This document shows, piece after piece, positions 1 through 64,000 of a stretch of 64,000 bases of DNA. Origin of the DNA: Chthonomonas calidirosea (GTDB taxonomy: Bacteria > Armatimonadota > Fimbriimonadia > Fimbriimonadales > Fimbriimonadaceae). Positions within the stretch are counted from its first letter, which is position 1. Each line of letters opens with the position of its first letter. Under the pieces are notes generated by a model. That model searched no databases. It was not told where the DNA came from and saw nothing but the letters and a program-made list of their open reading frames with translations. The stretch covers positions 310,001-374,000 of the forward strand of contig CAMCWC010000001.1 of the NCBI GenBank assembly GCA_945882415.1, given 5' to 3'. The translations under genes were made by a program, and so were the position numbers.

Positions 1-37
1 CTCTGCCGCCGCATGAGAATCAGTTGTAGCCTTCGAA

Positions 38-421
38 CTATCGCGAACCGTCAGCAGTACCGAAATAGCAATCCGCTCCAGCACACTGAACACGGTAGGT
101 CCGGGATAAGAAGGGAAGAAGCTTATCCCGTGCATGGAAGACTGCTACGTTCTCGCCTTCACGATCGTACGAGATTTCGAACCTCTCCCGCCTTTCCGGT
201 CGTTCAAAAACGCCGCGGGTGTGCTCAGGCATCGAGCCGAGAAGATCCGAATAGCTTTCCGGCAACCGGCGATTCTCCACCCAATGCTTCTCGGCATGAA
301 TCCCTAGTAGCCCGAAACTCTGGTTTACAAAAGACTGCCACCGGAAGTACCGCTCGAACCCAAAACATCCCAAAATCAAGACTAGGAAGATGATCAGCCC
401 ATTGCGTAATTTCAAGTTCAT
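38..421 (-). CDS. Hypothetical membrane-anchored protein
   Basis: I do not recognise this 127-residue protein. It starts MNLKLRNGLIIFLVLILG, so the first 25 residues look like a signal anchor or single membrane helix. The rest is polar and charged, with a stretch of acidic and basic residues around the middle, and ends CAGADCYFGTADGSR. The two cysteines near the end could form a disulfide if the domain is exported. I chose the ATG at 421. A longer reading from 469 would begin inside palindromic repeat DNA (433-513) and adds no hydrophobic or conserved feature. The upstream bases on the minus strand contain AAAGG almost touching the ATG, so the ribosome site is weak or atypical. It lies downstream of two further small membrane proteins on the same strand, which suggests an accessory cluster of unknown role. 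Confidence 0.55.
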   Translation of the reverse strand: MNLKLRNGLIIFLVLILGCFGFERYFRWQSFVNQSFGLLGIHAEKHWVENRRLPESYSDLLGSMPEHTRGVFERPERRERFEISYDREGENVAVFHARDKLLPFLSRTYRVQCAGADCYFGTADGSR

Positions 422-432
422 CCTTTGATCCA

Positions 433-513
433 CTCTGGAGTGCGGCAGTTCTACTGCCGCTTTCTGCATCCCACGAACTCACCCAAAGTCGTAGCTCGGT
501 GGCTCTGCCGTAG
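433..513. repeat. Palindromic intergenic repeat, unit 1
   Basis: First copy of an ~81-base unit that recurs at 540-620. It opens with CTCTGGAGTGCGGCAG and holds a palindrome, GCGGCAG at 442-448 pairing with CTGCCGC at 454-460 across TTCTA. It continues with a conserved CCACGAACTC segment and ends in a GGCTCTGCCG segment. The design (short hairpin plus conserved flank, no ORF) resembles REP-type intergenic elements. Confidence 0.75.
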
Positions 514-539
514 CTTGAGACTTTGTTGAAGCATATTAA

Positions 540-620
540 CTCTGGAGTGCGGCAGTTCTACTGCCGCTTTTTGTAACCCACGAACTCTCCAAAGGTCGTA
601 GGGAGGCGGCTCTGCCGCCG
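540..620. repeat. Palindromic intergenic repeat, unit 2
   Basis: Second copy of the unit at 433-513, offset by 107 bases in the same orientation. GCGGCAG at 549-555 pairs with CTGCCGC at 561-567. The tail at 605-619 is itself a hairpin, GGCGG-CTCTG-CCGCC. The window begins with CTCTGCCGCCG, which looks like the tail of another copy. No coding capacity is apparent. Confidence 0.75.
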
Positions 621-658
621 GATTGTCAAGGGTCGTAGGCTATTGTCAACTCCCATCT

Positions 659-1135
659 CTACGTCTTCCGGTACGCCTCATCCAAAAGGCCACGACTTTG
701 CGCGTGGTCTAGCAAATCATCCAGCTTCTCCCGATAACTGCACGTGACGAGCAACACCTTTGCCTCGTATTTCTCGAACCTATAGAACTGCTCTCCAGCG
801 AGGAACAGATTCTTGTCCAGTCTGTCAACTCTGCCTAGACTCAGATTTGCCCGATTAATAAGCGAAACGACGGTTTCAACGTCGTCCGCTTCCAACAAGG
901 CGACCGTTCCGGACCGATCGAGATCGATGTGAACAACTGACCGAACCGAAATCGGAACTCCAAAATCCCGTCGCAGGTCCTGCTCAAGCCGTACTCGGTG
1001 AGATTCTGTCGGGACAGGATAGTTAATCCCAGCCATCCACCTCGCGATCCAAACGATAGAAGCGACTCCAATAATTGACATCGCAATCAAGGCCATCCAG
1101 CCCGGATCCATGGTGCCAAACCTGCTCCGACTCAT
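659..1135 (-). CDS. Hypothetical single-pass membrane protein
   Basis: Unrecognised 158-residue protein. Residues about 13-34 (MALIAMSIIGVASIVWIARW) form one membrane helix after a short N-terminus containing two arginines, so the remaining ~120 residues are probably on one side of the membrane as a small soluble domain. That domain alternates short hydrophobic strands with charged stretches (RSVVHIDLDRSGTVALLEAD, then KVLLVTCSYREKLDDLLDHA), as expected of a small alpha/beta fold. ATG start at 1135. It is followed on the same strand by a 240-base gap with the two palindromic repeats and then the hypothetical gene at 38-421. No catalytic motif is visible. Confidence 0.6.
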   Translation of the reverse strand: MSRSRFGTMDPGWMALIAMSIIGVASIVWIARWMAGINYPVPTESHRVRLEQDLRRDFGVPISVRSVVHIDLDRSGTVALLEADDVETVVSLINRANLSLGRVDRLDKNLFLAGEQFYRFEKYEAKVLLVTCSYREKLDDLLDHAQSRGLLDEAYRKT

Positions 1136-1189
1136 CGCATTTGACCTAGTGAAGGAAATCTGGAGGCACTCAGGGCATTACTTCGAGCA

Positions 1190-1729
1190 TTAGTCCGCGA
1201 TGAAGTCATCTGATGCCACCAACTTGCCATCAACAAAAGTCCGCCAGGAACAAAGGAATCCGCCGGTGAAACATATTTTCACAAAATCTGGCTTTTCCAT
1301 AATCAAGACTTGTCCGCTGAACGAATTTGTTACGGCGAGGCTCCTCGTCTCAAGTTGCTCTTCGATCCGATAGCAGTTCAAGTCTTGCCCACGCGGTGCG
1401 TGCTTACCACCCGCTTTCGGCTCGTCCCATTTCCCATTTCGTAAGTAGAAGAGTTTAGGATTCGCTTCTCGGGAATCTAGACATACAAAGTCTCCGTCCT
1501 CGCGCGAGATATTCGATAGCTTCTTCCTGCTTGCCGCAACGAGCGGAGTGATGCTGAGCGAAACAGGCTCGGTCCCATTCAAAACGAGAATGCCCGTTTC
1601 GTCGAACTGTGTTATGTACTCCTTAGCCGCCGCACCGGGTGACGGATAGTAGAGTTGAACAGCAATCGCAATGGATGCGATGAGCCCGATGCCAGTCAGA
1701 ACTTCACGCCTTCCGAACTGCTCCTGCAT
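1190..1729 (-). CDS. Hypothetical protein with a Tat-like signal
   Basis: Unrecognised protein of 179 residues if started at the ATG at 1729. The N-terminus reads MQEQFGRREVLTGIGLIASI: a twin-arginine pair, then V-L and a hydrophobic run ending in PGAAA, which fits a Tat-type export signal better than an internal helix. The mature part contains several cysteines (FVCLDSRE, LNCYRIEE, VKICFTGGFLCSWR) and no motif I can name. GAGAAGG precedes this ATG by six bases, which decided the start. Further in-frame ATGs at 1732, 1750 and 1813 are possible but push into or past the divergent promoter region shared with the phosphofructokinase gene. Confidence 0.55.
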   Translation of the reverse strand: MQEQFGRREVLTGIGLIASIAIAVQLYYPSPGAAAKEYITQFDETGILVLNGTEPVSLSITPLVAASRKKLSNISREDGDFVCLDSREANPKLFYLRNGKWDEPKAGGKHAPRGQDLNCYRIEEQLETRSLAVTNSFSGQVLIMEKPDFVKICFTGGFLCSWRTFVDGKLVASDDFIAD

Positions 1730-1900
1730 CATCGACCTTCTCACAGACATCTTAACGCGCGAGGCTTGATTCCAGTGCCACATCTTTGGGGCCCGGCGGC
1801 TCGGCCACCGCATTCCAACCAGGTCGTAGCCAGCAACCGAGTCCCACCGCCTCCCGCTATAGCCTCCAGACCCCGTTTGCCGGTAACCTTCCGGCCACAG

Positions 1901-2980
1901 ATGGCAAAGGGAAGAGTAGGGATTCTAACGAGCGGTGGCGATTGTAGTGGGTTGAACGCAGTCATTGCCTCCGTCGTCAAAGTAGGCATCCCGATGGGAT
2001 ACGAGTTCGTCGGTTTTGAGCGCGGCTGGGAAGGAGTGCTGTCGCCCATCACCTGCCGACCTCTCGGTCTCAGCGACGTCCGAGGAATCAGCTTCATCGG
2101 CGGAACCATCCTCAAAACCACCAACCGCGGTCGCTTCGGCGGAAAGGTCGGCGCCGGTGGCGTTCGACGAATCCCCGACGACATTCTCGAAATGGCGAAG
2201 TCGAACCTTCAAGAAGTCGGGATCGACGCGCTCGTCGTCATCGGCGGAGACGGCACCCTAAACGCCGCTCTCCAGCTCGAAGAATTCGGCGTAAAGATCA
2301 TTGGCGTCCCCAAGACCATCGACAACGACCTGATGGCGACGGACCGAACCTTCGGCTTCTCGACCGCCGTGCAAGTCGTCACCGACGCGCTGGACCGAAT
2401 CCACACCACCGCCTCTAGCCACAGCCGTATCCTCTTCCTCGAAACCATGGGTCGCCACGCGGGTTGGATCGCGCTCCGCGCTGGCCTCGCCGGCGGCGCC
2501 GATGCCATCCTCCTCCCCGAATTCCCGTTTAAGGTCCACGACCTCATGGAGTTCCTCCGCTACCGACAAGAGCAGTACGGCTCGTCCATCGTCGTAGTCG
2601 CCGAAGGAGCGATGATCGACGACCGACAAGTGATCCAGGCGGGCGGCAAGTCCAGCGAAGTGCTCCTTGGCGGAGTCTCGACCGAAGTCATGCGCACTCT
2701 CGAAGAAATGGCGCCTGGCGAATTTGAAATGCGCGGCACCGTGCTCGGCCACGTTCAGCGCGGCGGAACGCCAAACCCCGCCGACCGAATCCTCGCCAAA
2801 GCCTACGGCGTCGAAGCCATCAAGGCCGTTGACCGAGGCGAAAGCGGCGTCATGGTTGCCTACCAGAACCAGGAGATGTGTACCGTGCCCATCGCCGATG
2901 CTTGCGGACAGCTCAAAACCGTGCGGAACGACACCATGGAGTACGTCACCGCCCGAGACCTCGGCGTCTTCATTCACTAA
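1901..2980 (+). CDS. pfkA: 6-phosphofructokinase (ATP- or PPi-dependent type uncertain)
   Basis: Phosphorylates fructose 6-phosphate to fructose 1,6-bisphosphate in glycolysis. The 359-residue protein opens MAKGRVGILTSGGDCSGLNA, the nucleotide loop of the mixed-substrate phosphofructokinase clade. It has GGDGT at 115-119 and PKTIDND with Lys138 and the catalytic Asp141 (equivalents of Escherichia coli 104, 124 and 127), then METMGRHAGWIAL and a late VLGHVQRGGTPNPADR block. In classical ATP enzymes the positions equivalent to 104 and 124 are both Gly; in classical PPi enzymes they are Asp and Lys. This enzyme is Gly and Lys, so the donor cannot be fixed from sequence. The ATG at 1901 matches the family N-terminus; the in-frame upstream extension back to 1655 is not family-like and overlaps the divergent gene. 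Confidence 0.93.
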   Translation: MAKGRVGILTSGGDCSGLNAVIASVVKVGIPMGYEFVGFERGWEGVLSPITCRPLGLSDVRGISFIGGTILKTTNRGRFGGKVGAGGVRRIPDDILEMAKSNLQEVGIDALVVIGGDGTLNAALQLEEFGVKIIGVPKTIDNDLMATDRTFGFSTAVQVVTDALDRIHTTASSHSRILFLETMGRHAGWIALRAGLAGGADAILLPEFPFKVHDLMEFLRYRQEQYGSSIVVVAEGAMIDDRQVIQAGGKSSEVLLGGVSTEVMRTLEEMAPGEFEMRGTVLGHVQRGGTPNPADRILAKAYGVEAIKAVDRGESGVMVAYQNQEMCTVPIADACGQLKTVRNDTMEYVTARDLGVFIH

Positions 2981-2991
2981 TCGGAAAAACA

Positions 2992-3028
2992 AAATAGCCC
3001 GGCGGAGTTCATCTCCGCCGGGCTATTT
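2992..3028. terminator. Bidirectional intrinsic terminator between pfkA and tig
   Basis: A perfect 16-base inverted repeat (2992-3007 and 3013-3028) around loop TTCAT. The stem core is AGCCCGGCGGAG, flanked by A-run on the left and ATTT on the right. It lies 11 bases after the phosphofructokinase stop and 13 bases past the trigger factor stop on the other strand, so it can serve both convergent genes. Confidence 0.85.
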
Positions 3029-3041
3029 CTATTTCGAAGCC

Positions 3042-4439
3042 TTACTCTGCGGCTTCTGTTTCCGTCGTCTCAGCAACCGCTTCTTCCGCTGCTGGAGCGT
3101 CTTCTGCCTTCTTCTTAGAAGACTTCTTCTTTGGCGCTGGAGTCGCTTCTTCCGCCGGAGCTTCAGTCTCGCGAACGTCGGCTTGGCTCAGAAGGAACTG
3201 TCGAACCTTTCTCTGAATCGCGCGGAACTGAAGTTCCTGAAAATCGCCATTGCGCTCAAGGGCTCGGTAAAGCTCTTCGGGCGAAATGTTGTTCTCTCCC
3301 GCCATGCGAGCGAGCTCCTGCTGAACGTCACCGTTCGTTAGGTTCAGCTTTTCCTTGGCGTAAACGTTCTGAATCACGAACGCTCGGAGAATCTCCGTCT
3401 TCGCTCGAACGCGCCAAGCTTCGACGAACTCTTCGATCGTCATGCCCTGGTCGCGGGTGTACTGCTCAAGGCTAATGCCGTTCTTCGCCTGTTCCTGAGC
3501 GGTCTCAGAAATGCGTCGGTCGGCCAAGTTCTCCCACATGTTGTCGGAAACCTCGATCGTGCTCTTCGTCACCATCGTGTCCAGCAACTGGTCGGTCGCC
3601 ATCTCGAAAGCCGCTTCTTCCTTAACGATCTGCAGGCCCGAAGTCACTCGCTCTCGCAAGTCTTCGAGGTTCTCCGTCTGAAGCGAAGCCGCAAACGCGT
3701 CATCAAGGTCGGGCAGCTTAACTTCGGTGAGCGAAGATACTGCAACCGTCGCCGTGACCGTCGTACCCGCCCATTCCTTGTCCGAGAAATCGGCAGGGAA
3801 GGTAAGTTCCGCGTGCTTGATCTCCTCAACCTGCATTCCGAGAATCAACTCGTCCAGCTGAGGGAAGCTCTTGCCCACGATGACCATGAAGGTCTTGCCT
3901 TCGGTCGCGCCATCTGGCTTGATGTTGAGAACCGCAATGTCGGTCGCCCGAACTTCTCGCGAAGTCACGGTCTCGCGCACCGAGCGTCGGCGTCGCATCT
4001 CTTCGATCTGAAGGTCAACCTCTTCTGGCGTAACTTCCGAAGGCGCGTGAACCACGCTGAGTCCGGTGTAGTCGCCAAGCTCTACGCGTGGAGGCAACGG
4101 AATCTTTGCCGAATACTCCGCCGTCAGGGTGTCCTGATCAATCGACTTAACGTCGACCGAAGGCTGAGTGTTTGGGTCTGGCGTCAGCGATTCCTGCTTG
4201 ATTGCCGCGTTGAGCGTGCTCATCACGAGTGCGCGAGCGGCTTCTTCGTACAAATCCTCTTTGTTGACAAGCGGCTCGAGCATGGCTCGTGGCGCTTTGC
4301 CAGGGCGAAAGCCGGGAAGCTTCACCTTTTTGGTCAGGTCGCGGAATGCGCGGTCAAAACTGTGCTTAACCTGCTCGCTCGCCGGAACGATAGTAAGGCG
4401 AACGGTGCAAGGGTTTAGATCCTCTCTGGTAACGGTCAT
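3042..4439 (-). CDS. tig: Trigger factor (ribosome-associated peptidyl-prolyl isomerase)
   Basis: Ribosome-bound chaperone that shields nascent chains and catalyses prolyl isomerisation. The 465-residue protein has the N-terminal ribosome-docking domain with the signature LPGFRPGKAP at residues 41-50. A central FKBP-like domain follows (about 150-245, including VIVGKSFPQLDELILGM), then a long helical C-terminal chaperone domain. It ends in a Lys/Ala/Glu-rich tail (APKKKSSKKKAEDAPAAEEA) that is longer than usual. The ATG at 4439 gives MTVTREDLNPCTVRLT, which lines up with the family start. No ribosome binding site is visible, and an intrinsic terminator-like hairpin ends only five bases before this ATG (see the terminator at 4445-4469). 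clpP and clpX, frequent neighbours, are not adjacent. Confidence 0.95.
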   Translation of the reverse strand: MTVTREDLNPCTVRLTIVPASEQVKHSFDRAFRDLTKKVKLPGFRPGKAPRAMLEPLVNKEDLYEEAARALVMSTLNAAIKQESLTPDPNTQPSVDVKSIDQDTLTAEYSAKIPLPPRVELGDYTGLSVVHAPSEVTPEEVDLQIEEMRRRRSVRETVTSREVRATDIAVLNIKPDGATEGKTFMVIVGKSFPQLDELILGMQVEEIKHAELTFPADFSDKEWAGTTVTATVAVSSLTEVKLPDLDDAFAASLQTENLEDLRERVTSGLQIVKEEAAFEMATDQLLDTMVTKSTIEVSDNMWENLADRRISETAQEQAKNGISLEQYTRDQGMTIEEFVEAWRVRAKTEILRAFVIQNVYAKEKLNLTNGDVQQELARMAGENNISPEELYRALERNGDFQELQFRAIQRKVRQFLLSQADVRETEAPAEEATPAPKKKSSKKKAEDAPAAEEAVAETTETEAAE

Positions 4440-4444
4440 AGCGC

Positions 4445-4469
4445 AAAAAAGGCGGCGCACAGCGCCGCC
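4445..4469 (-). terminator. Terminator-like hairpin directly before tig
   Basis: On the minus strand GGCGGCGC, loop TGT, GCGCCGCC is followed at once by TTTTTT (4450-4445), the form of a rho-independent terminator. It follows the TM2 gene but ends only five bases before the trigger factor ATG. It may terminate the TM2 transcript or act as an attenuator in the tig leader. Confidence 0.75.
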
Positions 4470-4505
4470 AGCGGAGCGGTTTAAGCTGAGAGTGTACCTA
4501 CAGCC

Positions 4506-4733
4506 TCAGAACCATTCTTTCTTGTTGTAAACGTAAGTTGCGGCAAAGTCCTCATCCGTCTTCGTGAGATAGATAATTCCCTCAACGAGCCCGATGATCG
4601 AACCCACACCGCAAAGGCCCAGCAACAACTGGATGATGCCCGCGGTTGTGTAGCCCAAGTAGAACTTGTGGATGCCCAAACCGCCGAGGAGAATGGCAAG
4701 AATGCCGGCCGGAATCTTCTTTTCTGCGCCCAT
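4506..4733 (-). CDS. TM2 domain-containing membrane protein
   Basis: A 75-residue integral membrane protein consisting almost entirely of a TM2 domain. It has a first helix KIPAGILAILLGGLGIHKFY, the conserved glycine-rich turn LGIHKFYLGY, and a second helix IIQLLLGLCGVGSIIGLVEG followed by the closing Asp-rich IYLTKTDEDF. TM2 proteins are small double-helix hairpins of unclear function found across bacteria and eukaryotes. I chose the ATG at 4733 because it gives MGAEKKIPAG, the usual start of the domain; the longer reading to 4829 runs into the epimerase gene. It lies upstream of tig on the same strand, separated by a terminator-like hairpin. Confidence 0.85.
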   Translation of the reverse strand: MGAEKKIPAGILAILLGGLGIHKFYLGYTTAGIIQLLLGLCGVGSIIGLVEGIIYLTKTDEDFAATYVYNKKEWF

Positions 4734-4779
4734 GATCAGTACAAAGACCGCTGTGAGGTGTGATGCGTTGCAAACTTTT

Positions 4780-5679
4780 TCAAACGTGGGCCCTAATCGC
4801 GCCGCGAATCTCCGAAAACTTCGGCACAAACCCCGACCGATTCAACTTTTCCGGCATCGCTCGAACGCTATCAAGCACCAACTCGGGGTCCGGCGCACCA
4901 AAGAGGGATGCCAACTTCAATCCGAACTTCGGCGCCGGTGGACTCCAGGGCCGCCCGACCGCCGCCCGAAGCTCCTCCATAAATTCCTCATTCCGAACCG
5001 GATTCGGGCTCACTGCATTGATCGGTCCCTCCAGTGGCTCCCGAAGCGCGTGAACAAACATTCGCGCCGCATCGCTCACCTCAACCCACGCAAACCACTG
5101 CTGCCCGTCGCCCTGCGCACCGCCCAGAAAGCTCCGTGTCAGCTTCGCCAGCGTAGGGAAGGCACCGCCATCCTTGCCGATCACCACCCCAAGCCGCATC
5201 GCGCTTCGCCGAATGTGAGGCAATGGTGCCGAAAACATCGCTGCCTCCCAGGCACGAACAACGTCAACCAAAAATCCGGTGCCGGGGGCATCTTCTTCCG
5301 TCAGAACGGCGTCGCCGCGATTGCCATACACTCCAACTCCCGAAGCGTTGAGCCAAACCTTCGGCGGCTGCTGCAACTGGGCCAACGCCTGCGCGAGAAT
5401 CGAAGTGCTCTCGACCCGTGAATCCAAAATCTTCTTCCGATTCTCCGGGGTCCATGGCAAGGAGATGCTTTCCCCAACCAGGTTGATCAAGCCCGTCGCG
5501 CCCTCAAGTCCAGCGGCCCAGGGCCCCAGGCTCTTGGCATCCCATACAAGGTCAGATTTCGAAGACCGACCGAGGATGACTGGGGCGTAGCCTGCCAGTC
5601 GCAGTTCGGACGCTATCGCGCGGCCCAAGAATCCTGATCCGCCGGCAATAACAACTCGAGAACCGCTCGCGTCTGGCAT
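4780..5679 (-). CDS. TIGR01777 family NAD-dependent epimerase/dehydratase
   Basis: Extended short-chain dehydrogenase of the TIGR01777 (YfcH/SDR39U1) family; the substrate is not known. Near the N-terminus is RVVIAGGSGFLGRAI, the Gly-rich dinucleotide loop. Family blocks follow: LINLVGESI, the WTPENRKKILDSRV segment, LNASGVGVYGNRGD with the SDR tyrosine, and a C-terminal DUF1731-like region (AVGRPWSPPAPKFGLKL, then AMPEKLNRSGF). At 299 residues it has normal length. The ATG at 5679 gives a short lead before the Rossmann strand but no Shine-Dalgarno. An alternative TTG at 5706, preceded at seven bases by AGGTGG, would add nine residues and put an inverted repeat inside the gene. Confidence 0.88.
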   Translation of the reverse strand: MPDASGSRVVIAGGSGFLGRAIASELRLAGYAPVILGRSSKSDLVWDAKSLGPWAAGLEGATGLINLVGESISLPWTPENRKKILDSRVESTSILAQALAQLQQPPKVWLNASGVGVYGNRGDAVLTEEDAPGTGFLVDVVRAWEAAMFSAPLPHIRRSAMRLGVVIGKDGGAFPTLAKLTRSFLGGAQGDGQQWFAWVEVSDAARMFVHALREPLEGPINAVSPNPVRNEEFMEELRAAVGRPWSPPAPKFGLKLASLFGAPDPELVLDSVRAMPEKLNRSGFVPKFSEIRGAIRAHV

Positions 5680-5680
5680 A

Positions 5681-5703
5681 GGCGGTTCTACGACAGAACC
5701 GCC
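5681..5703. repeat. Inverted repeat before the epimerase gene
   Basis: GGCGGTTCT at 5681-5689 pairs with AGAACCGCC at 5695-5703 around ACGAC. The GTTCTA core recalls the palindromic repeats at 433-620. No T-run follows, so it is not a clear terminator. It sits immediately before the chosen ATG and could mask ribosome access or lie inside the gene if a TTG start is used. Confidence 0.6.
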
Positions 5704-5717
5704 CAAATTAGAGCCAC

Positions 5718-6623
5718 CTATAGGGTCACAATGCTCGTGCGGCCCGAGGTCGGGTCAGTGAACCGCAGCTTTTTCGGAATGGCATTCTTTGGCAACAAAA
5801 ACGGCAGTCGAACCGTGGCGACGCCTTTCCCTCGCAACGGAACCGACACAATCTCGCCTTCAAGCGCAGAAAGTACGTACTGATTCCAGCTGTGCTCTTT
5901 CCCCTTGTCATCAATAATCGCCGCACTAAGAACGCCACTGTCGATGGTCTGCTCCTCGTTCAAAACGTTTCGGAACTTCACCGCGGCAAGTAAAAAATGT
6001 TCATCCAGCGCGGCCGCCATATAAAGGTTCGGTGACTGCTTCGTAACGGTCGTCTCTTCCAACGAGATATCCCAACCGCCGACCGGCAACACCTGCTTCC
6101 GCGTGCCAGAGATCGTGTCAAACGCCTGCTTGCCGTTCTCTCGAAGATAAGGGCCCTGTGCCTTTTGCAAAAATGGAGTGAGATCCACCGTAGACCGTCG
6201 GCCATTTACCAGCATGGAAAGCTTTGGAGAGTCCATATCGTTCGGCACTTCCAAAACCACCGTATCCGCAAGGAATTTCCCCGGCAGCAAGTCGTCTGCA
6301 TAGTTGTCCATGAAGCGGGCAGCCGATTCTCCGACGACCGTAGATTGCCCTGCATTGGTCACCGAGAACGTCACGCTGTCCCGACCATACTGCTCTGGCC
6401 CAGCGCCCGAGTTTCGGACGGTGTAGTTCACCACAAGGAACTTTTCCCCTTTCGGTGCCATTGCCCAACCGTCCTTCAAAATACGCCGGACGGCAAACTG
6501 AGAAGAGGTGATCTGGATGTCGAGCGACTTTGCCCGGCGATCGAACGACGAGGTGAACGTTGCATCGGCTCCCTTAAACCCGATGACCAGGAGCATCATT
6601 GCTCCGAGTGATGTTAATTGCAT
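5718..6623 (-). CDS. Secreted DUF4352-like protein
   Basis: A 301-residue exported protein of unknown function. The start MQLTSLGAMMLLVIGFKGADA is a signal peptide. The mature part contains two beta-rich segments of the DUF4352/immunoglobulin-like kind: GEKFLVVNYTVRNSGAGPEQ followed by SVTFSVTNAG, and later LLAAVKFRNVLNEEQTID. Such domains typically stabilise proteins at the cell surface or bind partners. The ATG at 6623 was preferred over 6668 because it begins the signal peptide directly. It diverges from gyrA across ~140 bases and is followed on its strand, after an inverted repeat, by the epimerase gene. Confidence 0.6.
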   Translation of the reverse strand: MQLTSLGAMMLLVIGFKGADATFTSSFDRRAKSLDIQITSSQFAVRRILKDGWAMAPKGEKFLVVNYTVRNSGAGPEQYGRDSVTFSVTNAGQSTVVGESAARFMDNYADDLLPGKFLADTVVLEVPNDMDSPKLSMLVNGRRSTVDLTPFLQKAQGPYLRENGKQAFDTISGTRKQVLPVGGWDISLEETTVTKQSPNLYMAAALDEHFLLAAVKFRNVLNEEQTIDSGVLSAAIIDDKGKEHSWNQYVLSALEGEIVSVPLRGKGVATVRLPFLLPKNAIPKKLRFTDPTSGRTSIVTL

Positions 6624-6765
6624 TCGTAGTAAATCCCCAAAACTAAGCAACCAAAACAAAAAATGCAAAGTTAAGTCCCCCTTAACAACGGGTTATCCAT
6701 TATTGACGAAACAAGCGCAAAATGTGTTCCAATTTCTCTCTCACGGTATTCTGTGACAGCGCGGG

Positions 6766-9291
6766 ATGCATTTTGCCCTCGGCGCAGCGACTTCTACCGT
6801 GGCAGAGAATCCGAATTACACCATCGTCAACGTTGATGAAGAGCTAGGCCGCTCTTACGTGAACTACGCGATGTCCGTCATCATCGCGCGCGCCCTCCCC
6901 GACGTCCGGGATGGCCTCAAGCCGGTTCAGCGGCGAATCCTCTATGCCATGAGGGACCTGAACCTGAACCCAGATCGCGGCCACGTCAAGTGCGCCAAAA
7001 TTTGCGGCACCACCAGCGGCGACTACCACCCCCACGGCGAAGCCGTTATCTACCCGACCCTCGTCCGAATGGCTCAGCCGTGGTCGCTCCGCTACCCCCT
7101 CATCGATGGGCAAGGCAACTTCGGCAGCATCGACGGCGACTCTCCCGCCGCCATGCGATACACGGAAGCGCGCCTCATGCCGCTCGCCGTCGAGATGATG
7201 GAAGACCTCGATCGCGAAACCGTCGAGTGGATCAGCAACTATTCTCAGTCCACCCTCGAACCGACCGTTTTCCCGGGCAAGTTCCCGAACCTGCTCTGCA
7301 ATGGTTCGCAAGGAATCGCCGTCGGCATGGCCACCAACATGCCGCCGCACAACCTCACCGAGGTCTGCAACGCCATCCTGCTCCGCATCGACGAGCCCGC
7401 CTGCACCCTCGACCAGGTGATGGAAGTCCTCCCCGGACCCGACTTCCCAACCTACGGGATCATCATGGGCGCGAAAGGAATCCGCAGCGCCTACGAAACC
7501 GGCCGCGGCTCCGTTGTGATGCAAGCCAAAACGATGATCGAGCTCGGAGACTCCGGCAAGTCCGTCATCGTTGTCACCGAAATTCCGTACCAGGTCAACA
7601 AAGAGTCGCTCATCAAGAACATCGCTGGTCTCATCAAAGACCGCAAGTTCGATGGCCTCCTCTCTGTCCAGGACTACTCTGACAAGCGCGGGATGCGCAT
7701 CGAAGTCGAAGTCCGCCGCGATGTCAACCCGAACCAGGCGCTCAACTACCTGCTCAAGCACACCAGCCTTCGCACCACCTTCGGCGCGAACATGCTGTCC
7801 CTGGTAGACCTCGCGCCTCGAACCAGCCCGCTTCTGGTTCTGCTGGATCAGTACATCATCCACCGGCGCAACGTCATCATCCGCCGAACCCGCTACGAGC
7901 TTTACCGAGCGTTCGAAGAACTCCACCTGAACGAGGGCTACCAAATCGCTCGCCGCTTCATGGACGATATCGTCCGCGTCATCCGCGCCAGCCGCGATGC
8001 CGCCAGCGCGCTGGTTGAACTCGTTACGACCTTCAACTTCAGCCCGTTCCAGGCCACTGCCATCCTGAACATGCCGCTTCGGCGACTCACCCAGCTGGAC
8101 CAGGCGAACCTTGAGAACGACTTCAAGGCTGCTGCTCGACGGGTTCAGAACCTTCTCGACATCCTCGAAGACCCCGAGCGACTGAAGAAAGTCCTGCGCG
8201 ACGAAGTCGTCTACATCCGCGACAAGTACGGCGACGAGCGACGAACCAAGATTCAGCCGCGCGAAGCCGGCGATTTCTCGGAAGAAGATCTGATTCCAGA
8301 CGAGGAAGCCATCATCTCCATCAGCCGAGACGGCTACATCAAGCGAGTTTCCATCGATGCCTACCGCCAGCAAAAGCGCGGCGGAAAGGGCGTTAACAAC
8401 ACGATGAAGGCCGATGATGAACCGGCGCACCTCTTCCAGGTCAGCACCCATCACACCATCCTCTTCTTCACCGATCGCGGCCGCGTCTATCGGCTGAAGG
8501 CGTACGAAATCCCCGAATCCGGTCGGTACGCCCGAGGCATGCCCATCATCAACTACATCCAGATTGTCGGCGGAGAGCGCGTCACCGCGACCATCTCCAT
8601 CAAGGATCTGAACGTAGAGGGCTACCTCGCTATGATCACTCGTGGCATCGGCCAGCGCCATGAGTCGGAAGTCAAGCGAACCCCGCTGCGAGATTTCGCG
8701 AACATCCGCAGCAACGGCATCAAAGCCTTCGACATCGACGAAGGCGACGAGCTCGGTTGGGTGCTTCGAACAAGTGGAAACGACGACATCATCCTCATCA
8801 CCCACAACGGCCAATCCATCCGCTTCAACGAAACCGGCGCAACTGCCCGGTCTCGTGCGGCTGGTGGCGTCAAAGCCATGGTCTTTAAGGCAGGCGATGC
8901 CGATGAGCAGGTGGTCACCGCTGCAGTAGTAGATGAGTCGCTCACCCTGCTGGTGGTTAGCGAAAACGGCTACGGTAAGCGAACCCCGCTGAGCGATTAC
9001 CGACCGCAGACCCGTGGCGGCACCGGAATCCTCACCATGAACTGCACGGACAAAACCGGCAAGGTCGTGGGCGCCGAAGTCGTCGAAGACCAGGACAAGC
9101 TCTTGGTGATGACCATGAACGGAAAGGGCATCCGCGTCCGAGTGAAAGAAATCCGCGAGACTGGCCGCGTGGCCCAGGGCGTCAAGCTCATCGACCTCGC
9201 TGCCGGAGACCAGGTCCGCAGCATCGCCCGCATCGTGCAAGAAGCCGATGATGGCGAAGGCGACGAAGTAGAAGCTGCTTCGGGCGAGTGA
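6766..9291 (+). CDS. gyrA: DNA gyrase subunit A
   Basis: Subunit A of the type II topoisomerase that introduces negative supercoils; it cuts and rejoins DNA and works with GyrB. In the 841-residue protein the breakage-reunion domain has [16 protein letters not shown]-type residues and the catalytic tyrosine Tyr132 in [10 protein letters not shown]. The C-terminal beta-pinwheel starts around residue 525 and carries a GyrA box, QKRGGKG, at 536-542, which separates GyrA from ParC. It ends in an acidic tail ([16 protein letters not shown]). The ATG at 6766 is used; a GTG at 6799 ([10 protein letters not shown]) is an alternative. gyrB is not next to it. The stop overlaps the next gene by one base (TGATG), so the two are probably co-translated. 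Confidence 0.96.
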
Positions 9292-10343
9292 TGTTTAAAG
9301 TAGGTGCGGTTGAAATCCCGAATCGGCTCGTGCTCGCGCCGATGGAGGATGTCACCGCCCTCCCCATGCGCCTCATTGCCAAGCGCATCGCCAACCCCGG
9401 ACTCATGTTCACCGAGTTCGTCAGCGCGATGGCGAACCACTACAACCCCTCCCGGGCGCGCAAAAAGATGCGCATCCACCCGGAGGAGCGGCCCCTAACC
9501 ATCCAGATTTTCGGCGGAGAACCGGAAACCATGGCCGAAGTCGCCCGCACCGCCGAAGAGATGGGCGCGGATATCGTGGACATCAACATGGGCTGCTGGG
9601 TGCCGAAAGTCTGCCGAACCGGTGCCGGCGCCGCCCTCCTGAAAGACCCCGTTCTTGCCGAGCAGATCGTCTCGTCGGTGGTCCGCGCCGTCAAAGTTCC
9701 GGTGACCGTGAAGGTCCGCGCTGGGTGGGACTACAGCCTATTCGCTGCCCCCGACCTCGTCCGCCGCTTCCAAGACGCCGGCGCGCAAATGATCACCCTC
9801 CACGCCCGCTTTGCCAAACAAGGCTTCGAAGGCCAAGCCGACTGGCACCTCATCAAGTCGCTCCGCGAGCTCGTCACCGTCCCGCTCGTCGGCAACGGCG
9901 ATGTCAAAACCCCCGCCGACGCCATCCGCATGCTGCAAGAAACCGGCTGCGACGGCGTCATGGTAGGCCGCGCCGCCATCTCCAACCCCTGGCGCCTCCG
10001 AGATATCCGGGTGGCCATGGAGTTGTTCGAACGCGGGGAAGACTGGACCGTCCCCTGTCCCGCGCCGAGTTTGGAGGAACGAATCCAAACCGCCCTCCAC
10101 CACCTCCGCCTCTCGATAGCCCACGAAGCCGACTGCGACACCTTCGAAGAAGCCCTGGCGTCGCCGAACTACGCAAGAGCCGAACTAACCGCCAGCCGAG
10201 CCATCCGCGGCCAAATGCCGCTGTACATCAAAGGCGCGGTTGGTGCTTCGGTAGTGCGGGACCGGCTGACGAAGTGTTCGAGCGTGGCGGAGTATGAGGA
10301 AGTGCTGGGTGGGTTTAGTTTGGTCAGCGCTATCACTGTCTGA
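9291..10343 (+). CDS. dus: tRNA-dihydrouridine synthase
   Basis: Flavin enzyme that reduces specific uridines in tRNA D-loops to dihydrouridine. The 350-residue TIM-barrel opens [21 protein letters not shown] and has LMFTEFVSA, the catalytic cysteine Cys102 in VDINMGCWVPKVCRTGAGAA, VKVRAGWDYS, ITLHARFAKQGFEG and the FMN phosphate loop VPLVGNGDVKTP followed by CDGVMVGRAA. The C-terminal helical tRNA-binding domain is present. The residue after the catalytic Cys is Trp where most homologues have Pro. The start is the ATG at 9291, which shares one base with the gyrA stop codon. The DusA/B/C subtype cannot be fixed by eye, although the DINMGC motif is DusB-like. Confidence 0.93.
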   Translation: MFKVGAVEIPNRLVLAPMEDVTALPMRLIAKRIANPGLMFTEFVSAMANHYNPSRARKKMRIHPEERPLTIQIFGGEPETMAEVARTAEEMGADIVDINMGCWVPKVCRTGAGAALLKDPVLAEQIVSSVVRAVKVPVTVKVRAGWDYSLFAAPDLVRRFQDAGAQMITLHARFAKQGFEGQADWHLIKSLRELVTVPLVGNGDVKTPADAIRMLQETGCDGVMVGRAAISNPWRLRDIRVAMELFERGEDWTVPCPAPSLEERIQTALHHLRLSIAHEADCDTFEEALASPNYARAELTASRAIRGQMPLYIKGAVGASVVRDRLTKCSSVAEYEEVLGGFSLVSAITV

Positions 10344-10461
10344 AACACTGGCACTGCCAGTTCACTCCGAACGACGTTCCGAGTGCAATCGTGCCAATAA
10401 TTGTCCAGTTTTTAGTGCTTATTTGCGGGACACTTGGAAGCAATCGTGGCATAATTGACCC

Positions 10462-11199
10462 ATGAGCAAGCTGAAAACCAAGGAGCATCCAGCGCAGACC
10501 GCCACCGAAATCGCGTTGCATCTTGCAAAGCAGTCCTCCAATTCGTTGCTCAGAGCGGAGGACCTAACCGGGACAACACCGGCCGCTGCGACGAAGGCCC
10601 TGGCACGGCTTGCAAAGAAAGGTGTTCTAACCCGAGTGGGTAAGGGCCTGTACTTTGCGCCGAAAGACACTCTCCTTGGAAGAAGTCGGCCGTCCCAAAT
10701 GGCAATCGCCATAAAGACTCTGGAAGGTAAGACCAGGCCAACCGGTGCGTCCGCTGCAAACCTTTTGGGACTCAGCACCCAGATACCCGCCAGACCGCAA
10801 GTCGTGGCGTTTATGAGCAACAAGCCAAAGAACGCTGACGTTGCTCGATTTCGACTTCGTCGCGGATCAAGACCGCAACCCATACCGGCGCTAGAAGGGG
10901 CACTTCTAGAATTCATCAGAGAGCGAGGGGCGTCGGCGGAGACGGGCCCTGAGGAAAGCTATCGTCGACTCAGATCCTTGCTTACGCAGCAACTCTCGAT
11001 GAACAGATTGATCGACCTTCGAGACGCCGCCCTGGAAGAACCGCCAAGAGTCCGGGCCATGCTGGGATGTCTCTTTGCAAATGCAGACTTGTCAGAAAAC
11101 CTCTGGCAGCCGCTAAAGGCGTCATTGAATCCATTTACCAAGTTCGATTTCGGTTTGTTCCAGGGACTACCGAATGCGAAGGAGTGGCAAGCAAAGTGA
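10462..11199 (+). CDS. AbiEi-type antitoxin / transcriptional regulator
   Basis: Probable antitoxin of an AbiE-type (type IV) toxin-antitoxin pair. The 245-residue protein begins with a winged-helix domain (about 10-75): ATEIALHLAKQ, LRAEDLTGTTPAAATKALAR as the recognition region, KKGVLTRVGKGLYFAP as the wing. Then comes the AbiEi-like middle domain with ASAANLLGLSTQIPARPQVV and a basic strand RFRLRRGSRPQPIPA. In known AbiE systems the antitoxin represses its own promoter through inverted repeats and blocks toxin action without direct binding; here that role is inferred. Its stop overlaps the toxin GTG by four bases (GTGA), as expected for a coupled pair. Confidence 0.8.
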   Translation: MSKLKTKEHPAQTATEIALHLAKQSSNSLLRAEDLTGTTPAAATKALARLAKKGVLTRVGKGLYFAPKDTLLGRSRPSQMAIAIKTLEGKTRPTGASAANLLGLSTQIPARPQVVAFMSNKPKNADVARFRLRRGSRPQPIPALEGALLEFIRERGASAETGPEESYRRLRSLLTQQLSMNRLIDLRDAALEEPPRVRAMLGCLFANADLSENLWQPLKASLNPFTKFDFGLFQGLPNAKEWQAK

Positions 11200-12149
11200 G
11201 CTATCTCTTCGAGCGTCCAGAGTTTTCTGCCGTGATTATTGCCGCCGCTGACGAGAACAAAATTGGCAACCCAGAGATCGTCGAGAAGGATTATTTCGTC
11301 ACCGAGGCTCTGCGACTCGTTGCACGGGACTTTGGCGGAGTAGTCATCTTCAAGGGCGGAACAAGTCTTTCGAAGGGTTGGAAGATCATTGATCGATTCT
11401 CTGAAGACATTGATCTCTACGTTGAGCCCGCTGAATCCGAAGAAGCGACGCTCGCCCGATTCGAGCAAATTGCGAATCACATTGCTTCCTTTCCTGGTTT
11501 TGTGGAAAGGTCGGGACGGCACGAAATAAAGGGAGCCTCCGCCTGGACCGAGGAGTTTGTTTATCGAAATCAAGTCGAATCGCTAGGAGGAATTCGGCCA
11601 GTAGTTCTGCTGGAGGCCGGAATTCAGAGCGCGGACCAACCAACTGAGTCTAGAACTCTAAACTCTTTACTTGGGGAACTTTTGGATTCACAAAACGTGG
11701 ACTCCGGCACCGACGATCGGGAGCCGTTTGAAATGAGGCTCTTGCACTTCCGCAGAACGTTTGTCGAAAAGCTCTTCACGCTCCACTCCAGGGTCGAACG
11801 AGCGCGGCGGCAAGGCAGACAACTCGGCAGAGATGCGCGGCATTACTACGATTTGGATATGCTTCTCACCGAATCTCAGACAACGTTGATGCTACAGTCC
11901 TCGGAGTACGCAGAGATTTGTTACCAATACAAGGAACTGACCGCAAAGTTCTATCCGGGCCAGGTCAAGCTTCTTCCAGATGGAATGAACCTTTCAACAA
12001 GTCCGGCTTTGTTCCCGGATCTGGAACTCAAAGGGATGCTCGCGGATGCGTACGTTCGAGAGGCTGAGGCGCTTTGTTATGCTGAATATCCGAGCTTCGA
12101 AAAGGTCCTGAACAGCTTTGAACAAATAAGACCGTTCTTGAGTTTTTAG
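11196..12149 (+). CDS. AbiEii/AbiGii-type nucleotidyltransferase toxin
   Basis: Probable toxin of the pair; AbiEii family proteins are nucleotidyltransferases of the DNA polymerase beta fold. In the 317-residue protein I see EKDYFVTEAL at 30-39, the core motif FKGGTSLSKGW with Gly54-Gly55-Thr56-Ser57 and Lys60, and the metal-binding acidic pair in SEDIDLYV with Asp71 and Asp73. A late REPFEMRLLHFRRTFVEKLF followed by RDARHYYDLDML matches the conserved C-terminal segment. The GTG start at 11196 overlaps the antitoxin stop; it yields SYLFERPEF at the family-typical distance from the catalytic block. All key residues appear present, so the enzyme is likely active. Related AbiE toxins modify tRNA or hold GTP; the target here is unknown. 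Confidence 0.85.
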   Translation: MSYLFERPEFSAVIIAAADENKIGNPEIVEKDYFVTEALRLVARDFGGVVIFKGGTSLSKGWKIIDRFSEDIDLYVEPAESEEATLARFEQIANHIASFPGFVERSGRHEIKGASAWTEEFVYRNQVESLGGIRPVVLLEAGIQSADQPTESRTLNSLLGELLDSQNVDSGTDDREPFEMRLLHFRRTFVEKLFTLHSRVERARRQGRQLGRDARHYYDLDMLLTESQTTLMLQSSEYAEICYQYKELTAKFYPGQVKLLPDGMNLSTSPALFPDLELKGMLADAYVREAEALCYAEYPSFEKVLNSFEQIRPFLSF

Positions 12150-12430
12150 CAGGTTCCGTTGCTATTGAATTTGCGGAGTGCCATTTGAATGCGCGTGCTA
12201 ATCAACCATGGGCTTCGGGACCATAGCAAGTTCTCTGAAGTGCGATGTCGCAGCGCTTGCTGACGACGAAATGTCGCGTCCTACGTGACCCTTCGAATGA
12301 GGACCCAAGTTCTGCATCACATCAGACAGAAAAAGTGTTTGGATGTAGCCCAAAGTTGCCTTATAATTCGAGGGTGGTTTGTGGCAGTCGAGTCAGCGGC
12401 AGGGAAGTGCTCAGCCGAGTGAGGCCGTGG
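12150..12430 (+). other. Gap before the RHS tip, no gene
   Basis: About 280 bases with no supported gene. An open frame extends back to 12245, but its translation has no RHS-like or other recognisable feature before about 12430. A TATAAT lies near 12362 without a convincing -35 partner. This is the probable break point at which an older, longer RHS gene was cut. Confidence 0.5.
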
Positions 12431-13525
12431 CAAGTCGAAACTTCCAACGACGCGAACGGCAACCGGGCCAGCAAAGCTGCGGGAGGGGTCACCGAGACCT
12501 ACGTTGTTGATGACGCCGACAAACTGACATCGATCACCGTCGGCGGCACCGCAGTGAAGACTTACTCGTACGACACTGCAGGTCGCACAACCTCGGTCGT
12601 AACCTCGGCAGGCACGACATCGCTAATGTACGACTACGAGTCGCGGATTACGCAGATTACGTATCCGTCCTCGGCGACCAACACCTTCACCTACAACGGG
12701 CTCGACACCCGTGTCGGCAAGGTCGATTCGGCCGGTACTTCGACGTACAAGCGAGATGGAGACTACGTCACCGATCCGGTACTCGAAGATGGCACCGCAA
12801 AGTTCACGCCTGGAGTCTCCGACCGTCGCGGCAGTAGCACCCGCTTCTACCACCCAGACCGAATGGGCTCCGTGCTACGGCACACGTCGAGTTCGCAGGG
12901 TTCGACGGCCAGCCGACAATACGACGCCTTTGGAAACGTTGTCTCGGCATCCGGCACGTTCGCGCTTCCGTTCGGCTTTGCCGGGAATTGGGGATACCAA
13001 GAAGACACTGATTCTGGCTTGAAGCTCGTGGGGCACCGCTATTACGACTCCAGCACAGGGCGTTTCTTGACGAGGGATCCGGCAAAGTTTGAGCGAAACT
13101 GGTACAGCTATTGCGGAAACAACCCTCTTCGATTCATCGATACCGTCGGCTTACTCTACAAGGAGGTTGGCGGACTTTTAGGTGCGGCCCTGACGGGAGC
13201 GGCTGTAGGCAGCGTTGGCGGCCCGGCTGGCATAGTCGCCGGTATCGTGGTTGGTTTGGTCCTTGTAGGAGTTGGAAGTACCATTGGCGCAGGTATTGAT
13301 GGAGCAGTCTCGGGCAAAGGATTTGCCCAAAGTGCACTTGCGGAAGGGGATTCCTTCTACCGTGACCCCATCAATTGGGTACCGCCGATTTTTCCCAGCT
13401 CAAAGTTTCTGCCGAAAACTGCGCACGAATCAGTTTCAGGTGATATCCTGAAAGAGATTGTCGACAGTTTAGCAATGGACTACGTTTGGCGTCCTGCGGT
13501 AACTAGGAAGACAGCGGAAAACTAG
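12245..13525 (+). CDS. RHS repeat protein, 5'-truncated, with variable C-terminal tip
   Basis: Fragment of an RHS/YD-repeat toxin-delivery protein. From about residue 65 (NDANGNRASK) it shows YD-type repeats (SYDTAGRTTSV, MYDYESRITQITYPS, TFTYNGLDTRVGKVD) and the RHS core ending: FYHPDRMGSVLRH, QYDAFGNVV, GHRYYDSSTGRFLTRDP, YSYCGNNPLRFIDTVGL, with DTVG where DPxG is usual. After the core, about residue 303, comes a ~120-residue tip with a Gly-rich hydrophobic stretch (GAALTGAAVGSVGGPAGIVA and onward), as in membrane-active or translocating domains, then a polar end. Full RHS proteins exceed 1000 residues; this one lacks the N-terminal shell and any signal. It is either a silent orphan cassette for recombination or a relic. 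The ATG at 12245 is nominal. Two bases separate it from the next gene. Confidence 0.7.
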   Translation: MSQRLLTTKCRVLRDPSNEDPSSASHQTEKVFGCSPKLPYNSRVVCGSRVSGREVLSRVRPWQVETSNDANGNRASKAAGGVTETYVVDDADKLTSITVGGTAVKTYSYDTAGRTTSVVTSAGTTSLMYDYESRITQITYPSSATNTFTYNGLDTRVGKVDSAGTSTYKRDGDYVTDPVLEDGTAKFTPGVSDRRGSSTRFYHPDRMGSVLRHTSSSQGSTASRQYDAFGNVVSASGTFALPFGFAGNWGYQEDTDSGLKLVGHRYYDSSTGRFLTRDPAKFERNWYSYCGNNPLRFIDTVGLLYKEVGGLLGAALTGAAVGSVGGPAGIVAGIVVGLVLVGVGSTIGAGIDGAVSGKGFAQSALAEGDSFYRDPINWVPPIFPSSKFLPKTAHESVSGDILKEIVDSLAMDYVWRPAVTRKTAEN

Positions 13526-13527
13526 TA

Positions 13528-14277
13528 ATGTTTCAATGGTACGTCATCGTTGGATTTGCAATTGCCTATCTTTGGGTAAATCGTTCTAAGCTCAATCGAG
13601 AAAGTCTACGGTTCCCAAATAGGGAAAGCCTACGGTTTCCAAAGATGGAGAATGTTGTGTCCGGTGCGGTCTTACTCGCTCTCGGGGCCATAATTCTTGC
13701 GATTCCATATTTTGGACTTAAGAATTCTGAGAATCGTCTGGCGGTTTCCGCTCAGTGTCTGGCTGATGTGGAAGCTCTAGATTCAATGCAATCTAATTCC
13801 TATCTTAGGGATACAATGGAGGTATCCGACGACAACCGTCAATACGTCACCGTTTGTGGAGGGAGCAGAAATGAACTCATAAATGAAGTGAAATTTCCAA
13901 AAAATAGCGTTAAAGCGATTCTCACGGCAACTGTCAGAAAAAAGTCTCCGACCAAAGGTATGAGGGTGTACCTGGATACAGTTTTGGCACGCGGATACTG
14001 CGATTTAGGGGGACAGCGATACGCGATACAGATTGTCGAGGTAAAGGGTATTGAAAGGTGCGTAATTCAGCTCCCTCCGCATGCTAAGCAAACGCCTAGT
14101 GCAGTTCCTATAGCCACAACAGTCCAAGAAACTAAGGTTGATGGGAATAAGAGACGTTGTTATGCGACTACCACTACTACATTCGTACTCGAATTGTTCA
14201 ACGATTCGATAGTGTCTAAAGTGATTTCTGGAACTAGCTCCGAACAGCCCAAACCAAGTCAGATTGTTTGTCGCTAG
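13528..14277 (+). CDS. Hypothetical membrane protein, possible RHS immunity partner
   Basis: Unrecognised 249-residue protein. It has two membrane helices, residues about 3-18 (QWYVIVGFAIAYLWVN) and 43-62 (NVVSGAVLLALGAIILAIPY). Between them lies a perfect tandem repeat NRESLRFP NRESLRFP, encoded by 24-base units at 13594-13617 and 13618-13641. The remaining ~185 residues are probably extracytoplasmic and contain five cysteines. The start lies two bases after the RHS stop (TAGTA ATG), so translation is coupled. RHS tips are usually followed by a cognate immunity gene; for a membrane-active tip a membrane immunity protein would fit, but that is inference. The DNA is visibly AT-richer than the flanking genes, consistent with a recently acquired cassette. 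Confidence 0.55.
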   Translation: MFQWYVIVGFAIAYLWVNRSKLNRESLRFPNRESLRFPKMENVVSGAVLLALGAIILAIPYFGLKNSENRLAVSAQCLADVEALDSMQSNSYLRDTMEVSDDNRQYVTVCGGSRNELINEVKFPKNSVKAILTATVRKKSPTKGMRVYLDTVLARGYCDLGGQRYAIQIVEVKGIERCVIQLPPHAKQTPSAVPIATTVQETKVDGNKRRCYATTTTTFVLELFNDSIVSKVISGTSSEQPKPSQIVCR

Positions 14278-14829
14278 TTGAGGTCTAATGAACGACGAAT
14301 GTAGTTCACGAAGGACTAGTGTGAGGGATGGCGGGCTCAGGACACAAATTGGAAGTACCGCTTTCTCTTTCCGACAATCCAGCACCTTAGTTGTTCACTT
14401 CCGTTGAAGCCTGGTGGGCTACCACGTCCGTTTCAATCGTCTGACCTTGCTCGTAAGTGGATTACAGTTTGGAATACTTCCATTAGACCGGACCGAATGT
14501 TTCCTAAGTTAACAATTTTGGTAAGATCATTGGCTACGTTGTCTTTCTTGCGTTGATTGAACCGGAATTCCATCTGACGGATGAAGATTCAAAGCTCTTC
14601 TTGAATCCCCCGTGATCAATTTTTGAGTCTTCGTTTGGCAATCTCCGGAAGCTCTCGATGCCATTGATCTGGTTTCGTCTTCTAGTCTAGACCTTCGCCC
14701 GATTTGAATTGCCGCTTCTAGCCGAAACCCTTGCATCCAATTTGTATTCTTTCGCTTGTGTCTGAAACCTAATGCTTATTAAATCTGGCCCGGACTTAGG
14801 GAACGAAGGGAGCGCTGAGTGACGCTCCA
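14278..14829. other. 550-base AT-rich stretch without a gene
   Basis: No supported gene on either strand. A 69-codon minus-strand reading (14527-14736) lacks a ribosome site and any recognisable feature. The base composition continues the AT-richer character of the preceding membrane-protein gene and ends abruptly at the stop codon of the aldo/keto reductase fragment at 14830. Confidence 0.6.
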
Positions 14830-15188
14830 TCACGGCAGCGGCGCTTGCCGCGCCGCGACCAGGAGCCGGTACCAGTCCTCGCGGCTCAGCTTGATCTCTG
14901 TCGCCCGGACCGCCTGCCGGATCTTCTCCGGACGCGTCGACCCCACAATTGGCATGATCCCCGATGGATGCTTCAGCAAAAACGCCAGCGCGATCTCCGT
15001 CCGCGTTACCTCATAACTAGCCGCCATTGAATCCATCAGCGCCAACAAATGATGCCGCGGCGACCCCGGCGGGACCGTGCCGCCCTCGCCTAGCCAGCCA
15101 CCGCCGAGCGGACTCCAGGCCAAAGGCGTCATTCCCAAAGCCAGGCACTGATCCAGCGTCCCGTCGGTAAAGCAATCCAACCGCCCCA
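14830..15188 (-). pseudogene. Aldo/keto reductase 3' fragment (duplicate of 23621-24553)
   Basis: The last ~118 codons and stop codon of an aldo/keto reductase, GRLDCFTDGTLDQC through AARQAPLP, matching the end of the complete gene at 23621-24553. By eye I count about 32 base differences over ~357 aligned bases (~91% identity) but only four amino-acid changes (Leu/Met, Val/Ala, Val/Met, Glu/Lys). Similarity stops sharply at the stop codon on one side and near 15188 on the other. The NADPH-binding core and the catalytic Asp, Tyr, Lys and His all lie in the missing part, so the fragment cannot be an active enzyme, although an open frame continues to 15243. Both copies point the same way, so the glycosidase block between them is bracketed by a direct repeat. 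Confidence 0.9.
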
Positions 15189-15367
15189 CCAAAATCTTAA
15201 TTGACTTTTCGCCGCTTCGCCGAACTATAGATGTGACCACCAAACTGCTCGAAGCTCAAAAATTTATACTCGACCCCCACGCAGGAAATGTAAATAATAA
15301 ATTCCGGAGGTTCCTACCGTGGAGCGAAAGGTAGCAATCCAGAACCCCATTGCTTGATAATTCACCC

Positions 15368-16873
15368 ATGCGCCGGGAACCGTGGCCAAACACCAACTGC
15401 GAAATCCACATCGATGGAATCCGCCAAGCCACCGCCCCCGACGGCCTGCACTTCAACGAAATCAACGGCAACCTAGCCATCACGATCTCCGGCCCCCGTC
15501 CGATCTCGACCCTAACTCTGGTCTGGAAAGCCGACCACTTGAACGTGACCCTCGTCCTAGGCGACGCGTGGGAGCGAGGCTATGGCGACCTCCAATGGGC
15601 CCCAATCGACCCTGCTCGCACAATGCCTTGGTACGTCGTACTCCGCACTCCAACCGGATTCACGGCCTTCGGCGTCAAAACCCGCCCCAACGCGCTCGTA
15701 AGCTGGAACATCACCCAAACGGAAGTCCAGGTCACCTTCGACCTCCGCTCCGGCCGCCGCCCACTTGCCCTCGGCGAAAGGGAACTCGCGATCGGCGAGC
15801 TTGTGAATCTAGAATCTAAACCCGAAGAATCCGCCTTCGAATTCGTCGGAAGACTCTGCTCCGCCCTTTGCGAAAATCCCAGAATTCTATCAAGCCCCGT
15901 TTACGGCGCCAACGACTGGTACTACGCCTACGGCAACAACTCCCGAGACGGAATCCTCGCCGACACCCACCGAACCGCCACCTGGGCCGGAACTCACCCA
16001 AACCGACCCTACAGCGTCATCGACGCCGGTTGGCAAATTCACGGCGGCTGCGAAGGTGGCCCCTGGAAAGGCAATGAAAGGTTCGGCAACATGGGGCACC
16101 TCGCGGATCAAATCCGCGAAGCCGGCTGCCGTCCCGGAATCTGGATTCGCCCCCTCCTAACCCGAGAAGACGTCTCAACCCACTGGCTCATGCGTGACCA
16201 AACCCTCGACCCAAGCCAACCAGAAGCCCTCCAAAGGGCCGTCGAATGCATCGCCCAGTGCGCCGCCTGGGGTTTCGACCTCATCAAGCACGACTTCACA
16301 ACCTGGGATTGCACGAGACTTTGGGGATTCGAAATGGACGCAATCCGTCATGCTGAAGGTGGAGATTTCGCCGACGACACTCGAACGTCCGCCGAGATCT
16401 ACCTCGCCCTTTACGACGCAATCCGAGCCGCGGCAGGCGAATCGGTCCTAATCGGTTGCAACACCTGGGGCCACCTAACCGCCGGTACCCACGAGATTCA
16501 AAGAACGGGCGACGACACCAGCGGAAAAGAATGGGCACGAACCCTGAAAATGGGAGTCAACACCCTAGCCTTTCGTGCCGTACAGCACAACCGCTTCTTC
16601 GCGGCCGATGCAGATTGCGTCGGACTAACCGATCAGATTCCTTGGCAGCTAAACTCGCAATGGCTCCATGCCGTCGCCGCAAGCGGAACTCCCCTCTTCG
16701 TCTCGGCCAACGCCAAAGCGCTAACGCCAGAAATCGAGAGCGCCCTCGCCAACGCGTTCACCCTCGCCGCCGAACCCATGCCGCTGGCCGAACCGCTCGA
16801 CTGGATGGACACCCTAACGCCCGCTAAATGGAAACAGGGAAGCGAAGTCCAGTCCTACAACTGGACCCCTTGA
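15368..16873 (+). CDS. Alpha-galactosidase (GH36/GH27-like)
   Basis: Glycosidase that should release terminal alpha-galactose from oligo- or polysaccharides. The 501-residue protein has an N-terminal beta domain (about 1-165). A TIM barrel follows, opening with YGANDWYYAYGNNSRDG and continuing VIDAGWQIHGG and HLADQIREAGCRPGIWIRPL. The nucleophile is Asp309 in DLIKHDFTTWD, and the acid/base candidate is Asp382 or Asp383 in EIQRTGDDTSG. These are clan GH-D hallmarks. No signal peptide is visible, so it is predicted cytoplasmic, unlike its secreted neighbours. The ATG at 15368 is used; a TTG six codons upstream is possible. It converges on the GH28 gene with only 12 bases between stops. Confidence 0.83.
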   Translation: MRREPWPNTNCEIHIDGIRQATAPDGLHFNEINGNLAITISGPRPISTLTLVWKADHLNVTLVLGDAWERGYGDLQWAPIDPARTMPWYVVLRTPTGFTAFGVKTRPNALVSWNITQTEVQVTFDLRSGRRPLALGERELAIGELVNLESKPEESAFEFVGRLCSALCENPRILSSPVYGANDWYYAYGNNSRDGILADTHRTATWAGTHPNRPYSVIDAGWQIHGGCEGGPWKGNERFGNMGHLADQIREAGCRPGIWIRPLLTREDVSTHWLMRDQTLDPSQPEALQRAVECIAQCAAWGFDLIKHDFTTWDCTRLWGFEMDAIRHAEGGDFADDTRTSAEIYLALYDAIRAAAGESVLIGCNTWGHLTAGTHEIQRTGDDTSGKEWARTLKMGVNTLAFRAVQHNRFFAADADCVGLTDQIPWQLNSQWLHAVAASGTPLFVSANAKALTPEIESALANAFTLAAEPMPLAEPLDWMDTLTPAKWKQGSEVQSYNWTP

Positions 16874-16885
16874 GAGAGGCGCCGT

Positions 16886-19800
16886 TCAGCGTCCTCGATC
16901 TTCTGGCCGCAACCGGATCATCCGCCGAACAAATGGTCCCAAGACGATTTCATCCCGCGGATCAGCCAACCGCCGGGTGACAAGGACATCGTCCAGCGTA
17001 ACGTCTTCCGCATGACGAATGTATAAGCCAAACGCCGGGAAATGCTTCACCCCAAACCAGCCGGCATCGGGATAGCCAGATTCGTTTTCGGGAACTTGTA
17101 CACGTACCGCATCTGCCGGAGCACCACCGGCTCCATCTAGCCGAATGAGGCGAAGATAGATTTCGCGCACCGGATGCCCCGGAATCCCCGCGATCATCGA
17201 GCCCCGCTGACCGTTTTCTGACCCAACTACATTCTCGATAACAATCCGCTTGATTTCTCCAACGACTGGCTTCGGAAGTCCGGGCATCGTTCTTCCCCGG
17301 CTACCGCGTCGAATAAAGATCGGCGAACCCGTACGGTTAATCGTAAGGTTTTCGCAGATAATGTCCTGCACCATTCCGCCATCAACACTTGCCCACGTAA
17401 TTCCCGTCGTGGCTTCTCCACCCGGATTACCTCCAAGCCGACAATTGCGGACCAATACGTTCCGAAATGCACCCTGCGTATCGGTCCCAAACTTGATAGC
17501 GTTACACCAGGTCGTGAACTCACAATTCTCAACAAGCACATTCTCCGTCGCACGTAATCCAGCCCCCTTAAAGCACATCGCATCATCGCCAGATCGCACG
17601 AGACAGTTCCGAACAATCACGTTGACGCAGCTATCAACGTCAATGCCATCGTTGTTACCATTCACGCGGCTGTCCACCGTCACACCATCCAGAATCACGT
17701 TCGTACAGTTCAGGTAGCTCTGCATCCAAGCCGCCGCATCCCGCAAAGTAATGCCTTGCACCGCGACGTTGGAACACTCAATCACTCGAATCAAGAAGGG
17801 GCGGCCCGTGACCGCTGCTATCGTAGTCGGACCGGGAAAGTTCTGCTTAGTCCCGCGTCCGTCAATCACTCCCTCACCGCGAAAGCCAATATTAACGCAA
17901 CGCTCGGCATAGAACAAGGATTGGCGAAGGTCCATGTTGGAGTCCATCACCGTTTTCGTCATAGGCAACCTATCGGGATAATCCGTGATGTTTGTGCTGC
18001 CTAAAAGCCTCGCACTTTTGCGTACTTCCAGCATAACGTTGGAGCGAAAGTCAATTGTCCCGGTAACAAAATCGCCGCCCTGAACAACCACGGTCCCCCC
18101 ACCCGCCAGCGAACAAGCATCAACCGCCGATTGAATTTGACGGGTGTTTATGGTTTTGCCATCGCCCTTAGCACCGAACTTAGCAATGTCGAACTCGCGA
18201 TCTGGCACGTTCCAGGGCCGCAAAGTACGCTGCAGCCGATCAGCCATGCTGTAAACCCGTGCTCGTGTACTATCAACCCAAGCGGGTCTGCTTGTCGACG
18301 ATGCCCGAAACGTATCAGATCCCACTTTGCGGATCCGCCGCTCGGCTCCGTCCGGGAATCGACAGTTTATCACTTGCGTTCGAGGAGAATCGCTCAAGTG
18401 CAAAATCGGCTCACCCCCGCCGTCCCCAACGGTAACTTGCTCCAGCTTCAAGTCAGATGAGTCGCTCGCAACGATCGCACTTCGAAAGTCAGGCTTCTTC
18501 AGCGTAAACTCGACGTCCCGAAGCGTGACCCCTTGGGTGTGGCGCAAGAAGAACCCCCAAGCCGGAAGTTCAGCCCACATCGAAAACTCTGGGTAGCCGC
18601 GCTCGTTTTCTGGAATTGCATTCAGCTCTTCAAGCGGAACTCTTGCGTGGAGAGGGTCGGCGCCACCGCCGTAAGAAATCTTGATTCGATCTAACTGCAC
18701 ATCGTCGATCAAATGTCCCGGAATACCGACAATCGAAGAAGGAATAAGGTTGTGAGGTTTGCCAAGCTCCTTATGGTAATCCTTGGGCAGAGCCGGTACC
18801 TCTACTTCAAAGTCACGAAGAACGACGCCGCGAATCGAACCCGGTGACCTCTTTTGGTTTCGATGCCCCAAGCGTACAAAAATCGCATTGCCCGTATTAA
18901 CTGCTTTCAGCCTCTCTACCGTGACATCCTCAATTTCGGCTCCATCCACGCTTTGAATGGCCACGGCCGATCGGTAGGTATCCCGAACCTCAACGTCCGA
19001 AATGTATATGCGCTTAAACGCAATGTGAGATGCCGTTCCAAACTTGATTGCACTCGCGCGCGATGCTAGCTTGATGCGCGAAACGACAATATCCTGACAT
19101 CCCTTTCCAAAAGGTTCCGACTTCAGGCACAAAGCGTCATCGGCCGAATCGATATCGCAGTCATACATTTCCACCTTTTGGCAATCCACCAGATCGATCC
19201 CATCGTTATTCCAATATTGAGTACTCCGAACTTTCATTCGATGGAATTTCATCTCCGAGCAATCACGATAGCTCTGAACCCAATTTGCCGAATTCGTGAT
19301 CGTCACATCGCTCACGCGTACGTCATTGCACTTTCGAAACTCGATGACTTGCGGCCGAACAGATTCAGAAGGTCTTTCGAAGCCATGGTAAACATGCTTC
19401 TCCAATTCTCCCTTCTCCATAAGGTTATGCGGATCAACCTCGGTTGGATTTCCAGTGGAACCGATGAAGGAAAGCTTTTGCCCCCGCTTCACTCGCGGAT
19501 AGAACTCCAAGAATTGCTTGCTGGCTTTGATGCGATCAAACTCACGGACAAGTGACGGCGAGTTTCCGTCGAGCGTTCCGAGACCGGTAATTGCAATGTC
19601 CTCCTGCCCGTCGGCCATGATCATGGCGGGCCAATTACCGCGCTCGTAGTCCGAGAGTTTCGATGAACCCAGTAGCCGAGCATCCTTTTCAAGATGAAGG
19701 GTGACGTGCGATTTCAAATGCAAGGTCCCCGTCACAAACGTGCCAGAAGGAAAGCGAACGGTTCCTCCGCCGGCTGCATTTGCCTTGTTGATGGCTGCCT

Positions 19801-19930
19801 GAATCGCCTGCGTTTGAATCTTGGGTGAATCCTTTTTAACGCCAAATGAAAGGACGTCAAATGTCTGCCGAGTAGGGACGGCAGCGGGAGACTGCGCGAA
19901 GAACGCGATCGAGAGGAGGGAAAGAATCAT
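16886..19930 (-). CDS. Secreted tandem GH28 (polygalacturonase-like) protein
   Basis: Predicted pectin-acting glycoside hydrolase of family 28, built from two GH28 parallel beta-helix domains in one 1014-residue chain. After a signal peptide (MILSLLSIAFFAQSPAAVPT) the first domain begins TFDVLSFGVKKD and has GGGTVRFPSGTFVTGTLHLK. Its catalytic NNDGIDL lies near residue 242 and DDALCLKSE near 263. The second domain begins about residue 530 (EFDIAKFGAKGDGKTI), repeats GGGTVVVQGGDFVTGT, and has NNDGIDV near 758 and SGDDAMCFKG near 782. Both catalytic Asp sets are present, so two active sites are likely. The ATG at 19930 was chosen because it starts the signal peptide; the longer frame to 20302 overlaps the divergent GH29 gene. 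It is divergent from the GH29/GH95 pair across a region with two palindromic operators. Confidence 0.9.
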   Translation of the reverse strand: MILSLLSIAFFAQSPAAVPTRQTFDVLSFGVKKDSPKIQTQAIQAAINKANAAGGGTVRFPSGTFVTGTLHLKSHVTLHLEKDARLLGSSKLSDYERGNWPAMIMADGQEDIAITGLGTLDGNSPSLVREFDRIKASKQFLEFYPRVKRGQKLSFIGSTGNPTEVDPHNLMEKGELEKHVYHGFERPSESVRPQVIEFRKCNDVRVSDVTITNSANWVQSYRDCSEMKFHRMKVRSTQYWNNDGIDLVDCQKVEMYDCDIDSADDALCLKSEPFGKGCQDIVVSRIKLASRASAIKFGTASHIAFKRIYISDVEVRDTYRSAVAIQSVDGAEIEDVTVERLKAVNTGNAIFVRLGHRNQKRSPGSIRGVVLRDFEVEVPALPKDYHKELGKPHNLIPSSIVGIPGHLIDDVQLDRIKISYGGGADPLHARVPLEELNAIPENERGYPEFSMWAELPAWGFFLRHTQGVTLRDVEFTLKKPDFRSAIVASDSSDLKLEQVTVGDGGGEPILHLSDSPRTQVINCRFPDGAERRIRKVGSDTFRASSTSRPAWVDSTRARVYSMADRLQRTLRPWNVPDREFDIAKFGAKGDGKTINTRQIQSAVDACSLAGGGTVVVQGGDFVTGTIDFRSNVMLEVRKSARLLGSTNITDYPDRLPMTKTVMDSNMDLRQSLFYAERCVNIGFRGEGVIDGRGTKQNFPGPTTIAAVTGRPFLIRVIECSNVAVQGITLRDAAAWMQSYLNCTNVILDGVTVDSRVNGNNDGIDVDSCVNVIVRNCLVRSGDDAMCFKGAGLRATENVLVENCEFTTWCNAIKFGTDTQGAFRNVLVRNCRLGGNPGGEATTGITWASVDGGMVQDIICENLTINRTGSPIFIRRGSRGRTMPGLPKPVVGEIKRIVIENVVGSENGQRGSMIAGIPGHPVREIYLRLIRLDGAGGAPADAVRVQVPENESGYPDAGWFGVKHFPAFGLYIRHAEDVTLDDVLVTRRLADPRDEIVLGPFVRRMIRLRPEDRGR

Positions 19931-19947
19931 ATAAATCGATCTTCGGT

Positions 19948-19963
19948 ATCGAACCGGTTCGAT
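19948..19963. promoter_or_regulatory. LacI-family-like operator, copy 1
   Basis: A perfect 16-base palindrome ATCGAACCGGTTCGAT with a central CG step, the usual form of LacI/GalR-family sites in carbohydrate genes. It lies 18 bases upstream of the GH28 start and about 100 bases upstream of the GH29 start. The regulator is not encoded in the window. Confidence 0.7.
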
Positions 19964-20027
19964 GCTTAAGTTACCCGAACCGATATGCGCTGCTGGACAC
20001 CAGCGCAAGGTCCGTAGTAAGATATTG

Positions 20028-20039
20028 CGAACCGGTTCG
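20028..20039. promoter_or_regulatory. LacI-family-like operator, copy 2
   Basis: CGAACCGGTTCG, the 12-base core of the palindrome at 19948-19963, repeated with its centre 78 bases away and 22 bases before the GH29 ATG. Two identical cores in one divergent intergenic region suggest one repressor controlling both transcription units, perhaps by looping. Confidence 0.7.
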
Positions 20040-20061
20040 ACATCGTTCCGGACGGGTAAAT

Positions 20062-21477
20062 ATGATCTCCAGCGCGGTCTGTCTGATGTTGCTTGGTTCG
20101 TGTTCGACAACGGCTGTGCCAAGACCTGTCCCGCTGTCTCAGCCCGGCCAACGGAAGCGATGGGAAACGGCTCGCTACGGACTCTTTGTTCACCATGTCT
20201 ACGGCGGCACGCTACAAGGAATGACCCCCAAGTCTGGTTCCGGCGGCTTTCCGGCGAACATCGATCAATTCGCTGAAAGCTTTGACGTTGACCGATTCGC
20301 AAACGCCGTAAAGGACATGGGCTTCGAATACGTCATTTTCACTGCTTGGCACTTCAATATGAACGTGCTGTATCCCAGCAAGCGGATGGCAAAGTGGCGA
20401 GATCCCAGCCATGCAACAAGCAAAAGGGACCTTCTGGGTGAGATCATCGCCGCACTTAGAAAACGCGGCATCATGGCGGCGCTCTATTCACACACCTTTG
20501 TTGGTCACGAGTTTCGACCCGATGGTTTAAAGCCGTACTACAGCTACGATCGGAAGGATGGAGTAGTCACCGACGAAATGCGAAGAACGGGTTACTACCC
20601 GGCTGCTTCCGCCCCTTGGGGACCGCAGCCGCCACCTCCCGAAACAATGCGATGGAATAACTTCATCAATGATATCTATGATGAAATGGCAGCCCGGTAC
20701 GGGTCCAGCGTTGAGGCGATGTACTTTGATGGCTCCTGGGTTTGGATGGTGGATCGACAACGACTCTTCAACACCATCCGTCGACATAACCCCAACGCCG
20801 CGCTGATCGCCAACGGTACGACCGAGCATGGCTACGAGTACTCGTCAAATGAAATCGGATCACCAGAAGGCAAAGACTACGGGTTTGGAAAGGACACAAT
20901 TGGAGTCACCAACAAAGACGCGCGCACGTGGCCAGGCTACCGGCGTCACGTTGCCCTGATTGCAGGGGCCAACTGGTGGGCAGCCGCTCCCGGCGGTCCC
21001 AAATTTAACGTCGACGATATCATTCGGTACACCATTCTCCAAGCGGCTTCCTCTGCGGCAGGCGGAATCGGTTGGTCTTTCGGCACCTATGCTGACGGTA
21101 GTTTCGAAACGGGGCTGGAAGATCGGTTCCGGGCAGTTTGGCAAAAACTAAAGCCGATTGAAGCATCGATCCGAAACGTGGTTCAGAGCAGGGCGTATCC
21201 GACTCCTGAAAAGACGACGATCAATAGCCTCGCCGTACCGTTCGTTGCCACGGAGGATAAATCAGGACGGCGAACCTACCTTCACGTTCTAAAGCCAGGT
21301 AATAGCCAAACCATTGAACTGCCGACGGCAGGTGCCAGTATAAAGTTTGCGCGAGCATCCGTGCTGGGTACACCAGGAAAGGTCAGCCTTGCCCCGAAAG
21401 GAAACGGCTGGGAACTAAAATTCAGCGGAAACTGGGACCCGATCGACACCATGATCGTTTTGGAGCATGCAAGATGA
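20062..21477 (+). CDS. Alpha-L-fucosidase-like protein (GH29), lipoprotein
   Basis: Predicted to release fucose from glycans. The N-terminus MISSAVCLMLLGSCSTT is a lipoprotein signal with lipobox LGSC, so the 471-residue protein is probably anchored in a membrane facing outward. The barrel begins RWETARYGLFVHHVYGG, continues DMGFEYVIFTAWHFNM and KRGIMAALYSHTF, and has a nucleophile candidate Asp223 in EAMYFDGSWVWM, the GH29 position. A C-terminal beta domain closes the protein (RRTYLHVLKPGNSQTIELP). The usual fucose-binding HHDGF-type motif after the first strand is replaced by AWHFNM, so substrate preference may differ. It overlaps the next gene by four bases (ATGA), forming a two-gene operon behind a LacI-like operator. 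Confidence 0.75.
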   Translation: MISSAVCLMLLGSCSTTAVPRPVPLSQPGQRKRWETARYGLFVHHVYGGTLQGMTPKSGSGGFPANIDQFAESFDVDRFANAVKDMGFEYVIFTAWHFNMNVLYPSKRMAKWRDPSHATSKRDLLGEIIAALRKRGIMAALYSHTFVGHEFRPDGLKPYYSYDRKDGVVTDEMRRTGYYPAASAPWGPQPPPPETMRWNNFINDIYDEMAARYGSSVEAMYFDGSWVWMVDRQRLFNTIRRHNPNAALIANGTTEHGYEYSSNEIGSPEGKDYGFGKDTIGVTNKDARTWPGYRRHVALIAGANWWAAAPGGPKFNVDDIIRYTILQAASSAAGGIGWSFGTYADGSFETGLEDRFRAVWQKLKPIEASIRNVVQSRAYPTPEKTTINSLAVPFVATEDKSGRRTYLHVLKPGNSQTIELPTAGASIKFARASVLGTPGKVSLAPKGNGWELKFSGNWDPIDTMIVLEHAR

Positions 21478-23618
21478 TTGGACTCACCTCTCCCGCCCTG
21501 CTTCAGAGCAACGCTGATATCTCTACTCGCGTCAATGCCGCCAATATGAGCTGGGCAACGGCGTCAGACGACTTCTACAATGCCGCCTTCTTGGGCGACG
21601 GCGTTCAAGGTGCGACCGCGCTAAAGGACACCCTGAATCCGTCTCACATTCGATTGCTTTTTGGGCATTACAAGGCGATCACCTATCGTTCGATTCCAAA
21701 TTGGGAGTATTGCGAGTCCAGAGTTTTTGCTGGCAGCCTTATGGTCAAGCCAAGGGGTACGGCGTCCGCACAGCCTACAAGAATGGATCTGAACCGAGGA
21801 CTGGTCTCCGGAACTATTCACACGGATCTGGGCGAAGTGAAATGGCGATCCTTTGCCGAAAGACGTCACCATGTTCTTGTGCTCATCGCCTCCGGCACTG
21901 GGCAAGAGCGCTCACCCGAGGTAGCAGTTCGCCCGGAGTGGGGAATCACCCCACGAATTTACGCCGATAAAAGGCCAATTGAAGAAGTGGCGCAGTTTCT
22001 GCCGTCCAAGCCCAAGGTTGAAAAGGAGGGTGACTTCGAATTCGTGTTGAATCCGATGGCAACTCGAGGTGCCCATGTGGTCGCCTCGTACTCTTCAAAG
22101 TTGCCAGATGGCAATCGGAGCATCATCGTTGCCGTTGGGACAAGCGCTGCAGCCGACCCAGCAGTAGCAATAAAAGAAGCAAAGGCAGACGCCCTCGAGC
22201 GAGTTACCGCAGCGAAAGATGAGGGAATCAAAAAGCTGGAGTCCCGGCACTACGCTTGGTGGAAAGCCTACTGGCACAAGGGTGGAATCTCGTTGCCAGA
22301 TGACCCGTACTGGGAAAAGTTTTGGTATCAGCAACTGTACAAATTTGCCTCTGCTTCTAGCGATACGGACTCCCTCGTGATTGATACATGCGGGCCGTGG
22401 ATTTGGAACTCCGGGTGGGCCGCCATCTGGTGGAACCTAAACGTGCAACTTTCATACATGCCGGCCTACGGCTCAAATCGCCTGGAGGTTGGGAGATCCC
22501 TTCTTAGCGGAATCGAACGCATGTCTGCTTCTGGCAATTTGCGTCGAAACGCCGGAAATCAGCCCGGAATCATGGTTGGTCGCTCAACTACCTACCTAGG
22601 TTCCGGGTCATGGGGCGACGAAATTTCGAATCTGACGTGGGCCCTGCACAATGTCTGGCGAGATTGGGCGAGCTCGCGGGATGAAGGCATTGCAAGACGG
22701 CTTTATCCATTGTTAAAGGAAAGCGTTGCTTACATGACTGGGCAACTGAGTTCCGGTCCAGATGGTCGATTGCATGCTCGGCCCGCGAGGTCTCCCGAAT
22801 ATAACGAAAAGACCCTTACGCCCGATGCCAACTACGTGCTGATGACGGTCGATTGGGGGCTACAGGCTCTGATCGAGCTAAACCGAGAGCTCCAGTTGAA
22901 AGACCCGGACGAGGAAGCTTGGAAATCGACTCTTCAAAAGCTTGCACCGTTCCCGAAAGATGAACACGGATTTAGAGTCTCATCGGAGCTAGGCTTCGCG
23001 GAGTCCCATCGCCACTATTCGCACTTGTTAGCGATTTACCCGTACCACACGATTCATCCGGAACAAGGGGCGGAGGCACGTACCCTAATCGAGAAATCGG
23101 TGGATCGTTGGCTAGGATTGAAAGGGGGCCACGCCGGATACACATTCTCGGGTGGCGCGGCAATGCTAGCCACCCTCGGCAAAGGAGATCGAGCCCTAGA
23201 AACGCTGGACGAACTCAAACCTCGCCTCACGCCAAACACGATGTACCGGGAGGGAAGCCCGGTTGTCGAAACGCCACTCTCCGCGGTGGACAGCCTAAAC
23301 TACTTCTTGCTTCAAAGCTGGGGTGGCACGTTGCGAGTATTTCCGGCGATGCCGGCTCGCTGGCGTGCCGCGGCATTCCGCGATCTCCGGGCCGAAGGCG
23401 CATTCTTGGTTTCGGCAAGCTGGCGGAATGGCCAGGTCGAAAACCTCTCAATTAAGAGCGAAGCGGGAGGGAAGTGCCGGCTGAGAAACCCTTGGCAAAC
23501 CCGAGCCGTAGAGGTCCGCTCAGGCAACCGGGCCATTAAGGCCGTCTCCCTTGGTGCTGACCTTGTTTTCCCTACGACGAAGGGTTCCAGCTACCAAGTA
23601 CGACCGTTAAGGACCTAA
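21474..23618 (+). CDS. GH95-like glycoside hydrolase
   Basis: A 714-residue protein resembling family 95 (alpha-L-fucosidase/galactosidase type, with an (alpha/alpha)6 barrel). It has an N-terminal beta domain that starts WATASDDFYNAAFLGDG and includes VKWRSFAERRHHVLVLIAS. The helical barrel contains WWKAYWHKGGISLPDD, WNLNVQLSYMPAYGSNRL, the motif SHRHYSHLLAIYPY near residues 511-524, and AGYTFSGGAAMLATLGKGDRA. The HYSHLLAIYP block is the best family marker. A C-terminal beta domain ends the protein. No clear signal peptide is seen; the start may be misjudged or export may depend on another route. The ATG at 21474 overlaps the GH29 stop, so the pair is co-transcribed. It converges on the aldo/keto reductase with two bases between stops. 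Confidence 0.75.
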   Translation: MIGLTSPALLQSNADISTRVNAANMSWATASDDFYNAAFLGDGVQGATALKDTLNPSHIRLLFGHYKAITYRSIPNWEYCESRVFAGSLMVKPRGTASAQPTRMDLNRGLVSGTIHTDLGEVKWRSFAERRHHVLVLIASGTGQERSPEVAVRPEWGITPRIYADKRPIEEVAQFLPSKPKVEKEGDFEFVLNPMATRGAHVVASYSSKLPDGNRSIIVAVGTSAAADPAVAIKEAKADALERVTAAKDEGIKKLESRHYAWWKAYWHKGGISLPDDPYWEKFWYQQLYKFASASSDTDSLVIDTCGPWIWNSGWAAIWWNLNVQLSYMPAYGSNRLEVGRSLLSGIERMSASGNLRRNAGNQPGIMVGRSTTYLGSGSWGDEISNLTWALHNVWRDWASSRDEGIARRLYPLLKESVAYMTGQLSSGPDGRLHARPARSPEYNEKTLTPDANYVLMTVDWGLQALIELNRELQLKDPDEEAWKSTLQKLAPFPKDEHGFRVSSELGFAESHRHYSHLLAIYPYHTIHPEQGAEARTLIEKSVDRWLGLKGGHAGYTFSGGAAMLATLGKGDRALETLDELKPRLTPNTMYREGSPVVETPLSAVDSLNYFLLQSWGGTLRVFPAMPARWRAAAFRDLRAEGAFLVSASWRNGQVENLSIKSEAGGKCRLRNPWQTRAVEVRSGNRAIKAVSLGADLVFPTTKGSSYQVRPLRT

Positions 23619-23620
23619 CC

Positions 23621-24553
23621 TCAGGGTAGCGGCGCTTGCCGCGCCGCGACTAGGAGCCGGTACCAGTCCTCCCGGCTCAGCTCGATCTCCGTCGCCCGGA
23701 CGGCCTGCCGGATCTTCTCCGGACGCGTCGACCCCACAATCGGCACGATCCCCGACGGATGCTTCAGTAGAAACGCCAGGGCAATCTCCGTCCGCGTGAC
23801 CTCATAACTAACCGCCATCGAATCAAGCAAAGCCAGCAAATGATGACGAGGCGACCCCGGCGGGACCGTGCCGCCTTCGCCGAGCCATCCGCCGCCGAGT
23901 GGACTCCAAGCCAAAGGCGTCATGCCCAACGCCAGGCACTGATCCAGCGTTCCGTCGGTAAAGCAATCCAACCGCCCCAGGTGAATCTCAACCTGATTCA
24001 CCACCAAATCCTCCGTCAAAGCCGACTGTAACGCCGTCACGAACGAGGGCAGAAAGTTGCTGACTCCAAAGAACCGAACCTTCCCGGCGCGGTGGAGAAT
24101 GTCAAAAGCCTCCGCAATCTCGGAAGGGTCCATCAGCAAATCCGGCCGGTGGAGCTGATAAATATCGATCGTCTCAATCCCAAGGTGCCCAAGCGACTTG
24201 TCGCAAGAAGCCAAGATGTGCTCCTTCGAAAAGTCATACCGATGCGGAGAATCCGGGTTCGGATCGCCCCCAAAGCGAATCCCGCACTTCGTGGCGATGA
24301 TGATCTCATCCCGCATCGAAGGAATGTCGCGCATCAGCTCGCCGTGGATATCCTCACACATGCTACGGCAATAAATGTCGGCGTGGTCAAACAGCGTGTA
24401 GCCCGCCTCATAGGCCGCAATCAGCGCCTTCTTCCCGGCCTCGCGCGTCGCCGAATCAACCTCTGCCGGATTCCAAGTCCCCGCAATCCGCATCGCGCCA
24501 TAAGAAAGTCGTCCGGCCGTTAAGCCCGTCTGGCCAATCGCCTGTTGTCTCAT
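23621..24553 (-). CDS. Aldo/keto reductase
   Basis: NADPH-dependent oxidoreductase of the aldo/keto reductase superfamily, 310 residues. The catalytic tetrad is visible: Asp56 and Tyr61 in LFDHADIY, Lys89 in IIIATKCGI and His135 in DIYQLHRPD. Further signatures are KVRFFGVSNF and GTLDQCLALGMTPLAWSPLGGG. The C-terminus holds the NADPH motif VGSTRPEKIRQAV. The ATG at 24553 overlaps the upstream oxidoreductase gene by four bases (ATGA). A sugar or sugar-derived aldehyde is a plausible substrate given the Gfo/Idh/MocA partner and the glycosidase block beyond it, but that is inference. A near-identical 3' fragment of this gene sits at 14830-15188. Confidence 0.92.
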   Translation of the reverse strand: MRQQAIGQTGLTAGRLSYGAMRIAGTWNPAEVDSATREAGKKALIAAYEAGYTLFDHADIYCRSMCEDIHGELMRDIPSMRDEIIIATKCGIRFGGDPNPDSPHRYDFSKEHILASCDKSLGHLGIETIDIYQLHRPDLLMDPSEIAEAFDILHRAGKVRFFGVSNFLPSFVTALQSALTEDLVVNQVEIHLGRLDCFTDGTLDQCLALGMTPLAWSPLGGGWLGEGGTVPPGSPRHHLLALLDSMAVSYEVTRTEIALAFLLKHPSGIVPIVGSTRPEKIRQAVRATEIELSREDWYRLLVAARQAPLP

Positions 24554-25524
24554 CGTGGGAACCTCTGGGGAACCACAACCTTCCCCGTCTGAGCGCTCTC
24601 AATCGCCGCCAGCGAAATCGCCAGCGCATTCACCCCGTCCCAACCGGAAACCGGCGGCGGCGTCCCATCGCGAACCGCATCCAGAAATCCTCGAATCTCC
24701 AAGTAATAAGGGTCATCAAGAGGTGCCCGCGGAGTATCACCGCGAGAGCCATCTGAAGTAGAAACCCGAAGCGCCGGCTGGTCCTTGCTGTCGAACTGAA
24801 TCAACCCCTCCGACCCCGCAACCTCCAAGGTGGTCCGGAACCCAGAAGGATCCATCCAAGTCGCCTCCACGTGCGCCACGACTCCAGAATCGAAGGTCAA
24901 AGTCGTCAGCGCATAGTCCGGCCCCGAACCCGCCTGCAATCCCACCGAGCGGCTATAGAGGTGATCCACCTCGCCAAAGGTCCACCGCAGCCAGTCGAAG
25001 TCGTGGATCGCCAAATCCAGCAAAACCCCGCCCGATCGCTCGTGGTCCATAAACCAGTCGCTGCTCCCCTTCGGTGCCGGCCCCCCACGCCGAGTCCTTG
25101 CCGCCGCCGGCCGCCCGACCTGTCCCGAAAGCACGAGATCATGTGCCTTCCGAAACTCGGGGAAGTACCGCACCACCTGCCCCGGCATCAGCGCAACCTT
25201 CGCCTTCTCCGCCGCTTCGACAAGGGAAATCGCCTCGTCCAAAGTCCGCGCAATCGGCTTCTCAACAAAAATCGGCTTCCCGACCGCAATCGCCTGCAGC
25301 CCAATCTCGGCATGAAGGTCCGTCGGCAAGCAAATGTCGATCACGTCGACGTTCTCAATCACCCGCGAAAGCTCGGTCCAGCCGTCCGCCTGATACTTCT
25401 CAATCAGCTTCTGCAGCCGCTCTTCCTTCCGGTCGAAGAAGAAGATTTCGACCCCTGGCATCTTGCGATACTGTGCCGCGTGAACGTTGCCCATTCCGCC
25501 CGCGCCGAGAATGCCGATTCGCAT
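24550..25524 (-). CDS. Gfo/Idh/MocA family oxidoreductase
   Basis: NAD(P)-dependent dehydrogenase of the glucose-fructose oxidoreductase/inositol dehydrogenase family, 324 residues. The Rossmann loop is MRIGILGAGGMGNVHA with Gly7, Gly9 and Gly12. VDVIDICLPTDLHAEIGLQA and the family motif IFVEKPIARTL (catalytic-region Lys) follow, then the C-terminal alpha/beta domain with GGVLLDLAIHDFDWLRWTFG, whose His and Asp are the usual substrate-side residues. Specific substrate unknown. The ATG at 25524 lies nine bases after the smc stop and the gene overlaps the aldo/keto reductase start, so all three probably sit on one transcript. Two redox enzymes for sugars directly downstream of smc is an unusual pairing. 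Confidence 0.92.
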   Translation of the reverse strand: MRIGILGAGGMGNVHAAQYRKMPGVEIFFFDRKEERLQKLIEKYQADGWTELSRVIENVDVIDICLPTDLHAEIGLQAIAVGKPIFVEKPIARTLDEAISLVEAAEKAKVALMPGQVVRYFPEFRKAHDLVLSGQVGRPAAARTRRGGPAPKGSSDWFMDHERSGGVLLDLAIHDFDWLRWTFGEVDHLYSRSVGLQAGSGPDYALTTLTFDSGVVAHVEATWMDPSGFRTTLEVAGSEGLIQFDSKDQPALRVSTSDGSRGDTPRAPLDDPYYLEIRGFLDAVRDGTPPPVSGWDGVNALAISLAAIESAQTGKVVVPQRFPR

Positions 25525-25533
25525 AGCGTCAGT

Positions 25534-28500
25534 TTATACGTTTGCGAACTCAGACACGAACTGCTTCGCATCGCGCAACTTCGCCGGCACCAAAGTGCTC
25601 ACGCCCGGCTCGTTCATCGTCACGCCCAGCCAAACCGGCGCCGACTCAATCGTGGTCGGGTTGTGCGTAATCACGATGAACTGCGTCTCGCCGATAAAGT
25701 CGCTCAGCAGGGCAGAGAAGCGCTCGACATTCCGCCCGTCGAGCGGCGCGTCAACTTCGTCGAGAATCACCAGCGGACTCGGCTTCACCCGAAGCAAAGC
25801 GAACAAGAATGCCGCCGCACAAAGCGACCGCTCGCCTCCGCTCAGCAACTGCAAAACCTGCTTCCGCTTGCCCGGCAGCCGAACGTCAATGTCCACGCCG
25901 CTGTCCAGCACTTGGTCCAAATTCGTAAGCACCAAGTCGCCCTCACCGCCCGGAAACACCGTCTGGAAGACCGTTCGAAACGCCGCCTGAACCTTCGTAA
26001 AGGTCGTCAAGAACCGATCCCGCGTCAGGTTATCCAGCTCAACAATCGCCGCTTCAACCTGGCCAATGCCTTCCAAAATGTCCTGCTGCTGGCCAAACAG
26101 CTCGTCATATCGAACCGTCAACCGCTCAAAGGCATCAATCGCCCCCAGGTTCACATCCCCCATCGCGCGCAACTCGCGCCGGAACCGGTTGGTCAGCGTT
26201 TGCGCATCCTCCGGAATCTCCACCGTCGCACTCAGCTCGACCGCTTCCGTCTCGCCGATGCCGTATTCCTCAAAGAGTCGCTGCAACGAGTTCGCCCTTC
26301 GACTCTCCGCACGGGCCCGAAGAATCTCGTTGTTTTGGTTCGCCGCGCTAATCGCGCTCGCATTCTCCCGCGCCGATTTCGCCTCGTCATAAACTTGCCC
26401 AAGCCGGTCCGAAAGCCCGCGCTTCAAAGCCGACTTCTCGCTCAGGTCCCGGTTCAGGTCGCCGATGATCGCCTGCATCTCTTCAATCCGAACCTCATGC
26501 AGCTCAATCTCCTTGCCCAGCCGATCCCGCAACGGGCCGATGTTGGCCATGCGGTTGGTCCGCAGGTCGTTGTCTTCTTGCGCTTGCTTCAGCCGTCGCT
26601 CCGCGCTTAGGCGGTTACCTTGCGCCTTCGACCAAGCCTGCTCGGCTTCCCGCAGGCGCACCTCGCTCTGCTCCGCATCGGCGTTCCTTCCGGCCAATGC
26701 TTTCAGCACCGAATCCCGGAGCCCGTCCAGTTCCGCCACGCTCCGTCCGGCCTTGATGTCGCCGAGAACGCCGTTCAGCGTCCCAAGCTCCCGCTCCAGC
26801 CGATCGCGCTGCTTCAGGGTCACCTGAAGCTCTTCGTTCAAAGTCTGCAAATACTGCCGCTGGTCGTTCCACTCTGCCTTCGCCGCCGACAACGGCACTT
26901 TCGCGGTCTCGAGCTCCGCCTCCAGCTTCGCAATCTCGGCGTTCCGCTTATCCGCCCGTCCGGTCTGTTGCTGAACCAAGCGCACAATCTCGCCAAGCTC
27001 ACGCTCAAGGTCTGCCAAGTCGGCCCGACGCTGGACCATGCCGTAGCTGGTGTTCTTCGTTGTTCCGCCAGTTACCGCACCGCTGCCGTGAACTACTTCA
27101 CCGTCCAGCGTGACCATTCGGCTCCAGCCCGTGGTCCGCGCCAGCCGCAAAGCATCGTCCAACTCCTCAACAATCAGCACTCGACCAAGCAGCGAGTCGA
27201 TAACCGGCCGGAACCGGGAAGGGCAGGTGACCAACTCGCTGGCTCTCCCCAAAACTCCGTGCTCAGAGGTCAGCCGCCGAAGCTCCGAGCTCGGCTCACT
27301 CGGCCGCATAAGCGGAATCGGCTGGAAAGTTGCCCGCCCCGCCCGGTTCGATTTCAGAAACTCAATCGCCGCTTTTGCATCGCGATCTTGTTCAACAATT
27401 AAGTCGTTCGCACTACCGCCAAGAGCGGTTTCGATGGCCAGCGCAACGTCGGGTTCGCATTCGATCGCCTGAGAAACCGGCGTGTATTCCGCCTGCAAAA
27501 TGCCCGACTTCGCCGCCTCAACCACCGCCCGCGTACCTTGCGCGACCCCTTCCAGGCTGGAAATCGTCGATTCAATTCCTCGAATCCGACCCTCAATCGC
27601 CGCCTTCTTCCCGAGCGCATCCCGCACCGCCAGGTCATCCGCCCGGGAGGATTGCTGAATCGCGTTGATCTGCTCTAGTCCCTTAGCCAGGCGAGATTCG
27701 ATTTCGTCAACCACCGATTTCGCTGAATCGGCTTGCCCCTGAGCGTCCGAAACCGCGGCCTCCAAGTCCGGAATCGCCGATTTGATGCCGGAAAGCTCGC
27801 GTTCAACATCCTTCCGGCGCGATGCCTGCTGGTGCGCCGCCGCTTCTGCCTTCAGGCGATCCTGCTCAATCCGCCGCGCCTCTCTCAGCTCCCTTTCGAG
27901 GGAATCCAACTCTGCCGCCAGCGCCTTCGCCTCCGCACTTGCTCCGCCCAAGGCAGCCTTGAGCTCCTTCAGCCGCTCATAAGAAGCCGTTTCCTCGTCC
28001 AGGCTCGCCGCGACCTCATGCTCCGAAGCCCGGATTCGCTCCGCAATCGTCGCCGCGTCCTCGTCCAGTGACCCCTCCTGCTCGGTGAGCGACTGCAGCC
28101 GCTGCTCGGCCAGTTTCAAATTGCTCTCCGACCGCTCAAGCGTCGTGACCGCTTCCTGCAAAGCCTCCCGGAGCGATTCGGTTTCGGTCTCCTTAACCTG
28201 CAACTCCGCCCGAACCCGCGCCGCTTCGGCGTCCAGGCTCTCGCACCTTGCCGCTTCTTCGACCGCTAACCGGCTCGACGTCTGGATCTTTGCCGCAAGC
28301 TCGCCGATCTCCCGAATCGCCTCCGCCGCTTCCCGCGCCAGGAGTCCAACCTCGACTTCCCGAAGCGACTGCGCAATGTGCTTGTATCGGTGCGCCCGCT
28401 CGGCCTCGTCGCGCAATGGACCCCGCTGCGATTCGATTTCCGAAATAATGTCGCCCACCCGGCTCAGGTGATCGTTCGCCTGCGCAAGTCGTCGCTGGCT

Positions 28501-29028
28501 CTCGACCTTTCGAGCTCGGTACCGCTGAACCCCCGCCGCCTCATCCACCCAACCGCGCCGCTCCTCCGCGCTCGCCGCCAGCGCCGCGTCGATCTCCTTC
28601 TGGCCAACAATCGCGTAGCCCGATCGCCCAAGCCCGGAGTCGGCAAGCAATTCATGGATGTCGCGCAACCGGCAACTGCGCTTGTTGATGCTGTAATCGC
28701 CATCGCCACCGCGCGTAAGTCGCCGGGTGATGACTACCTCCGCCGTATCAATCGGCAAAGATTGGTCCTCGTTATCAAAGACGAGGGTGACTTCAGCGAA
28801 TCCGACCGCCTTGCGCTTCGGGCTGCCGTTGAAAATCACGTCCTGACCCGTCGCAGCACGAAGTGACCGGGTGTTGCCTTCGCCCAAGCCCCACAAAATG
28901 GCGTCGACCAGGTTCGACTTGCCGCACCCGTTCGGGCCAACGACGGCCGTAACGTCGCCTTCGAGAGTGAATTCGGTTTTATCCGCAAAGGTCTTGAAAC
29001 CGATGATGCGGACGCGCTTCAAACGCAT
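25534..29028 (-). CDS. smc: Chromosome segregation protein SMC
   Basis: Condensin ATPase that organises and segregates the chromosome; it works as a homodimer with ScpA and ScpB. The 1164-residue protein has the Walker A loop VGPNGCGKSNLVDAI (residues 30-44) and two long coiled coils (about 165-500 and 670-1000). A hinge lies near 510-640 with GGSANDLIVEQDRDAKAAIE and VTLDGEVVHGSGAVTGG. The ABC signature LLSGGERSLCAAAFLFAL is near 1060 and Walker B LVILDEVDAPLD near 1086. Length and layout are standard. The start MRLKRVRIIGFKTFADKT matches the family. It follows a flavin reductase and trpA on the same strand with small gaps; ftsY and scpAB, common partners, are not here. Confidence 0.97.
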   Translation of the reverse strand: MRLKRVRIIGFKTFADKTEFTLEGDVTAVVGPNGCGKSNLVDAILWGLGEGNTRSLRAATGQDVIFNGSPKRKAVGFAEVTLVFDNEDQSLPIDTAEVVITRRLTRGGDGDYSINKRSCRLRDIHELLADSGLGRSGYAIVGQKEIDAALAASAEERRGWVDEAAGVQRYRARKVESQRRLAQANDHLSRVGDIISEIESQRGPLRDEAERAHRYKHIAQSLREVEVGLLAREAAEAIREIGELAAKIQTSSRLAVEEAARCESLDAEAARVRAELQVKETETESLREALQEAVTTLERSESNLKLAEQRLQSLTEQEGSLDEDAATIAERIRASEHEVAASLDEETASYERLKELKAALGGASAEAKALAAELDSLERELREARRIEQDRLKAEAAAHQQASRRKDVERELSGIKSAIPDLEAAVSDAQGQADSAKSVVDEIESRLAKGLEQINAIQQSSRADDLAVRDALGKKAAIEGRIRGIESTISSLEGVAQGTRAVVEAAKSGILQAEYTPVSQAIECEPDVALAIETALGGSANDLIVEQDRDAKAAIEFLKSNRAGRATFQPIPLMRPSEPSSELRRLTSEHGVLGRASELVTCPSRFRPVIDSLLGRVLIVEELDDALRLARTTGWSRMVTLDGEVVHGSGAVTGGTTKNTSYGMVQRRADLADLERELGEIVRLVQQQTGRADKRNAEIAKLEAELETAKVPLSAAKAEWNDQRQYLQTLNEELQVTLKQRDRLERELGTLNGVLGDIKAGRSVAELDGLRDSVLKALAGRNADAEQSEVRLREAEQAWSKAQGNRLSAERRLKQAQEDNDLRTNRMANIGPLRDRLGKEIELHEVRIEEMQAIIGDLNRDLSEKSALKRGLSDRLGQVYDEAKSARENASAISAANQNNEILRARAESRRANSLQRLFEEYGIGETEAVELSATVEIPEDAQTLTNRFRRELRAMGDVNLGAIDAFERLTVRYDELFGQQQDILEGIGQVEAAIVELDNLTRDRFLTTFTKVQAAFRTVFQTVFPGGEGDLVLTNLDQVLDSGVDIDVRLPGKRKQVLQLLSGGERSLCAAAFLFALLRVKPSPLVILDEVDAPLDGRNVERFSALLSDFIGETQFIVITHNPTTIESAPVWLGVTMNEPGVSTLVPAKLRDAKQFVSEFANV

Positions 29029-29071
29029 GCGTTATTGTGACGGCCCACGGGCAGTTTTTGGATCACTCTTA

Positions 29072-29659
29072 TTAGGGCCTCGGCAGCTCAAAGCTCTCAA
29101 CCGTGCTCAAATCCAGGTACCCAGGGCCACCCAAGCGAGCAATCAGCCCACCCCCAGCTTCTTCAAAGTGCACAATCAGAACCTCGCCAATCACATACCG
29201 CGCGGCATTGGGCCCCTGTCCATGCTCGACAACCTCGAAGAGCTGGCATTCCAAATGCACCGGACTTACGGACACACGCTCCGGCGCAATCATCGAAGAG
29301 GGAAGAGCCGCGAACTTCGTCCAAGACCACTCCGACTCGTTCGCCGGAAGACTCCGGCTCGTCTGGTTCATATCGTCTGCCATCTCTCGGGTGACCAGGT
29401 TGACCACGAACTCACCCGTCTCACGAATGTTGCGCAAGGTGTCCTTCATCAGCCCCTTGCCGGTGAGGGTTGGCGAAATCATGAGACTCGCCGGATTGCT
29501 CCCGCCAAGCATAAAGAAGCTGAATGGCGCCAAATTTGGCACCCCATCCGCCCCGATCGTAGAAACCAGAGCGATCGGCCGCGGCACCACCAAATTGGTG
29601 AGCAACTTGTATCCGTCAAGCGGAGAAATGGATTTGAGCTCAATCGACTGGTGCGCCAT
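29072..29659 (-). CDS. Flavin reductase family protein
   Basis: A 195-residue flavin reductase-like domain protein (FMN-binding split barrel). Features are YKLLTNLVVPRPIALVSTIG at the N-terminus with the P-R-P-I-A-L-V-S motif typical of this family, then PNLAPFSFFMLGGSNPASLM and GEFVVNLVTREMADDMNQTS. Such proteins bind FMN and reduce free flavin or act on small molecules; the substrate is unknown here. The ATG at 29659 lies one base beyond the trpA stop, so the two are translationally coupled. The smc gene begins 43 bases past its stop. Confidence 0.9.
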   Translation of the reverse strand: MAHQSIELKSISPLDGYKLLTNLVVPRPIALVSTIGADGVPNLAPFSFFMLGGSNPASLMISPTLTGKGLMKDTLRNIRETGEFVVNLVTREMADDMNQTSRSLPANESEWSWTKFAALPSSMIAPERVSVSPVHLECQLFEVVEHGQGPNAARYVIGEVLIVHFEEAGGGLIARLGGPGYLDLSTVESFELPRP

Positions 29660-29660
29660 C

Positions 29661-30452
29661 TCAGCCTCGCGTCGCGGCCTTTAGCTCGGCCACCGCGTCG
29701 TGAATCTCCGCCGCCCCCGCTCCGCCGTCCCACTTCTTATGCAGCAAATTTACAAGGTAAGAACCCACCACCGCGCCATCCGCGACCTGGCACACCATCC
29801 GAACATGGGTCGGGGATGAGATTCCGAATCCAACGCAAACCGGCTTATCGGTCCGCAACTTGATCGCGCTCACCAGCCCCTGAACCTCCGGCGGAGCCGC
29901 GTTCTCCGCTCCTGTCACTCCGGTCCGACTAACGGCATAAACAAACCCCGTCGACCGCGCCGCGACCTCATCCATTCGCGATTGCGTACTCGTTGGCGCA
30001 ACCAGGAAAATCGTCTCAAGCTCGTTCGCCGTACAGGCCGCGCACCACTCATCCGCCTCTTCCGGAACCAAGTCGCTAATGATCGTGCCGGTAACCCCTG
30101 CCGCCCGACTCCGTTCCGCAAAAGTCGACCATCCCATTCGCATCACCGGATTCACGTAGCCCATCGTGACAATCGGAATGTTCCGCGGAAGATCAGAAAG
30201 GGCATTCAAAATATCAATCGGCTTCGTGCCGTTATCCAAGCTCCGCTGACTGCTGGCCTGAATCGTTGGACCTTCGCCAAAAGGGTCGCTAAACGGAATT
30301 CCGATCTCAATCGCATCTGCGCCAGCCGATTCGAGGGTGCTAACAATCGCGGGAAGTTGCGACAAAGGCTGGTCACCTGCGGTGAGAAACAGAACCAGTG
30401 CCTTTTCCTGCTTCGACTTTAACTGAGAGAACCGGTCCGAGAGGGTAATCAC
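29661..30452 (-). CDS. trpA: Tryptophan synthase alpha chain (Glu in place of catalytic Asp60)
   Basis: Cleaves indole-3-glycerol phosphate to indole and glyceraldehyde 3-phosphate; the indole passes to TrpB. The 263-residue TIM barrel has LVLFLTAGDQPLSQ, DAIEIGIPFSDPFGEGPTIQ, VTMGYVNPVMRMG, GTIISDLVPEEADEW, TIFLVAPTSTQSR, GFVYAVSRTGVTGA and CVGFGISSPTHV. I chose the GTG at 30452: it gives the normal N-terminus and places the catalytic Glu exactly at 49. The partner position 60, Asp in characterised enzymes, is Glu here (GGC GAA GGT), a conservative but unusual change. A TTG at 30479 would put the start inside the T-run of the upstream terminator. trpB is not adjacent. First gene of the trpA-flavin reductase-smc run. 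Confidence 0.92.
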   Translation of the reverse strand: MITLSDRFSQLKSKQEKALVLFLTAGDQPLSQLPAIVSTLESAGADAIEIGIPFSDPFGEGPTIQASSQRSLDNGTKPIDILNALSDLPRNIPIVTMGYVNPVMRMGWSTFAERSRAAGVTGTIISDLVPEEADEWCAACTANELETIFLVAPTSTQSRMDEVAARSTGFVYAVSRTGVTGAENAAPPEVQGLVSAIKLRTDKPVCVGFGISSPTHVRMVCQVADGAVVGSYLVNLLHKKWDGGAGAAEIHDAVAELKAATRG

Positions 30453-30477
30453 CGTGTCCGAGTTTACCGGCGAGCCC

Positions 30478-30513
30478 AAAAAATCCCGCCTTCCGAAAAC
30501 TCGAAAGGCGGGA
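30478..30513 (-). terminator. Intrinsic terminator after the large secreted protein
   Basis: On the minus strand TCCCGCCTT (30513-30505) pairs with AAGGCGGGA (30492-30484) across a 12-base loop and is followed by TTTTTT (30483-30478). It begins eight bases after the stop of the gene at 30522-33713 and ends 25 bases before the trpA GTG. Confidence 0.88.
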
Positions 30514-30521
30514 GGGAGCGG

Positions 30522-33500
30522 CTAAGGAGGCGTGACCGTAACAACCGCCGCTTTCACGCTGTCCGTACCAATGGATGCGTAAATGTTGCTCGTAGCTGAG
30601 GTGCCGGTCCGAGGGAAGGTCGTAATTGTGAAGTTGACCGAGGTTGCACCCGCCGGCACCGTTACCGTCAGCGGAACCGAAGCCAAAGTTGGCTTCTGGC
30701 TACTCAACTTCACCACCAAACCACCCGCCGCCGCTGGTCCATTCAGCGTCACTGTTCCGGTCGTCGTCGTGCCGCCGATCACCGTGCTCGGCGAAATGCT
30801 CACCGTTGTTACCACGGGCCGAACCACCCTGAGCAGCTTGCCCTGCGTCCCCATCCCAGGGAGGTTGGCGTAAATGTAGAACGAGATCGGGTCTCCGTTC
30901 CGAGCCGCCGTCGGAATCGGCACGGTGATCGTGTCTGATCCCTTTGGTATGGTCACCGTCGCTGGTACCGTCGCCAGAGTCGGCTTTTGGCTCCGAAGCT
31001 CAACCACCGTGCCGCCGGTTGGGGCAGGGTAGTCAATCTTCACAACCGCACTCGACGCCGTTCCGCCCGTCACCGTAGCCGGAGAAAGAACAATACTCTT
31101 GAGGTTTCGAATCTTGATCGCAACGTACTGGCGCAGGTTGAGGACGGCAGTTCCGGCATAGACGTAAATCGTCTTCGCGGTATTTCCAATCGAAGTTACG
31201 GTGAACGTTGCGGATGTTCCACCCGCCGGAATCGTAACGGTTGCCGGAACTACCAAGTCCGTATCGGTCGCGCTTAGCCGCACGACTTGGCCCCCCACTG
31301 GCGCAGGCCCATCAATTCCCACCGTGCCCTGCGCCGACTCAAGAGTGCGCAGAACGGGGAAGGGGTGTAGGAAGTTCAGATTCCTTCGAACCACGTTGAT
31401 CGTGACCGTCTTATCTCTGTAAGTTGGGCCAGCGGTGAGGCTGAGTGGGCCCGCCGGCGCAGAAGGCAAGAAGTTAACCGGAACCGTCAATCTCGACTGC
31501 CCTTGAGGCACCACCAAAGAGGAAGGAAAGGTCACCGCTCCCGGATTACTGGAAGTCAAAGTGACCGGCACGCCGCCCGGCCCCGCAGCCGATTGTAATG
31601 TAAAGGTCACGTTCACCGTGCCGTTAACTCCAACTTCCGTTGCGCTCGCCGCAAATCCACCCACTCGTGGTGTCCGAATCTCGAACGGAGTTCGTACAAC
31701 GCCGGAAAAGTCGCTTGAGGCGATGACATCCACCGAACCGTCCGCCGCAACCGGGGACGTCCCTGCCGTGAACGAAGCCGAAGTGGCGCCGGCGGGAACC
31801 GTTACAAAAGCCGGTACCGTCATGCTTGGACTATTTGTAATCAGATTCACCCGAGCGCCTCCCGTTGGAGCTGGTGTATCCAAAGTTACTTGCCCGACGA
31901 CGTTCTTACCGCCAACCTCATACACCGAGGGGAAACTAACCGTCAATCCTCCAGAGATCCGGTCATAAATGTTCACCCAACTGGAGTTGCTGAACTCGGA
32001 AACTTGGTCCCGCCAAATACCGGCCACGAGGCGACCGGACTGGATATGGAACAACGGAACTTCGCCGCCGTACTCGTAAAATGCGAAGCCAAGCCTATCT
32101 GTGAACGTTGCCGTCGTGTCAGTGATCCGGAACAGAACCGCTTGGCCCTGATTCCAAGCATCGCCTGGGGCGGAAAATTGGTAATTCAGATCCGTGCCAA
32201 GCACATCGCCCATGAGATCCAGATAAGCGCCGAATCTATTGGTATCGACCGTTGCCATCTCTCCGCCTCCAAGATCGATCTCCTCCGGTCCGCCTTCAAA
32301 TGGGCTGGCGATCGTTTGCGAAAGGGTAAACGTGCCACCGCTCGGCGTGTAAATCCGAACCACGCCGTCGCTCTCCAACGGGAATCCAACCGCGATTCGG
32401 TTGCCGCTAACATCGGTAGACCGTGAACCTGCCGGGATAGGCACATTCGCCGCAAATGTGAGCGTAGTCGCTCCTGCGTCAAACACCGTGAGGTTGTTCC
32501 CGGCGCCAAGAACAACCACCCGATTTCCATCAAAGCCCATGCTTCGACCAAGCGACTCGCCTGTGGCCCCCATAACGGAAAACACTTCTTGCCAAACCCC
32601 GCCAACGGGCGCAAACAGATACACCTTGCCGTTGTTCAAATGGCCCGGCGCCGTAACGATCAGTCGGTTATCAACGAGTTTGAAGAATCGATTGTCTTTG
32701 GCAAAGTCACCAAACGGGTCCCCGCTCTCCGAGACCTGACCGACTTGGCTCCAGATTGAGCCCGTGCGCTCAAAGATAAACGCGGTATTTCCCGCCCCAA
32801 CGGCAAGCCGGTTCCCGTGCAAACTCACGGCACGACCAAATGGCAAAACCTGTGAAAGATCGTTCTGTCGAATCGCTTGCTGGAGAACCCAATCCGTCCC
32901 GTTGTAAACAAAGATAAAGACTTTGCCTTGGTCCGAATCAAAGAAATCATCGCGCTGCGCGCCAATCGCGACCGTAAATCCGTCCACCGCAAAAGCGGAC
33001 CCGAACAGGGTGTCAAAGGCGGGTTCGGTCGGGTGCTTCAGCTGCTTCGCAAATGCCCAGTCCGGGTCAATCTTAATTGGGTACTGAGCGTTCCGGTCAT
33101 CTATCGAGATGAAGAACCCGTCTTTCGCTGGCACAAGCTTCGCCGCAAGTCGGCGGTTCTGAGCGTCCCAGACGGTCAGATTAGAGTACGAGAATGAAGT
33201 CCCGCTAACCTGGAATCGGAGCGCCGTTTTTCCTTCCGCTTCAATCTTGTCCGCTCCCGAAACGTTGACTTTAATGAAGGCATTCCCGGTCGAGCCGGCC
33301 GGTCGGGACGAAAGCTCGAAAGCATGCCGCATCCCGTACTGCGTGTTGATGTACTGCTCATGAATTCCAGGTCGCACGAGGTTCAGCGTTGGCCAGCCGA
33401 AGCGATCTTCCGATGCAGAAACGGTTGGACTCGAGATCGCGATCTCGTTGTCGTAGCCTTGGCGTCCGATCTGTTTCGCAACTACGCTCAGCCGATGCTC

Positions 33501-33713
33501 ACCGGCCTGAACGGTCGTGACTCCGGAATCCGAAATCGTAAACTTCGAATTCGATCCCAATTGGACCGCGCGGAAACCGCCATCCAAGTTTCGCTCAAAC
33601 GCTTGCCGCGTTTGCTGCAAAGATGTAGCGAGACCCCTCTTATTTACGATCTCGGTTGCCAGCGAAGTCGCAAGACAACCCACCGTTGTAACAGCCAGCA
33701 AGAGCAGCTTCAT
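30522..33713 (-). CDS. Large secreted protein, beta-propeller-like region plus five Ig/CalX-like repeats
   Basis: Exported 1063-residue protein of unknown function. It begins MKLLLLAVTTVGCLATSLAT, a signal peptide. Residues about 220-560 hold FG-GAP-like blades (FAKQLKHPTEPAFDTLFGSA, VAIGAQRDDFFDSDQGKVF, SLHGNRLAVGAGNTAFIFER and others). From about 590 to the end there are five ~93-residue units sharing VTVPAGATSASFT-type strands and TPAPTGG or GPAPVGG turns, as in CalX-beta/Ig-like adhesin repeats; the last is TVSISPSTVIGGTTTTGTV. No anchor or sorting signal is seen at the C-terminus. It is likely a surface or matrix protein. It stands alone on its strand, with its own terminator, and diverges from rph across ~117 bases. 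Confidence 0.75.
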   Translation of the reverse strand: MKLLLLAVTTVGCLATSLATEIVNKRGLATSLQQTRQAFERNLDGGFRAVQLGSNSKFTISDSGVTTVQAGEHRLSVVAKQIGRQGYDNEIAISSPTVSASEDRFGWPTLNLVRPGIHEQYINTQYGMRHAFELSSRPAGSTGNAFIKVNVSGADKIEAEGKTALRFQVSGTSFSYSNLTVWDAQNRRLAAKLVPAKDGFFISIDDRNAQYPIKIDPDWAFAKQLKHPTEPAFDTLFGSAFAVDGFTVAIGAQRDDFFDSDQGKVFIFVYNGTDWVLQQAIRQNDLSQVLPFGRAVSLHGNRLAVGAGNTAFIFERTGSIWSQVGQVSESGDPFGDFAKDNRFFKLVDNRLIVTAPGHLNNGKVYLFAPVGGVWQEVFSVMGATGESLGRSMGFDGNRVVVLGAGNNLTVFDAGATTLTFAANVPIPAGSRSTDVSGNRIAVGFPLESDGVVRIYTPSGGTFTLSQTIASPFEGGPEEIDLGGGEMATVDTNRFGAYLDLMGDVLGTDLNYQFSAPGDAWNQGQAVLFRITDTTATFTDRLGFAFYEYGGEVPLFHIQSGRLVAGIWRDQVSEFSNSSWVNIYDRISGGLTVSFPSVYEVGGKNVVGQVTLDTPAPTGGARVNLITNSPSMTVPAFVTVPAGATSASFTAGTSPVAADGSVDVIASSDFSGVVRTPFEIRTPRVGGFAASATEVGVNGTVNVTFTLQSAAGPGGVPVTLTSSNPGAVTFPSSLVVPQGQSRLTVPVNFLPSAPAGPLSLTAGPTYRDKTVTINVVRRNLNFLHPFPVLRTLESAQGTVGIDGPAPVGGQVVRLSATDTDLVVPATVTIPAGGTSATFTVTSIGNTAKTIYVYAGTAVLNLRQYVAIKIRNLKSIVLSPATVTGGTASSAVVKIDYPAPTGGTVVELRSQKPTLATVPATVTIPKGSDTITVPIPTAARNGDPISFYIYANLPGMGTQGKLLRVVRPVVTTVSISPSTVIGGTTTTGTVTLNGPAAAGGLVVKLSSQKPTLASVPLTVTVPAGATSVNFTITTFPRTGTSATSNIYASIGTDSVKAAVVTVTPP

Positions 33714-33830
33714 ACTTACAGTCTAAGCCTTTTCCCAGACTCTGAGTAATGTATAGAGACAGTATTTTTACTGGATCATCAAGTGGGCTAGGTCCGCCGG
33801 CCGTTAGCCGCCTAGGTACTCTGGACCCTC

Positions 33831-34541
33831 ATGCGACCTAGTGGCCGAACTCCCGACACCATGCGACCCGTTAGCTTCGAACGGGGATTTTCTAAGTTTG
33901 CGGAGGGATCGTGCCTGCTCAAAATCGGCGAAACCCACATGCTGGTCACCGCCACCGTCGAAGATCGCGTGCCGCCGTTCATGAAAGGCAAGGGAAGCGG
34001 CTGGCTCACTGCCGAATACTCCATGCTCCCACGCTCCGGTCGCCAGCGAAATCAGCGCGACCTCATGAAGCCAAATGGCCGCTCGATGGAAATCCAGCGC
34101 CTCATCGGCCGCGCGCTTCGCACCGCCATCGACCTCGAAAAGCTCGGCGAGCGAACCATCACCCTCGACTGCGACGCTATTCAAGCCGATGGCGGTACTC
34201 GTTGTGCCGCCATCACCGCGGGCTATGTTGCCGCCTATGACGCCGTCCGCTGGATGCTCAGCAAGCGAATGCTGAAAGAGAACGTGATGCGCGAACCGAT
34301 CGCCGCGATCTCGGTTGGCGTCTACCGTAACATCGAAGTGCTTGACCTCGATTACGACGAAGACAGCAACGCCGGAACGGACATGAACATCGTCATGACC
34401 GCATCCCAAAAGTTTGTGGAAATCCAAGGCACCGCCGAGGCGACCCCCTTTGGCGTTGATGTCTTAGGAAAACTGCTGAAGCTAGGACAAAAAGGAATTC
34501 TGGAGCTCGTTGAGGGCCAAAAAGAAGTCCTCGAAATTTAG
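33831..34541 (+). CDS. rph: Ribonuclease PH
   Basis: Phosphorolytic 3'-to-5' exoribonuclease that trims tRNA 3' ends. The 236-residue protein opens MRPSGRTPDTMRPVSFERGF and has the family blocks KIGETHMLVTATVEDRVPPF, GWLTAEYSMLPRSGRQRNQR, EIQRLIGRALRTAIDLEKLG, the catalytic-region TLDCDAIQADGGTRCAAITA with Asp residues that bind metal and phosphate, and DLDYDEDSNAGTDMNIVMT. All expected active-site residues are present and length is normal. The ATG at 33831 fits the family start. Prepilin-like genes follow after 19 bases; this juxtaposition has no obvious functional meaning. Confidence 0.96.
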   Translation: MRPSGRTPDTMRPVSFERGFSKFAEGSCLLKIGETHMLVTATVEDRVPPFMKGKGSGWLTAEYSMLPRSGRQRNQRDLMKPNGRSMEIQRLIGRALRTAIDLEKLGERTITLDCDAIQADGGTRCAAITAGYVAAYDAVRWMLSKRMLKENVMREPIAAISVGVYRNIEVLDLDYDEDSNAGTDMNIVMTASQKFVEIQGTAEATPFGVDVLGKLLKLGQKGILELVEGQKEVLEI

Positions 34542-34560
34542 TTCTGTTGTAGTGTTAAGC

Positions 34561-35346
34561 ATGCGTCGAGCATTTACTCTGATCGAGCTCCTCGTGGTGA
34601 TTGCCATCATCGCGATCTTGGCGGCAATCCTCTTTCCTGTCTTTGCGCAGGCAAAACTGAGTGCCATTAAGACCCGAGCGCTCGCCCAGTCGAAGCAGCT
34701 GGCAACCGCGCTCGTGCTCTACGCGACTGATCACGATGACAACTTCGTCCCCGCGTCGCTTCGCTCGGCCCAGCCGGGCGATCCCGAAATCTGGCCGCCG
34801 AAGCTTCTGCCGTACGTAAAGAGTAAAGACCTCTTCGTCGCGGCAAACACCGACGCCCGATTCGCAGAAGACTGGACAACACGTCGCAACCAGAACATCG
34901 GCTACAACGATGCAACCGGGATCGACCTGGCTTCCACCGCCGTCCCGGGGGCAGCACCAGCTGGAACAGAAGGATTCACCACCGCCGCCTCCTTCTCGCT
35001 CGCCGAAGAATCGGCCAGAACCGGCCTCATCGCCTTCACGCCAAATTCGGTGAACGGCAAAGAACGCGGCTACGTGTTCAACCCGTACAACGGACCAAAC
35101 GACCCGAACGGAGCCTACAACTTCGGACTCCCCCTCATCGGAGACGTGAACCTTTGCACGACGCCATACAAAGGTGTGAACCACTCCACAAAAGTCCCGG
35201 GCGCACTGAAGCCAATTTATGCTCGGTATGGCGGCGATGGAACCGGAAACGGACAAACTCCTGTCATTTTCGCCGACGGGCACGCCCGGCTTTACTCCGC
35301 CAATCGACTTCAGGTCTTCGGCGAAGTCATCTGGCGCTTCCGGTAA
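34561..35346 (+). CDS. Prepilin-type protein
   Basis: Type IV pilin/pseudopilin-like protein of 261 residues. It begins [20 protein letters not shown]: a short basic leader, then the prepilin peptidase site with Phe-Thr-Leu-Ile-Glu (Glu+5), then the hydrophobic helix ending [10 protein letters not shown]. The C-terminal globular part ends TPVIFADGHARLYSANR, the FADGHA motif of the large family expanded in Armatimonadota and Planctomycetes. Function: an extracellular pilus-like or secretion pseudopilus subunit, or an anchored surface protein; the specific role is unknown. The ATG at 34561 was chosen because it gives the canonical short leader; an upstream in-frame start at 34510 overlaps rph. 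Confidence 0.88.
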   Translation: MRRAFTLIELLVVIAIIAILAAILFPVFAQAKLSAIKTRALAQSKQLATALVLYATDHDDNFVPASLRSAQPGDPEIWPPKLLPYVKSKDLFVAANTDARFAEDWTTRRNQNIGYNDATGIDLASTAVPGAAPAGTEGFTTAASFSLAEESARTGLIAFTPNSVNGKERGYVFNPYNGPNDPNGAYNFGLPLIGDVNLCTTPYKGVNHSTKVPGALKPIYARYGGDGTGNGQTPVIFADGHARLYSANRLQVFGEVIWRFR

Positions 35347-35411
35347 TCGATCATCAAATCGACCGAATCAACATCACCAAGGATAATTCTTATTCTTGAC
35401 GAAAGAGTATA

Positions 35412-35445
35412 TTTTGATCCGTCAAACATTTTTGACGGATCAAAA
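35412..35445 (+). promoter_or_regulatory. Perfect 15-bp hairpin overlapping a start codon
   Basis: TTTTGATCCGTCAAA (35412-35426), loop CATT, then the exact reverse complement (35431-35445), whose final A is the first base of the next gene's ATG. No T-run follows, so it is not a normal terminator. As DNA it could be a repressor operator; as RNA it would bury the start region. Confidence 0.75.
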
Positions 35446-36209
35446 TGAAGAAAGCATTCACCCTCATCGAACTGCTGGTTGTCATCGCCATCATCGCGAT
35501 TCTTGCGGCGATCCTTTTCCCCGTCTTCGCCCAAGCTAAAGTTGCCGCCAAAAAGACGGCGAGCATCAGCAACCTGAAGCAGATCGGACTCGCCGGGGTG
35601 ATGTACGTGACCGATAACGAGGCATACCCCTTCATGTCCTCGCCAAGCTCCCAAACCCCGCGCACCCGCTGGCCGGACTATCTCTATCCATACATCAAGA
35701 ACGAAGACGTCTTCCTCGCTCCAAACGCTGATCCTGTGATCTTCGGCAAGGTCTGGGCGCATAATCCCGCCAAAAAATACGGCGGATACGGCTACAACTT
35801 CCAGTATCTCGGCAACTCCCGATCCGTCGCTGGCAACGCCAATTTCCCGTTCACCGCAACTGAAACTCAGGTATCCACCCCGGCCCAAACCATCTTTGTC
35901 GCCGACACCAACGGCGTCCGACGCGATAACAACACCGTCGGCGCGGGCGAATACACCCTCGATCCACCGCTACCGTCAACCCGAGGTAGCGGCAAAGCCA
36001 GTGGCTATTACGGCGAAGGAACGGAGTGCGGCTCCGGACCGCGAGGTTGCCGATCCACCCCTGCCGAGCGCCACGCCGGTCGAGTCGCCGTCCAGTTCGC
36101 GGATGGCCACGCAACCACAATGAAGCTCGCCGCCATGGACGATTTCAACGGCGACGGCACGCTGGATAACGGCTGGTGGAACGGCAACGCCGATCCTACC
36201 AGCCGATAA
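35445..36209 (+). CDS. Prepilin-type protein with H-X9-DG motif
   Basis: Second type IV pilin-like protein, 254 residues. [20 protein letters not shown] gives the basic leader, the peptidase site and the helix, again followed by [10 protein letters not shown]. The C-terminal part contains [19 protein letters not shown], an exact H-x9-DG arrangement, and a late Asp-rich [17 protein letters not shown] stretch that could bind calcium. It is a paralogue of the protein at 34561-35346 in layout, but the globular region differs. The ATG at 35445 has no visible ribosome site because the preceding bases form one arm of a perfect 15-base hairpin; expression may therefore be controlled separately from the upstream copy. 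It converges on rtcB with seven bases between stops. Confidence 0.88.
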
Positions 36210-36216
36210 TCGAGCC

Positions 36217-37404
36217 TCAATCCTTATAAGGATCAAACTCGTTCTCGCCCGCCATTGCCACCCCGAATGGGGTCAACGTGTGCAGGATTTTCACCGTTTC
36301 CGCGTGAAAATCCAGCACCTCATCCAGCCGCTTGTAGCAGTGCGGAGACTCATCGCATCCCGCCCCACGTAGGGTCACCCCGGCCGATCGAACCCAGTCG
36401 TTCATCATCTCCTGCGTAATCGACCCGCCAACCCTTCGGCGCTGACCGTCGACTCGCTTGAGCTTTCCGGCCGCCTGAGTTCGGCTCAGCATGCGTCCCG
36501 CGCCGTGGACCGTCGAGTACAACGCGGCCTCGGACCGCTCCGATTCCACGCCCTCCAAGATCACACTCGGCTCGCCCATGCTGCCACCGACAAACCCTCG
36601 CTGACCTGGGAAAGCCGGTGTCGCCCCCTTTCGGACCACAAACAGGTTTTCACCGTCATGCGTTTCCTGCCAAGCAAAGTTGTGGTGGTTGTGAACCTCG
36701 TCCACAATCTCCGCCCCTAGCAAACTCGCCACGCGCTGGCAAACCCAGTCTCGTCCGGCGTAGGCGTACCGACCGGCCAGCAACATGCTTCGCCAGTAAT
36801 CCTGCCCTGCCTGCGTCTGCATCGAAAGCAGCACCGGCGCGGCCATCATTCCGCCGTCGCTCGGCGCTCCGGCGAGTTCAAGAAAGTGCGTTGCGATGCC
36901 GTGGCCAAAACCGCGGCTGCCAAAGTGCACGCCCACCCAAACTTGGCCATTCTCGTCTCGGAACAGGTCCACGTAGTGGTTGCCCGAACCGACCGTTCCC
37001 AACTGGTTTCGCGCCTTGTCGCGAACGCTCGCCTGATTCAAGTACGCAATGTCCTTCCACGCGCTATCGTCAAACAGCTCGTGATCGACCGTTTCCTTAT
37101 TGCGTAACCCAACGCCGAACGAGATCGTGTTCCAAACCTCGTCCATGATCCGCTCGACGTCGTTCTCGATGTCCGAAAACGCCAGATTCAGCCGAACCGC
37201 CTTGTTTCCACAAGCAATGTCGAACCCAACGCCTGCCGGGCTGATATGGTCGCGGTAGGCCACCACGCCACCAATCGGCATGTTGTAACCCACGTGCCCA
37301 TCCGCGCAAAGCACCGCCGACTTGGCGTGCTCATTGCTCGCACAGCTCTTCATTTGAATCAACGTGTTTTCGTCGTGATTCCCAAAGACCAAAAAGTCTT
37401 TCAT
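36217..37404 (-). CDS. rtcB: RtcB RNA-splicing ligase
   Basis: GTP-dependent ligase that joins RNA 2',3'-cyclic phosphate (or 3'-phosphate) ends to 5'-hydroxyl ends, used in tRNA and rRNA repair. The 395-residue protein has CADGHVGYNMPIGG (33-46), GVGFDIACGNKA with metal ligands Asp62 and Cys65, VHFGSRGFGHGIA, and the region FPGQRGFVGGSMGEPSVILEG. The guanylylated histidine is in YSTVHGAGRMLSRTQA (His300). All expected ligands are visible. The ATG at 37404 is preceded at about eight bases by AAAGGAG, a good ribosome site, and gives the normal start MKDFLVFGNHD; a longer frame to 37722 translates the leader. No rtcA, rtcR or archease gene is next to it. Confidence 0.95.
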   Translation of the reverse strand: MKDFLVFGNHDENTLIQMKSCASNEHAKSAVLCADGHVGYNMPIGGVVAYRDHISPAGVGFDIACGNKAVRLNLAFSDIENDVERIMDEVWNTISFGVGLRNKETVDHELFDDSAWKDIAYLNQASVRDKARNQLGTVGSGNHYVDLFRDENGQVWVGVHFGSRGFGHGIATHFLELAGAPSDGGMMAAPVLLSMQTQAGQDYWRSMLLAGRYAYAGRDWVCQRVASLLGAEIVDEVHNHHNFAWQETHDGENLFVVRKGATPAFPGQRGFVGGSMGEPSVILEGVESERSEAALYSTVHGAGRMLSRTQAAGKLKRVDGQRRRVGGSITQEMMNDWVRSAGVTLRGAGCDESPHCYKRLDEVLDFHAETVKILHTLTPFGVAMAGENEFDPYKD

Positions 37405-37824
37405 TCGGTATCTCCTTTTTGAGGCAGCCTGGCGCTGAGCATCCGATTGGAGGGCAGAAACCCTACGCCGAGCCGCTGGAATGGGAGCAACCCCGCCTCC
37501 AAAACGCGGTAGCTCCAAAAGGAAGTCAGAGGGTCGGAAGACTTTTTGCGAATTCACGACCCGAAGTGTTCGAGGGTCGCGAAGCTGAGAAGTTAACTCA
37601 ATCGAACTGGACCCATAGACAAACGGAGATACAGACTGCCGGCAAAAAGCCCGCAATCCGTAGTGTGTGTTTGTATGGGACGAATTCGTCGCATCTCCCG
37701 CAAGGTACCAGACCGCGCTCAATCATTGTCAAGTTTTTCGGTAGGCAAACTGCACTAGAAAACTTTAAAATTGTTCGTTCGGAGAACGCTATTGTCTTCA
37801 AGGTGAAGCGTCTAAGCTCTGGAT
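37405..37824. other. 420-base divergent intergenic region with a leader hairpin
   Basis: Between the divergent rtcB and VIT-domain genes. No gene is supported. On the rtcB side, GGAGC (37484-37488) pairs with GCTCC (37512-37516), and CCGC (37493-37496) with GCGG (37506-37509), giving a two-part stem-loop ~80 bases ahead of the rtcB ATG. Further right, the DNA is AT-richer (37730-37800), as expected of a promoter region for the plus-strand gene. Confidence 0.5.
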
Positions 37825-40731
37825 ATGAGCTTTCTGTTTCGCTTCCTCGCGATCTTGGCAGTCGTACTGTTGGGTAGCGTCAGTCAAGCTCAGTTCGTTG
37901 TTTCGCCCCAAGGGCAAGCCGCCGGCTCTGTCACTCCCAAAACTTTGAAGGCCAACTTCAACGTGTATCCGGCCTACGCCACCGCGCGGCTGGAGCTGAC
38001 GTTCGAAACCGACCCGAACTGGGCAAATGAAGTCGACTTCATGATGCGGCTGCCCGAAGGTGCCGAAGCAACCGGCTTCGCGTACTGGTTCCAAGACGAA
38101 TACGTAGTCGCCAAGACCGTCGCAAAAGAGCGCGCGGCCGCCATCTATCGCCTGATCACTGAACGCCGACGCGATCCCGCGCTGGTCGAAATGATTGGCC
38201 GTCGGCAGTTCCGCGTCCGAATCGCCCCCGTAGATTCCACCAAAGACCTCCGCGTCGAAATCAAGCTGGTGTTGAGACAAAGCGCTGGCGCACACCAACT
38301 CCCACTTCGCGCGCTTTTTAAGGACTCGCTCGCCGCTGCCGATTTCACCCTTACTTTGCCGAACGAACCCGGCTGGGTCGAAAACTGGGGTCTCGCGCGC
38401 ACCGTCAAAGGGAATCGAGCCGAAGTCAAATTCTCTTCCAAGCCCTGGCGAGCCCGACGAGACTGGCGAGTTTCGAAACCGGAGTCCAAAACCCAAGTCT
38501 CGGTCGGCCGTCCGCGGACCGGAGACGGAACGATCATCGTCGCCTACAAGGCAACAGAAAATGAAAAGGGCCTAACCCTTACCGGAACTGGACTCCACTC
38601 GATCTATCCCAAAGTCGTGAAGGTACTTCGCAAAGGTGATACGGCAACCTTCACCGCCCGGATCCCCGCCAAAGCTCCACAAACTCTTAGGCTTCGCATC
38701 GGCAAGCAGTCCTGGACACAACTGGCTCCCGCGCGGCCATTCGAGGAAAGATCCGCCGTCGTCCTCTGGGGCGCCACCCATGTGGATCAGCTCAAGAACC
38801 GTAAGCATATTGAAAGGTGGGGAATCGACCTCGGCATCCCAACCAAAGAAACAAGCTGGCTGGCCGTTCCAAAGGCGGAGCGTGAAGCATTAGAAGAGGC
38901 TCGGCTAACGCTCCTTGCGCAAAATCACTACCTTAACATCGCAAAGTTTGGATGGAAGTCTCGCTCGGCCCGCGAAACGCGCTCCGAATTTGATCGAGCC
39001 GTTAGCGCCCACACTAAGGTGAGAGGGAATAAGGGGCAGCGAGAGAATCTACTAAGCCGGGGCTACTCCAGCGCGATCGGCCTTCTCCGCGAACAATACG
39101 CGAAGTCTGTTCGTCTTGCCGCACCATCCAAAGTGCAAGACGCTTTCGCGGAAGGGATAGATCGGCTGGTATCGAACTATAAGGAGTCGTTCTTGCAAAA
39201 ACAGAAAAGAAGAGAGTCAATGCTAGCCGAAGGCGTTGACACTCTAATTGAGGAGATTGTCTTGGGGAAAACTCCTGAATCTTCAACGACAGAACTCCGC
39301 CGGCTTATCGCGGCCCAGCGAGCTCAATCGAGGTCGCCTGAAATTCCGTACCTATTCCTGAGGTACCTGGACGCTATTGCGGCCCAAAAACTGCAGCTTT
39401 CTGCTCGTCTCTATATCGAATATGAATTGCAACCCGGAGCCGTCAATCGAGCAAACCGACTCATACCTCTGTTCGGCGACCCGGCGACATTGATGGAGGC
39501 CGCAAGACTTCGCGTAATTGAAGATGACTTCCGTTCGATTAGCACCAAGTACCGAGATCGGATGCGAGATAAAAACTGGACGCGGGATGAGAATGCTGCG
39601 ACCGATCTAGAATGGCTCGCGCTAGCGTCAGAAGAACTAACCCAAAGAGCAGAACGGCATGGCGTTAATCTCGCCGACTATGGTAATCGCATTGCGCAGA
39701 TATTGTCCAATGCGCTCATTCCATATGACCCGTACTACTCACGTCACCGGGACTACCTGACTCGTGAGATTAAGAAACCAGTTCTAGCAAAACCAGCGGT
39801 AGACTTCTTGAAAACTCTCGGAGTTTCGGAAGTTGAACTGTATCGAGTGAGGTTCGAGTATTCGCTGAATTTTTATACCAATAACTGGCGGTACTACTAC
39901 TATCAAACTCAACGCGATCCCGCGAAAGTCAACCAAGCGAAGGCGCGCGTCGAAGAATTGGTCGCAATCATGCAACTTCCAATGCCAAGTTGGAAGCCAA
40001 CCGGAAAGCCGTCGCTTCGTGACCAGTTTGTTGAGTCTGCAAGGGACCGGGGGCCGAATGACCCTGAGACTGCTCGAATTAGGAAGTTGCTTGAAAGAGA
40101 TTCCCCGAGCTTTGAGGGGCGTCGCTACCGCGAGTATCGCGCCGACGTTCTCCTTGCCCGACTAGAGCTTGATAGTCTTTCGTGGCGAACGCTGACCCCG
40201 GAAGAACAGGCCAAGAGTGCCGAGGTCGAAAAGCGTGAACGAGACCTGTCCGCCCGAATGGGCGACCCGCTGCTCCAAGTCGAAGCCGGAGCCGACGCCG
40301 CCGTCACCGCAAAACTGCCAGATGGTCAAATCGTACGACTAACGTGGAATGCATCCGCCCAGCTCTGGCAGCACCGCTTTGATCTTCCTCCCGGAACTCC
40401 CGAAGGCGAAGTCAATATCCCGATCTGGATTCGGCATGGCGACGGACGGATGGAGACCCGTGAGTTCCGTGTCCAGGCGGATCAATCGGCACCAAAACTA
40501 AAAGCGCAGATTCAGGATGGGCTTCTGACTGTCGAAACTAGCGCCGAAGTGGCGCGCGTCAACGTGTCCTTCGCATCAGGGCAAAGGCTCACCGTGCCCC
40601 TAGTTCAGCAAGCCTCCGGTCAAAAGCGTTGGCAAGTAAAGGTGCCGAGTGACGCGAAGGGAGATTGCATCGTGATCGCCACCGATCGCGCCCACAACCG
40701 GGCCGAGGTACGCCTATCTTTGTCGCCGTAG
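37825..40731 (+). CDS. Secreted VIT-domain protein
   Basis: Exported 968-residue protein. MSFLFRFLAILAVVLLGSVS and following residues form a signal peptide. Residues about 35-165 form a VIT (vault/inter-alpha-trypsin) domain: a strand YPAYATARLELTFETDPNW, then EVDFMMRLPEGAEATGFAYW, VVAKTVAKERAAAIYRLITE, RRRDPALVEMIGRRQFRVRI and PVDSTKDLRVEIKLVLRQ, which closely follow the domain pattern. VIT domains are often followed by a von Willebrand A domain; I see no MIDAS motif here. The rest is helical and Arg-rich in the middle, with two late beta domains (AAVTAKLPDGQIVRLTWNAS, then APKLKAQIQDGLLTVETS). Function unknown. The next gene starts within its last codons, so the two form an operon. Confidence 0.75.
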   Translation: MSFLFRFLAILAVVLLGSVSQAQFVVSPQGQAAGSVTPKTLKANFNVYPAYATARLELTFETDPNWANEVDFMMRLPEGAEATGFAYWFQDEYVVAKTVAKERAAAIYRLITERRRDPALVEMIGRRQFRVRIAPVDSTKDLRVEIKLVLRQSAGAHQLPLRALFKDSLAAADFTLTLPNEPGWVENWGLARTVKGNRAEVKFSSKPWRARRDWRVSKPESKTQVSVGRPRTGDGTIIVAYKATENEKGLTLTGTGLHSIYPKVVKVLRKGDTATFTARIPAKAPQTLRLRIGKQSWTQLAPARPFEERSAVVLWGATHVDQLKNRKHIERWGIDLGIPTKETSWLAVPKAEREALEEARLTLLAQNHYLNIAKFGWKSRSARETRSEFDRAVSAHTKVRGNKGQRENLLSRGYSSAIGLLREQYAKSVRLAAPSKVQDAFAEGIDRLVSNYKESFLQKQKRRESMLAEGVDTLIEEIVLGKTPESSTTELRRLIAAQRAQSRSPEIPYLFLRYLDAIAAQKLQLSARLYIEYELQPGAVNRANRLIPLFGDPATLMEAARLRVIEDDFRSISTKYRDRMRDKNWTRDENAATDLEWLALASEELTQRAERHGVNLADYGNRIAQILSNALIPYDPYYSRHRDYLTREIKKPVLAKPAVDFLKTLGVSEVELYRVRFEYSLNFYTNNWRYYYYQTQRDPAKVNQAKARVEELVAIMQLPMPSWKPTGKPSLRDQFVESARDRGPNDPETARIRKLLERDSPSFEGRRYREYRADVLLARLELDSLSWRTLTPEEQAKSAEVEKRERDLSARMGDPLLQVEAGADAAVTAKLPDGQIVRLTWNASAQLWQHRFDLPPGTPEGEVNIPIWIRHGDGRMETREFRVQADQSAPKLKAQIQDGLLTVETSAEVARVNVSFASGQRLTVPLVQQASGQKRWQVKVPSDAKGDCIVIATDRAHNRAEVRLSLSP

Positions 40732-42041
40732 CGCTGGTGTCGGTAGCTGCCTTCTCGGGCAGCGTCACCGGCTTAGTGAGTCATCAAGGTGCCCTCTGGG
40801 CGAGCACGACCGGCGGCGTCCTGAGATGGGACGCCACAGGGCGGGTCCGGCACTTCGTCCGCTCCGACGGCCTTCCCACCCTTCGCTGCAGCGGCATTCA
40901 GGTTCAATCAGGCAAGTTGCTCGTCCTAGGATCAACCCATTCTGTCTGGACCGGCACCCGGTTTTCTCCGCTAAGAACGAAATCCCAACTTGAGAATCCG
41001 GCGAAGAACCTCAAATACAACGGTCAAAGCCTTACGATCTTCCCCGGTCGAGGGCTCTTGGCCAATGGCAGGCCCTTTCCATTTCCGCCACCGACCCCGA
41101 ACGTTTCGTGTGCCGTAATCGACCCGAAAGGGAAGTTATCCATCGGCACGACGCAAGGTGTTTTCCAACTCGCCGGAAAGTCGTGGATACGCCTCACCGT
41201 GCCAGCTGGCGGGCTCCCCGCCGATGCGGTGAGCCTTGTTGAAGTCCAAAACCGACCTCTCGTGGCCCCGCGTGAAGTCCCTGCCTTTGTGTGGGATCCC
41301 AAATTACGGCGCCCGACCGCGACCGCAGGCAAGCTATGGCGAACAGCGGTGGTCTGGGGAAACCGGACCATCGTCCGCTGCGCGGATAGTAAGTTGATTG
41401 AGGTTGGGCCCAGTCTCGAAGCAAAACCGGTCGGCTTCACTCTGCCCCGACTAGGCGCCACCGCGATTGCGGTCAGCGGGAACACGCTTTTTGTTGCCCA
41501 GCACGGAGGCTGGTCGGAGTTCGATGTCGACGGCTCTGTCCGCCACCGGTTCGACGTTCCAATCCTGAACGGCGAACCCACAACCGCCATCTGCTCGTTT
41601 GGCCCGTACGTGGCGATCGGCACCCAGCGTGCCGGTCTCATGCTCTGGAACCGAGAAAAGAATCAGGTGACCCACTTGCACGAAATCCACGGTCTGCGCG
41701 ACGACTGGATCACCGCCCTCGCCCTCAATGGAAGCGGCGGACTGCTGGTCGGAACTTTCGTCGGTGGGCTCCACACCTGGACCAACGGAAAGTTAAAGCC
41801 CGTCGGGCTGGCCAAGGGATGCGTCACCCGGCTGCTCCCGGATAGCTCGGGAGTTTGGGTTGGATCGCTCACCGGCGCGTACCGATGGCAGAACGAGCGC
41901 CTCACGGCCCATCCCGCATCCAAGCTAATCGAACCCGATGTAACCGATCTTCTCCTCCGAGACCAACAGCTTTGGGTTGCGGCTGGCGGGGCTTTGCACA
42001 TTCTATCGGCCCAAGTGAACTCAGCCTCCGGCAAACAATAA
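40665..42041 (+). CDS. Secreted beta-propeller protein
   Basis: A protein of up to 458 residues made of short repeated blades like those of two-component-regulator propellers: GALWASTTGGVLRWDATGRV, LSIGTTQGVFQLAGKSWIRL, VAIGTQRAGLMLWNREKNQV, LLVGTFVGGLHTWTNGKLKP, VWVGSLTGAYRWQNERLTAH. Such propellers bind ligands or proteins. No kinase domain follows, so it is a stand-alone propeller. The start is uncertain: the TTG at 40665 gives a basic stretch followed by PIFVAVALVSVAAFSGS, which would serve as a signal peptide, but overlaps the VIT gene by 67 bases; a GTG at 40737 removes the signal. The overlap with the VIT-domain gene suggests the two products act together outside the cell. Confidence 0.72.
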   Translation: MHRDRHRSRPQPGRGTPIFVAVALVSVAAFSGSVTGLVSHQGALWASTTGGVLRWDATGRVRHFVRSDGLPTLRCSGIQVQSGKLLVLGSTHSVWTGTRFSPLRTKSQLENPAKNLKYNGQSLTIFPGRGLLANGRPFPFPPPTPNVSCAVIDPKGKLSIGTTQGVFQLAGKSWIRLTVPAGGLPADAVSLVEVQNRPLVAPREVPAFVWDPKLRRPTATAGKLWRTAVVWGNRTIVRCADSKLIEVGPSLEAKPVGFTLPRLGATAIAVSGNTLFVAQHGGWSEFDVDGSVRHRFDVPILNGEPTTAICSFGPYVAIGTQRAGLMLWNREKNQVTHLHEIHGLRDDWITALALNGSGGLLVGTFVGGLHTWTNGKLKPVGLAKGCVTRLLPDSSGVWVGSLTGAYRWQNERLTAHPASKLIEPDVTDLLLRDQQLWVAAGGALHILSAQVNSASGKQ

Positions 42042-42087
42042 CCCGAGAAGACAATCTACTCTTCGTTCCGTATATCCTTAGAAGAGT

Positions 42088-43863
42088 TTGAGATCATTCC
42101 GCCGCACCCTGGAATTTCTCATGCCCTACCGGGCGCGAGTAATCGGTGCCGTTATCCTCACGTTGCTGGTTACGGTGCTGCAGATCGTGCCGCCCAGAAT
42201 TTACCAAGCCGCCATTGACGGACCGATCAAATCCGCCCTCCGCGACAAATCGGACGCGAACATCGCCGCCGCGAACACGACCTTGTTCTGGATCGCGATG
42301 GGACTCATTGCCGTCATCGCCGTCCGGAACATCTTCAGCTTCGTTCACAGCAACCTGCTCAACTGGATCGGGCATCGGTTCGTCTTCGATCTCCGCTTCA
42401 AAACCTGGCAGCACCTGCAACGCCTGAGCCTTGCCTTTCACAACCAGACCCAAACCGGTAAGATCATGGCCCGCATTACCGCGGACATCGAGCTCATTCA
42501 GGGTCTGATCCAGGGCCAGCTCGTCACGTTCATCAGCGACATCGTGACCCTCGTCACCGTCCTCGGCATGCTCTTCTTCCTTGAGTGGCGGCTCGCGACG
42601 GCCATTTTGCTGCTGGTCCCGTTCTACGTGGTTTCGTACCTGTTCTTCCTAAAGCACATTCGAGAAGTCAGCCAGGAGCAGCGAAAGTATTACGACGAAA
42701 TGCTCGGCAAATTGGCTGAGAAGATCGCGGGAATCCAAGTCGTCAAGGCGTTCGTCCGAGAAGACACCGAGCGCGAGAGCTTCATGGCTTCGGTTAGAAA
42801 AAAGTTTTCGGTGGACATGCGTCAGGTTCACCTAAACCGGCAGCTCGGCCTTGTTAGCGGCGCAATCTCCGCGCTCGGCACCGGCGCGGTCTATGCCTTC
42901 GGCGGCCAGATGGTGCAAAACGGCGAGATGACGACCGGAAAGCTGGTCGCCATGACCTTCTACATCGGCTTCATCTTTAACCCTGCCGTCCGGGTCGTCG
43001 ACTTTAACAACGCTCTCCAATGGGCGGTCAGCGCGATGGACCGCGTTTTCCAAACCCTCGACACTCGGCCAGAAATCGAGGATAGTCCGAACGCCATCAA
43101 CCTCCCGCCGATTCACGGCGTCGTCGAGTTCCGCGATGTCACCTTCGCCTACCAAGATGGTCGCCCGGTGGTTGAGGGACTCAACTTGACCGTGCAAGAA
43201 GGGGAAGTGGTCGCCCTGGTCGGTCCTAGCGGATCGGGCAAAACCACCCTAATGAACTTGCTGATGCGGTTCTGGGACCCCACCCGCGGGCAGGTCCTCA
43301 TCGATGGCCAAGACATCCGAGACGTAAGGCTAGAATCGCTGCGACGCCAGGTCAGCATGGTCGCGCAAGAGAACGTTCTCTTTAGCGTCTCTATCCTCGA
43401 GAACATCAAGTACGGCAAGCGGGACGCTACAGACGAAGAGGCCCTCGCCGCCGCGCGCACCGCCGACCTAGATAGCTTTGTCGAAACATTGCCGGACGGC
43501 TACGAGACGATGATCGGAGAAGAAGGCATTAAGCTCTCTGGCGGTCAAAAGCAGCGCCTCGCGCTTGCCCGTGCGCTCGTCACCGACCCAAGGATCCTCA
43601 TCCTCGACGACGTCACCAGCGCCCTCGATGGCGAAACCGAAGCACGCGTTCAAGACGCCTTGCGCCAAGTCATGCGCGGCCGCACGACCTTCATCATCGC
43701 TCACCGCCTTTCGAGTGTCGTTGCCGCAGATCGTATTCTCGTGATCGAAAACGGCAACATCGTAGACATGGGCACGCACTTCGAACTGATCGAGCGTCCC
43801 GGAATCTACCAAGAGACATACCAAGAACAGTTCCGGTCGGCGCTCGATATGGTCCGCGCCTGA
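42088..43863 (+). CDS. ABC exporter half-transporter (MsbA/multidrug type)
   Basis: A 591-residue fused membrane and ATPase protein that should export lipids, peptides or drugs as a dimer. About six helices occupy residues 15-310 (VIGAVILTLLVTVLQIVPPR, LIAVIAVRNIFSFVHS, FISDIVTLVTVLGMLFFLEW and others). The ATPase domain has Walker A GPSGSGKTT (379-387), the Q-loop VSMVAQENVLFS, the signature LSGGQKQR (483-490), Walker B ILILDDVTSALD and the switch IIAHRLSSV. In Walker B the catalytic Glu position is Asp508 (GAC), as in the degenerate site of heterodimeric exporters. The TTG at 42088 gives RSFRRTLEFLMPYRAR, the usual lead; the ATG at 42121 is an alternative. It stands just upstream of the long mraZ leader. 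Confidence 0.9.
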   Translation: MRSFRRTLEFLMPYRARVIGAVILTLLVTVLQIVPPRIYQAAIDGPIKSALRDKSDANIAAANTTLFWIAMGLIAVIAVRNIFSFVHSNLLNWIGHRFVFDLRFKTWQHLQRLSLAFHNQTQTGKIMARITADIELIQGLIQGQLVTFISDIVTLVTVLGMLFFLEWRLATAILLLVPFYVVSYLFFLKHIREVSQEQRKYYDEMLGKLAEKIAGIQVVKAFVREDTERESFMASVRKKFSVDMRQVHLNRQLGLVSGAISALGTGAVYAFGGQMVQNGEMTTGKLVAMTFYIGFIFNPAVRVVDFNNALQWAVSAMDRVFQTLDTRPEIEDSPNAINLPPIHGVVEFRDVTFAYQDGRPVVEGLNLTVQEGEVVALVGPSGSGKTTLMNLLMRFWDPTRGQVLIDGQDIRDVRLESLRRQVSMVAQENVLFSVSILENIKYGKRDATDEEALAAARTADLDSFVETLPDGYETMIGEEGIKLSGGQKQRLALARALVTDPRILILDDVTSALDGETEARVQDALRQVMRGRTTFIIAHRLSSVVAADRILVIENGNIVDMGTHFELIERPGIYQETYQEQFRSALDMVRA

Positions 43864-43871
43864 CCAGTTCT

Positions 43872-43926
43872 TCCCAGATTTTCCCAGTCCGCCGGTGTTT
43901 TCCCGGCTTTTTCCCAGCTTGGCCCA
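43872..43926 (-). promoter_or_regulatory. Array of TGGG-type direct repeats (candidate MraZ sites)
   Basis: Read on the minus strand, TGGG boxes lie at 43872-43876, 43882-43886, 43912-43916 and 43922-43926 with a CGGGA at 43901-43905. Spacers are 5, 14, 6 and 5 bases. TGGGN repeats with 5-base spacers are the published binding pattern for MraZ, whose gene begins 315 bases to the right. Confidence 0.6.
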
Positions 43927-44082
43927 GCATGGCCGCCAGTGCGTCTACATAAATGTCTACTATTTTTAGTCTAACTGGTAAACAAAGAGTAGTATTCGGA
44001 TAGGTTTACTCCTTAATGGCGGACCAACTTTTCCCAAATTTCCTCAGAAAAGAGGAAAATTTCCTTCCGCTAGACCAATGAT

Positions 44083-44097
44083 TCCCGTATAATCCCA
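44083..44097 (+). promoter_or_regulatory. TATAAT box flanked by a pair of MraZ-type boxes
   Basis: TCCCG TATAA TCCCA: two TCCCR boxes (minus-strand CGGGA and TGGGA) separated by exactly five bases, with TATAAT at 44088-44093 between and overlapping them. No good -35 hexamer is seen. If this is the mraZ promoter, bound MraZ would cover the -10 element. An imperfect inverted repeat (44036-44062) lies just upstream. Confidence 0.6.
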
Positions 44098-44241
44098 GCA
44101 GAAGGGTAAGGACTACGGATGGTCTGGAAACTTCGAAGCGGCGGGGTAACCCAGATACCGGGGCGGTGAGCAAGATGCGGAAGCCGTCCCAACACTTGAT
44201 ATTGGCACACGTTCAGATTTTTTAAGGAGTGGTGATTGTTC

Positions 44242-44745
44242 ATGGATCGAACAGAAATGGAAACGGATTTCCAGCACCACTTCGGAACTGACGACTCAGC
44301 CGTTGATGGTAAAGGGAGACTCCCGCTAAGTAAGAAGAAGCGAGAGTGGTTAGCCGACGGCTTCCGCTTCATGAAGGGGGATTTAGGCGTGCTCACTATT
44401 TATCCAGAATGGTCATTCCAGAAGAAGAAAAACTGGGTGATGTCATTTGACGAGCACAACGAAGGCCGCCAACTTTACCAAAGCATGGTTCTTGGAAGCG
44501 CCGAAGGCCCGTTCGTCGCAGATGGCGAAGGCCGCGTTGTAATTCCTTCCTCACTTCGAAGAGATGTACCTTTAGAAGGTGCCCTTATCCTTCGCGGCGT
44601 CGGTGAGTACATCGAAGTCTGGCCACTTACGGAATACGAAAAGTGGAAAACTGACCGCGAGAACTACAACCGAGCTTGGCGAGATTCCGTTCGCGAATCC
44701 ATCCGCATGATGAAGGCAGACGCCCTGCCGGGGAGCAGCAACTAA
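44242..44745 (+). CDS. mraZ: Transcriptional regulator MraZ
   Basis: DNA-binding protein that heads division and cell wall clusters and autoregulates them. The 167-residue protein has the two AbrB-like halves of MraZ: AVDGKGRLPLSKKKREWLAD near residue 20, and FVADGEGRVVIPSSLRRDVP near residue 90, followed by EGALILRGVGEYIEVWPLTE and the C-terminal helix YEKWKTDRENYNRAW. The repeated D-G-K/E-G-R motif is the hallmark. The ATG at 44242 is 12 bases after AAGGAG (44224-44229); a TTG at 44236 would have a better 6-base spacing and add two residues. The ~380-base leader carries candidate MraZ binding repeats. One base separates it from rsmH. Confidence 0.93.
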   Translation: MDRTEMETDFQHHFGTDDSAVDGKGRLPLSKKKREWLADGFRFMKGDLGVLTIYPEWSFQKKKNWVMSFDEHNEGRQLYQSMVLGSAEGPFVADGEGRVVIPSSLRRDVPLEGALILRGVGEYIEVWPLTEYEKWKTDRENYNRAWRDSVRESIRMMKADALPGSSN

Positions 44746-44746
44746 C

Positions 44747-45694
44747 ATGGAGCACGTTCCCGTCATGGTGCAAGAGATCATGTCTCACCTAGACCCGAAG
44801 CCCGGCAACGTCGTTGCCGACGGCACCCTCGGTCTTGGCGGCCACGCACTCGAGTTCTGCAAGCGAATCGCCCCCGGCGGACACCTCTTTGGGTTCGATT
44901 GGGACGAAAAGATGTTCGCCGAGGCGACAAATCGTCTTTCGGTCGTGAAGGACGTCAAAGTCACCTTGACCGCGCAAGACTTCCGCCAAGCCCCCGCCGT
45001 GCTGGATCGAAATCAGGCTCGCCCGAATGCGGTTCTCTTGGATCTTGGTCTGAATAGCGGGCAAGTGGACGACGCCGAACGCGGTATGAGCTTCCGAGAG
45101 GTTGGTCCTTTAGATATGCGCATGGACGTTCGGGTAGGCGAACCCGCCAGCGCATGGCTCAATCGAGCTACGCTGGACGAAATTGATAATGTCCTGCGAG
45201 ACTACGGTGACGAGCGCTGGGCCCGAGCGATTGCCAGAGCTATTTTAGCTCGAAGGAAAGAACAACCACTACGAACTACGGAAGATTTAGTAGAGTGCGT
45301 TCTGGCCGCTATCCCGGTAGGCGCACGCGATAAGCGACTTCATCCGGCCACCCGCACCTTCCAGGCAATTCGCATTTTCATCAATGGTGAGTTAGAGGAA
45401 TTGAGTGAAGCCATTGTCGCATTAGCCGAAAGACTAGCTGACGGTGGAGCCATCGCCGTGCTCAGCTATCACTCTGGCGAAGACCGCGTGGTCAAGGGTG
45501 CCTTTAGAGAATTAGCGAAAGAAGGGTTCCGTGAAGAGTTGCGAAAGCCGCAACTTCCAACCGATGCCGAAATCGCGCGCAATGCCCGAAGTCGAAGTGC
45601 TCGACTGCGAGTTCTGCGCAAGTTAGATCGTGAAAGTGTGGGTCAGCAGGAAGCTGACCGTGAGGAGACTCAAGATGAGTATCAAACTAATTGA
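44747..45694 (+). CDS. rsmH: 16S rRNA (cytosine-1402-N4)-methyltransferase
   Basis: S-adenosylmethionine-dependent enzyme that methylates the N4 of C1402 of 16S rRNA. The 315-residue protein starts MEHVPVMVQEIMSHLDPKPG and has the AdoMet loop VVADGTLGLGGHALEFCKRI, FGFDWDEKMFAEA, the family block NAVLLDLGLNSGQVDDAERG followed by MSFREVGPLDMRMD, then RTFQAIRIFINGELEELSEA and IAVLSYHSGEDRVVKGAFRE. Length and motifs are normal. The ATG is one base after the mraZ stop. Its 3' end overlaps the FtsL-like gene by 20 bases. Confidence 0.96.
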   Translation: MEHVPVMVQEIMSHLDPKPGNVVADGTLGLGGHALEFCKRIAPGGHLFGFDWDEKMFAEATNRLSVVKDVKVTLTAQDFRQAPAVLDRNQARPNAVLLDLGLNSGQVDDAERGMSFREVGPLDMRMDVRVGEPASAWLNRATLDEIDNVLRDYGDERWARAIARAILARRKEQPLRTTEDLVECVLAAIPVGARDKRLHPATRTFQAIRIFINGELEELSEAIVALAERLADGGAIAVLSYHSGEDRVVKGAFRELAKEGFREELRKPQLPTDAEIARNARSRSARLRVLRKLDRESVGQQEADREETQDEYQTN

Positions 45695-46193
45695 AGCAAA
45701 GCCAGAATCTGCCACTTCTGCCACGCCAAACGTGGTGCCGTCCTCCCGTGCCCGGCGCGTAGCCCGACCCCAGTCCGCGCCCCAGGCTGAAACTCGTCCG
45801 CAGCCTGCAGTCCGACCACAGCCTGCGGTCCGACCTCAGTCCGTTGCGAAGCCACAAGTTAATCCAGAAACGGTCGCCGAGGCCAAGCTCCGAGCCAAGC
45901 GAAAGCGCGGATCAGTTGTCGGTTGGACGGTGATGAACAGTCTCCTCCTCGGTGTCACGTGGGTCCTCAGCTACGGCGCAAGCTCGCTGCTCGCAAGCGT
46001 CCAAACCGAGGCGGTCCGAAACACCGCTCTCACCGCCGACTCCGTCGCGAAGACCGCAACCCGGTCCACCGATCTCACCAAGCAGCGAATGGCCGCAATG
46101 GATTCCGCTTCAGAATCCGTCTTCGGTACGTCTCAACCTTGGAGCCCGGCAACAACTGCGCGGACCAACGGATATGTCGCAAGTCGCCGCTAG
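45675..46193 (+). CDS. ftsL: FtsL-like division protein
   Basis: Small bitopic membrane protein in the ftsL position between rsmH and ftsI. Of its 172 residues the first ~75 are Pro/Gln/Arg-rich and cytoplasmic, with three six-residue repeats RPQPAV-RPQPAV-RPQSVA coded by 18-base units at 45795-45848. A basic KLRAKRKRGS stop follows, a single helix VVGWTVMNSLLLGVTWVLSY, and a C-terminal region of about 70 residues able to form a helix (AVRNTALTADSVAKTATRST). FtsL proteins diverge strongly, so the name rests on position, topology and size. The ATG at 45675 has AGGAG upstream. It overlaps rsmH by 20 bases and ftsI by 20 bases. Confidence 0.65.
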   Translation: MSIKLIEAKPESATSATPNVVPSSRARRVARPQSAPQAETRPQPAVRPQPAVRPQSVAKPQVNPETVAEAKLRAKRKRGSVVGWTVMNSLLLGVTWVLSYGASSLLASVQTEAVRNTALTADSVAKTATRSTDLTKQRMAAMDSASESVFGTSQPWSPATTARTNGYVASRR

Positions 46194-47946
46194 ACCGCTG
46201 AATCACGGACTCATCAAAGGGTTGTTAGGGGTTTGTGCCCTCGCAACCGTCATGTCGCAGGCGAAAATTCAAACCTGGGCCGCAGAAGACACTAAGTCCC
46301 AAGCAAGAAAAGCGAACCGATACGGAGTCACGAAGGCAGTCGTGGCTTCGCGCGGTCGCATCCTAGATCGAAACCGAGCCCCCCTGGCTCAAGATTCGCC
46401 CATCACCGAACTGGTCGTCGATTACCGCAAAGCCCCGAGCAGCCCCGGCTTTTGGGCTGCTCTCAGCGACGCGACCGGCATTCCCGCAAACGAATTCACC
46501 GCCATCGGCTCCGTGACCGAAAAAAGCCGAAGCTGGGTCGTTTCTCTCTCATCTGACCAGCGCAACCGAATCGCCGCGATCCGAAAATTCTGGCGACCCG
46601 ATGGCGTCTCGATCTCCGGAAAAGGTGAGCGCGAAAACGTCCTCGGCGACGCCACCTCCCCCATCATCGGCGGCTTCCGGCATCAATTGGCCAAGGACAA
46701 CAAAACTAAGGTCACCGTTGCCACCGGCCTAGAAAGCACCCAAGACGCATTGTTGAAAGGGAAGGACGGCAAACAAGTCGGCTTCGCGGATAAAAACGGC
46801 AACCTCTTGCCCAACCGTCTCATTGAGTCCCTTTGTATCCCGAAGGCAGACGGTCAAGATATTGAGACCACGATCGACGCCACCCTTCAAGCTTCCGCCT
46901 ACGCAGCCCTAAAGGAAACGGTTGTAGCCAATGGCGCGAACGAAGGAAGCGCCGTCGTCCTGGACCCGAGAACCGGTGACGTGCTCGCCCTTGTCACCTA
47001 TCCGACCTTCAGTTCCAGCGAATTCGCCAAAGGAACCGGCGTTCCATTCGGTGCCAATCCCGCCACCAAGAACCGCTTCGAACCGGGTTCCACCTTCAAA
47101 ATCCTGACCCTCGCCAAAGCGCTCGACGAGGGCAAAACCTCCATGTCCGAGCACTTTTACTGCCGCCTAACGATGCAAGTCGGCAAGCGTACGATCGGCT
47201 GCGACCGCAAACACGGCGCGCACGGCGACGTCGACGCAACTAGAGCCATCGCCAAAAGCTGCAACGTCACCGCCGCAACCTGGGCGATGCGGGTGGGCCA
47301 CCCAGCGTTCACCAAATACATGACCGACCTCGGCCTGTTCGAACCAACGGGCGTCGAACTCGGCGGAGAAGTCGCGGGTTCCTACAACAAGAAGGAGTAC
47401 TCAAAGATCCTTCAGCTCGCAACGTTCGGCTTCGGCCAATCCCTCACCTGCACCCCAATCAGCCTCGCCAGCGCCTTCTCAACCATTGCGAACGAAGGAA
47501 AGCGCGTCCCGCCGCGCCTCATCCGCCGCCTCGGCGACGAGACCGTAGAACGGCCCAAAGCGAAGCAGATCATTTCCGCCGAAACCGCGCGAGAAGTCCT
47601 CGAAACGATGGAAGCGGTCATCGAAACCAAAGCCGGCACCGGCTACAGCCTCCGCATCCCCGGTTATCGCCTCGCCGGAAAGACCGGAACTGCTGAGAAG
47701 ATCGGCTCCGTCGATCCGATCACCAAGAAGAAGATCAGCGGCTACGTTGCGAACTTCATCGGCTTCGTTCCCGCCGTTCGACCCCAAGCCGTCGTGTTGG
47801 TGATGGTCGATAATCCGAAGAAGCAAATTTACGGCGGCGCGGTTGCCGGCCCTGCGTTCCGACAAATCGCTCTATCGGTCATCAAGAGCATGCGCATCCC
47901 GCCCGATCGGAGCGAGCAGCCGGTAAGGGAAGGTGGCGACACGTGA
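46174..47946 (+). CDS. ftsI: Division-specific transpeptidase (penicillin-binding protein)
   Basis: Class B penicillin-binding protein that crosslinks septal peptidoglycan. The 590-residue protein has one N-terminal helix (LIKGLLGVCALATVM, about 13-27) and then the pedestal domain with VVASRGRILDRNRAPLAQD. The transpeptidase domain has all three motifs: SxxK as S306-T-F-K309 in FEPGSTFKIL, SxN as S362-C-N364 in AKSCNVTAAT, and KTGT at 503-506 in LAGKTGTAEK. No PASTA domains are present. The ATG at 46174 begins MSQVAARPLNHGLIKG; an upstream in-frame reading lies wholly inside the FtsL-like gene. It overlaps murE by four bases (GTGA) and partners with FtsW in this same cluster. Confidence 0.94.
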   Translation: MSQVAARPLNHGLIKGLLGVCALATVMSQAKIQTWAAEDTKSQARKANRYGVTKAVVASRGRILDRNRAPLAQDSPITELVVDYRKAPSSPGFWAALSDATGIPANEFTAIGSVTEKSRSWVVSLSSDQRNRIAAIRKFWRPDGVSISGKGERENVLGDATSPIIGGFRHQLAKDNKTKVTVATGLESTQDALLKGKDGKQVGFADKNGNLLPNRLIESLCIPKADGQDIETTIDATLQASAYAALKETVVANGANEGSAVVLDPRTGDVLALVTYPTFSSSEFAKGTGVPFGANPATKNRFEPGSTFKILTLAKALDEGKTSMSEHFYCRLTMQVGKRTIGCDRKHGAHGDVDATRAIAKSCNVTAATWAMRVGHPAFTKYMTDLGLFEPTGVELGGEVAGSYNKKEYSKILQLATFGFGQSLTCTPISLASAFSTIANEGKRVPPRLIRRLGDETVERPKAKQIISAETAREVLETMEAVIETKAGTGYSLRIPGYRLAGKTGTAEKIGSVDPITKKKISGYVANFIGFVPAVRPQAVVLVMVDNPKKQIYGGAVAGPAFRQIALSVIKSMRIPPDRSEQPVREGGDT

Positions 47947-49427
47947 CGCTCCGCGAGCTCTGTGCCCGCTCTGGCATCGCCGAATCCGGCATTGGGCAGA
48001 GCCCAGAAATCAAACATCTCACTTTAGATTCCCGGCTGGTCCAGCCGGGATCGTTGTTTGTTTGCATGCCGTCAAATCGGCAGGACAGCCACGCCTTCCT
48101 ACCCACCGCCGCGGCCGCCGGAGCCGTCGCCACCATTGTCCATAAAGAATCTGCCGTAGCGGAAGCTCGGGCGCTTGGTCTCGAAGCCATCTATCTCCCC
48201 GCCGAGAGCTACCCAGACACCCTCTGGCAACTCGCCCGCGCCTTCTACAACTCTCCAACTGCTAGCTACAAGCTCATTGGCGTCACCGGAACCAACGGCA
48301 AAACTACCACCGCCTGGATCATGCGCCAGATGCTCACCGCGCTCGGCCTCCGGGCTGGCTACCTCGGGACATTGGGATTCACCCTTCCGGAATCCAGCAT
48401 CGAGCTCAACAACACGACCCCGTTCGCGCTCGAACTCTACGCCCGACTCGACGAAGCCCGCACCGCCAATCTCGATGCCCTCTGCATGGAAGTCTCCAGC
48501 CATGCCCTAGCCGAAAAGCGCGCCGACGGCCTCGAGTTCGACGCCGCGATCTTCACGAACCTCACCCAAGATCACCTCGATTTCCACGGCACGCTAGAGG
48601 CATACGCCGAAGCCAAATTCCGCCTCTTCTCCGAACTCCCGCTCCAGTCGGACAAACCGTTCAGAGCCACCATTAACGTCGCCGATCCGGTCGGGCAAGC
48701 TTTCGCGAATAGGATCACCCAGCCCGTCCTGACCTTCTCCACCGAAGCGAACATCGAAGCCGACTACCACTTCACGGCGACCGACGTCCAACTCGACTCG
48801 ATCACCTTCGACCTAAAGACCCCCACCGGCAACCACCGCCTAACCGCCGGGCTCGGCGGACTGTTCAACGTCGAAAACCTCGCCTCCGCAATAACTGGGC
48901 TCATCGCCGCTGGCTACTCGCTAGAAGACCTTCTCGAAACGACGCAGAACCTAAAGCCTGTCCCCGGTCGATTCGAGAACGTCCCCATCGAAGCCGATTT
49001 CCGCGTTATCGTCGACTACGCCCACACCCCCGACGCGCTCGAAAAACTGCTCGACTCTGTCCGCCCGCTAACCGCCGGCCGCGTCATCACCGTCGTCGGC
49101 TGCGGCGGAGACCGGGACAAAACCAAACGCCCCCTCATGGGGTTCGCCGCCAGCGAGCGTAGCGATCTCACCATCGTCACCAGCGACAACCCTAGGACGG
49201 AAGACCCGGAAACGATCGTCGCCGAGGTCCTCGACGGCATCGCGCCCAATCGGCCCGCCATCGCCATCGTAGACCGATCCGGGGCCATCGCTCATGCCGT
49301 CAGCTTCGCATCGGAAAACGACGTGGTCGTGATCGCCGGGAAAGGGCACGAGAACTACCAGATTATTGGTCACGAAAAATTCCCCTTCGATGACCGCGAC
49401 TTTGTGAGAGAGGCACTGAAAAAATGA
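47943..49427 (+). CDS. murE: UDP-MurNAc-tripeptide synthetase MurE (likely meso-DAP type)
   Basis: Cytoplasmic ligase that adds the third residue to UDP-MurNAc-dipeptide. The 494-residue protein has the three Mur ligase domains: N-terminal LTLDSRLVQPGSLFVCMPS, central ATP-binding IGVTGTNGKTTTAWIMRQML with MEVSSHALAEKRADG and FTNLTQDHLDFHG, and C-terminal VIVDYAHTPDALEKLLDSV. SDNPRTEDP in the C-terminal domain is the DNPR motif that marks meso-diaminopimelate-adding enzymes as opposed to lysine-adding ones. The GTG at 47943 overlaps the ftsI stop; murF overlaps its stop by four bases (ATGA). Confidence 0.96.
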   Translation: MTLRELCARSGIAESGIGQSPEIKHLTLDSRLVQPGSLFVCMPSNRQDSHAFLPTAAAAGAVATIVHKESAVAEARALGLEAIYLPAESYPDTLWQLARAFYNSPTASYKLIGVTGTNGKTTTAWIMRQMLTALGLRAGYLGTLGFTLPESSIELNNTTPFALELYARLDEARTANLDALCMEVSSHALAEKRADGLEFDAAIFTNLTQDHLDFHGTLEAYAEAKFRLFSELPLQSDKPFRATINVADPVGQAFANRITQPVLTFSTEANIEADYHFTATDVQLDSITFDLKTPTGNHRLTAGLGGLFNVENLASAITGLIAAGYSLEDLLETTQNLKPVPGRFENVPIEADFRVIVDYAHTPDALEKLLDSVRPLTAGRVITVVGCGGDRDKTKRPLMGFAASERSDLTIVTSDNPRTEDPETIVAEVLDGIAPNRPAIAIVDRSGAIAHAVSFASENDVVVIAGKGHENYQIIGHEKFPFDDRDFVREALKK

Positions 49428-50770
49428 AACCAATTTCCGCCAAGAACCTCGCCGAAAGAATGGGCGGCACCTACCACGGAGAACCCACCCGAATCCAAGG
49501 TTTTGCCACCGACCACCGCGAAGTCAAACCAGGCGACGCCTTCCTTGCCATCAAAGGCGCCCGAGTAGACGGTCACGATTTCGCCGACCAGGCAATGGCT
49601 GCCGGAGCGCTCTTGGTCGTCAGCGAAAAGGAACTCGACGTGCCGCATGTTCGGGTGGAAAACCTCGTCGCCGCCCTCTCAAGTCTCGCCCTCAGCTTCC
49701 GAATCGCGTTCGATGGCCCTGTTGTTGGGATCACGGGTAGCGCCGGAAAAACGATGACGAAAGAGTTCGTCGCCGCCGCCCTCTCTCCCCTCGGCCCGAT
49801 CAAAAAGACCGACGGCAATCGAAACACCGAATACACCGCTCCGCTGCTTTGGCCGGAAGTCACCACCGGTGATGCCGCCGTCGTTGTCGAACTCTCGATG
49901 CGCGGAATGGGGCAAATCGCCCACCTCGCCGAATTCTGCCGCCCCACTCACTCCCTCATCACCAACATCGGCTGGGCCCACCTCGAGCAAGTCGGCTCCC
50001 GTGCCGCCATCGCCCAGGCCAAAGGAGAAATCCTGGAAGCATTGCCCCAAGATGGCGTGGCTGTGCTCTGGAAAGATGACGAGTTCTTCGATTCCCTCAA
50101 GGCTCGGGCTTGGCCCCGCTCCACGATCACCTTCGGCTACGGGGAAGGCTGCGACTGCCGCATCATCGGCTACGAAGCCGTCTCCTGGCAAAGCTGCCTC
50201 GTCCGTGGGTTCTATCTCAACCTCCCGTGGGAAGCCGAGCTACCGGTCGTCGGTCGACACCTGGCCCTAAACGCTGCCGCCGCAATCGCCGTCGCCGCCA
50301 GCGTCGGCATCTCACCCCAAGAAGCATCGGGCGAGCTCTTCGGCGCCGAAATCCCGCCGATGCGAATGGAGATTCGCGACTACAACGGCGCACTGATCCT
50401 TCTCGACACTTACAACGCCTCCGTCCCCGGAACCCTCGGAGCCATCGAGACCCTCAGCGAAATGCCGTGCGACGGAAAGCGCCGCGCCGTGCTCGGAGAA
50501 ATGCGCGAACTTGGCGCCTTCGAAACCGAAGCTCACGAAATGGTCGGGAAGGCCCTTCTGAATTCAAGCATCGACGAAGTCTGCTTCATTGGCGAGCCCA
50601 TGGTCAAAACCACCGCCGAAATGTTCCGAGCCTCCGGAAAGCCGTTCACCCTTGCGGCCAACATTGAGGAAGTCCGAGCCTTCGTCGCGGCCAGCCAGCC
50701 TGGTGACACCGTCTTGATCAAAGGTTCTCGAGCCCTCGAGCTTGAACGTGCCCTGGAGACATTGCAATGA
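49424..50770 (+). CDS. murF: UDP-MurNAc-tripeptide D-Ala-D-Ala ligase MurF
   Basis: Adds the D-alanyl-D-alanine dipeptide to complete the UDP-MurNAc-pentapeptide. The 448-residue protein shows FATDHREVKPGDAFLAIKGA in the N-terminal domain, VVGITGSAGKTMTKEFVAAA as the ATP loop, DGNRNTEYTAPLLWPEV, VELSMRGMGQIAHLAEFCRP and TNIGWAHLEQVGSRAAIAQA in the centre, and LILLDTYNASVPGTLGAIET in the C-terminal domain. The ATP loop reads SAGKT where many MurF have SSGKT. Starts with ATGA overlap on murE and ends with ATGA overlap on mraY, so it is tightly coupled to both. Confidence 0.95.
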   Translation: MKPISAKNLAERMGGTYHGEPTRIQGFATDHREVKPGDAFLAIKGARVDGHDFADQAMAAGALLVVSEKELDVPHVRVENLVAALSSLALSFRIAFDGPVVGITGSAGKTMTKEFVAAALSPLGPIKKTDGNRNTEYTAPLLWPEVTTGDAAVVVELSMRGMGQIAHLAEFCRPTHSLITNIGWAHLEQVGSRAAIAQAKGEILEALPQDGVAVLWKDDEFFDSLKARAWPRSTITFGYGEGCDCRIIGYEAVSWQSCLVRGFYLNLPWEAELPVVGRHLALNAAAAIAVAASVGISPQEASGELFGAEIPPMRMEIRDYNGALILLDTYNASVPGTLGAIETLSEMPCDGKRRAVLGEMRELGAFETEAHEMVGKALLNSSIDEVCFIGEPMVKTTAEMFRASGKPFTLAANIEEVRAFVAASQPGDTVLIKGSRALELERALETLQ

Positions 50771-51825
50771 TTCTCGCGATCAAGGCGTTCTGGATTACCC
50801 TTTGTGTCGCGACTCTCGTATCGCGACCGGTCTACCAATTCCTGCTCGGTCTCAAGTCGCGGCAAGTCATTAGCGCCTTCGTTCCCGAAGGTCACCAAGC
50901 CAAGGTCGGCACGCCAAACATGGGCGGCTGGATTCCTGTAATCGGCATGATCTTCATGTTCGTTTACTTCCTCTTCCTGCCCACCAGCAGCATGGTCGAG
51001 GCGCTCGGCTATAGCAGCACGACCACGCTCATGACAGTGATCACGCCGAACTACGTGTTTGGCGTCCTCAGCCTGCTCATCGGCTATGCCCTCCTTGGTT
51101 TCGCCGACGACTACCTCGTCCCGAAGATGAAGCCCGGCAAGCGCGGCATCGACTGGCTACCAAAGCTCGGACTCCAAATCATCCTCGCCCTCCCGTGCGC
51201 TTGGCTCACTTCGAACTGGAACCTCCCGAACGCCGGTGCCACGCTGTTCATGATCCTGTTCTTCGCCAACGCCTACAACTTCTCCGATGGCCTAGATGCC
51301 CTCGCCGGGAGCTTGCTGATTGGCATCTGCGTCGGCATGCTCGTGATGGGCGTCATGGGCAGCAGCGGAATCACGATGCTGATTTCGGCAGGCCTCCTCG
51401 GCGGCATCATCCCCTTCCTCTTCTTCAACGCCCCACCCGCGAAGGTGTTTATGGGCGATACCGGTTCGCTCCCGATTGGCGGATTACTCGGAGTCGGGTT
51501 CTGGAAACTCGCCATGATCGGCCAGCAAACCAGTGTCCTCAGTTTCTGGGGCACTCCTAAGGTTTCCCTTTGGCTTGTTGGCCTTGTGCTGCTTGCCGGA
51601 ATGATGATCGCGGAGCTTGTGCCGGTACCGCTGCAAATTCTCAGCGTCAAGCTCTTCAAGCGAAAGCTCTTCCCATTCACCCCGATTCACCACGCGTTTG
51701 AAAAAGCGGGCTGGAAGGAAACTCGCGTTGTCTGGAGCTTCGCTCTCGTCCAACTTCTCCTCACCATTGCCGCCTTGACCTTCGCCGCCATCGCCTTCAA
51801 TCCGTCCATGGCTCCGACCCCCTAA
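50767..51825 (+). CDS. mraY: Phospho-N-acetylmuramoyl-pentapeptide transferase MraY
   Basis: Integral membrane enzyme that transfers phospho-MurNAc-pentapeptide to undecaprenyl phosphate, making lipid I. The 352-residue protein has about ten membrane helices. Family motifs are present: VGTPNMGGW early, GFADDYLVPKMKPGKRG with the Asp-Asp pair, FFANAYNFSDGLDALAG, KVFMGDTGSLPIGGLLG and the C-terminal cytoplasmic loop FTPIHHAFEKAGWKETRVVW. In the second Asp-rich loop the usual DGLDGLA is DGLDALA. Catalytic acidic residues are intact. The ATG at 50767 overlaps the murF stop by four bases. Confidence 0.96.
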   Translation: MILAIKAFWITLCVATLVSRPVYQFLLGLKSRQVISAFVPEGHQAKVGTPNMGGWIPVIGMIFMFVYFLFLPTSSMVEALGYSSTTTLMTVITPNYVFGVLSLLIGYALLGFADDYLVPKMKPGKRGIDWLPKLGLQIILALPCAWLTSNWNLPNAGATLFMILFFANAYNFSDGLDALAGSLLIGICVGMLVMGVMGSSGITMLISAGLLGGIIPFLFFNAPPAKVFMGDTGSLPIGGLLGVGFWKLAMIGQQTSVLSFWGTPKVSLWLVGLVLLAGMMIAELVPVPLQILSVKLFKRKLFPFTPIHHAFEKAGWKETRVVWSFALVQLLLTIAALTFAAIAFNPSMAPTP

Positions 51826-51832
51826 ATCCGCT

Positions 51833-53281
51833 ATGCCGCACTCGATCGAAAACCAAACCATTGCCATATTCGGTCTCGGCCGATCTGGCCTGGCCGTGGC
51901 AAAGGCCGCGCGAGATCGTGGTGCGTTCCCAACCGTCTACGACCAAAGCTCGCTAGAAAATCTTGCGAAGCCGGAGATCCTGACTGAAGCTGAAGGTCTT
52001 GGCTTGCCCGTCGTTCTTAACTGGGATGGCACTCTGCCGAACTCGGACCTGCTCGTCGTAAACCCCGCCGTCCGCAAAGATCATCCCCTGATCCTGCAGC
52101 TCAAAGACGAACTAGAAATCATCAGCGAGGTTGAGTTCGCGTATCGCATCAGCCGCGCGCTGATCCTTGCCATCACGGGCACCAACGGAAAAAGCACCAC
52201 CACCGTCATGCTCTACCGCTGCCTGCTTGCCGCCGGGGAAGAAGCGATTCTGTGTGGCAACATCTTCGGCAGCGGCTACCCCGAAATGGCCCTAACTGAC
52301 GCCGCCGCGAACGCCACCGAAGACCAAGTCCTCGTCGCCGAGATCAGTTCATTCCAGCTCGAATGGGTCCGAGAGTTCCGCCCCAAAGTCGCCGGAATCA
52401 CGAACATCACTTCGGACCACCTTGACCGATACGAAGGCGTCAACGATTACGCCAAAACCAAACTCCGGATTTTCGCCGCTCAACAAGAAGATGACTTCGC
52501 CGTGATCCGTGGCCACGATCCCGTCGTGCCCAAACCGAAAGGACCCCAGGTTCTCACCTTCGGCGCAACCGCCGAACACGCTCACATCGACGAAGACGGC
52601 ATTTCCTTCTTCGGCGAGCGCTTCCTCACCGCCAACTGGTCGCTCCAAGAAGCCCACAACCGCGCCAACGCCGCCATGGCCGCGCTCATGGCCTACGCGT
52701 TCCTCAAGCAAAAGAACGCGCCCGTCGTGCAGGAAGCCATAGAGAACCGAAAAGCAAAGTCGAACGCCAAACGAACCGTCTATTCCGGCCGAACCGCCGA
52801 AATCACCGATTCCATGCCGGCCGTCCTACTCGAACCGTTCGAAGACATGGCGCCCCTGAAGCACCGAATGGAGCTCCTCGGTGCAAGAAACGGCATCCGG
52901 GTCATTAACAATTCAATGTGCACCAACCCCGACGCCGTCGTGAAATCGGCTCAGTCCGTTCGCGACTCCGTCCACCTGCTCCTTGGCGGCGTCAATAAGG
53001 GCCTCAGCTTTAAGCCCGTTAAAGCATTCCTCGCCAACCAGCGGCACCGCGGCTATCTATTCGGCCGCGATGCCGCCGAAATCAATGCCGAGCTCGGCGG
53101 AGAGATTCCGATTTTTGACACCATGCAAGAAGCATTCGCCGCCGCGACCGTTGCCGCCGTCAGTGGAGAAGTCATCATGCTCGCTCCCGGCTGCGCGAGT
53201 TCCGATCAGTTTCGCGACTTTAGACATCGGGGCGACGTCTTTACTGAATTAGCCAAGGAGTGGCTCGACCATGCGAACTAG
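51833..53281 (+). CDS. murD: UDP-MurNAc-L-alanine D-glutamate ligase MurD
   Basis: Adds D-glutamate to UDP-MurNAc-L-alanine. The 482-residue protein has an N-terminal Rossmann-like domain (TIAIFGLGRSGLAVAKAARD), ATP loop ILAITGTNGKSTTTVMLYRC, the central EISSFQLEWVREFRPKVAGI followed by TNITSDHLDRYEGVNDYAKT, and the C-terminal domain with LLGARNGIRVINNSMCTNPD and LLLGGVNKGLSFKP. In the C-terminal domain Asn-Asn-Ser replaces the more usual Asn-Asp-Ser, a small deviation in the substrate-facing loop. It lies seven bases past mraY and overlaps ftsW by 11 bases. Confidence 0.94.
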   Translation: MPHSIENQTIAIFGLGRSGLAVAKAARDRGAFPTVYDQSSLENLAKPEILTEAEGLGLPVVLNWDGTLPNSDLLVVNPAVRKDHPLILQLKDELEIISEVEFAYRISRALILAITGTNGKSTTTVMLYRCLLAAGEEAILCGNIFGSGYPEMALTDAAANATEDQVLVAEISSFQLEWVREFRPKVAGITNITSDHLDRYEGVNDYAKTKLRIFAAQQEDDFAVIRGHDPVVPKPKGPQVLTFGATAEHAHIDEDGISFFGERFLTANWSLQEAHNRANAAMAALMAYAFLKQKNAPVVQEAIENRKAKSNAKRTVYSGRTAEITDSMPAVLLEPFEDMAPLKHRMELLGARNGIRVINNSMCTNPDAVVKSAQSVRDSVHLLLGGVNKGLSFKPVKAFLANQRHRGYLFGRDAAEINAELGGEIPIFDTMQEAFAAATVAAVSGEVIMLAPGCASSDQFRDFRHRGDVFTELAKEWLDHAN

Positions 53282-54485
53282 GATTGTTCCGGATATCTGG
53301 CTGTTTATCTTTGCTGTTTCAGCGACCCTGATCGGTCTGCTGTTCATCTTCGATGCCGGCTACGCCCGCAGCATCCAAGAAACTGGCTCGATGATCCCGG
53401 CGGAGTTCACGACTCAAATTCGCTTACTCGTGGTCGCCATGGTGGGGTACGTCATCTGCCGATACCTGCCGATCGATTTCTTCAAGCGATCCGCAGGTTG
53501 GCTTTGGATTGTTTCGCTCATCGGGCTCGGCCTGGTCGATGTGATCGGAAAGAGCCAAAACGAAGCGAAGCGCTGGATTGCCATCGGAAGTGTGACCATC
53601 CAGCCTTCAGAGTTCGCCAAGCTCACGCTCGTACTCTTCCTCGCCGCCGTCCTTGCCGAAAAGAAAGAATGGAACCCGGCGAAACGTCGCCGCAACTTTG
53701 CCCTCTGGTTCGACAATGTCCTCGTGCCTCAATTTAAGCGGTGGGTGCCCGGCTTTCTCGTCCTCGTAGGCATCTTCTTCATCGAGCTTGGAAAGGACCT
53801 CGGCACCGCCGGCGTCTTGTTCGCCATCTTCCTCGCGATGTGTGCGACGGGCGGCGTCGGTCGCCGAAGCTGGGCCACCATCGGCGTGGTCGTTCTCATC
53901 TTCTTGCCCGCGCTCTTCATGAAGCAGGCGTACCGAATGGAGCGTCTGACGACCCACACTGCACGTTGGGAGACCCAAAACGTCGACGACAAGGGCTTCC
54001 AAACCACCCAGGCCGAACGAGGCATGGCCGATGGCGGCCTCTTTGGCGTCGGAATCGGGTCCGGGCAGGTGAAACACATTATTCCCGCGCCCACGACCGA
54101 CTACATCATGGCGACAATCGCTGAAGAGACCGGATTGGTCGGAGCCCTCATTGTGCTGGGTGCCATTGCTGGATTGGTCTGGAGGCTGCTCGCCCTTGCC
54201 AAAAGGGCCACTGATCGTTTCGCTGCGCTCACTTTCTACGGCATCGCTTCCTGGATTGGAATCCAAACTGCGGTGAACGTGATGATGGCGAACGCAACCC
54301 TGCCGTCCATCGGAATCCCGATCCCGTTCATTTCTTCGGGCGGGTCAAGTCTCGTTGCGCTTTGGATGGCTATCGGCGTGGCTCAACGGCTTGCCGCCGC
54401 CCCGGCTCTCGCTCCCCAGGAGGACGAAAATGCGAATCGCAATCACCGGCGGTGGAACCGGCGGCCACATCTATCCGGCGCTTGA
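53271..54485 (+). CDS. ftsW: Septal peptidoglycan glycosyltransferase FtsW
   Basis: SEDS-family polymerase that elongates septal glycan chains with FtsI. The 404-residue protein has about nine to ten membrane helices, starting IWLFIFAVSATLIGLLFIFD. Family motifs are GKSQNEAKRWIAIGSVTIQP followed by SEFAKLTLVLFLA, ELGKDLGTAGVLFAIFLAMC, the large loop GMADGGLFGVGIGSGQVKHI with TDYIMATIAEETGLVG, and the C-terminal SIGIPIPFISSGGSSLVALW. All are close to consensus. It starts 11 bases inside murD and its C-terminus overlaps murG by 56 bases, so its last ~18 residues are Arg/Asn-rich read-through of the murG start. Confidence 0.95.
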   Translation: MRTRIVPDIWLFIFAVSATLIGLLFIFDAGYARSIQETGSMIPAEFTTQIRLLVVAMVGYVICRYLPIDFFKRSAGWLWIVSLIGLGLVDVIGKSQNEAKRWIAIGSVTIQPSEFAKLTLVLFLAAVLAEKKEWNPAKRRRNFALWFDNVLVPQFKRWVPGFLVLVGIFFIELGKDLGTAGVLFAIFLAMCATGGVGRRSWATIGVVVLIFLPALFMKQAYRMERLTTHTARWETQNVDDKGFQTTQAERGMADGGLFGVGIGSGQVKHIIPAPTTDYIMATIAEETGLVGALIVLGAIAGLVWRLLALAKRATDRFAALTFYGIASWIGIQTAVNVMMANATLPSIGIPIPFISSGGSSLVALWMAIGVAQRLAAAPALAPQEDENANRNHRRWNRRPHLSGA

Positions 54486-55500
54486 GGTAGGCCTCGCCGC
54501 GCAAGCCGCCGGAGCGGAAGTCATCTACCTCGGTTCTTTCCGGGGGATGGAGCGAACCATTGCCGAGGCAAAGTCGATTCCGTTCTTTGGCGTCGATGCC
54601 CAGCCCCTTTGGTCGCTCAAAACCCTGAAGGGCTGGCAGTCCCTTGCGAAGCTCATTCTTGGCGCGCAAAAGGCGAGGGGAATCCTGCGCGACCGTGGCG
54701 TTGATGCCGTGTTCTCGACTGGCGGTTACTCGGCCGGTCCCTTTATGCAAGCGGCGAAGTCGCTTCGAATCCCGTACGTTGTCCACGAGTCAAACAGCGT
54801 TCCGGGACGGGCAAACCGCCTCTACGGCAAAACCGCGACCGCTTTCACCTACGTCTTCTATGGCACTGAGAAGCACGTTCCCGAAAAGAATCGAGTCAGA
54901 ACGGGTCAACCCATCCGCGGCGAGCTCCGAGACGCCGCCATCGCGAAAACCGAACCTTCGGAGCGCGCATCCGTGCTCGTTATGGGCGGTTCCCAAGGCG
55001 CCAGATTCGTCAACACCATCGCCCTTGATGCGGCAAAAATTTTGCCCGACGTTCACTTCACAATCGCCGCAGGCGAGAAGCTGTTTGAAGAAGTGCAAAA
55101 AGTCGCCAACGGGTTGCCGAACGTGGTTGCCGTCCCGTACCTGAGCGGCCACGAACTAACCGATGCCTATTCGACGGCCGGAGTGTTTGTCGGACGCAGT
55201 GGCGGCACCTTGGCTGAAGTCGCCGCGTTCGGGCTCCCGAGCGTCCTCATTCCTCTACCAACCTCCGCCGACGACCACCAATACTTCAACGCGACCGAGT
55301 TCAAAGAGCGTGGTTTTGCCGAGATTCTCTGGCAAGGGGCAAAGCACCCGCAGGGGCACGAAGAGGCGATCGGAGACTCGCTAGCCCAAGCCATCATGAA
55401 GCAACTGTACGGCCCAACGAAGGAACAATTCAACGGGCTTCGAAGCTGGGATTGTCCCAACGCCACCCAAGAAATCCTCGGCATCATAATGAGGTCTTAA
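54430..55500 (+). CDS. murG: UDP-GlcNAc transferase MurG (lipid II synthesis)
   Basis: Membrane-associated GT28 enzyme that adds GlcNAc to lipid I. The 356-residue protein opens MRIAITGGGTGGHIYPALEV, the glycine loop of the family, with FGVDAQPLWSLKTLKGWQSL, VFSTGGYSAGPFMQAAKSLR, VVHESNSVPGRANRLYGKTA, VLVMGGSQGARFVNTIALDA and the donor-site block GVFVGRSGGTLAEVAAFGLP. The usual His in the H-E-x-N motif is present (HESN). The ATG at 54430 is preceded by AGGAGG at an ideal distance and lies inside the end of ftsW. Seven bases separate it from the murC-ddl fusion. Confidence 0.96.
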   Translation: MRIAITGGGTGGHIYPALEVGLAAQAAGAEVIYLGSFRGMERTIAEAKSIPFFGVDAQPLWSLKTLKGWQSLAKLILGAQKARGILRDRGVDAVFSTGGYSAGPFMQAAKSLRIPYVVHESNSVPGRANRLYGKTATAFTYVFYGTEKHVPEKNRVRTGQPIRGELRDAAIAKTEPSERASVLVMGGSQGARFVNTIALDAAKILPDVHFTIAAGEKLFEEVQKVANGLPNVVAVPYLSGHELTDAYSTAGVFVGRSGGTLAEVAAFGLPSVLIPLPTSADDHQYFNATEFKERGFAEILWQGAKHPQGHEEAIGDSLAQAIMKQLYGPTKEQFNGLRSWDCPNATQEILGIIMRS

Positions 55501-55507
55501 CCAAATC

Positions 55508-57793
55508 ATGCGAACGCCTCAAGAAATACAAACCGCCTTCTCTCCACGAGAAGCGATGGACGGCAGTTCGCGCTTTTTCCTCGTCGGCATCGGCGGCGCT
55601 GGCATGTCGGCCCTCGCTCGAATGCTGCACGCTCTCGGCATCCCTGTAGCCGGAACCGACTCCACCGAAACTGACGAAACGAATCGCCTTCGCGCCGAGG
55701 GCATTGACGTGATCATCGGTCACTCCGGCGACGCACTAAGAGCATTCGCGACTGACAAAACGGCCGTCGTATTGACCGACGCGATCGACCTCAAGATCAG
55801 TCCCGAAGTCGCCGCCGCTCGCGAGTTGAAGCTGAATTTGTTCCGCCGTAGCCAGCTTCTCGGCTGGCTCCTCAAAGATCGTCGCGTGATTGCCGTCACC
55901 GGAACCCACGGCAAAACCACCACCACCGGAATGCTCGGCTCCGGCCTCACTAGTGCAGGCTTCGATCCGCTCGTGATCGTTGGTGCCAACATCCCCGCCT
56001 GGGGCTCGCCCGTTCTTTACGGAAAAGGCGAATGGGCAGTCGTCGAAGCATGCGAAGCCTACGACAGCTTCCACGACCTCGACCCAGAAATCGTCGTGCT
56101 GACCAACCTGGAACTGGACCACGTCGACTTCCACGGTTCTTGGGAGAACTTGAAAGCCAGCGTCGGTCGGTTTGTCAGCACGATCCCCGCGACCGGAGCC
56201 TTGGTTTACTGCCAGTCGGATTCCGGTGCCTCCGAAATTGCCGAGGCGTTTTCGGGCAAGACCCTTCCGTATTCCGAAGCAGACTTCCCAAGCGCGGTTG
56301 CCCGAAGTACGTCCGGCGACCACAATCTGCGCAATGCAGCCGGTGCGCTGGGTGCGGCAACTGCCGCCGGTGCAGACGAGACTTTGGCCGCCAATGGAAT
56401 CGCCGCCTTCACCGGGGCCGAGCGACGCCTGGAAGTGTTGCAAGACGGTGAGATCGCCGTCGTCGATGATTACGCTCACCACCCGACCGAGATCGCGGCC
56501 TCCATTCAAGCCATCCGCGCGAGATTCCCCAACCGCCGCATTGTCGTCGCCTTCCAACCGCACCTTTACTCGCGCACCGAAGGGCTCATTCCCGAGTTCG
56601 CCGCCGCTCTGTCTTCTGCTGACGAAGTCGTCTTAACGGATATCTATCCTGCTCGGGAAAATCCCATCCCCGGCGTCAGCGCCGCGCGGATTGCGGAACT
56701 CGTGACCGTCCCCGTCCGCTACGTACCGAGCCGACACCTCTTGCCCCGCAAAGTCGCCGCCTGGCTACAACCGGGCGATGTTGCCGTGGGAATGGGGGCA
56801 GGGAACATCAGCGCCTTTGCGCCCGCACTCATCGCGGAGCTAAAACGAGCTCAAAGCGGACCCTATCACGTTTGGGTTGCTTACGGCGGCGATAGCGCCG
56901 AGCGCGAGGTCTCGATCCTCTCCGGCCGTGCCGTTGCGAAAGCTCTCCGAGAACGCGGCCATCAAGTCGATCTTGTGGACATCTCCGAACTCCTTCTGTC
57001 CAAAGGCGATCTGAGCAAGCTCATCGGCCCGAATCGACCGGAGGTGGTCTTCCTCGCCGTCCATGGCACCAACTCTGAGGACGGCGCAATGCAAGGCCTG
57101 CTTGAAACGCTCCACGTCCCCTACACCGGCAGCGGCATCCAGAGCAGCGCCATCGCGATGGACAAGAACCTCACTAAGCAGATTTTGGAAAGGGAAGGCA
57201 TTCGCGTTCCAAAGGGTGTCCACGTCACTTCTGCCACCCAATCGGTTGATCTAACCGGCCCGGTCGTTGTTAAACCGAACGCTCAAGGCTCCACCGTCGG
57301 ACTGTCGTTCGTCTCCGACCCCGCCGAAGTCCCCGCCGCCATCGCTCGTTCTCTCAGCTACGACGCATCCGTGCTCGTGGAGGAATGGATTACCGGCATG
57401 GAGATCAGCGTTCCGGTGTTGATTGATGAGGCGCTCCCGCCCGTCGAGATTGCTCCCGCCAGCGGAAAGTACGACTTTGCAAGCAAGTACACCGTCGGCG
57501 CGACCGAAGAAGTCTGCCCGGCCCGCTTATCCGAATCGGCACTGGCTGAAGCTCAACGTATCGCACTCGCTGCCCACCGAGCCCTTGGCTGCCGAGGCGC
57601 AACCCGAACCGACATCATGGTGCGCGACCCGCACGGTGCCGCGGAGATGTTCGTCCTCGAAGTGAACACCCTCCCCGGAATGACCGGCACCTCACTTCTC
57701 CCCAACTCCGCCCGAACGGCTGGCATCCCGTTCGATGAACTCTGCGAACGCATTCTTCTCGATGCCCTAAGGAGTCATGAGACCACGGCGTAA
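55508..57793 (+). CDS. murC-ddl: Fused MurC (UDP-MurNAc L-alanine ligase) and D-Ala-D-Ala ligase
   Basis: One 761-residue chain joins two cell wall enzymes. Residues about 1-445 are MurC, which adds L-alanine to UDP-MurNAc: FFLVGIGGAGMSALARMLHA, GTHGKT at 132-137, EACEAYDSFHDLDPEIVVLT, NLELDHVDFHGSWENLK, VVDDYAHHPTEIAASIQAIR and FQPHLYSRTEGLIPEFA. Residues about 452-761 are D-Ala-D-Ala ligase (ATP-grasp): VWVAYGGDSAEREVSILSGR, VVFLAVHGTNSEDGAMQGLL, PYTGSGIQSSAIAMDKNLTK, VVVKPNAQGSTVGLSFVSD and LEVNTLPGMTGTSLLPNSAR. MurC-Ddl fusions are known in chlamydiae. The linker is very short and no murB lies between or beside them. The reading frame is continuous. The end overlaps ftsQ by 17 bases. Confidence 0.95.
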   Translation: MRTPQEIQTAFSPREAMDGSSRFFLVGIGGAGMSALARMLHALGIPVAGTDSTETDETNRLRAEGIDVIIGHSGDALRAFATDKTAVVLTDAIDLKISPEVAAARELKLNLFRRSQLLGWLLKDRRVIAVTGTHGKTTTTGMLGSGLTSAGFDPLVIVGANIPAWGSPVLYGKGEWAVVEACEAYDSFHDLDPEIVVLTNLELDHVDFHGSWENLKASVGRFVSTIPATGALVYCQSDSGASEIAEAFSGKTLPYSEADFPSAVARSTSGDHNLRNAAGALGAATAAGADETLAANGIAAFTGAERRLEVLQDGEIAVVDDYAHHPTEIAASIQAIRARFPNRRIVVAFQPHLYSRTEGLIPEFAAALSSADEVVLTDIYPARENPIPGVSAARIAELVTVPVRYVPSRHLLPRKVAAWLQPGDVAVGMGAGNISAFAPALIAELKRAQSGPYHVWVAYGGDSAEREVSILSGRAVAKALRERGHQVDLVDISELLLSKGDLSKLIGPNRPEVVFLAVHGTNSEDGAMQGLLETLHVPYTGSGIQSSAIAMDKNLTKQILEREGIRVPKGVHVTSATQSVDLTGPVVVKPNAQGSTVGLSFVSDPAEVPAAIARSLSYDASVLVEEWITGMEISVPVLIDEALPPVEIAPASGKYDFASKYTVGATEEVCPARLSESALAEAQRIALAAHRALGCRGATRTDIMVRDPHGAAEMFVLEVNTLPGMTGTSLLPNSARTAGIPFDELCERILLDALRSHETTA

Positions 57794-58502
57794 GAAGCCA
57801 AAGTTCAATTGGACTCCGGTGCTGATTGCCGCCCTGGTTCTGAACCTTGGGCTTGGCCTCTTTTACAGCCCGTTAACTGCGGTGACCAAGGCCCGAGTGG
57901 TTGGTGTGAAGCCAGACGACATGGTTGGAGTCCGCACGGTGCTTAAGAGCATCGAAGGGAAGCCTGCCCTCCAGATCAACGGCAACAACTTGTCCAGCCT
58001 GATGCTTTACAACACGGCATTCGAAACGGTGACGTTCGAAGCGAACCCCTTTGGCCGTGCTGTCGTGACCGTCACTTATCGAAACCCGGTTGGTCGACTA
58101 TCTGGCGCACCGGGCACCTATCTTGCCGAAGACGGAACGATCTACCAAAGCAAGGAAGTGCTTACCGGTCTCCCTCTGATCCAAATCAGCCAAGCCAGCC
58201 AAGAGCGCGACGGCACCATCGTCGGCCGGATCCCGACCTCGGCGCTTGCCTATCTGGCGCAAGAGCTGCCGAGCATCGCCGACGGTGAGAACGGAACCGT
58301 CATGTATGCCGACGATGGCGGTCTCATCCTCGTCCTCGGCGGAGCGGAAATCAAACTTGGCCAGGCCGTCCAACTCGAGGCCAAACTTAACTCCTTACGC
58401 AAGTTAATGGATGCGGACCCGGAACTCCTGAGCAAAGTTTTGGTCTTGAATTTATACGCGCCCGAAAAACCAGCGGCGCGATTCCGGAAACCGTCAAACT
58501 AG
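57777..58502 (+). CDS. ftsQ: FtsQ/DivIB-like division protein
   Basis: Bitopic divisome protein, 241 residues. A basic N-terminus MRPRRKKPKFNW precedes one helix (TPVLIAALVLNLGLGLFYSP). Outside the cytoplasm a POTRA-like segment starts TAVTKARVVGVKPDDMVGVR and continues IEGKPALQINGNNLSSLM, FETVTFEANPFGRAVVTVTY RNPVG. A beta region ends the protein. The identification rests on this layout, the basic start and the position after murC-ddl and before ftsA. The ATG at 57777 lies 17 bases inside the previous gene, with AAGGAG just upstream. Confidence 0.85.
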   Translation: MRPRRKKPKFNWTPVLIAALVLNLGLGLFYSPLTAVTKARVVGVKPDDMVGVRTVLKSIEGKPALQINGNNLSSLMLYNTAFETVTFEANPFGRAVVTVTYRNPVGRLSGAPGTYLAEDGTIYQSKEVLTGLPLIQISQASQERDGTIVGRIPTSALAYLAQELPSIADGENGTVMYADDGGLILVLGGAEIKLGQAVQLEAKLNSLRKLMDADPELLSKVLVLNLYAPEKPAARFRKPSN

Positions 58503-58510
58503 GAAAGTTA

Positions 58511-59269
58511 GTGAGCATTTTTAACGCCCGTTCAGAGTCTCAAAGTTGGGTCTGGCCCGTAAGCCTCATGAGCCTGATCCTTGGGTTTATGTGTGCGTTG
58601 GCTTGGGTCACCCAAGAAAACCGGAAGTCTCGCCGCCCCTTCGCGAACCAGCAACAAACCACCCGCATCAACGAAGGCCAGGTGGATATCGACGCCTTCG
58701 ATCAGCTTCAAGCCCGCGTCCAAGAGTTGCTCAAAAAGAACGACGCCCTAGAAAAGTCGCTATCCGGCAGTTCTTCGCAGGCAAAGACCCTGAACGAAAG
58801 CTTGCAAGAGGTCAAGAGCTTCTCGGGCCTCACCGAACTTGAGGGCCCTGGAATCGTGATTTTTCTTAAGGATAGCGGCCGTACCGCCGGGTCCGGATTC
58901 GGCAACGCAGAGACCGGCGACATCATTCATGACACCGACGTCCTCCGCGTGGTCAACGAACTCCAAGCGTCCGGCGCCGAAGCCATTGCGGTGAACGAAC
59001 ACCGCATCACTGGCCGCGCCAGTTTCCGCTGCGTCGGACCCACAATCCTCGTCAACGACATCAAGATTTCCAGTCCGATTGAGATCCGTGCGATCGGCGA
59101 TCCCAAGACCTTGCTCGGAGCAATGAACCTTCCCGGCGGCATCCTCGCCGATATTCGCCAAACCGATCCCAGCATGGTCGAGATCAACGAGGTCAAGAAA
59201 ATGACCCTGAAGCCTTACACCGGTTCAACTTCGGCACGATTCGGTAAAGTCCCGGTTGTTAAGAAGTGA
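58511..59269 (+). CDS. DUF881 family membrane protein
   Basis: A 252-residue DUF881 (YlxW/YlxX-like) protein of unknown biochemical role, commonly found next to sbp and ftsA/ftsZ in Firmicutes and Actinobacteria. It has one N-terminal helix (WPVSLMSLILGFMCALAWVT), a coiled coil around residues 55-100 (DAFDQLQARVQELLKKNDAL), and the DUF881 globular domain: LTELEGPGIVIFLKDSG, DTDVLRVVNELQASGAEAIA, VNEHRITGRASFRCVGPTIL and IRAIGDPKTLLGAMNLPGGI. The start is GTG at 58511, after AGGAAAG. It overlaps the next gene by four bases (GTGA). Confidence 0.9.
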   Translation: MSIFNARSESQSWVWPVSLMSLILGFMCALAWVTQENRKSRRPFANQQQTTRINEGQVDIDAFDQLQARVQELLKKNDALEKSLSGSSSQAKTLNESLQEVKSFSGLTELEGPGIVIFLKDSGRTAGSGFGNAETGDIIHDTDVLRVVNELQASGAEAIAVNEHRITGRASFRCVGPTILVNDIKISSPIEIRAIGDPKTLLGAMNLPGGILADIRQTDPSMVEINEVKKMTLKPYTGSTSARFGKVPVVKK

Positions 59270-59673
59270 TATTTCTTCCCGTCATTGCTTTGATTATTGG
59301 TGCCGCGATTGCGATTGCAATCCGGCTTGAGCCGGTTGGCGGCGCGGGAGGGCAATATCTGGCCGTTGCGTGCCTTGCCGGAATCGATAGCGTCTGCGGC
59401 GGATTCCGCGCCGGACTCGAAGGCAAGTTTCGGAACGACGTTTTCATCACCGGATTCGTCTCCAATATCCTGATCGCGTTCTTTTTGGCGTGGCTCGGAG
59501 ATCGAATCTACATCGACCTCTTCTTGGCCGTCGCCATTGTCTTTGGCACAAGAACGTTCCAAAATCTAGCGCTGATTCGTCGGCAAGCCCTCACGATGTT
59601 TAACGACTACCAAACCCGCAAACAGCGAAACAACCCGGCTGCGCCTGCCGCGCCTTCGGATGGAAACTCATGA
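59266..59673 (+). CDS. sbp: Small basic protein (DUF1290)
   Basis: A 135-residue membrane protein of the DUF1290 family, called Sbp in Bacillus, where the gene lies next to ftsA. Three or four helices are visible: IFLPVIALIIGAAIAIAIRL, YLAVACLAGIDSVCGGFRAG, VFITGFVSNILIAFFLAWLG and YIDLFLAVAIVFGTRTFQNL, with the conserved GGFRAGLEGKFRNDVFITGF and FQNLALIRR. Function is unknown, although linkage to division genes is very well kept. The C-terminal tail is rich in Asn, Ala and Pro (RKQRNNPAAPAAPSDGNS). It starts with GTG at 59266 overlapping the DUF881 stop and overlaps ftsA by four bases (ATGA). Confidence 0.92.
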   Translation: MIFLPVIALIIGAAIAIAIRLEPVGGAGGQYLAVACLAGIDSVCGGFRAGLEGKFRNDVFITGFVSNILIAFFLAWLGDRIYIDLFLAVAIVFGTRTFQNLALIRRQALTMFNDYQTRKQRNNPAAPAAPSDGNS

Positions 59674-60839
59674 GCTTTGTCGTTGCATTAGATATCGGTG
59701 GCTCGCAAATGAGCTGCCTCGTCGCATCCGGAGATAAGAAACTTCGGTTAGAAGGCGTTGCCACCGTACCGTTCGCCGGGGCGAAAAAGGGCCTGATCGT
59801 TAACCGTGAGGAAACCATCCAAGCGATCAAAGAGGTCGTGCCCGACGCACTCCGCCAAGCCGATCGAAAGGGAACCGAGCTCGTCGTCAACGTCTCCGGC
59901 TCGCACATCGAATGCGTCAGCGGCCAAGGCATCAAGATGATCATCCCGAAAGGGCGGCACATCACGACGCAAGATGTCCTCGAAGTCGTGAACCATAGCC
60001 GAGCTGTTCTGCTACCAAACGACCGCTCCCCCATCCACGTTCTCCCCAAAACCTTCAAAGTCGACGGCCAGCGCGGCGTTCGAAAACCCGTTGGCGTCGC
60101 CGCCGGCAAGCTGGAGGTTGAAACCCTGATCGCCACCGGCTCGCCAAAGCCGCTGGAACTCCTTGAGCAGTGCGTGAAAGAAGCTGGGTTCTCCGTGAGC
60201 CAGATGGTTTTCACTCCCCTCGCTTCCGGCCTCGGCATCCTGAGCCAAGCCGAACTTGAGCAGGGCATGATTGTCATCGACCTAGGTGCCAGCACCACCG
60301 ACCTCGGCATCTTCATGGAAGGCTCGATGGTTTACGGAATTTCCCTCCCCGTCGCTGCCGGACACATCACCTCCGACCTATCCGCCCTCCTCAAAACCAC
60401 CCTAGAAGAAGCCGAGCGAATCAAGAAGCTAGACGGCCACGCGATGGCCGACCAAGTTGGCGAAAACGAGACTGTCGAAATCCAGCAACTCGGCCAGACC
60501 GGTTCCCGCCCGATGGCGCGCAAAGTCCTTTCCGAGATCATTCAAAGTCGAGCGAAAGAAATCGCCGCCATGACCAAAACCGCTTTTGACCAGTCCGGCT
60601 ACGCCCGACTTGTCAGCGGAGGCGTCGTCCTCACCGGAAACGGTGCTCGGCTCGCCGGCACCCCCGAGCTTTACAACAACACCTTTGGCCTCTCGGTGCG
60701 CTCGGAATTCACCCCGCGCACAACGTCAACTGCAGTGGGTTTGGCTCGATACGCCATCCAGTGCGCCGATGATATGAGCCCGGTCGGAGAGCCAACCAAC
60801 TGGAAAGACAAGGTTCGCCGCCTCATCATGGGCGGCTAG
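59670..60839 (+). CDS. ftsA: Cell division protein FtsA
   Basis: Actin-like ATPase that tethers FtsZ filaments to the membrane and recruits the divisome. The 389-residue protein has the actin-fold phosphate loops VVALDIGGSQMSCLVAS at the N-terminus and MIVIDLGASTTDLGIFMEGS in the middle, the adenosine loop LVSGGVVLTGNGARLAGTPE, the 1C domain region (THIECVSGQG-like SGSHIECVSGQGIKMIIPKG), and a C-terminal amphipathic helix NWKDKVRRLIMGG expected to bind membrane. It ends the cluster: the next gene is on the opposite strand with five bases between stops, so ftsZ does not follow as it does in most bacteria. Confidence 0.94.
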   Translation: MSFVVALDIGGSQMSCLVASGDKKLRLEGVATVPFAGAKKGLIVNREETIQAIKEVVPDALRQADRKGTELVVNVSGSHIECVSGQGIKMIIPKGRHITTQDVLEVVNHSRAVLLPNDRSPIHVLPKTFKVDGQRGVRKPVGVAAGKLEVETLIATGSPKPLELLEQCVKEAGFSVSQMVFTPLASGLGILSQAELEQGMIVIDLGASTTDLGIFMEGSMVYGISLPVAAGHITSDLSALLKTTLEEAERIKKLDGHAMADQVGENETVEIQQLGQTGSRPMARKVLSEIIQSRAKEIAAMTKTAFDQSGYARLVSGGVVLTGNGARLAGTPELYNNTFGLSVRSEFTPRTTSTAVGLARYAIQCADDMSPVGEPTNWKDKVRRLIMGG

Positions 60840-60844
60840 TCCTT

Positions 60845-62722
60845 TTACTCTGCGTCGACTTGGTGGCGAATATTCGCCACCACCACATTGCTCCGCTTCG
60901 ACAGCGCGTTCCGCAACTGCAGCGCCACGTTCTCCGAAAGCAAGTCGTGGTACCACTTGTTCGAGTCGGCGTCCGAAACAATAACCGTAATCACCATCTC
61001 CGGATGCTCGGCAATCAGCTCGTCCACGTAGTCCAAAACGGGTTCCAGGAGCGACCGGTACGGAGAGGGAAGAATGACCAGCGGAATGTCCTGGCTCACC
61101 AGCTCCCAGTTCCGCTGAAGCTCCGGCAGCTTCTTCTCGTTCAGCGTAACGTGGACCGCCTTGATATCGCCCTTCAAATTCCGAGCGTAATCCAGCGCAT
61201 TCACAATCCCACGGTGAACCCGCGGTACCAGCAACAAGGCAATATGCTCCTTGTAAGGATCGGTATCCGCGAGCGTGAACTTCTGCTTCTCGGCCGACCG
61301 GGTGTAGTGGTTGCGGATCGAAAGCATCACGCCGCAGAGTAGCGGCAGCAGGATCGCGATAACCCAAGCTCCTTCCATGAACTTGGTCACCAGAATGATC
61401 AGCAGAACGATAATGCAAAGCACCAACCCGGTGCCATTGATCGCGATGCTAGATCGCCAGCTGCCGGTTCGAAGCTTCAGCCAATGGGCAACCATGCCCG
61501 CCTGGCTCAGCGAGAACGCCGTAAACACGCCGACCGCATACAAAGGCAGCAACTGCTCCAACTCGCCCTTAAACGCGATCACAAGCCCAATCGCCGCGAC
61601 CGACAAGGCAATGATGCCGTTATGGAACACCAGCCGGTCTCCCAGCCGTGACATATACCGCGGCATGAAGCCGTCCCTCGCCAAGAAACTACAAACCCGC
61701 GGGAAGTCCGCAAACGCCGTATTCGCCGCGAGCAGCAAAATCAACGCGGTAAAGGTCTGCACCGCGTAGTAGCCAAAAGTCTTGTCGCCACCAAATGCGA
61801 ATGCTGCCACCTGCGAGGCAACCGTGCGAAACTCCGGATTCTTCGCCGAGTAAAGCGCGACCTCCGGCATGTGGCTAATCACGTATCCCATGCCCAAGAA
61901 CAGCGTGCTCAAAATGATCGCCATCCGAACGAGCGTGTTCGAAGCGTTTTTCTGCTCTGGCTTCTGAAACGCCTGAGTCCCGTCGGAAACCGCCTCGATA
62001 CCCGTCAAAGCCGTACAGCCCGCCGCAAACGCCCGCAGGATGACAAACATCAAGGGGTAGTTCGCTTCCGAGCCGATTTTGCCCGGTTCGGCAAGGATCT
62101 TCTGCGGTGCCGGCGTCAGCCCTGAAATCTTATAGATCGCAAAGCCCAGCATCACGTACATTACGACCACAAAGCCGTAGGTCGGAATGCTGAAAACCGC
62201 GCCGCTCTCTTTGAGCCCGCGCAAGTTCGCCCAGCCCAAAATCATGATGAAGAACACCGACATCGGCACAAGGTATTCGTGCATCGCCGGGAAAGCCGAA
62301 GCAATCGCCGCCACACCCGCCGCGACCGAAACCGCCACCGTCAAGATGTAGTCGATCATCAGCGCCGCCCCCGCGACAACGCCCGCCTTCGGGCCCAAAT
62401 TGTCGGACGTGACAACGTAGCTACCACCGCCTTGCGGATAAGCCTTGATCGTCTGCCGGTAAGAGAACGCAATGATCGCGATGAGCGCGACAATGCTCAG
62501 CGAAATCGGTAACTGCAGCCCAAGCGCGCTGGCAGAAATGAGCACCAGCACGGCCAGAATCGCTTCCGTCGCGTAAGCCACCGAACTCAACGAGTCAGAA
62601 GCAAAAACCGCCAACCCGACCGCCGGCGACAACTTCTCGTGATGCGCCTCCCGAGAAGCAATCGGCGCGCCAACGAGAAATCGTTTGAACTTAGCAAACG
62701 GCGAAGGAGGTGCTTCTTTCAT
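60845..62722 (-). CDS. APC-family potassium transporter, KimA-like
   Basis: A 625-residue permease of the APC superfamily resembling KimA (YdaO), a proton-coupled potassium importer. It has about 12 helices within residues 35-470, including the substrate-site region LAVFASDSLSSVAYATEAIL, KAYPQGGGSYVVTSDNLGPK, GWANLRGLKESGAVFSIPTY and FAAGCTALTGIEAVSDGTQA. A ~150-residue cytoplasmic C-terminal domain follows (LLLVPRVHRGIVNALDYARN, VHVTLNEKKLPELQRNWELV, VITVIVSDADSNKWYHDLLS), as in KimA, where it binds c-di-AMP. Amino acid transport cannot be excluded. The ATG at 62722 shares one base with the stop of the short KdpD gene, so the two are coupled and a potassium role is supported by the neighbour. 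Confidence 0.8.
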   Translation of the reverse strand: MKEAPPSPFAKFKRFLVGAPIASREAHHEKLSPAVGLAVFASDSLSSVAYATEAILAVLVLISASALGLQLPISLSIVALIAIIAFSYRQTIKAYPQGGGSYVVTSDNLGPKAGVVAGAALMIDYILTVAVSVAAGVAAIASAFPAMHEYLVPMSVFFIMILGWANLRGLKESGAVFSIPTYGFVVVMYVMLGFAIYKISGLTPAPQKILAEPGKIGSEANYPLMFVILRAFAAGCTALTGIEAVSDGTQAFQKPEQKNASNTLVRMAIILSTLFLGMGYVISHMPEVALYSAKNPEFRTVASQVAAFAFGGDKTFGYYAVQTFTALILLLAANTAFADFPRVCSFLARDGFMPRYMSRLGDRLVFHNGIIALSVAAIGLVIAFKGELEQLLPLYAVGVFTAFSLSQAGMVAHWLKLRTGSWRSSIAINGTGLVLCIIVLLIILVTKFMEGAWVIAILLPLLCGVMLSIRNHYTRSAEKQKFTLADTDPYKEHIALLLVPRVHRGIVNALDYARNLKGDIKAVHVTLNEKKLPELQRNWELVSQDIPLVILPSPYRSLLEPVLDYVDELIAEHPEMVITVIVSDADSNKWYHDLLSENVALQLRNALSKRSNVVVANIRHQVDAE

Positions 62723-63831
62723 CAGTGTGAATCAGGGGCCGCTGCCGTCTCGGTCGAAACCACGATAATGTCAACCGTCCGCAATTCCCGCGCAAGCTCA
62801 CTCAAGATGCTCGGCCGGAACATTTCCTGCAGGCGGCTTCGTTCCGGGTGACCCAAAATCACCGCCGTAACGTTTCGCTCCTGCGCAAACTGAATCAACG
62901 TCGGCGCAAGTGGACCTTCCAATACAACCGTCTCAATCCCCAGCCTCTTCGCCAAAGCAAAGTCGTCGGAAAGAATCTTCTTCGCCGTTTCGCTGTCGCT
63001 CGTGCCGTCCTTAACGTGCACCGCAATCACTTCGCCGTGCATCCGCTGACCCATGCGCCAACCACGCCGAATCAAGCGAAGGGAAGACCGCGTCGGGCTG
63101 ACGCAGATAATCACGCGATCCTGAGTCGCCCAAGGCTTCTCAATCCGCTTTTCCTTTCGGTAAGAAACCAGGTCTTCGTCAACGTGACCCGCAATCTCGC
63201 GCAAGGCAATCTCGCGCAAAGCGCTCAAAGCCGCCTCGTTAAAGAAAGTGCTCAGCTCAACCGGCGTCGTGCCGTCAACGTAAACGTCGCCCCGCTTCAC
63301 GCGGTTCAAAAGCGCATTCGGAGTGACGTCAACAATCTCGACCTCATCCGCATCGTGCAGCATCTGGTCCGGAACCGTGTTCGTAATCTTCACGCCCGTA
63401 ATGTCATGAACGTGGTCGTTCAGCGACTCCAGCGCATACACGTTCAACGTGCTCAGAACATGAATGCCCTGCGATAGCAAGAAGTCAACGTCCTGCCAGC
63501 GGCTCTCAAATCGCGATCCCGGGGCATTGTCCGAGGCAAGCTCGTCAATAATCACCAGCTCCGGCTTCCGCTCAAGAATCGCCTCCAAGTCCAGATCGAC
63601 GTACCTCTTGTCGGCGGTCGTCGTCACCTTCGGTGCCACAACCTCCAGCCCTGCCGCAATTTCCTCGGTCGGCTTCCGCCCGTGGCTATCTACCAGGCCA
63701 ATAACAACGTCTTGACCACGTCCGAAGCGACGGTTCGCTTCGTCGAGCAAGTGAAAAGTCTTTCCAACCCCTGGCGCGTAGCCGAGGAAGATTTTGTGTT
63801 TGCCTGGAACAGGCGAGTTAGCTTCGGGCAT
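62722..63831 (-). CDS. Short KdpD-like protein (KdpD N-domain plus USP, no kinase)
   Basis: A 369-residue cytoplasmic protein equal to the N-terminal half of the potassium sensor KdpD. The KdpD domain has Walker A GYAPGVGKT at 17-25, VIGLVDSHGRKPTEEIAAGL, LVIIDELASDNAPGSRFESR followed by WQDVDFLLSQGIHVLSTLNV and ALESLNDHVHDITGVKITNT. A universal stress protein domain follows from about residue 240 (RVIICVSPTRSSLRLIRRGW, then VLEGPLAPTLIQFAQERNVT and VILGHPERSRLQEMF). The four membrane helices and histidine kinase of full KdpD (about 900 residues) are absent, and the protein ends naturally rather than by frameshift. Directly coupled to the KimA-like transporter gene, it may gate or sense for it. 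Confidence 0.88.
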   Translation of the reverse strand: MPEANSPVPGKHKIFLGYAPGVGKTFHLLDEANRRFGRGQDVVIGLVDSHGRKPTEEIAAGLEVVAPKVTTTADKRYVDLDLEAILERKPELVIIDELASDNAPGSRFESRWQDVDFLLSQGIHVLSTLNVYALESLNDHVHDITGVKITNTVPDQMLHDADEVEIVDVTPNALLNRVKRGDVYVDGTTPVELSTFFNEAALSALREIALREIAGHVDEDLVSYRKEKRIEKPWATQDRVIICVSPTRSSLRLIRRGWRMGQRMHGEVIAVHVKDGTSDSETAKKILSDDFALAKRLGIETVVLEGPLAPTLIQFAQERNVTAVILGHPERSRLQEMFRPSILSELARELRTVDIIVVSTETAAAPDSH

Positions 63832-64000
63832 GAGATGAAGGCAAGTCCACGGTCAACATGGAATCGATCCAATTTCGGAGTGGGGACGATAAATCTTCGA
63901 TGATCAACTTTTGGGTCTCCGGGAGACTCGCGTTGGTCCACAGGAAGTCTGCCAGAAACTCTTCTGCCAAAGCTTGCCAAAAACGCGGACCACCCGGCAC
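63818..64000 (-). CDS. 3' end of an unrecognised gene, cut by the window edge
   Basis: An open frame of at least 61 codons running off the right edge. The visible C-terminus includes GPRFWQALAEEFLADFLWTN and LPETQKLIIEDLSSPLRNWI and ends SMLTVDLPSSHARS. No known motif is visible. It overlaps the start of the short KdpD gene by 14 bases in the same direction, the kind of overlap seen elsewhere in this genome, so it is probably an upstream member of the same operon. Confidence 0.45.
   Translation of the reverse strand: MPGGPRFWQALAEEFLADFLWTNASLPETQKLIIEDLSSPLRNWIDSMLTVDLPSSHARS

Follow-up and report, generated by a model that had tools for sequence, protein, structure and literature searches.

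MraZ is among the most conserved bacterial regulators, and its operators are, to our knowledge, known mainly from a few species, with the repeats placed after the -10 element. The MraZ operator of Escherichia coli at Pmra was reportedly described by Eraso et al. in 2014. In the E. coli K-12 sequence (NC_000913.3), the GTGGG repeats GTGGGAAATTGTGGGGCAAAGTGGGAATAAGGGG lie on the sense strand after the -10 with a period of 10. For the dcw promoter of Burkholderia cenocepacia (PmraBc), PMC7761207 describes four repeats with a period of about 10 nt to which MraZ binding has been shown, and cites MraZ as an octameric toroid. In Mollicutes, the mraZ promoter has direct repeats of AAAGTG[T/G] and is autorepressed (Fisunov 2016, cited in PMC8475190). 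PMC5089854 and PMC8307010 describe, for Rhodobacteraceae, a different arrangement: the UpsM/dcw 5' UTR of Rhodobacter sphaeroides (268 nt) has a terminator that yields an sRNA, dependent on Hfq, RNase E and StsR. Control through an mRNA leader is also known for CsrA, which activates flhDC through two sites near the 5' end, where it blocks RNase E, and represses glgC (PMC7652899).

The window (the whole stretch of 64,000 nucleotides analysed) comes from a genome of 3.36 Mb in 38 contigs (G000), and MraZ was sought in its 60 nearest relatives. The mraZ gene is located at 44242–44745 on the plus strand, with TTG at 44236 as another possible start, and is identified by the Pfam MraZ profile (8e-14) and by matches to MraZ entries of the PDB (1n0e, 9qlg). 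The Pfam profile alone covers only the second half of the protein; residues 10–141 align to 1n0e, relating it to solved MraZ across both halves. The Shine-Dalgarno sequence AAGGAG, which includes a GGA, is read at 44224–44229 (plus strand). The next gene of the dcw cluster, rsmH (mraW), follows at 44747–45694 on the plus strand (PF01795, 1.8e-84). Upstream of the mraZ region, an ABC-transporter gene ends at 43863.

Between these genes, a sequence-only reading of the window had proposed an MraZ operator of seven TCCCA/TCCCG boxes. Six are exact TCCCR (TCCCA at 43872, 43882, 43912, and 44093; TCCCG at 43901 and 44083), and the seventh, at 43922, proves to be GCCCA. The four gaps of 5 or 6 bases that it counted agree with start-to-start steps of 10, 19, 11, 10, 161, and 10, and its last pair does enclose TATAAT, the final T of the hexamer being shared with the second box. 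It had passed over a single TCCCA at 44032–44036 (minus strand), where G014, the sister genome, has a CCCCA-N5-TCCCA tandem. Every box lies on the same strand: the TGGG reading belongs to the minus strand and is thus antisense to mraZ. The proximal pair at 44083–44097 (TCCCG 44083 and TCCCA 44093, minus strand) straddles the -10 and is identical in G014. Two distal pairs, also on the minus strand, are located at 43872–43886 (TCCCA 43872 and 43882, spacing 10, both conserved in G014) and at 43912–43926 (TCCCA 43912 and GCCCA 43922, from the sequence and comparison with relatives). Box 43901 (TCCCG) lies inside a predicted terminator-like hairpin (GCCGG...CCGGC followed by a T-run; 43891–43907, plus strand), which probably ends the ABC-transporter transcript; in its G014 counterpart, the arms have changed and pairing, judged by eye, is still possible. 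Within this genome alone, the box count is barely above chance: the densest TCCCR spot on the plus strand is at 43872, with four per 60 nt, versus a maximum of 4 and a mean of 3.1 in shuffled windows, although TGGGN6TGGG is over-represented in the window (8 copies, two of them at the mraZ region, versus 1.9 in shuffles). It is phase and conservation across genomes that take the boxes far beyond chance.

The same spacing recurs upstream of mraZ in relatives, the check that the sequence-only reading had named. Upstream regions were taken from the relatives and anchored on the DxKGR motif of MraZ. In 42 such regions, from families f1 and f5, antisense CCCA pairs at 10 or 11 bp occur 28 times (shuffles 0.74, maximum 3), and a second peak of CCCA distances lies at 21–22 bp. 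Thirteen held-out loci, two of them near-identical, were found later through the RNA model described below and had not been used before; here the CCCA distance is 11 in twelve cases and 10 in one, harmonics appear at 22 and 20, and other short distances are almost absent. On the strength of the shuffles and the held-out genomes, the idea that the boxes arise from chance or base composition was rejected. The sister family f2 has sense GTGG repeats 11 bp apart (15 times versus 0.19 in shuffles), in the canonical place after the -10.

The usage is not uniform. Three genomes (G015, G001, and G018; loci L045, L031, and L048) have sense GTGG repeats at 10–11 bp over the -35 in place of antisense CCCA, so the box orientation has flipped inside one genus. 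Sense GTGG boxes are also used in G034, and clean tandems are absent from some relatives (G002, G003, and G027).

The -10 hexamer of the mraZ/dcw promoter, TATAAT at 44088–44093 (plus strand), lies at a distance from mraZ that is similar across genera and would place the transcription start near 44100. A weak -35, TTCCGC (44065–44070, plus strand), lies 17 bp before it; many genera have TTGCAT/TTGCAA, or a weaker -35, with a spacer of exactly 17 bp. With the -10 hexamers assigned by eye, the CCC of the boxes lies at -16, -5, and +6 from the first -10 base in G016, G017, G025, and G032, at -5 and +6 in G036, and at -4 and +6 in the window and G014. With exactly 17 bp between the two elements in many genera, the boxes thus cover the spacer and the last bases of the -10. 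MraZ on the boxes would be expected to exclude RNA polymerase sterically.

A second operator-like motif is located upstream of the -10; the sequence-only reading had noted neither this motif nor the conserved leader RNA described below. Comparison of f1/f5 genomes places two GTCTAC boxes at 43943–43960 (conserved boxes extend to 43975), and GTAGAC/GTCTAC sites occur in nearly all genomes of these families, mostly 60–150 bp upstream of the -10 and frequently in the form of a loose palindrome of 16 bp, GTAGAC-N7-TAC. The palindrome is not enriched across the genome (12 matches, against 26 with the reversed sequence as control), and a genome-wide regulon was rejected. The motif resembles an operator for a factor that is probably specific to mraZ.

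The mark of an MraZ operator, TGGG direct repeats about one helical turn apart at the mraZ promoter, is present here. Helical phase in the 42 regions and 13 held-out loci, the fixed register to the -10, and mraZ directly downstream strongly support the proposed operator, as far as sequence comparison reaches. As the assignment of the boxes to MraZ is comparative, they could instead serve another transcription factor that favours TGGG direct repeats, and the conserved GTAGAC motif makes it probable that at least one other factor acts in the region. We consider this improbable for the boxes themselves: TGGG/GTGG direct repeats at 10–11 bp before mraZ are the known MraZ signature, both in the E. 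coli sequence and in Burkholderia (PMC7761207), and f2 shows such repeats in the canonical place. MraZ as occupant is the most likely reading. The distal boxes have a different rival, namely that they are by-products of the terminator and of the GC-rich sequence flanking the ABC-transporter gene on its 3' side. The array begins directly after the stop codon of that gene, box 43901 forms the 3' arm of the terminator-like hairpin (and may thus have a double role), and most genomes have no distal array. Yet G014 keeps all five distal box cores, with 20/20 box bases identical versus 21/36 in the spacers (p=4e-4), at offsets from the -10 identical to those in the window and with no net indel. Distal tandems occur in 10/41 genomes (2.1 in shuffles, maximum 6), and in-phase chains of at least three boxes in G000, G014, and G017, versus 0.05 expected. 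The longest array seen, that of G017 (L047), has six in-phase boxes between -277 and -225 relative to the -10 and sits after what appears to be the same ABC-transporter gene. A by-product is unlikely on this evidence, and the comparison indicates that the distal array is under selection. About 160 bp separate it from the proximal pair, which would also suit a second promoter, one of the two roles that had been suggested for it; this we regard as very improbable, since the -10 at 44088 keeps a similar distance to mraZ in all genera and no sigma-70-like site was found at the array, a soft argument because the promoter search also overlooked the proximal promoter, owing to its weak -35. The ring shape of the MraZ oligomer makes the other suggested role, a DNA loop between distal and proximal boxes, plausible.

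Downstream of the promoter, a conserved folded leader, about 140 nt long, would form the start of the transcript. Hairpin 1 (44110–44125, plus strand; GGACUA-CGGA-UGGUCU) has a GGA in its loop, and GGA-loop hairpins are common to the relatives. The leader core (models R1/R2; 44136–44190, plus strand) rests on a covariance match and covariation and comprises two hairpins. Hairpin 2 is G-rich and, in this genome, degenerate; hairpin 3 (44160–44190, plus strand) has the stem GGGGCGGU/GCCGUCCC, an inner GCA/UGC, and the apical loop AGA, which in the alignment is NGGA in most relatives. The model started from a hand-chosen seed, from which a covariance model of six sequences and later a refined model were built. 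The covariance model found the leader at many further mraZ loci, and the top-scoring matches checked in blind whole-genome searches lie directly before mraZ. The window copy (44136–44190) scores E=3e-4 within mraZ loci and is the best match in its own genome, where whole-genome E-values are modest (0.006–0.009). With the refined model, the leader is present in at least 38/113 genomes of the order, a lower bound because the search filters lose weak matches; none was found among the other sampled genomes of the phylum. In 34 aligned copies, 96.1% of cells pair (about 40% in slid controls) and 14/16 pairs vary on both sides in a compensatory way, figures that lean towards structure because the alignment was fitted to the model. 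The structure emerged only through the hand-chosen seed and covariance search: the thermodynamic fold of a single leader was uninformative (z=-0.21), and a MAFFT alignment analysed with RNAalifold yielded no structure. Rfam 15 gave only chance-level matches (rimP at E=0.8, below the gathering score). We conclude that the leader is a previously undescribed structured RNA, its structure well supported, and a more novel element than the operator.

The weaker matches checked elsewhere in the genome (E from about 0.0115; L114–L117) adjoin no mraZ and look like chance, so a role as a separate sRNA or sponge was rejected. Additional MraZ-like genes in three relatives, L050 (G019:C43), L039 (G008:C1:333500-335100), and L035 (G004:C2), have no leader match.

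The loops suggest CsrA. In the loops of hairpin 3, GGA outranks every other trinucleotide, occurring in 32/41 genomes (9 in shuffles, maximum 16). The loops of hairpin 1 are also enriched in GGA (25/41, with 8.5 in shuffles, maximum 18), although GGG scores higher there, probably since the tested stretch reaches hairpin 2. Among the 34 copies, hairpin-3 loops contain GGA in 31 and ANGGA in 24. The common form GCANGGAUGC presents an ANGGAU loop, and the leader of G016 carries GCAUGGAUGC; an ANGGAN hexaloop and the SELEX sequence RUACARGGAUGU are published CsrA/RsmE ligands (PMC7652899). CsrA is encoded in 60 of the 61 genomes (at G000:C14:66299 in the window genome). The window and G014 have lost one putative CsrA site, as their hairpin-3 loop reads AGA; hairpin 1 in the window retains CGGA. 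Titles and abstract openings of papers mentioning both CsrA and mraZ gave no link between them. Hairpin 1 begins about 10 nt from the predicted transcript start, a position reminiscent of flhDC, and activation by stabilisation would be our first guess, with repression as the alternative.

The leader might otherwise be a riboswitch or the target of a ribosomal or other protein. The apical loop of hairpin 2, carried on a covarying stem (e.g., L046:513-530), is conserved as GGGGU/GGGGC; CsrA does not explain this loop, no tertiary or pseudoknot partner was found for it, and this genome has lost the hairpin-3 GGA and kept the stem. Against this, stem sequences vary freely while the GGA loops stay, no Rfam family matches, and no terminator or anti-SD switch was identified in the leader. 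Such a leader is a serious contender, which we nevertheless rate below an even chance; the GGA-loop hairpins of the leader are most likely bound by CsrA.

Taken together, we regard as probable an mraZ-rsmH dcw operon with an autoregulatory promoter, an auxiliary distal array, and a CsrA-bound leader. Since the last part of the -35/-10 spacer is occupied by one box and the final bases of the -10 by another, an MraZ ring on them would exclude RNA polymerase and repress its own operon; the distal array, some 160–220 bp upstream, would serve MraZ as an auxiliary site, perhaps providing further ring contacts or a DNA loop, and CsrA on the leader would add post-transcriptional control. A bolder version, in which the RNA family stands solely before mraZ in two families of the order, CsrA sets the dcw operon, and an inverted MraZ operator is combined with a looping distal array and a GTAGAC operator, is tentative and falls somewhat short of an even chance. 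If true, this three-tier switch would join nutrient or motility state to division.

Compared with the described systems, the operator appears real and, judging from the sequences, changed in orientation and position relative to both E. coli and the sister family. Like E. coli Pmra, the locus has TGGG direct repeats about one helical turn apart before mraZ and beside the -10, but there they are sense and downstream of the -10, and here they are antisense, lie over the spacer and the -10, and are joined by a distal array. The sequence-only reading was right to set the region apart from enteric bacteria, and the difference is sharper than it claimed, as strand and position both differ from E. coli K-12; the layout common to E. 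coli and Burkholderia, sense repeats downstream of the -10, was not found here. PmraBc shares a repeat array of about 10-nt period at the dcw promoter and differs in having a GTG-type motif and in its placement, past the -10 and across the start site; the available part of PMC7761207 describes neither a distal array nor a structured leader. The Mollicute site also consists of direct repeats at the mraZ promoter, but of another sequence. Inverted, spacer-fitted repeats in fixed register, together with a distal array, make the clade a natural experiment in DNA recognition by the MraZ ring. The leader resembles UpsM as a long structured 5' UTR before mraZ with post-transcriptional dcw control, although the excerpts of PMC5089854 and PMC8307010 contain no description of a GGA hairpin pair. 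With the flhDC and glgC leaders, it shares GGA-bearing sites in an mRNA leader; CsrA binding is proven there and predicted here, and the target here would be a cell-division operon. If CsrA binds, then in this understudied group a global regulator of carbon use and motility would be tied to the division operon.
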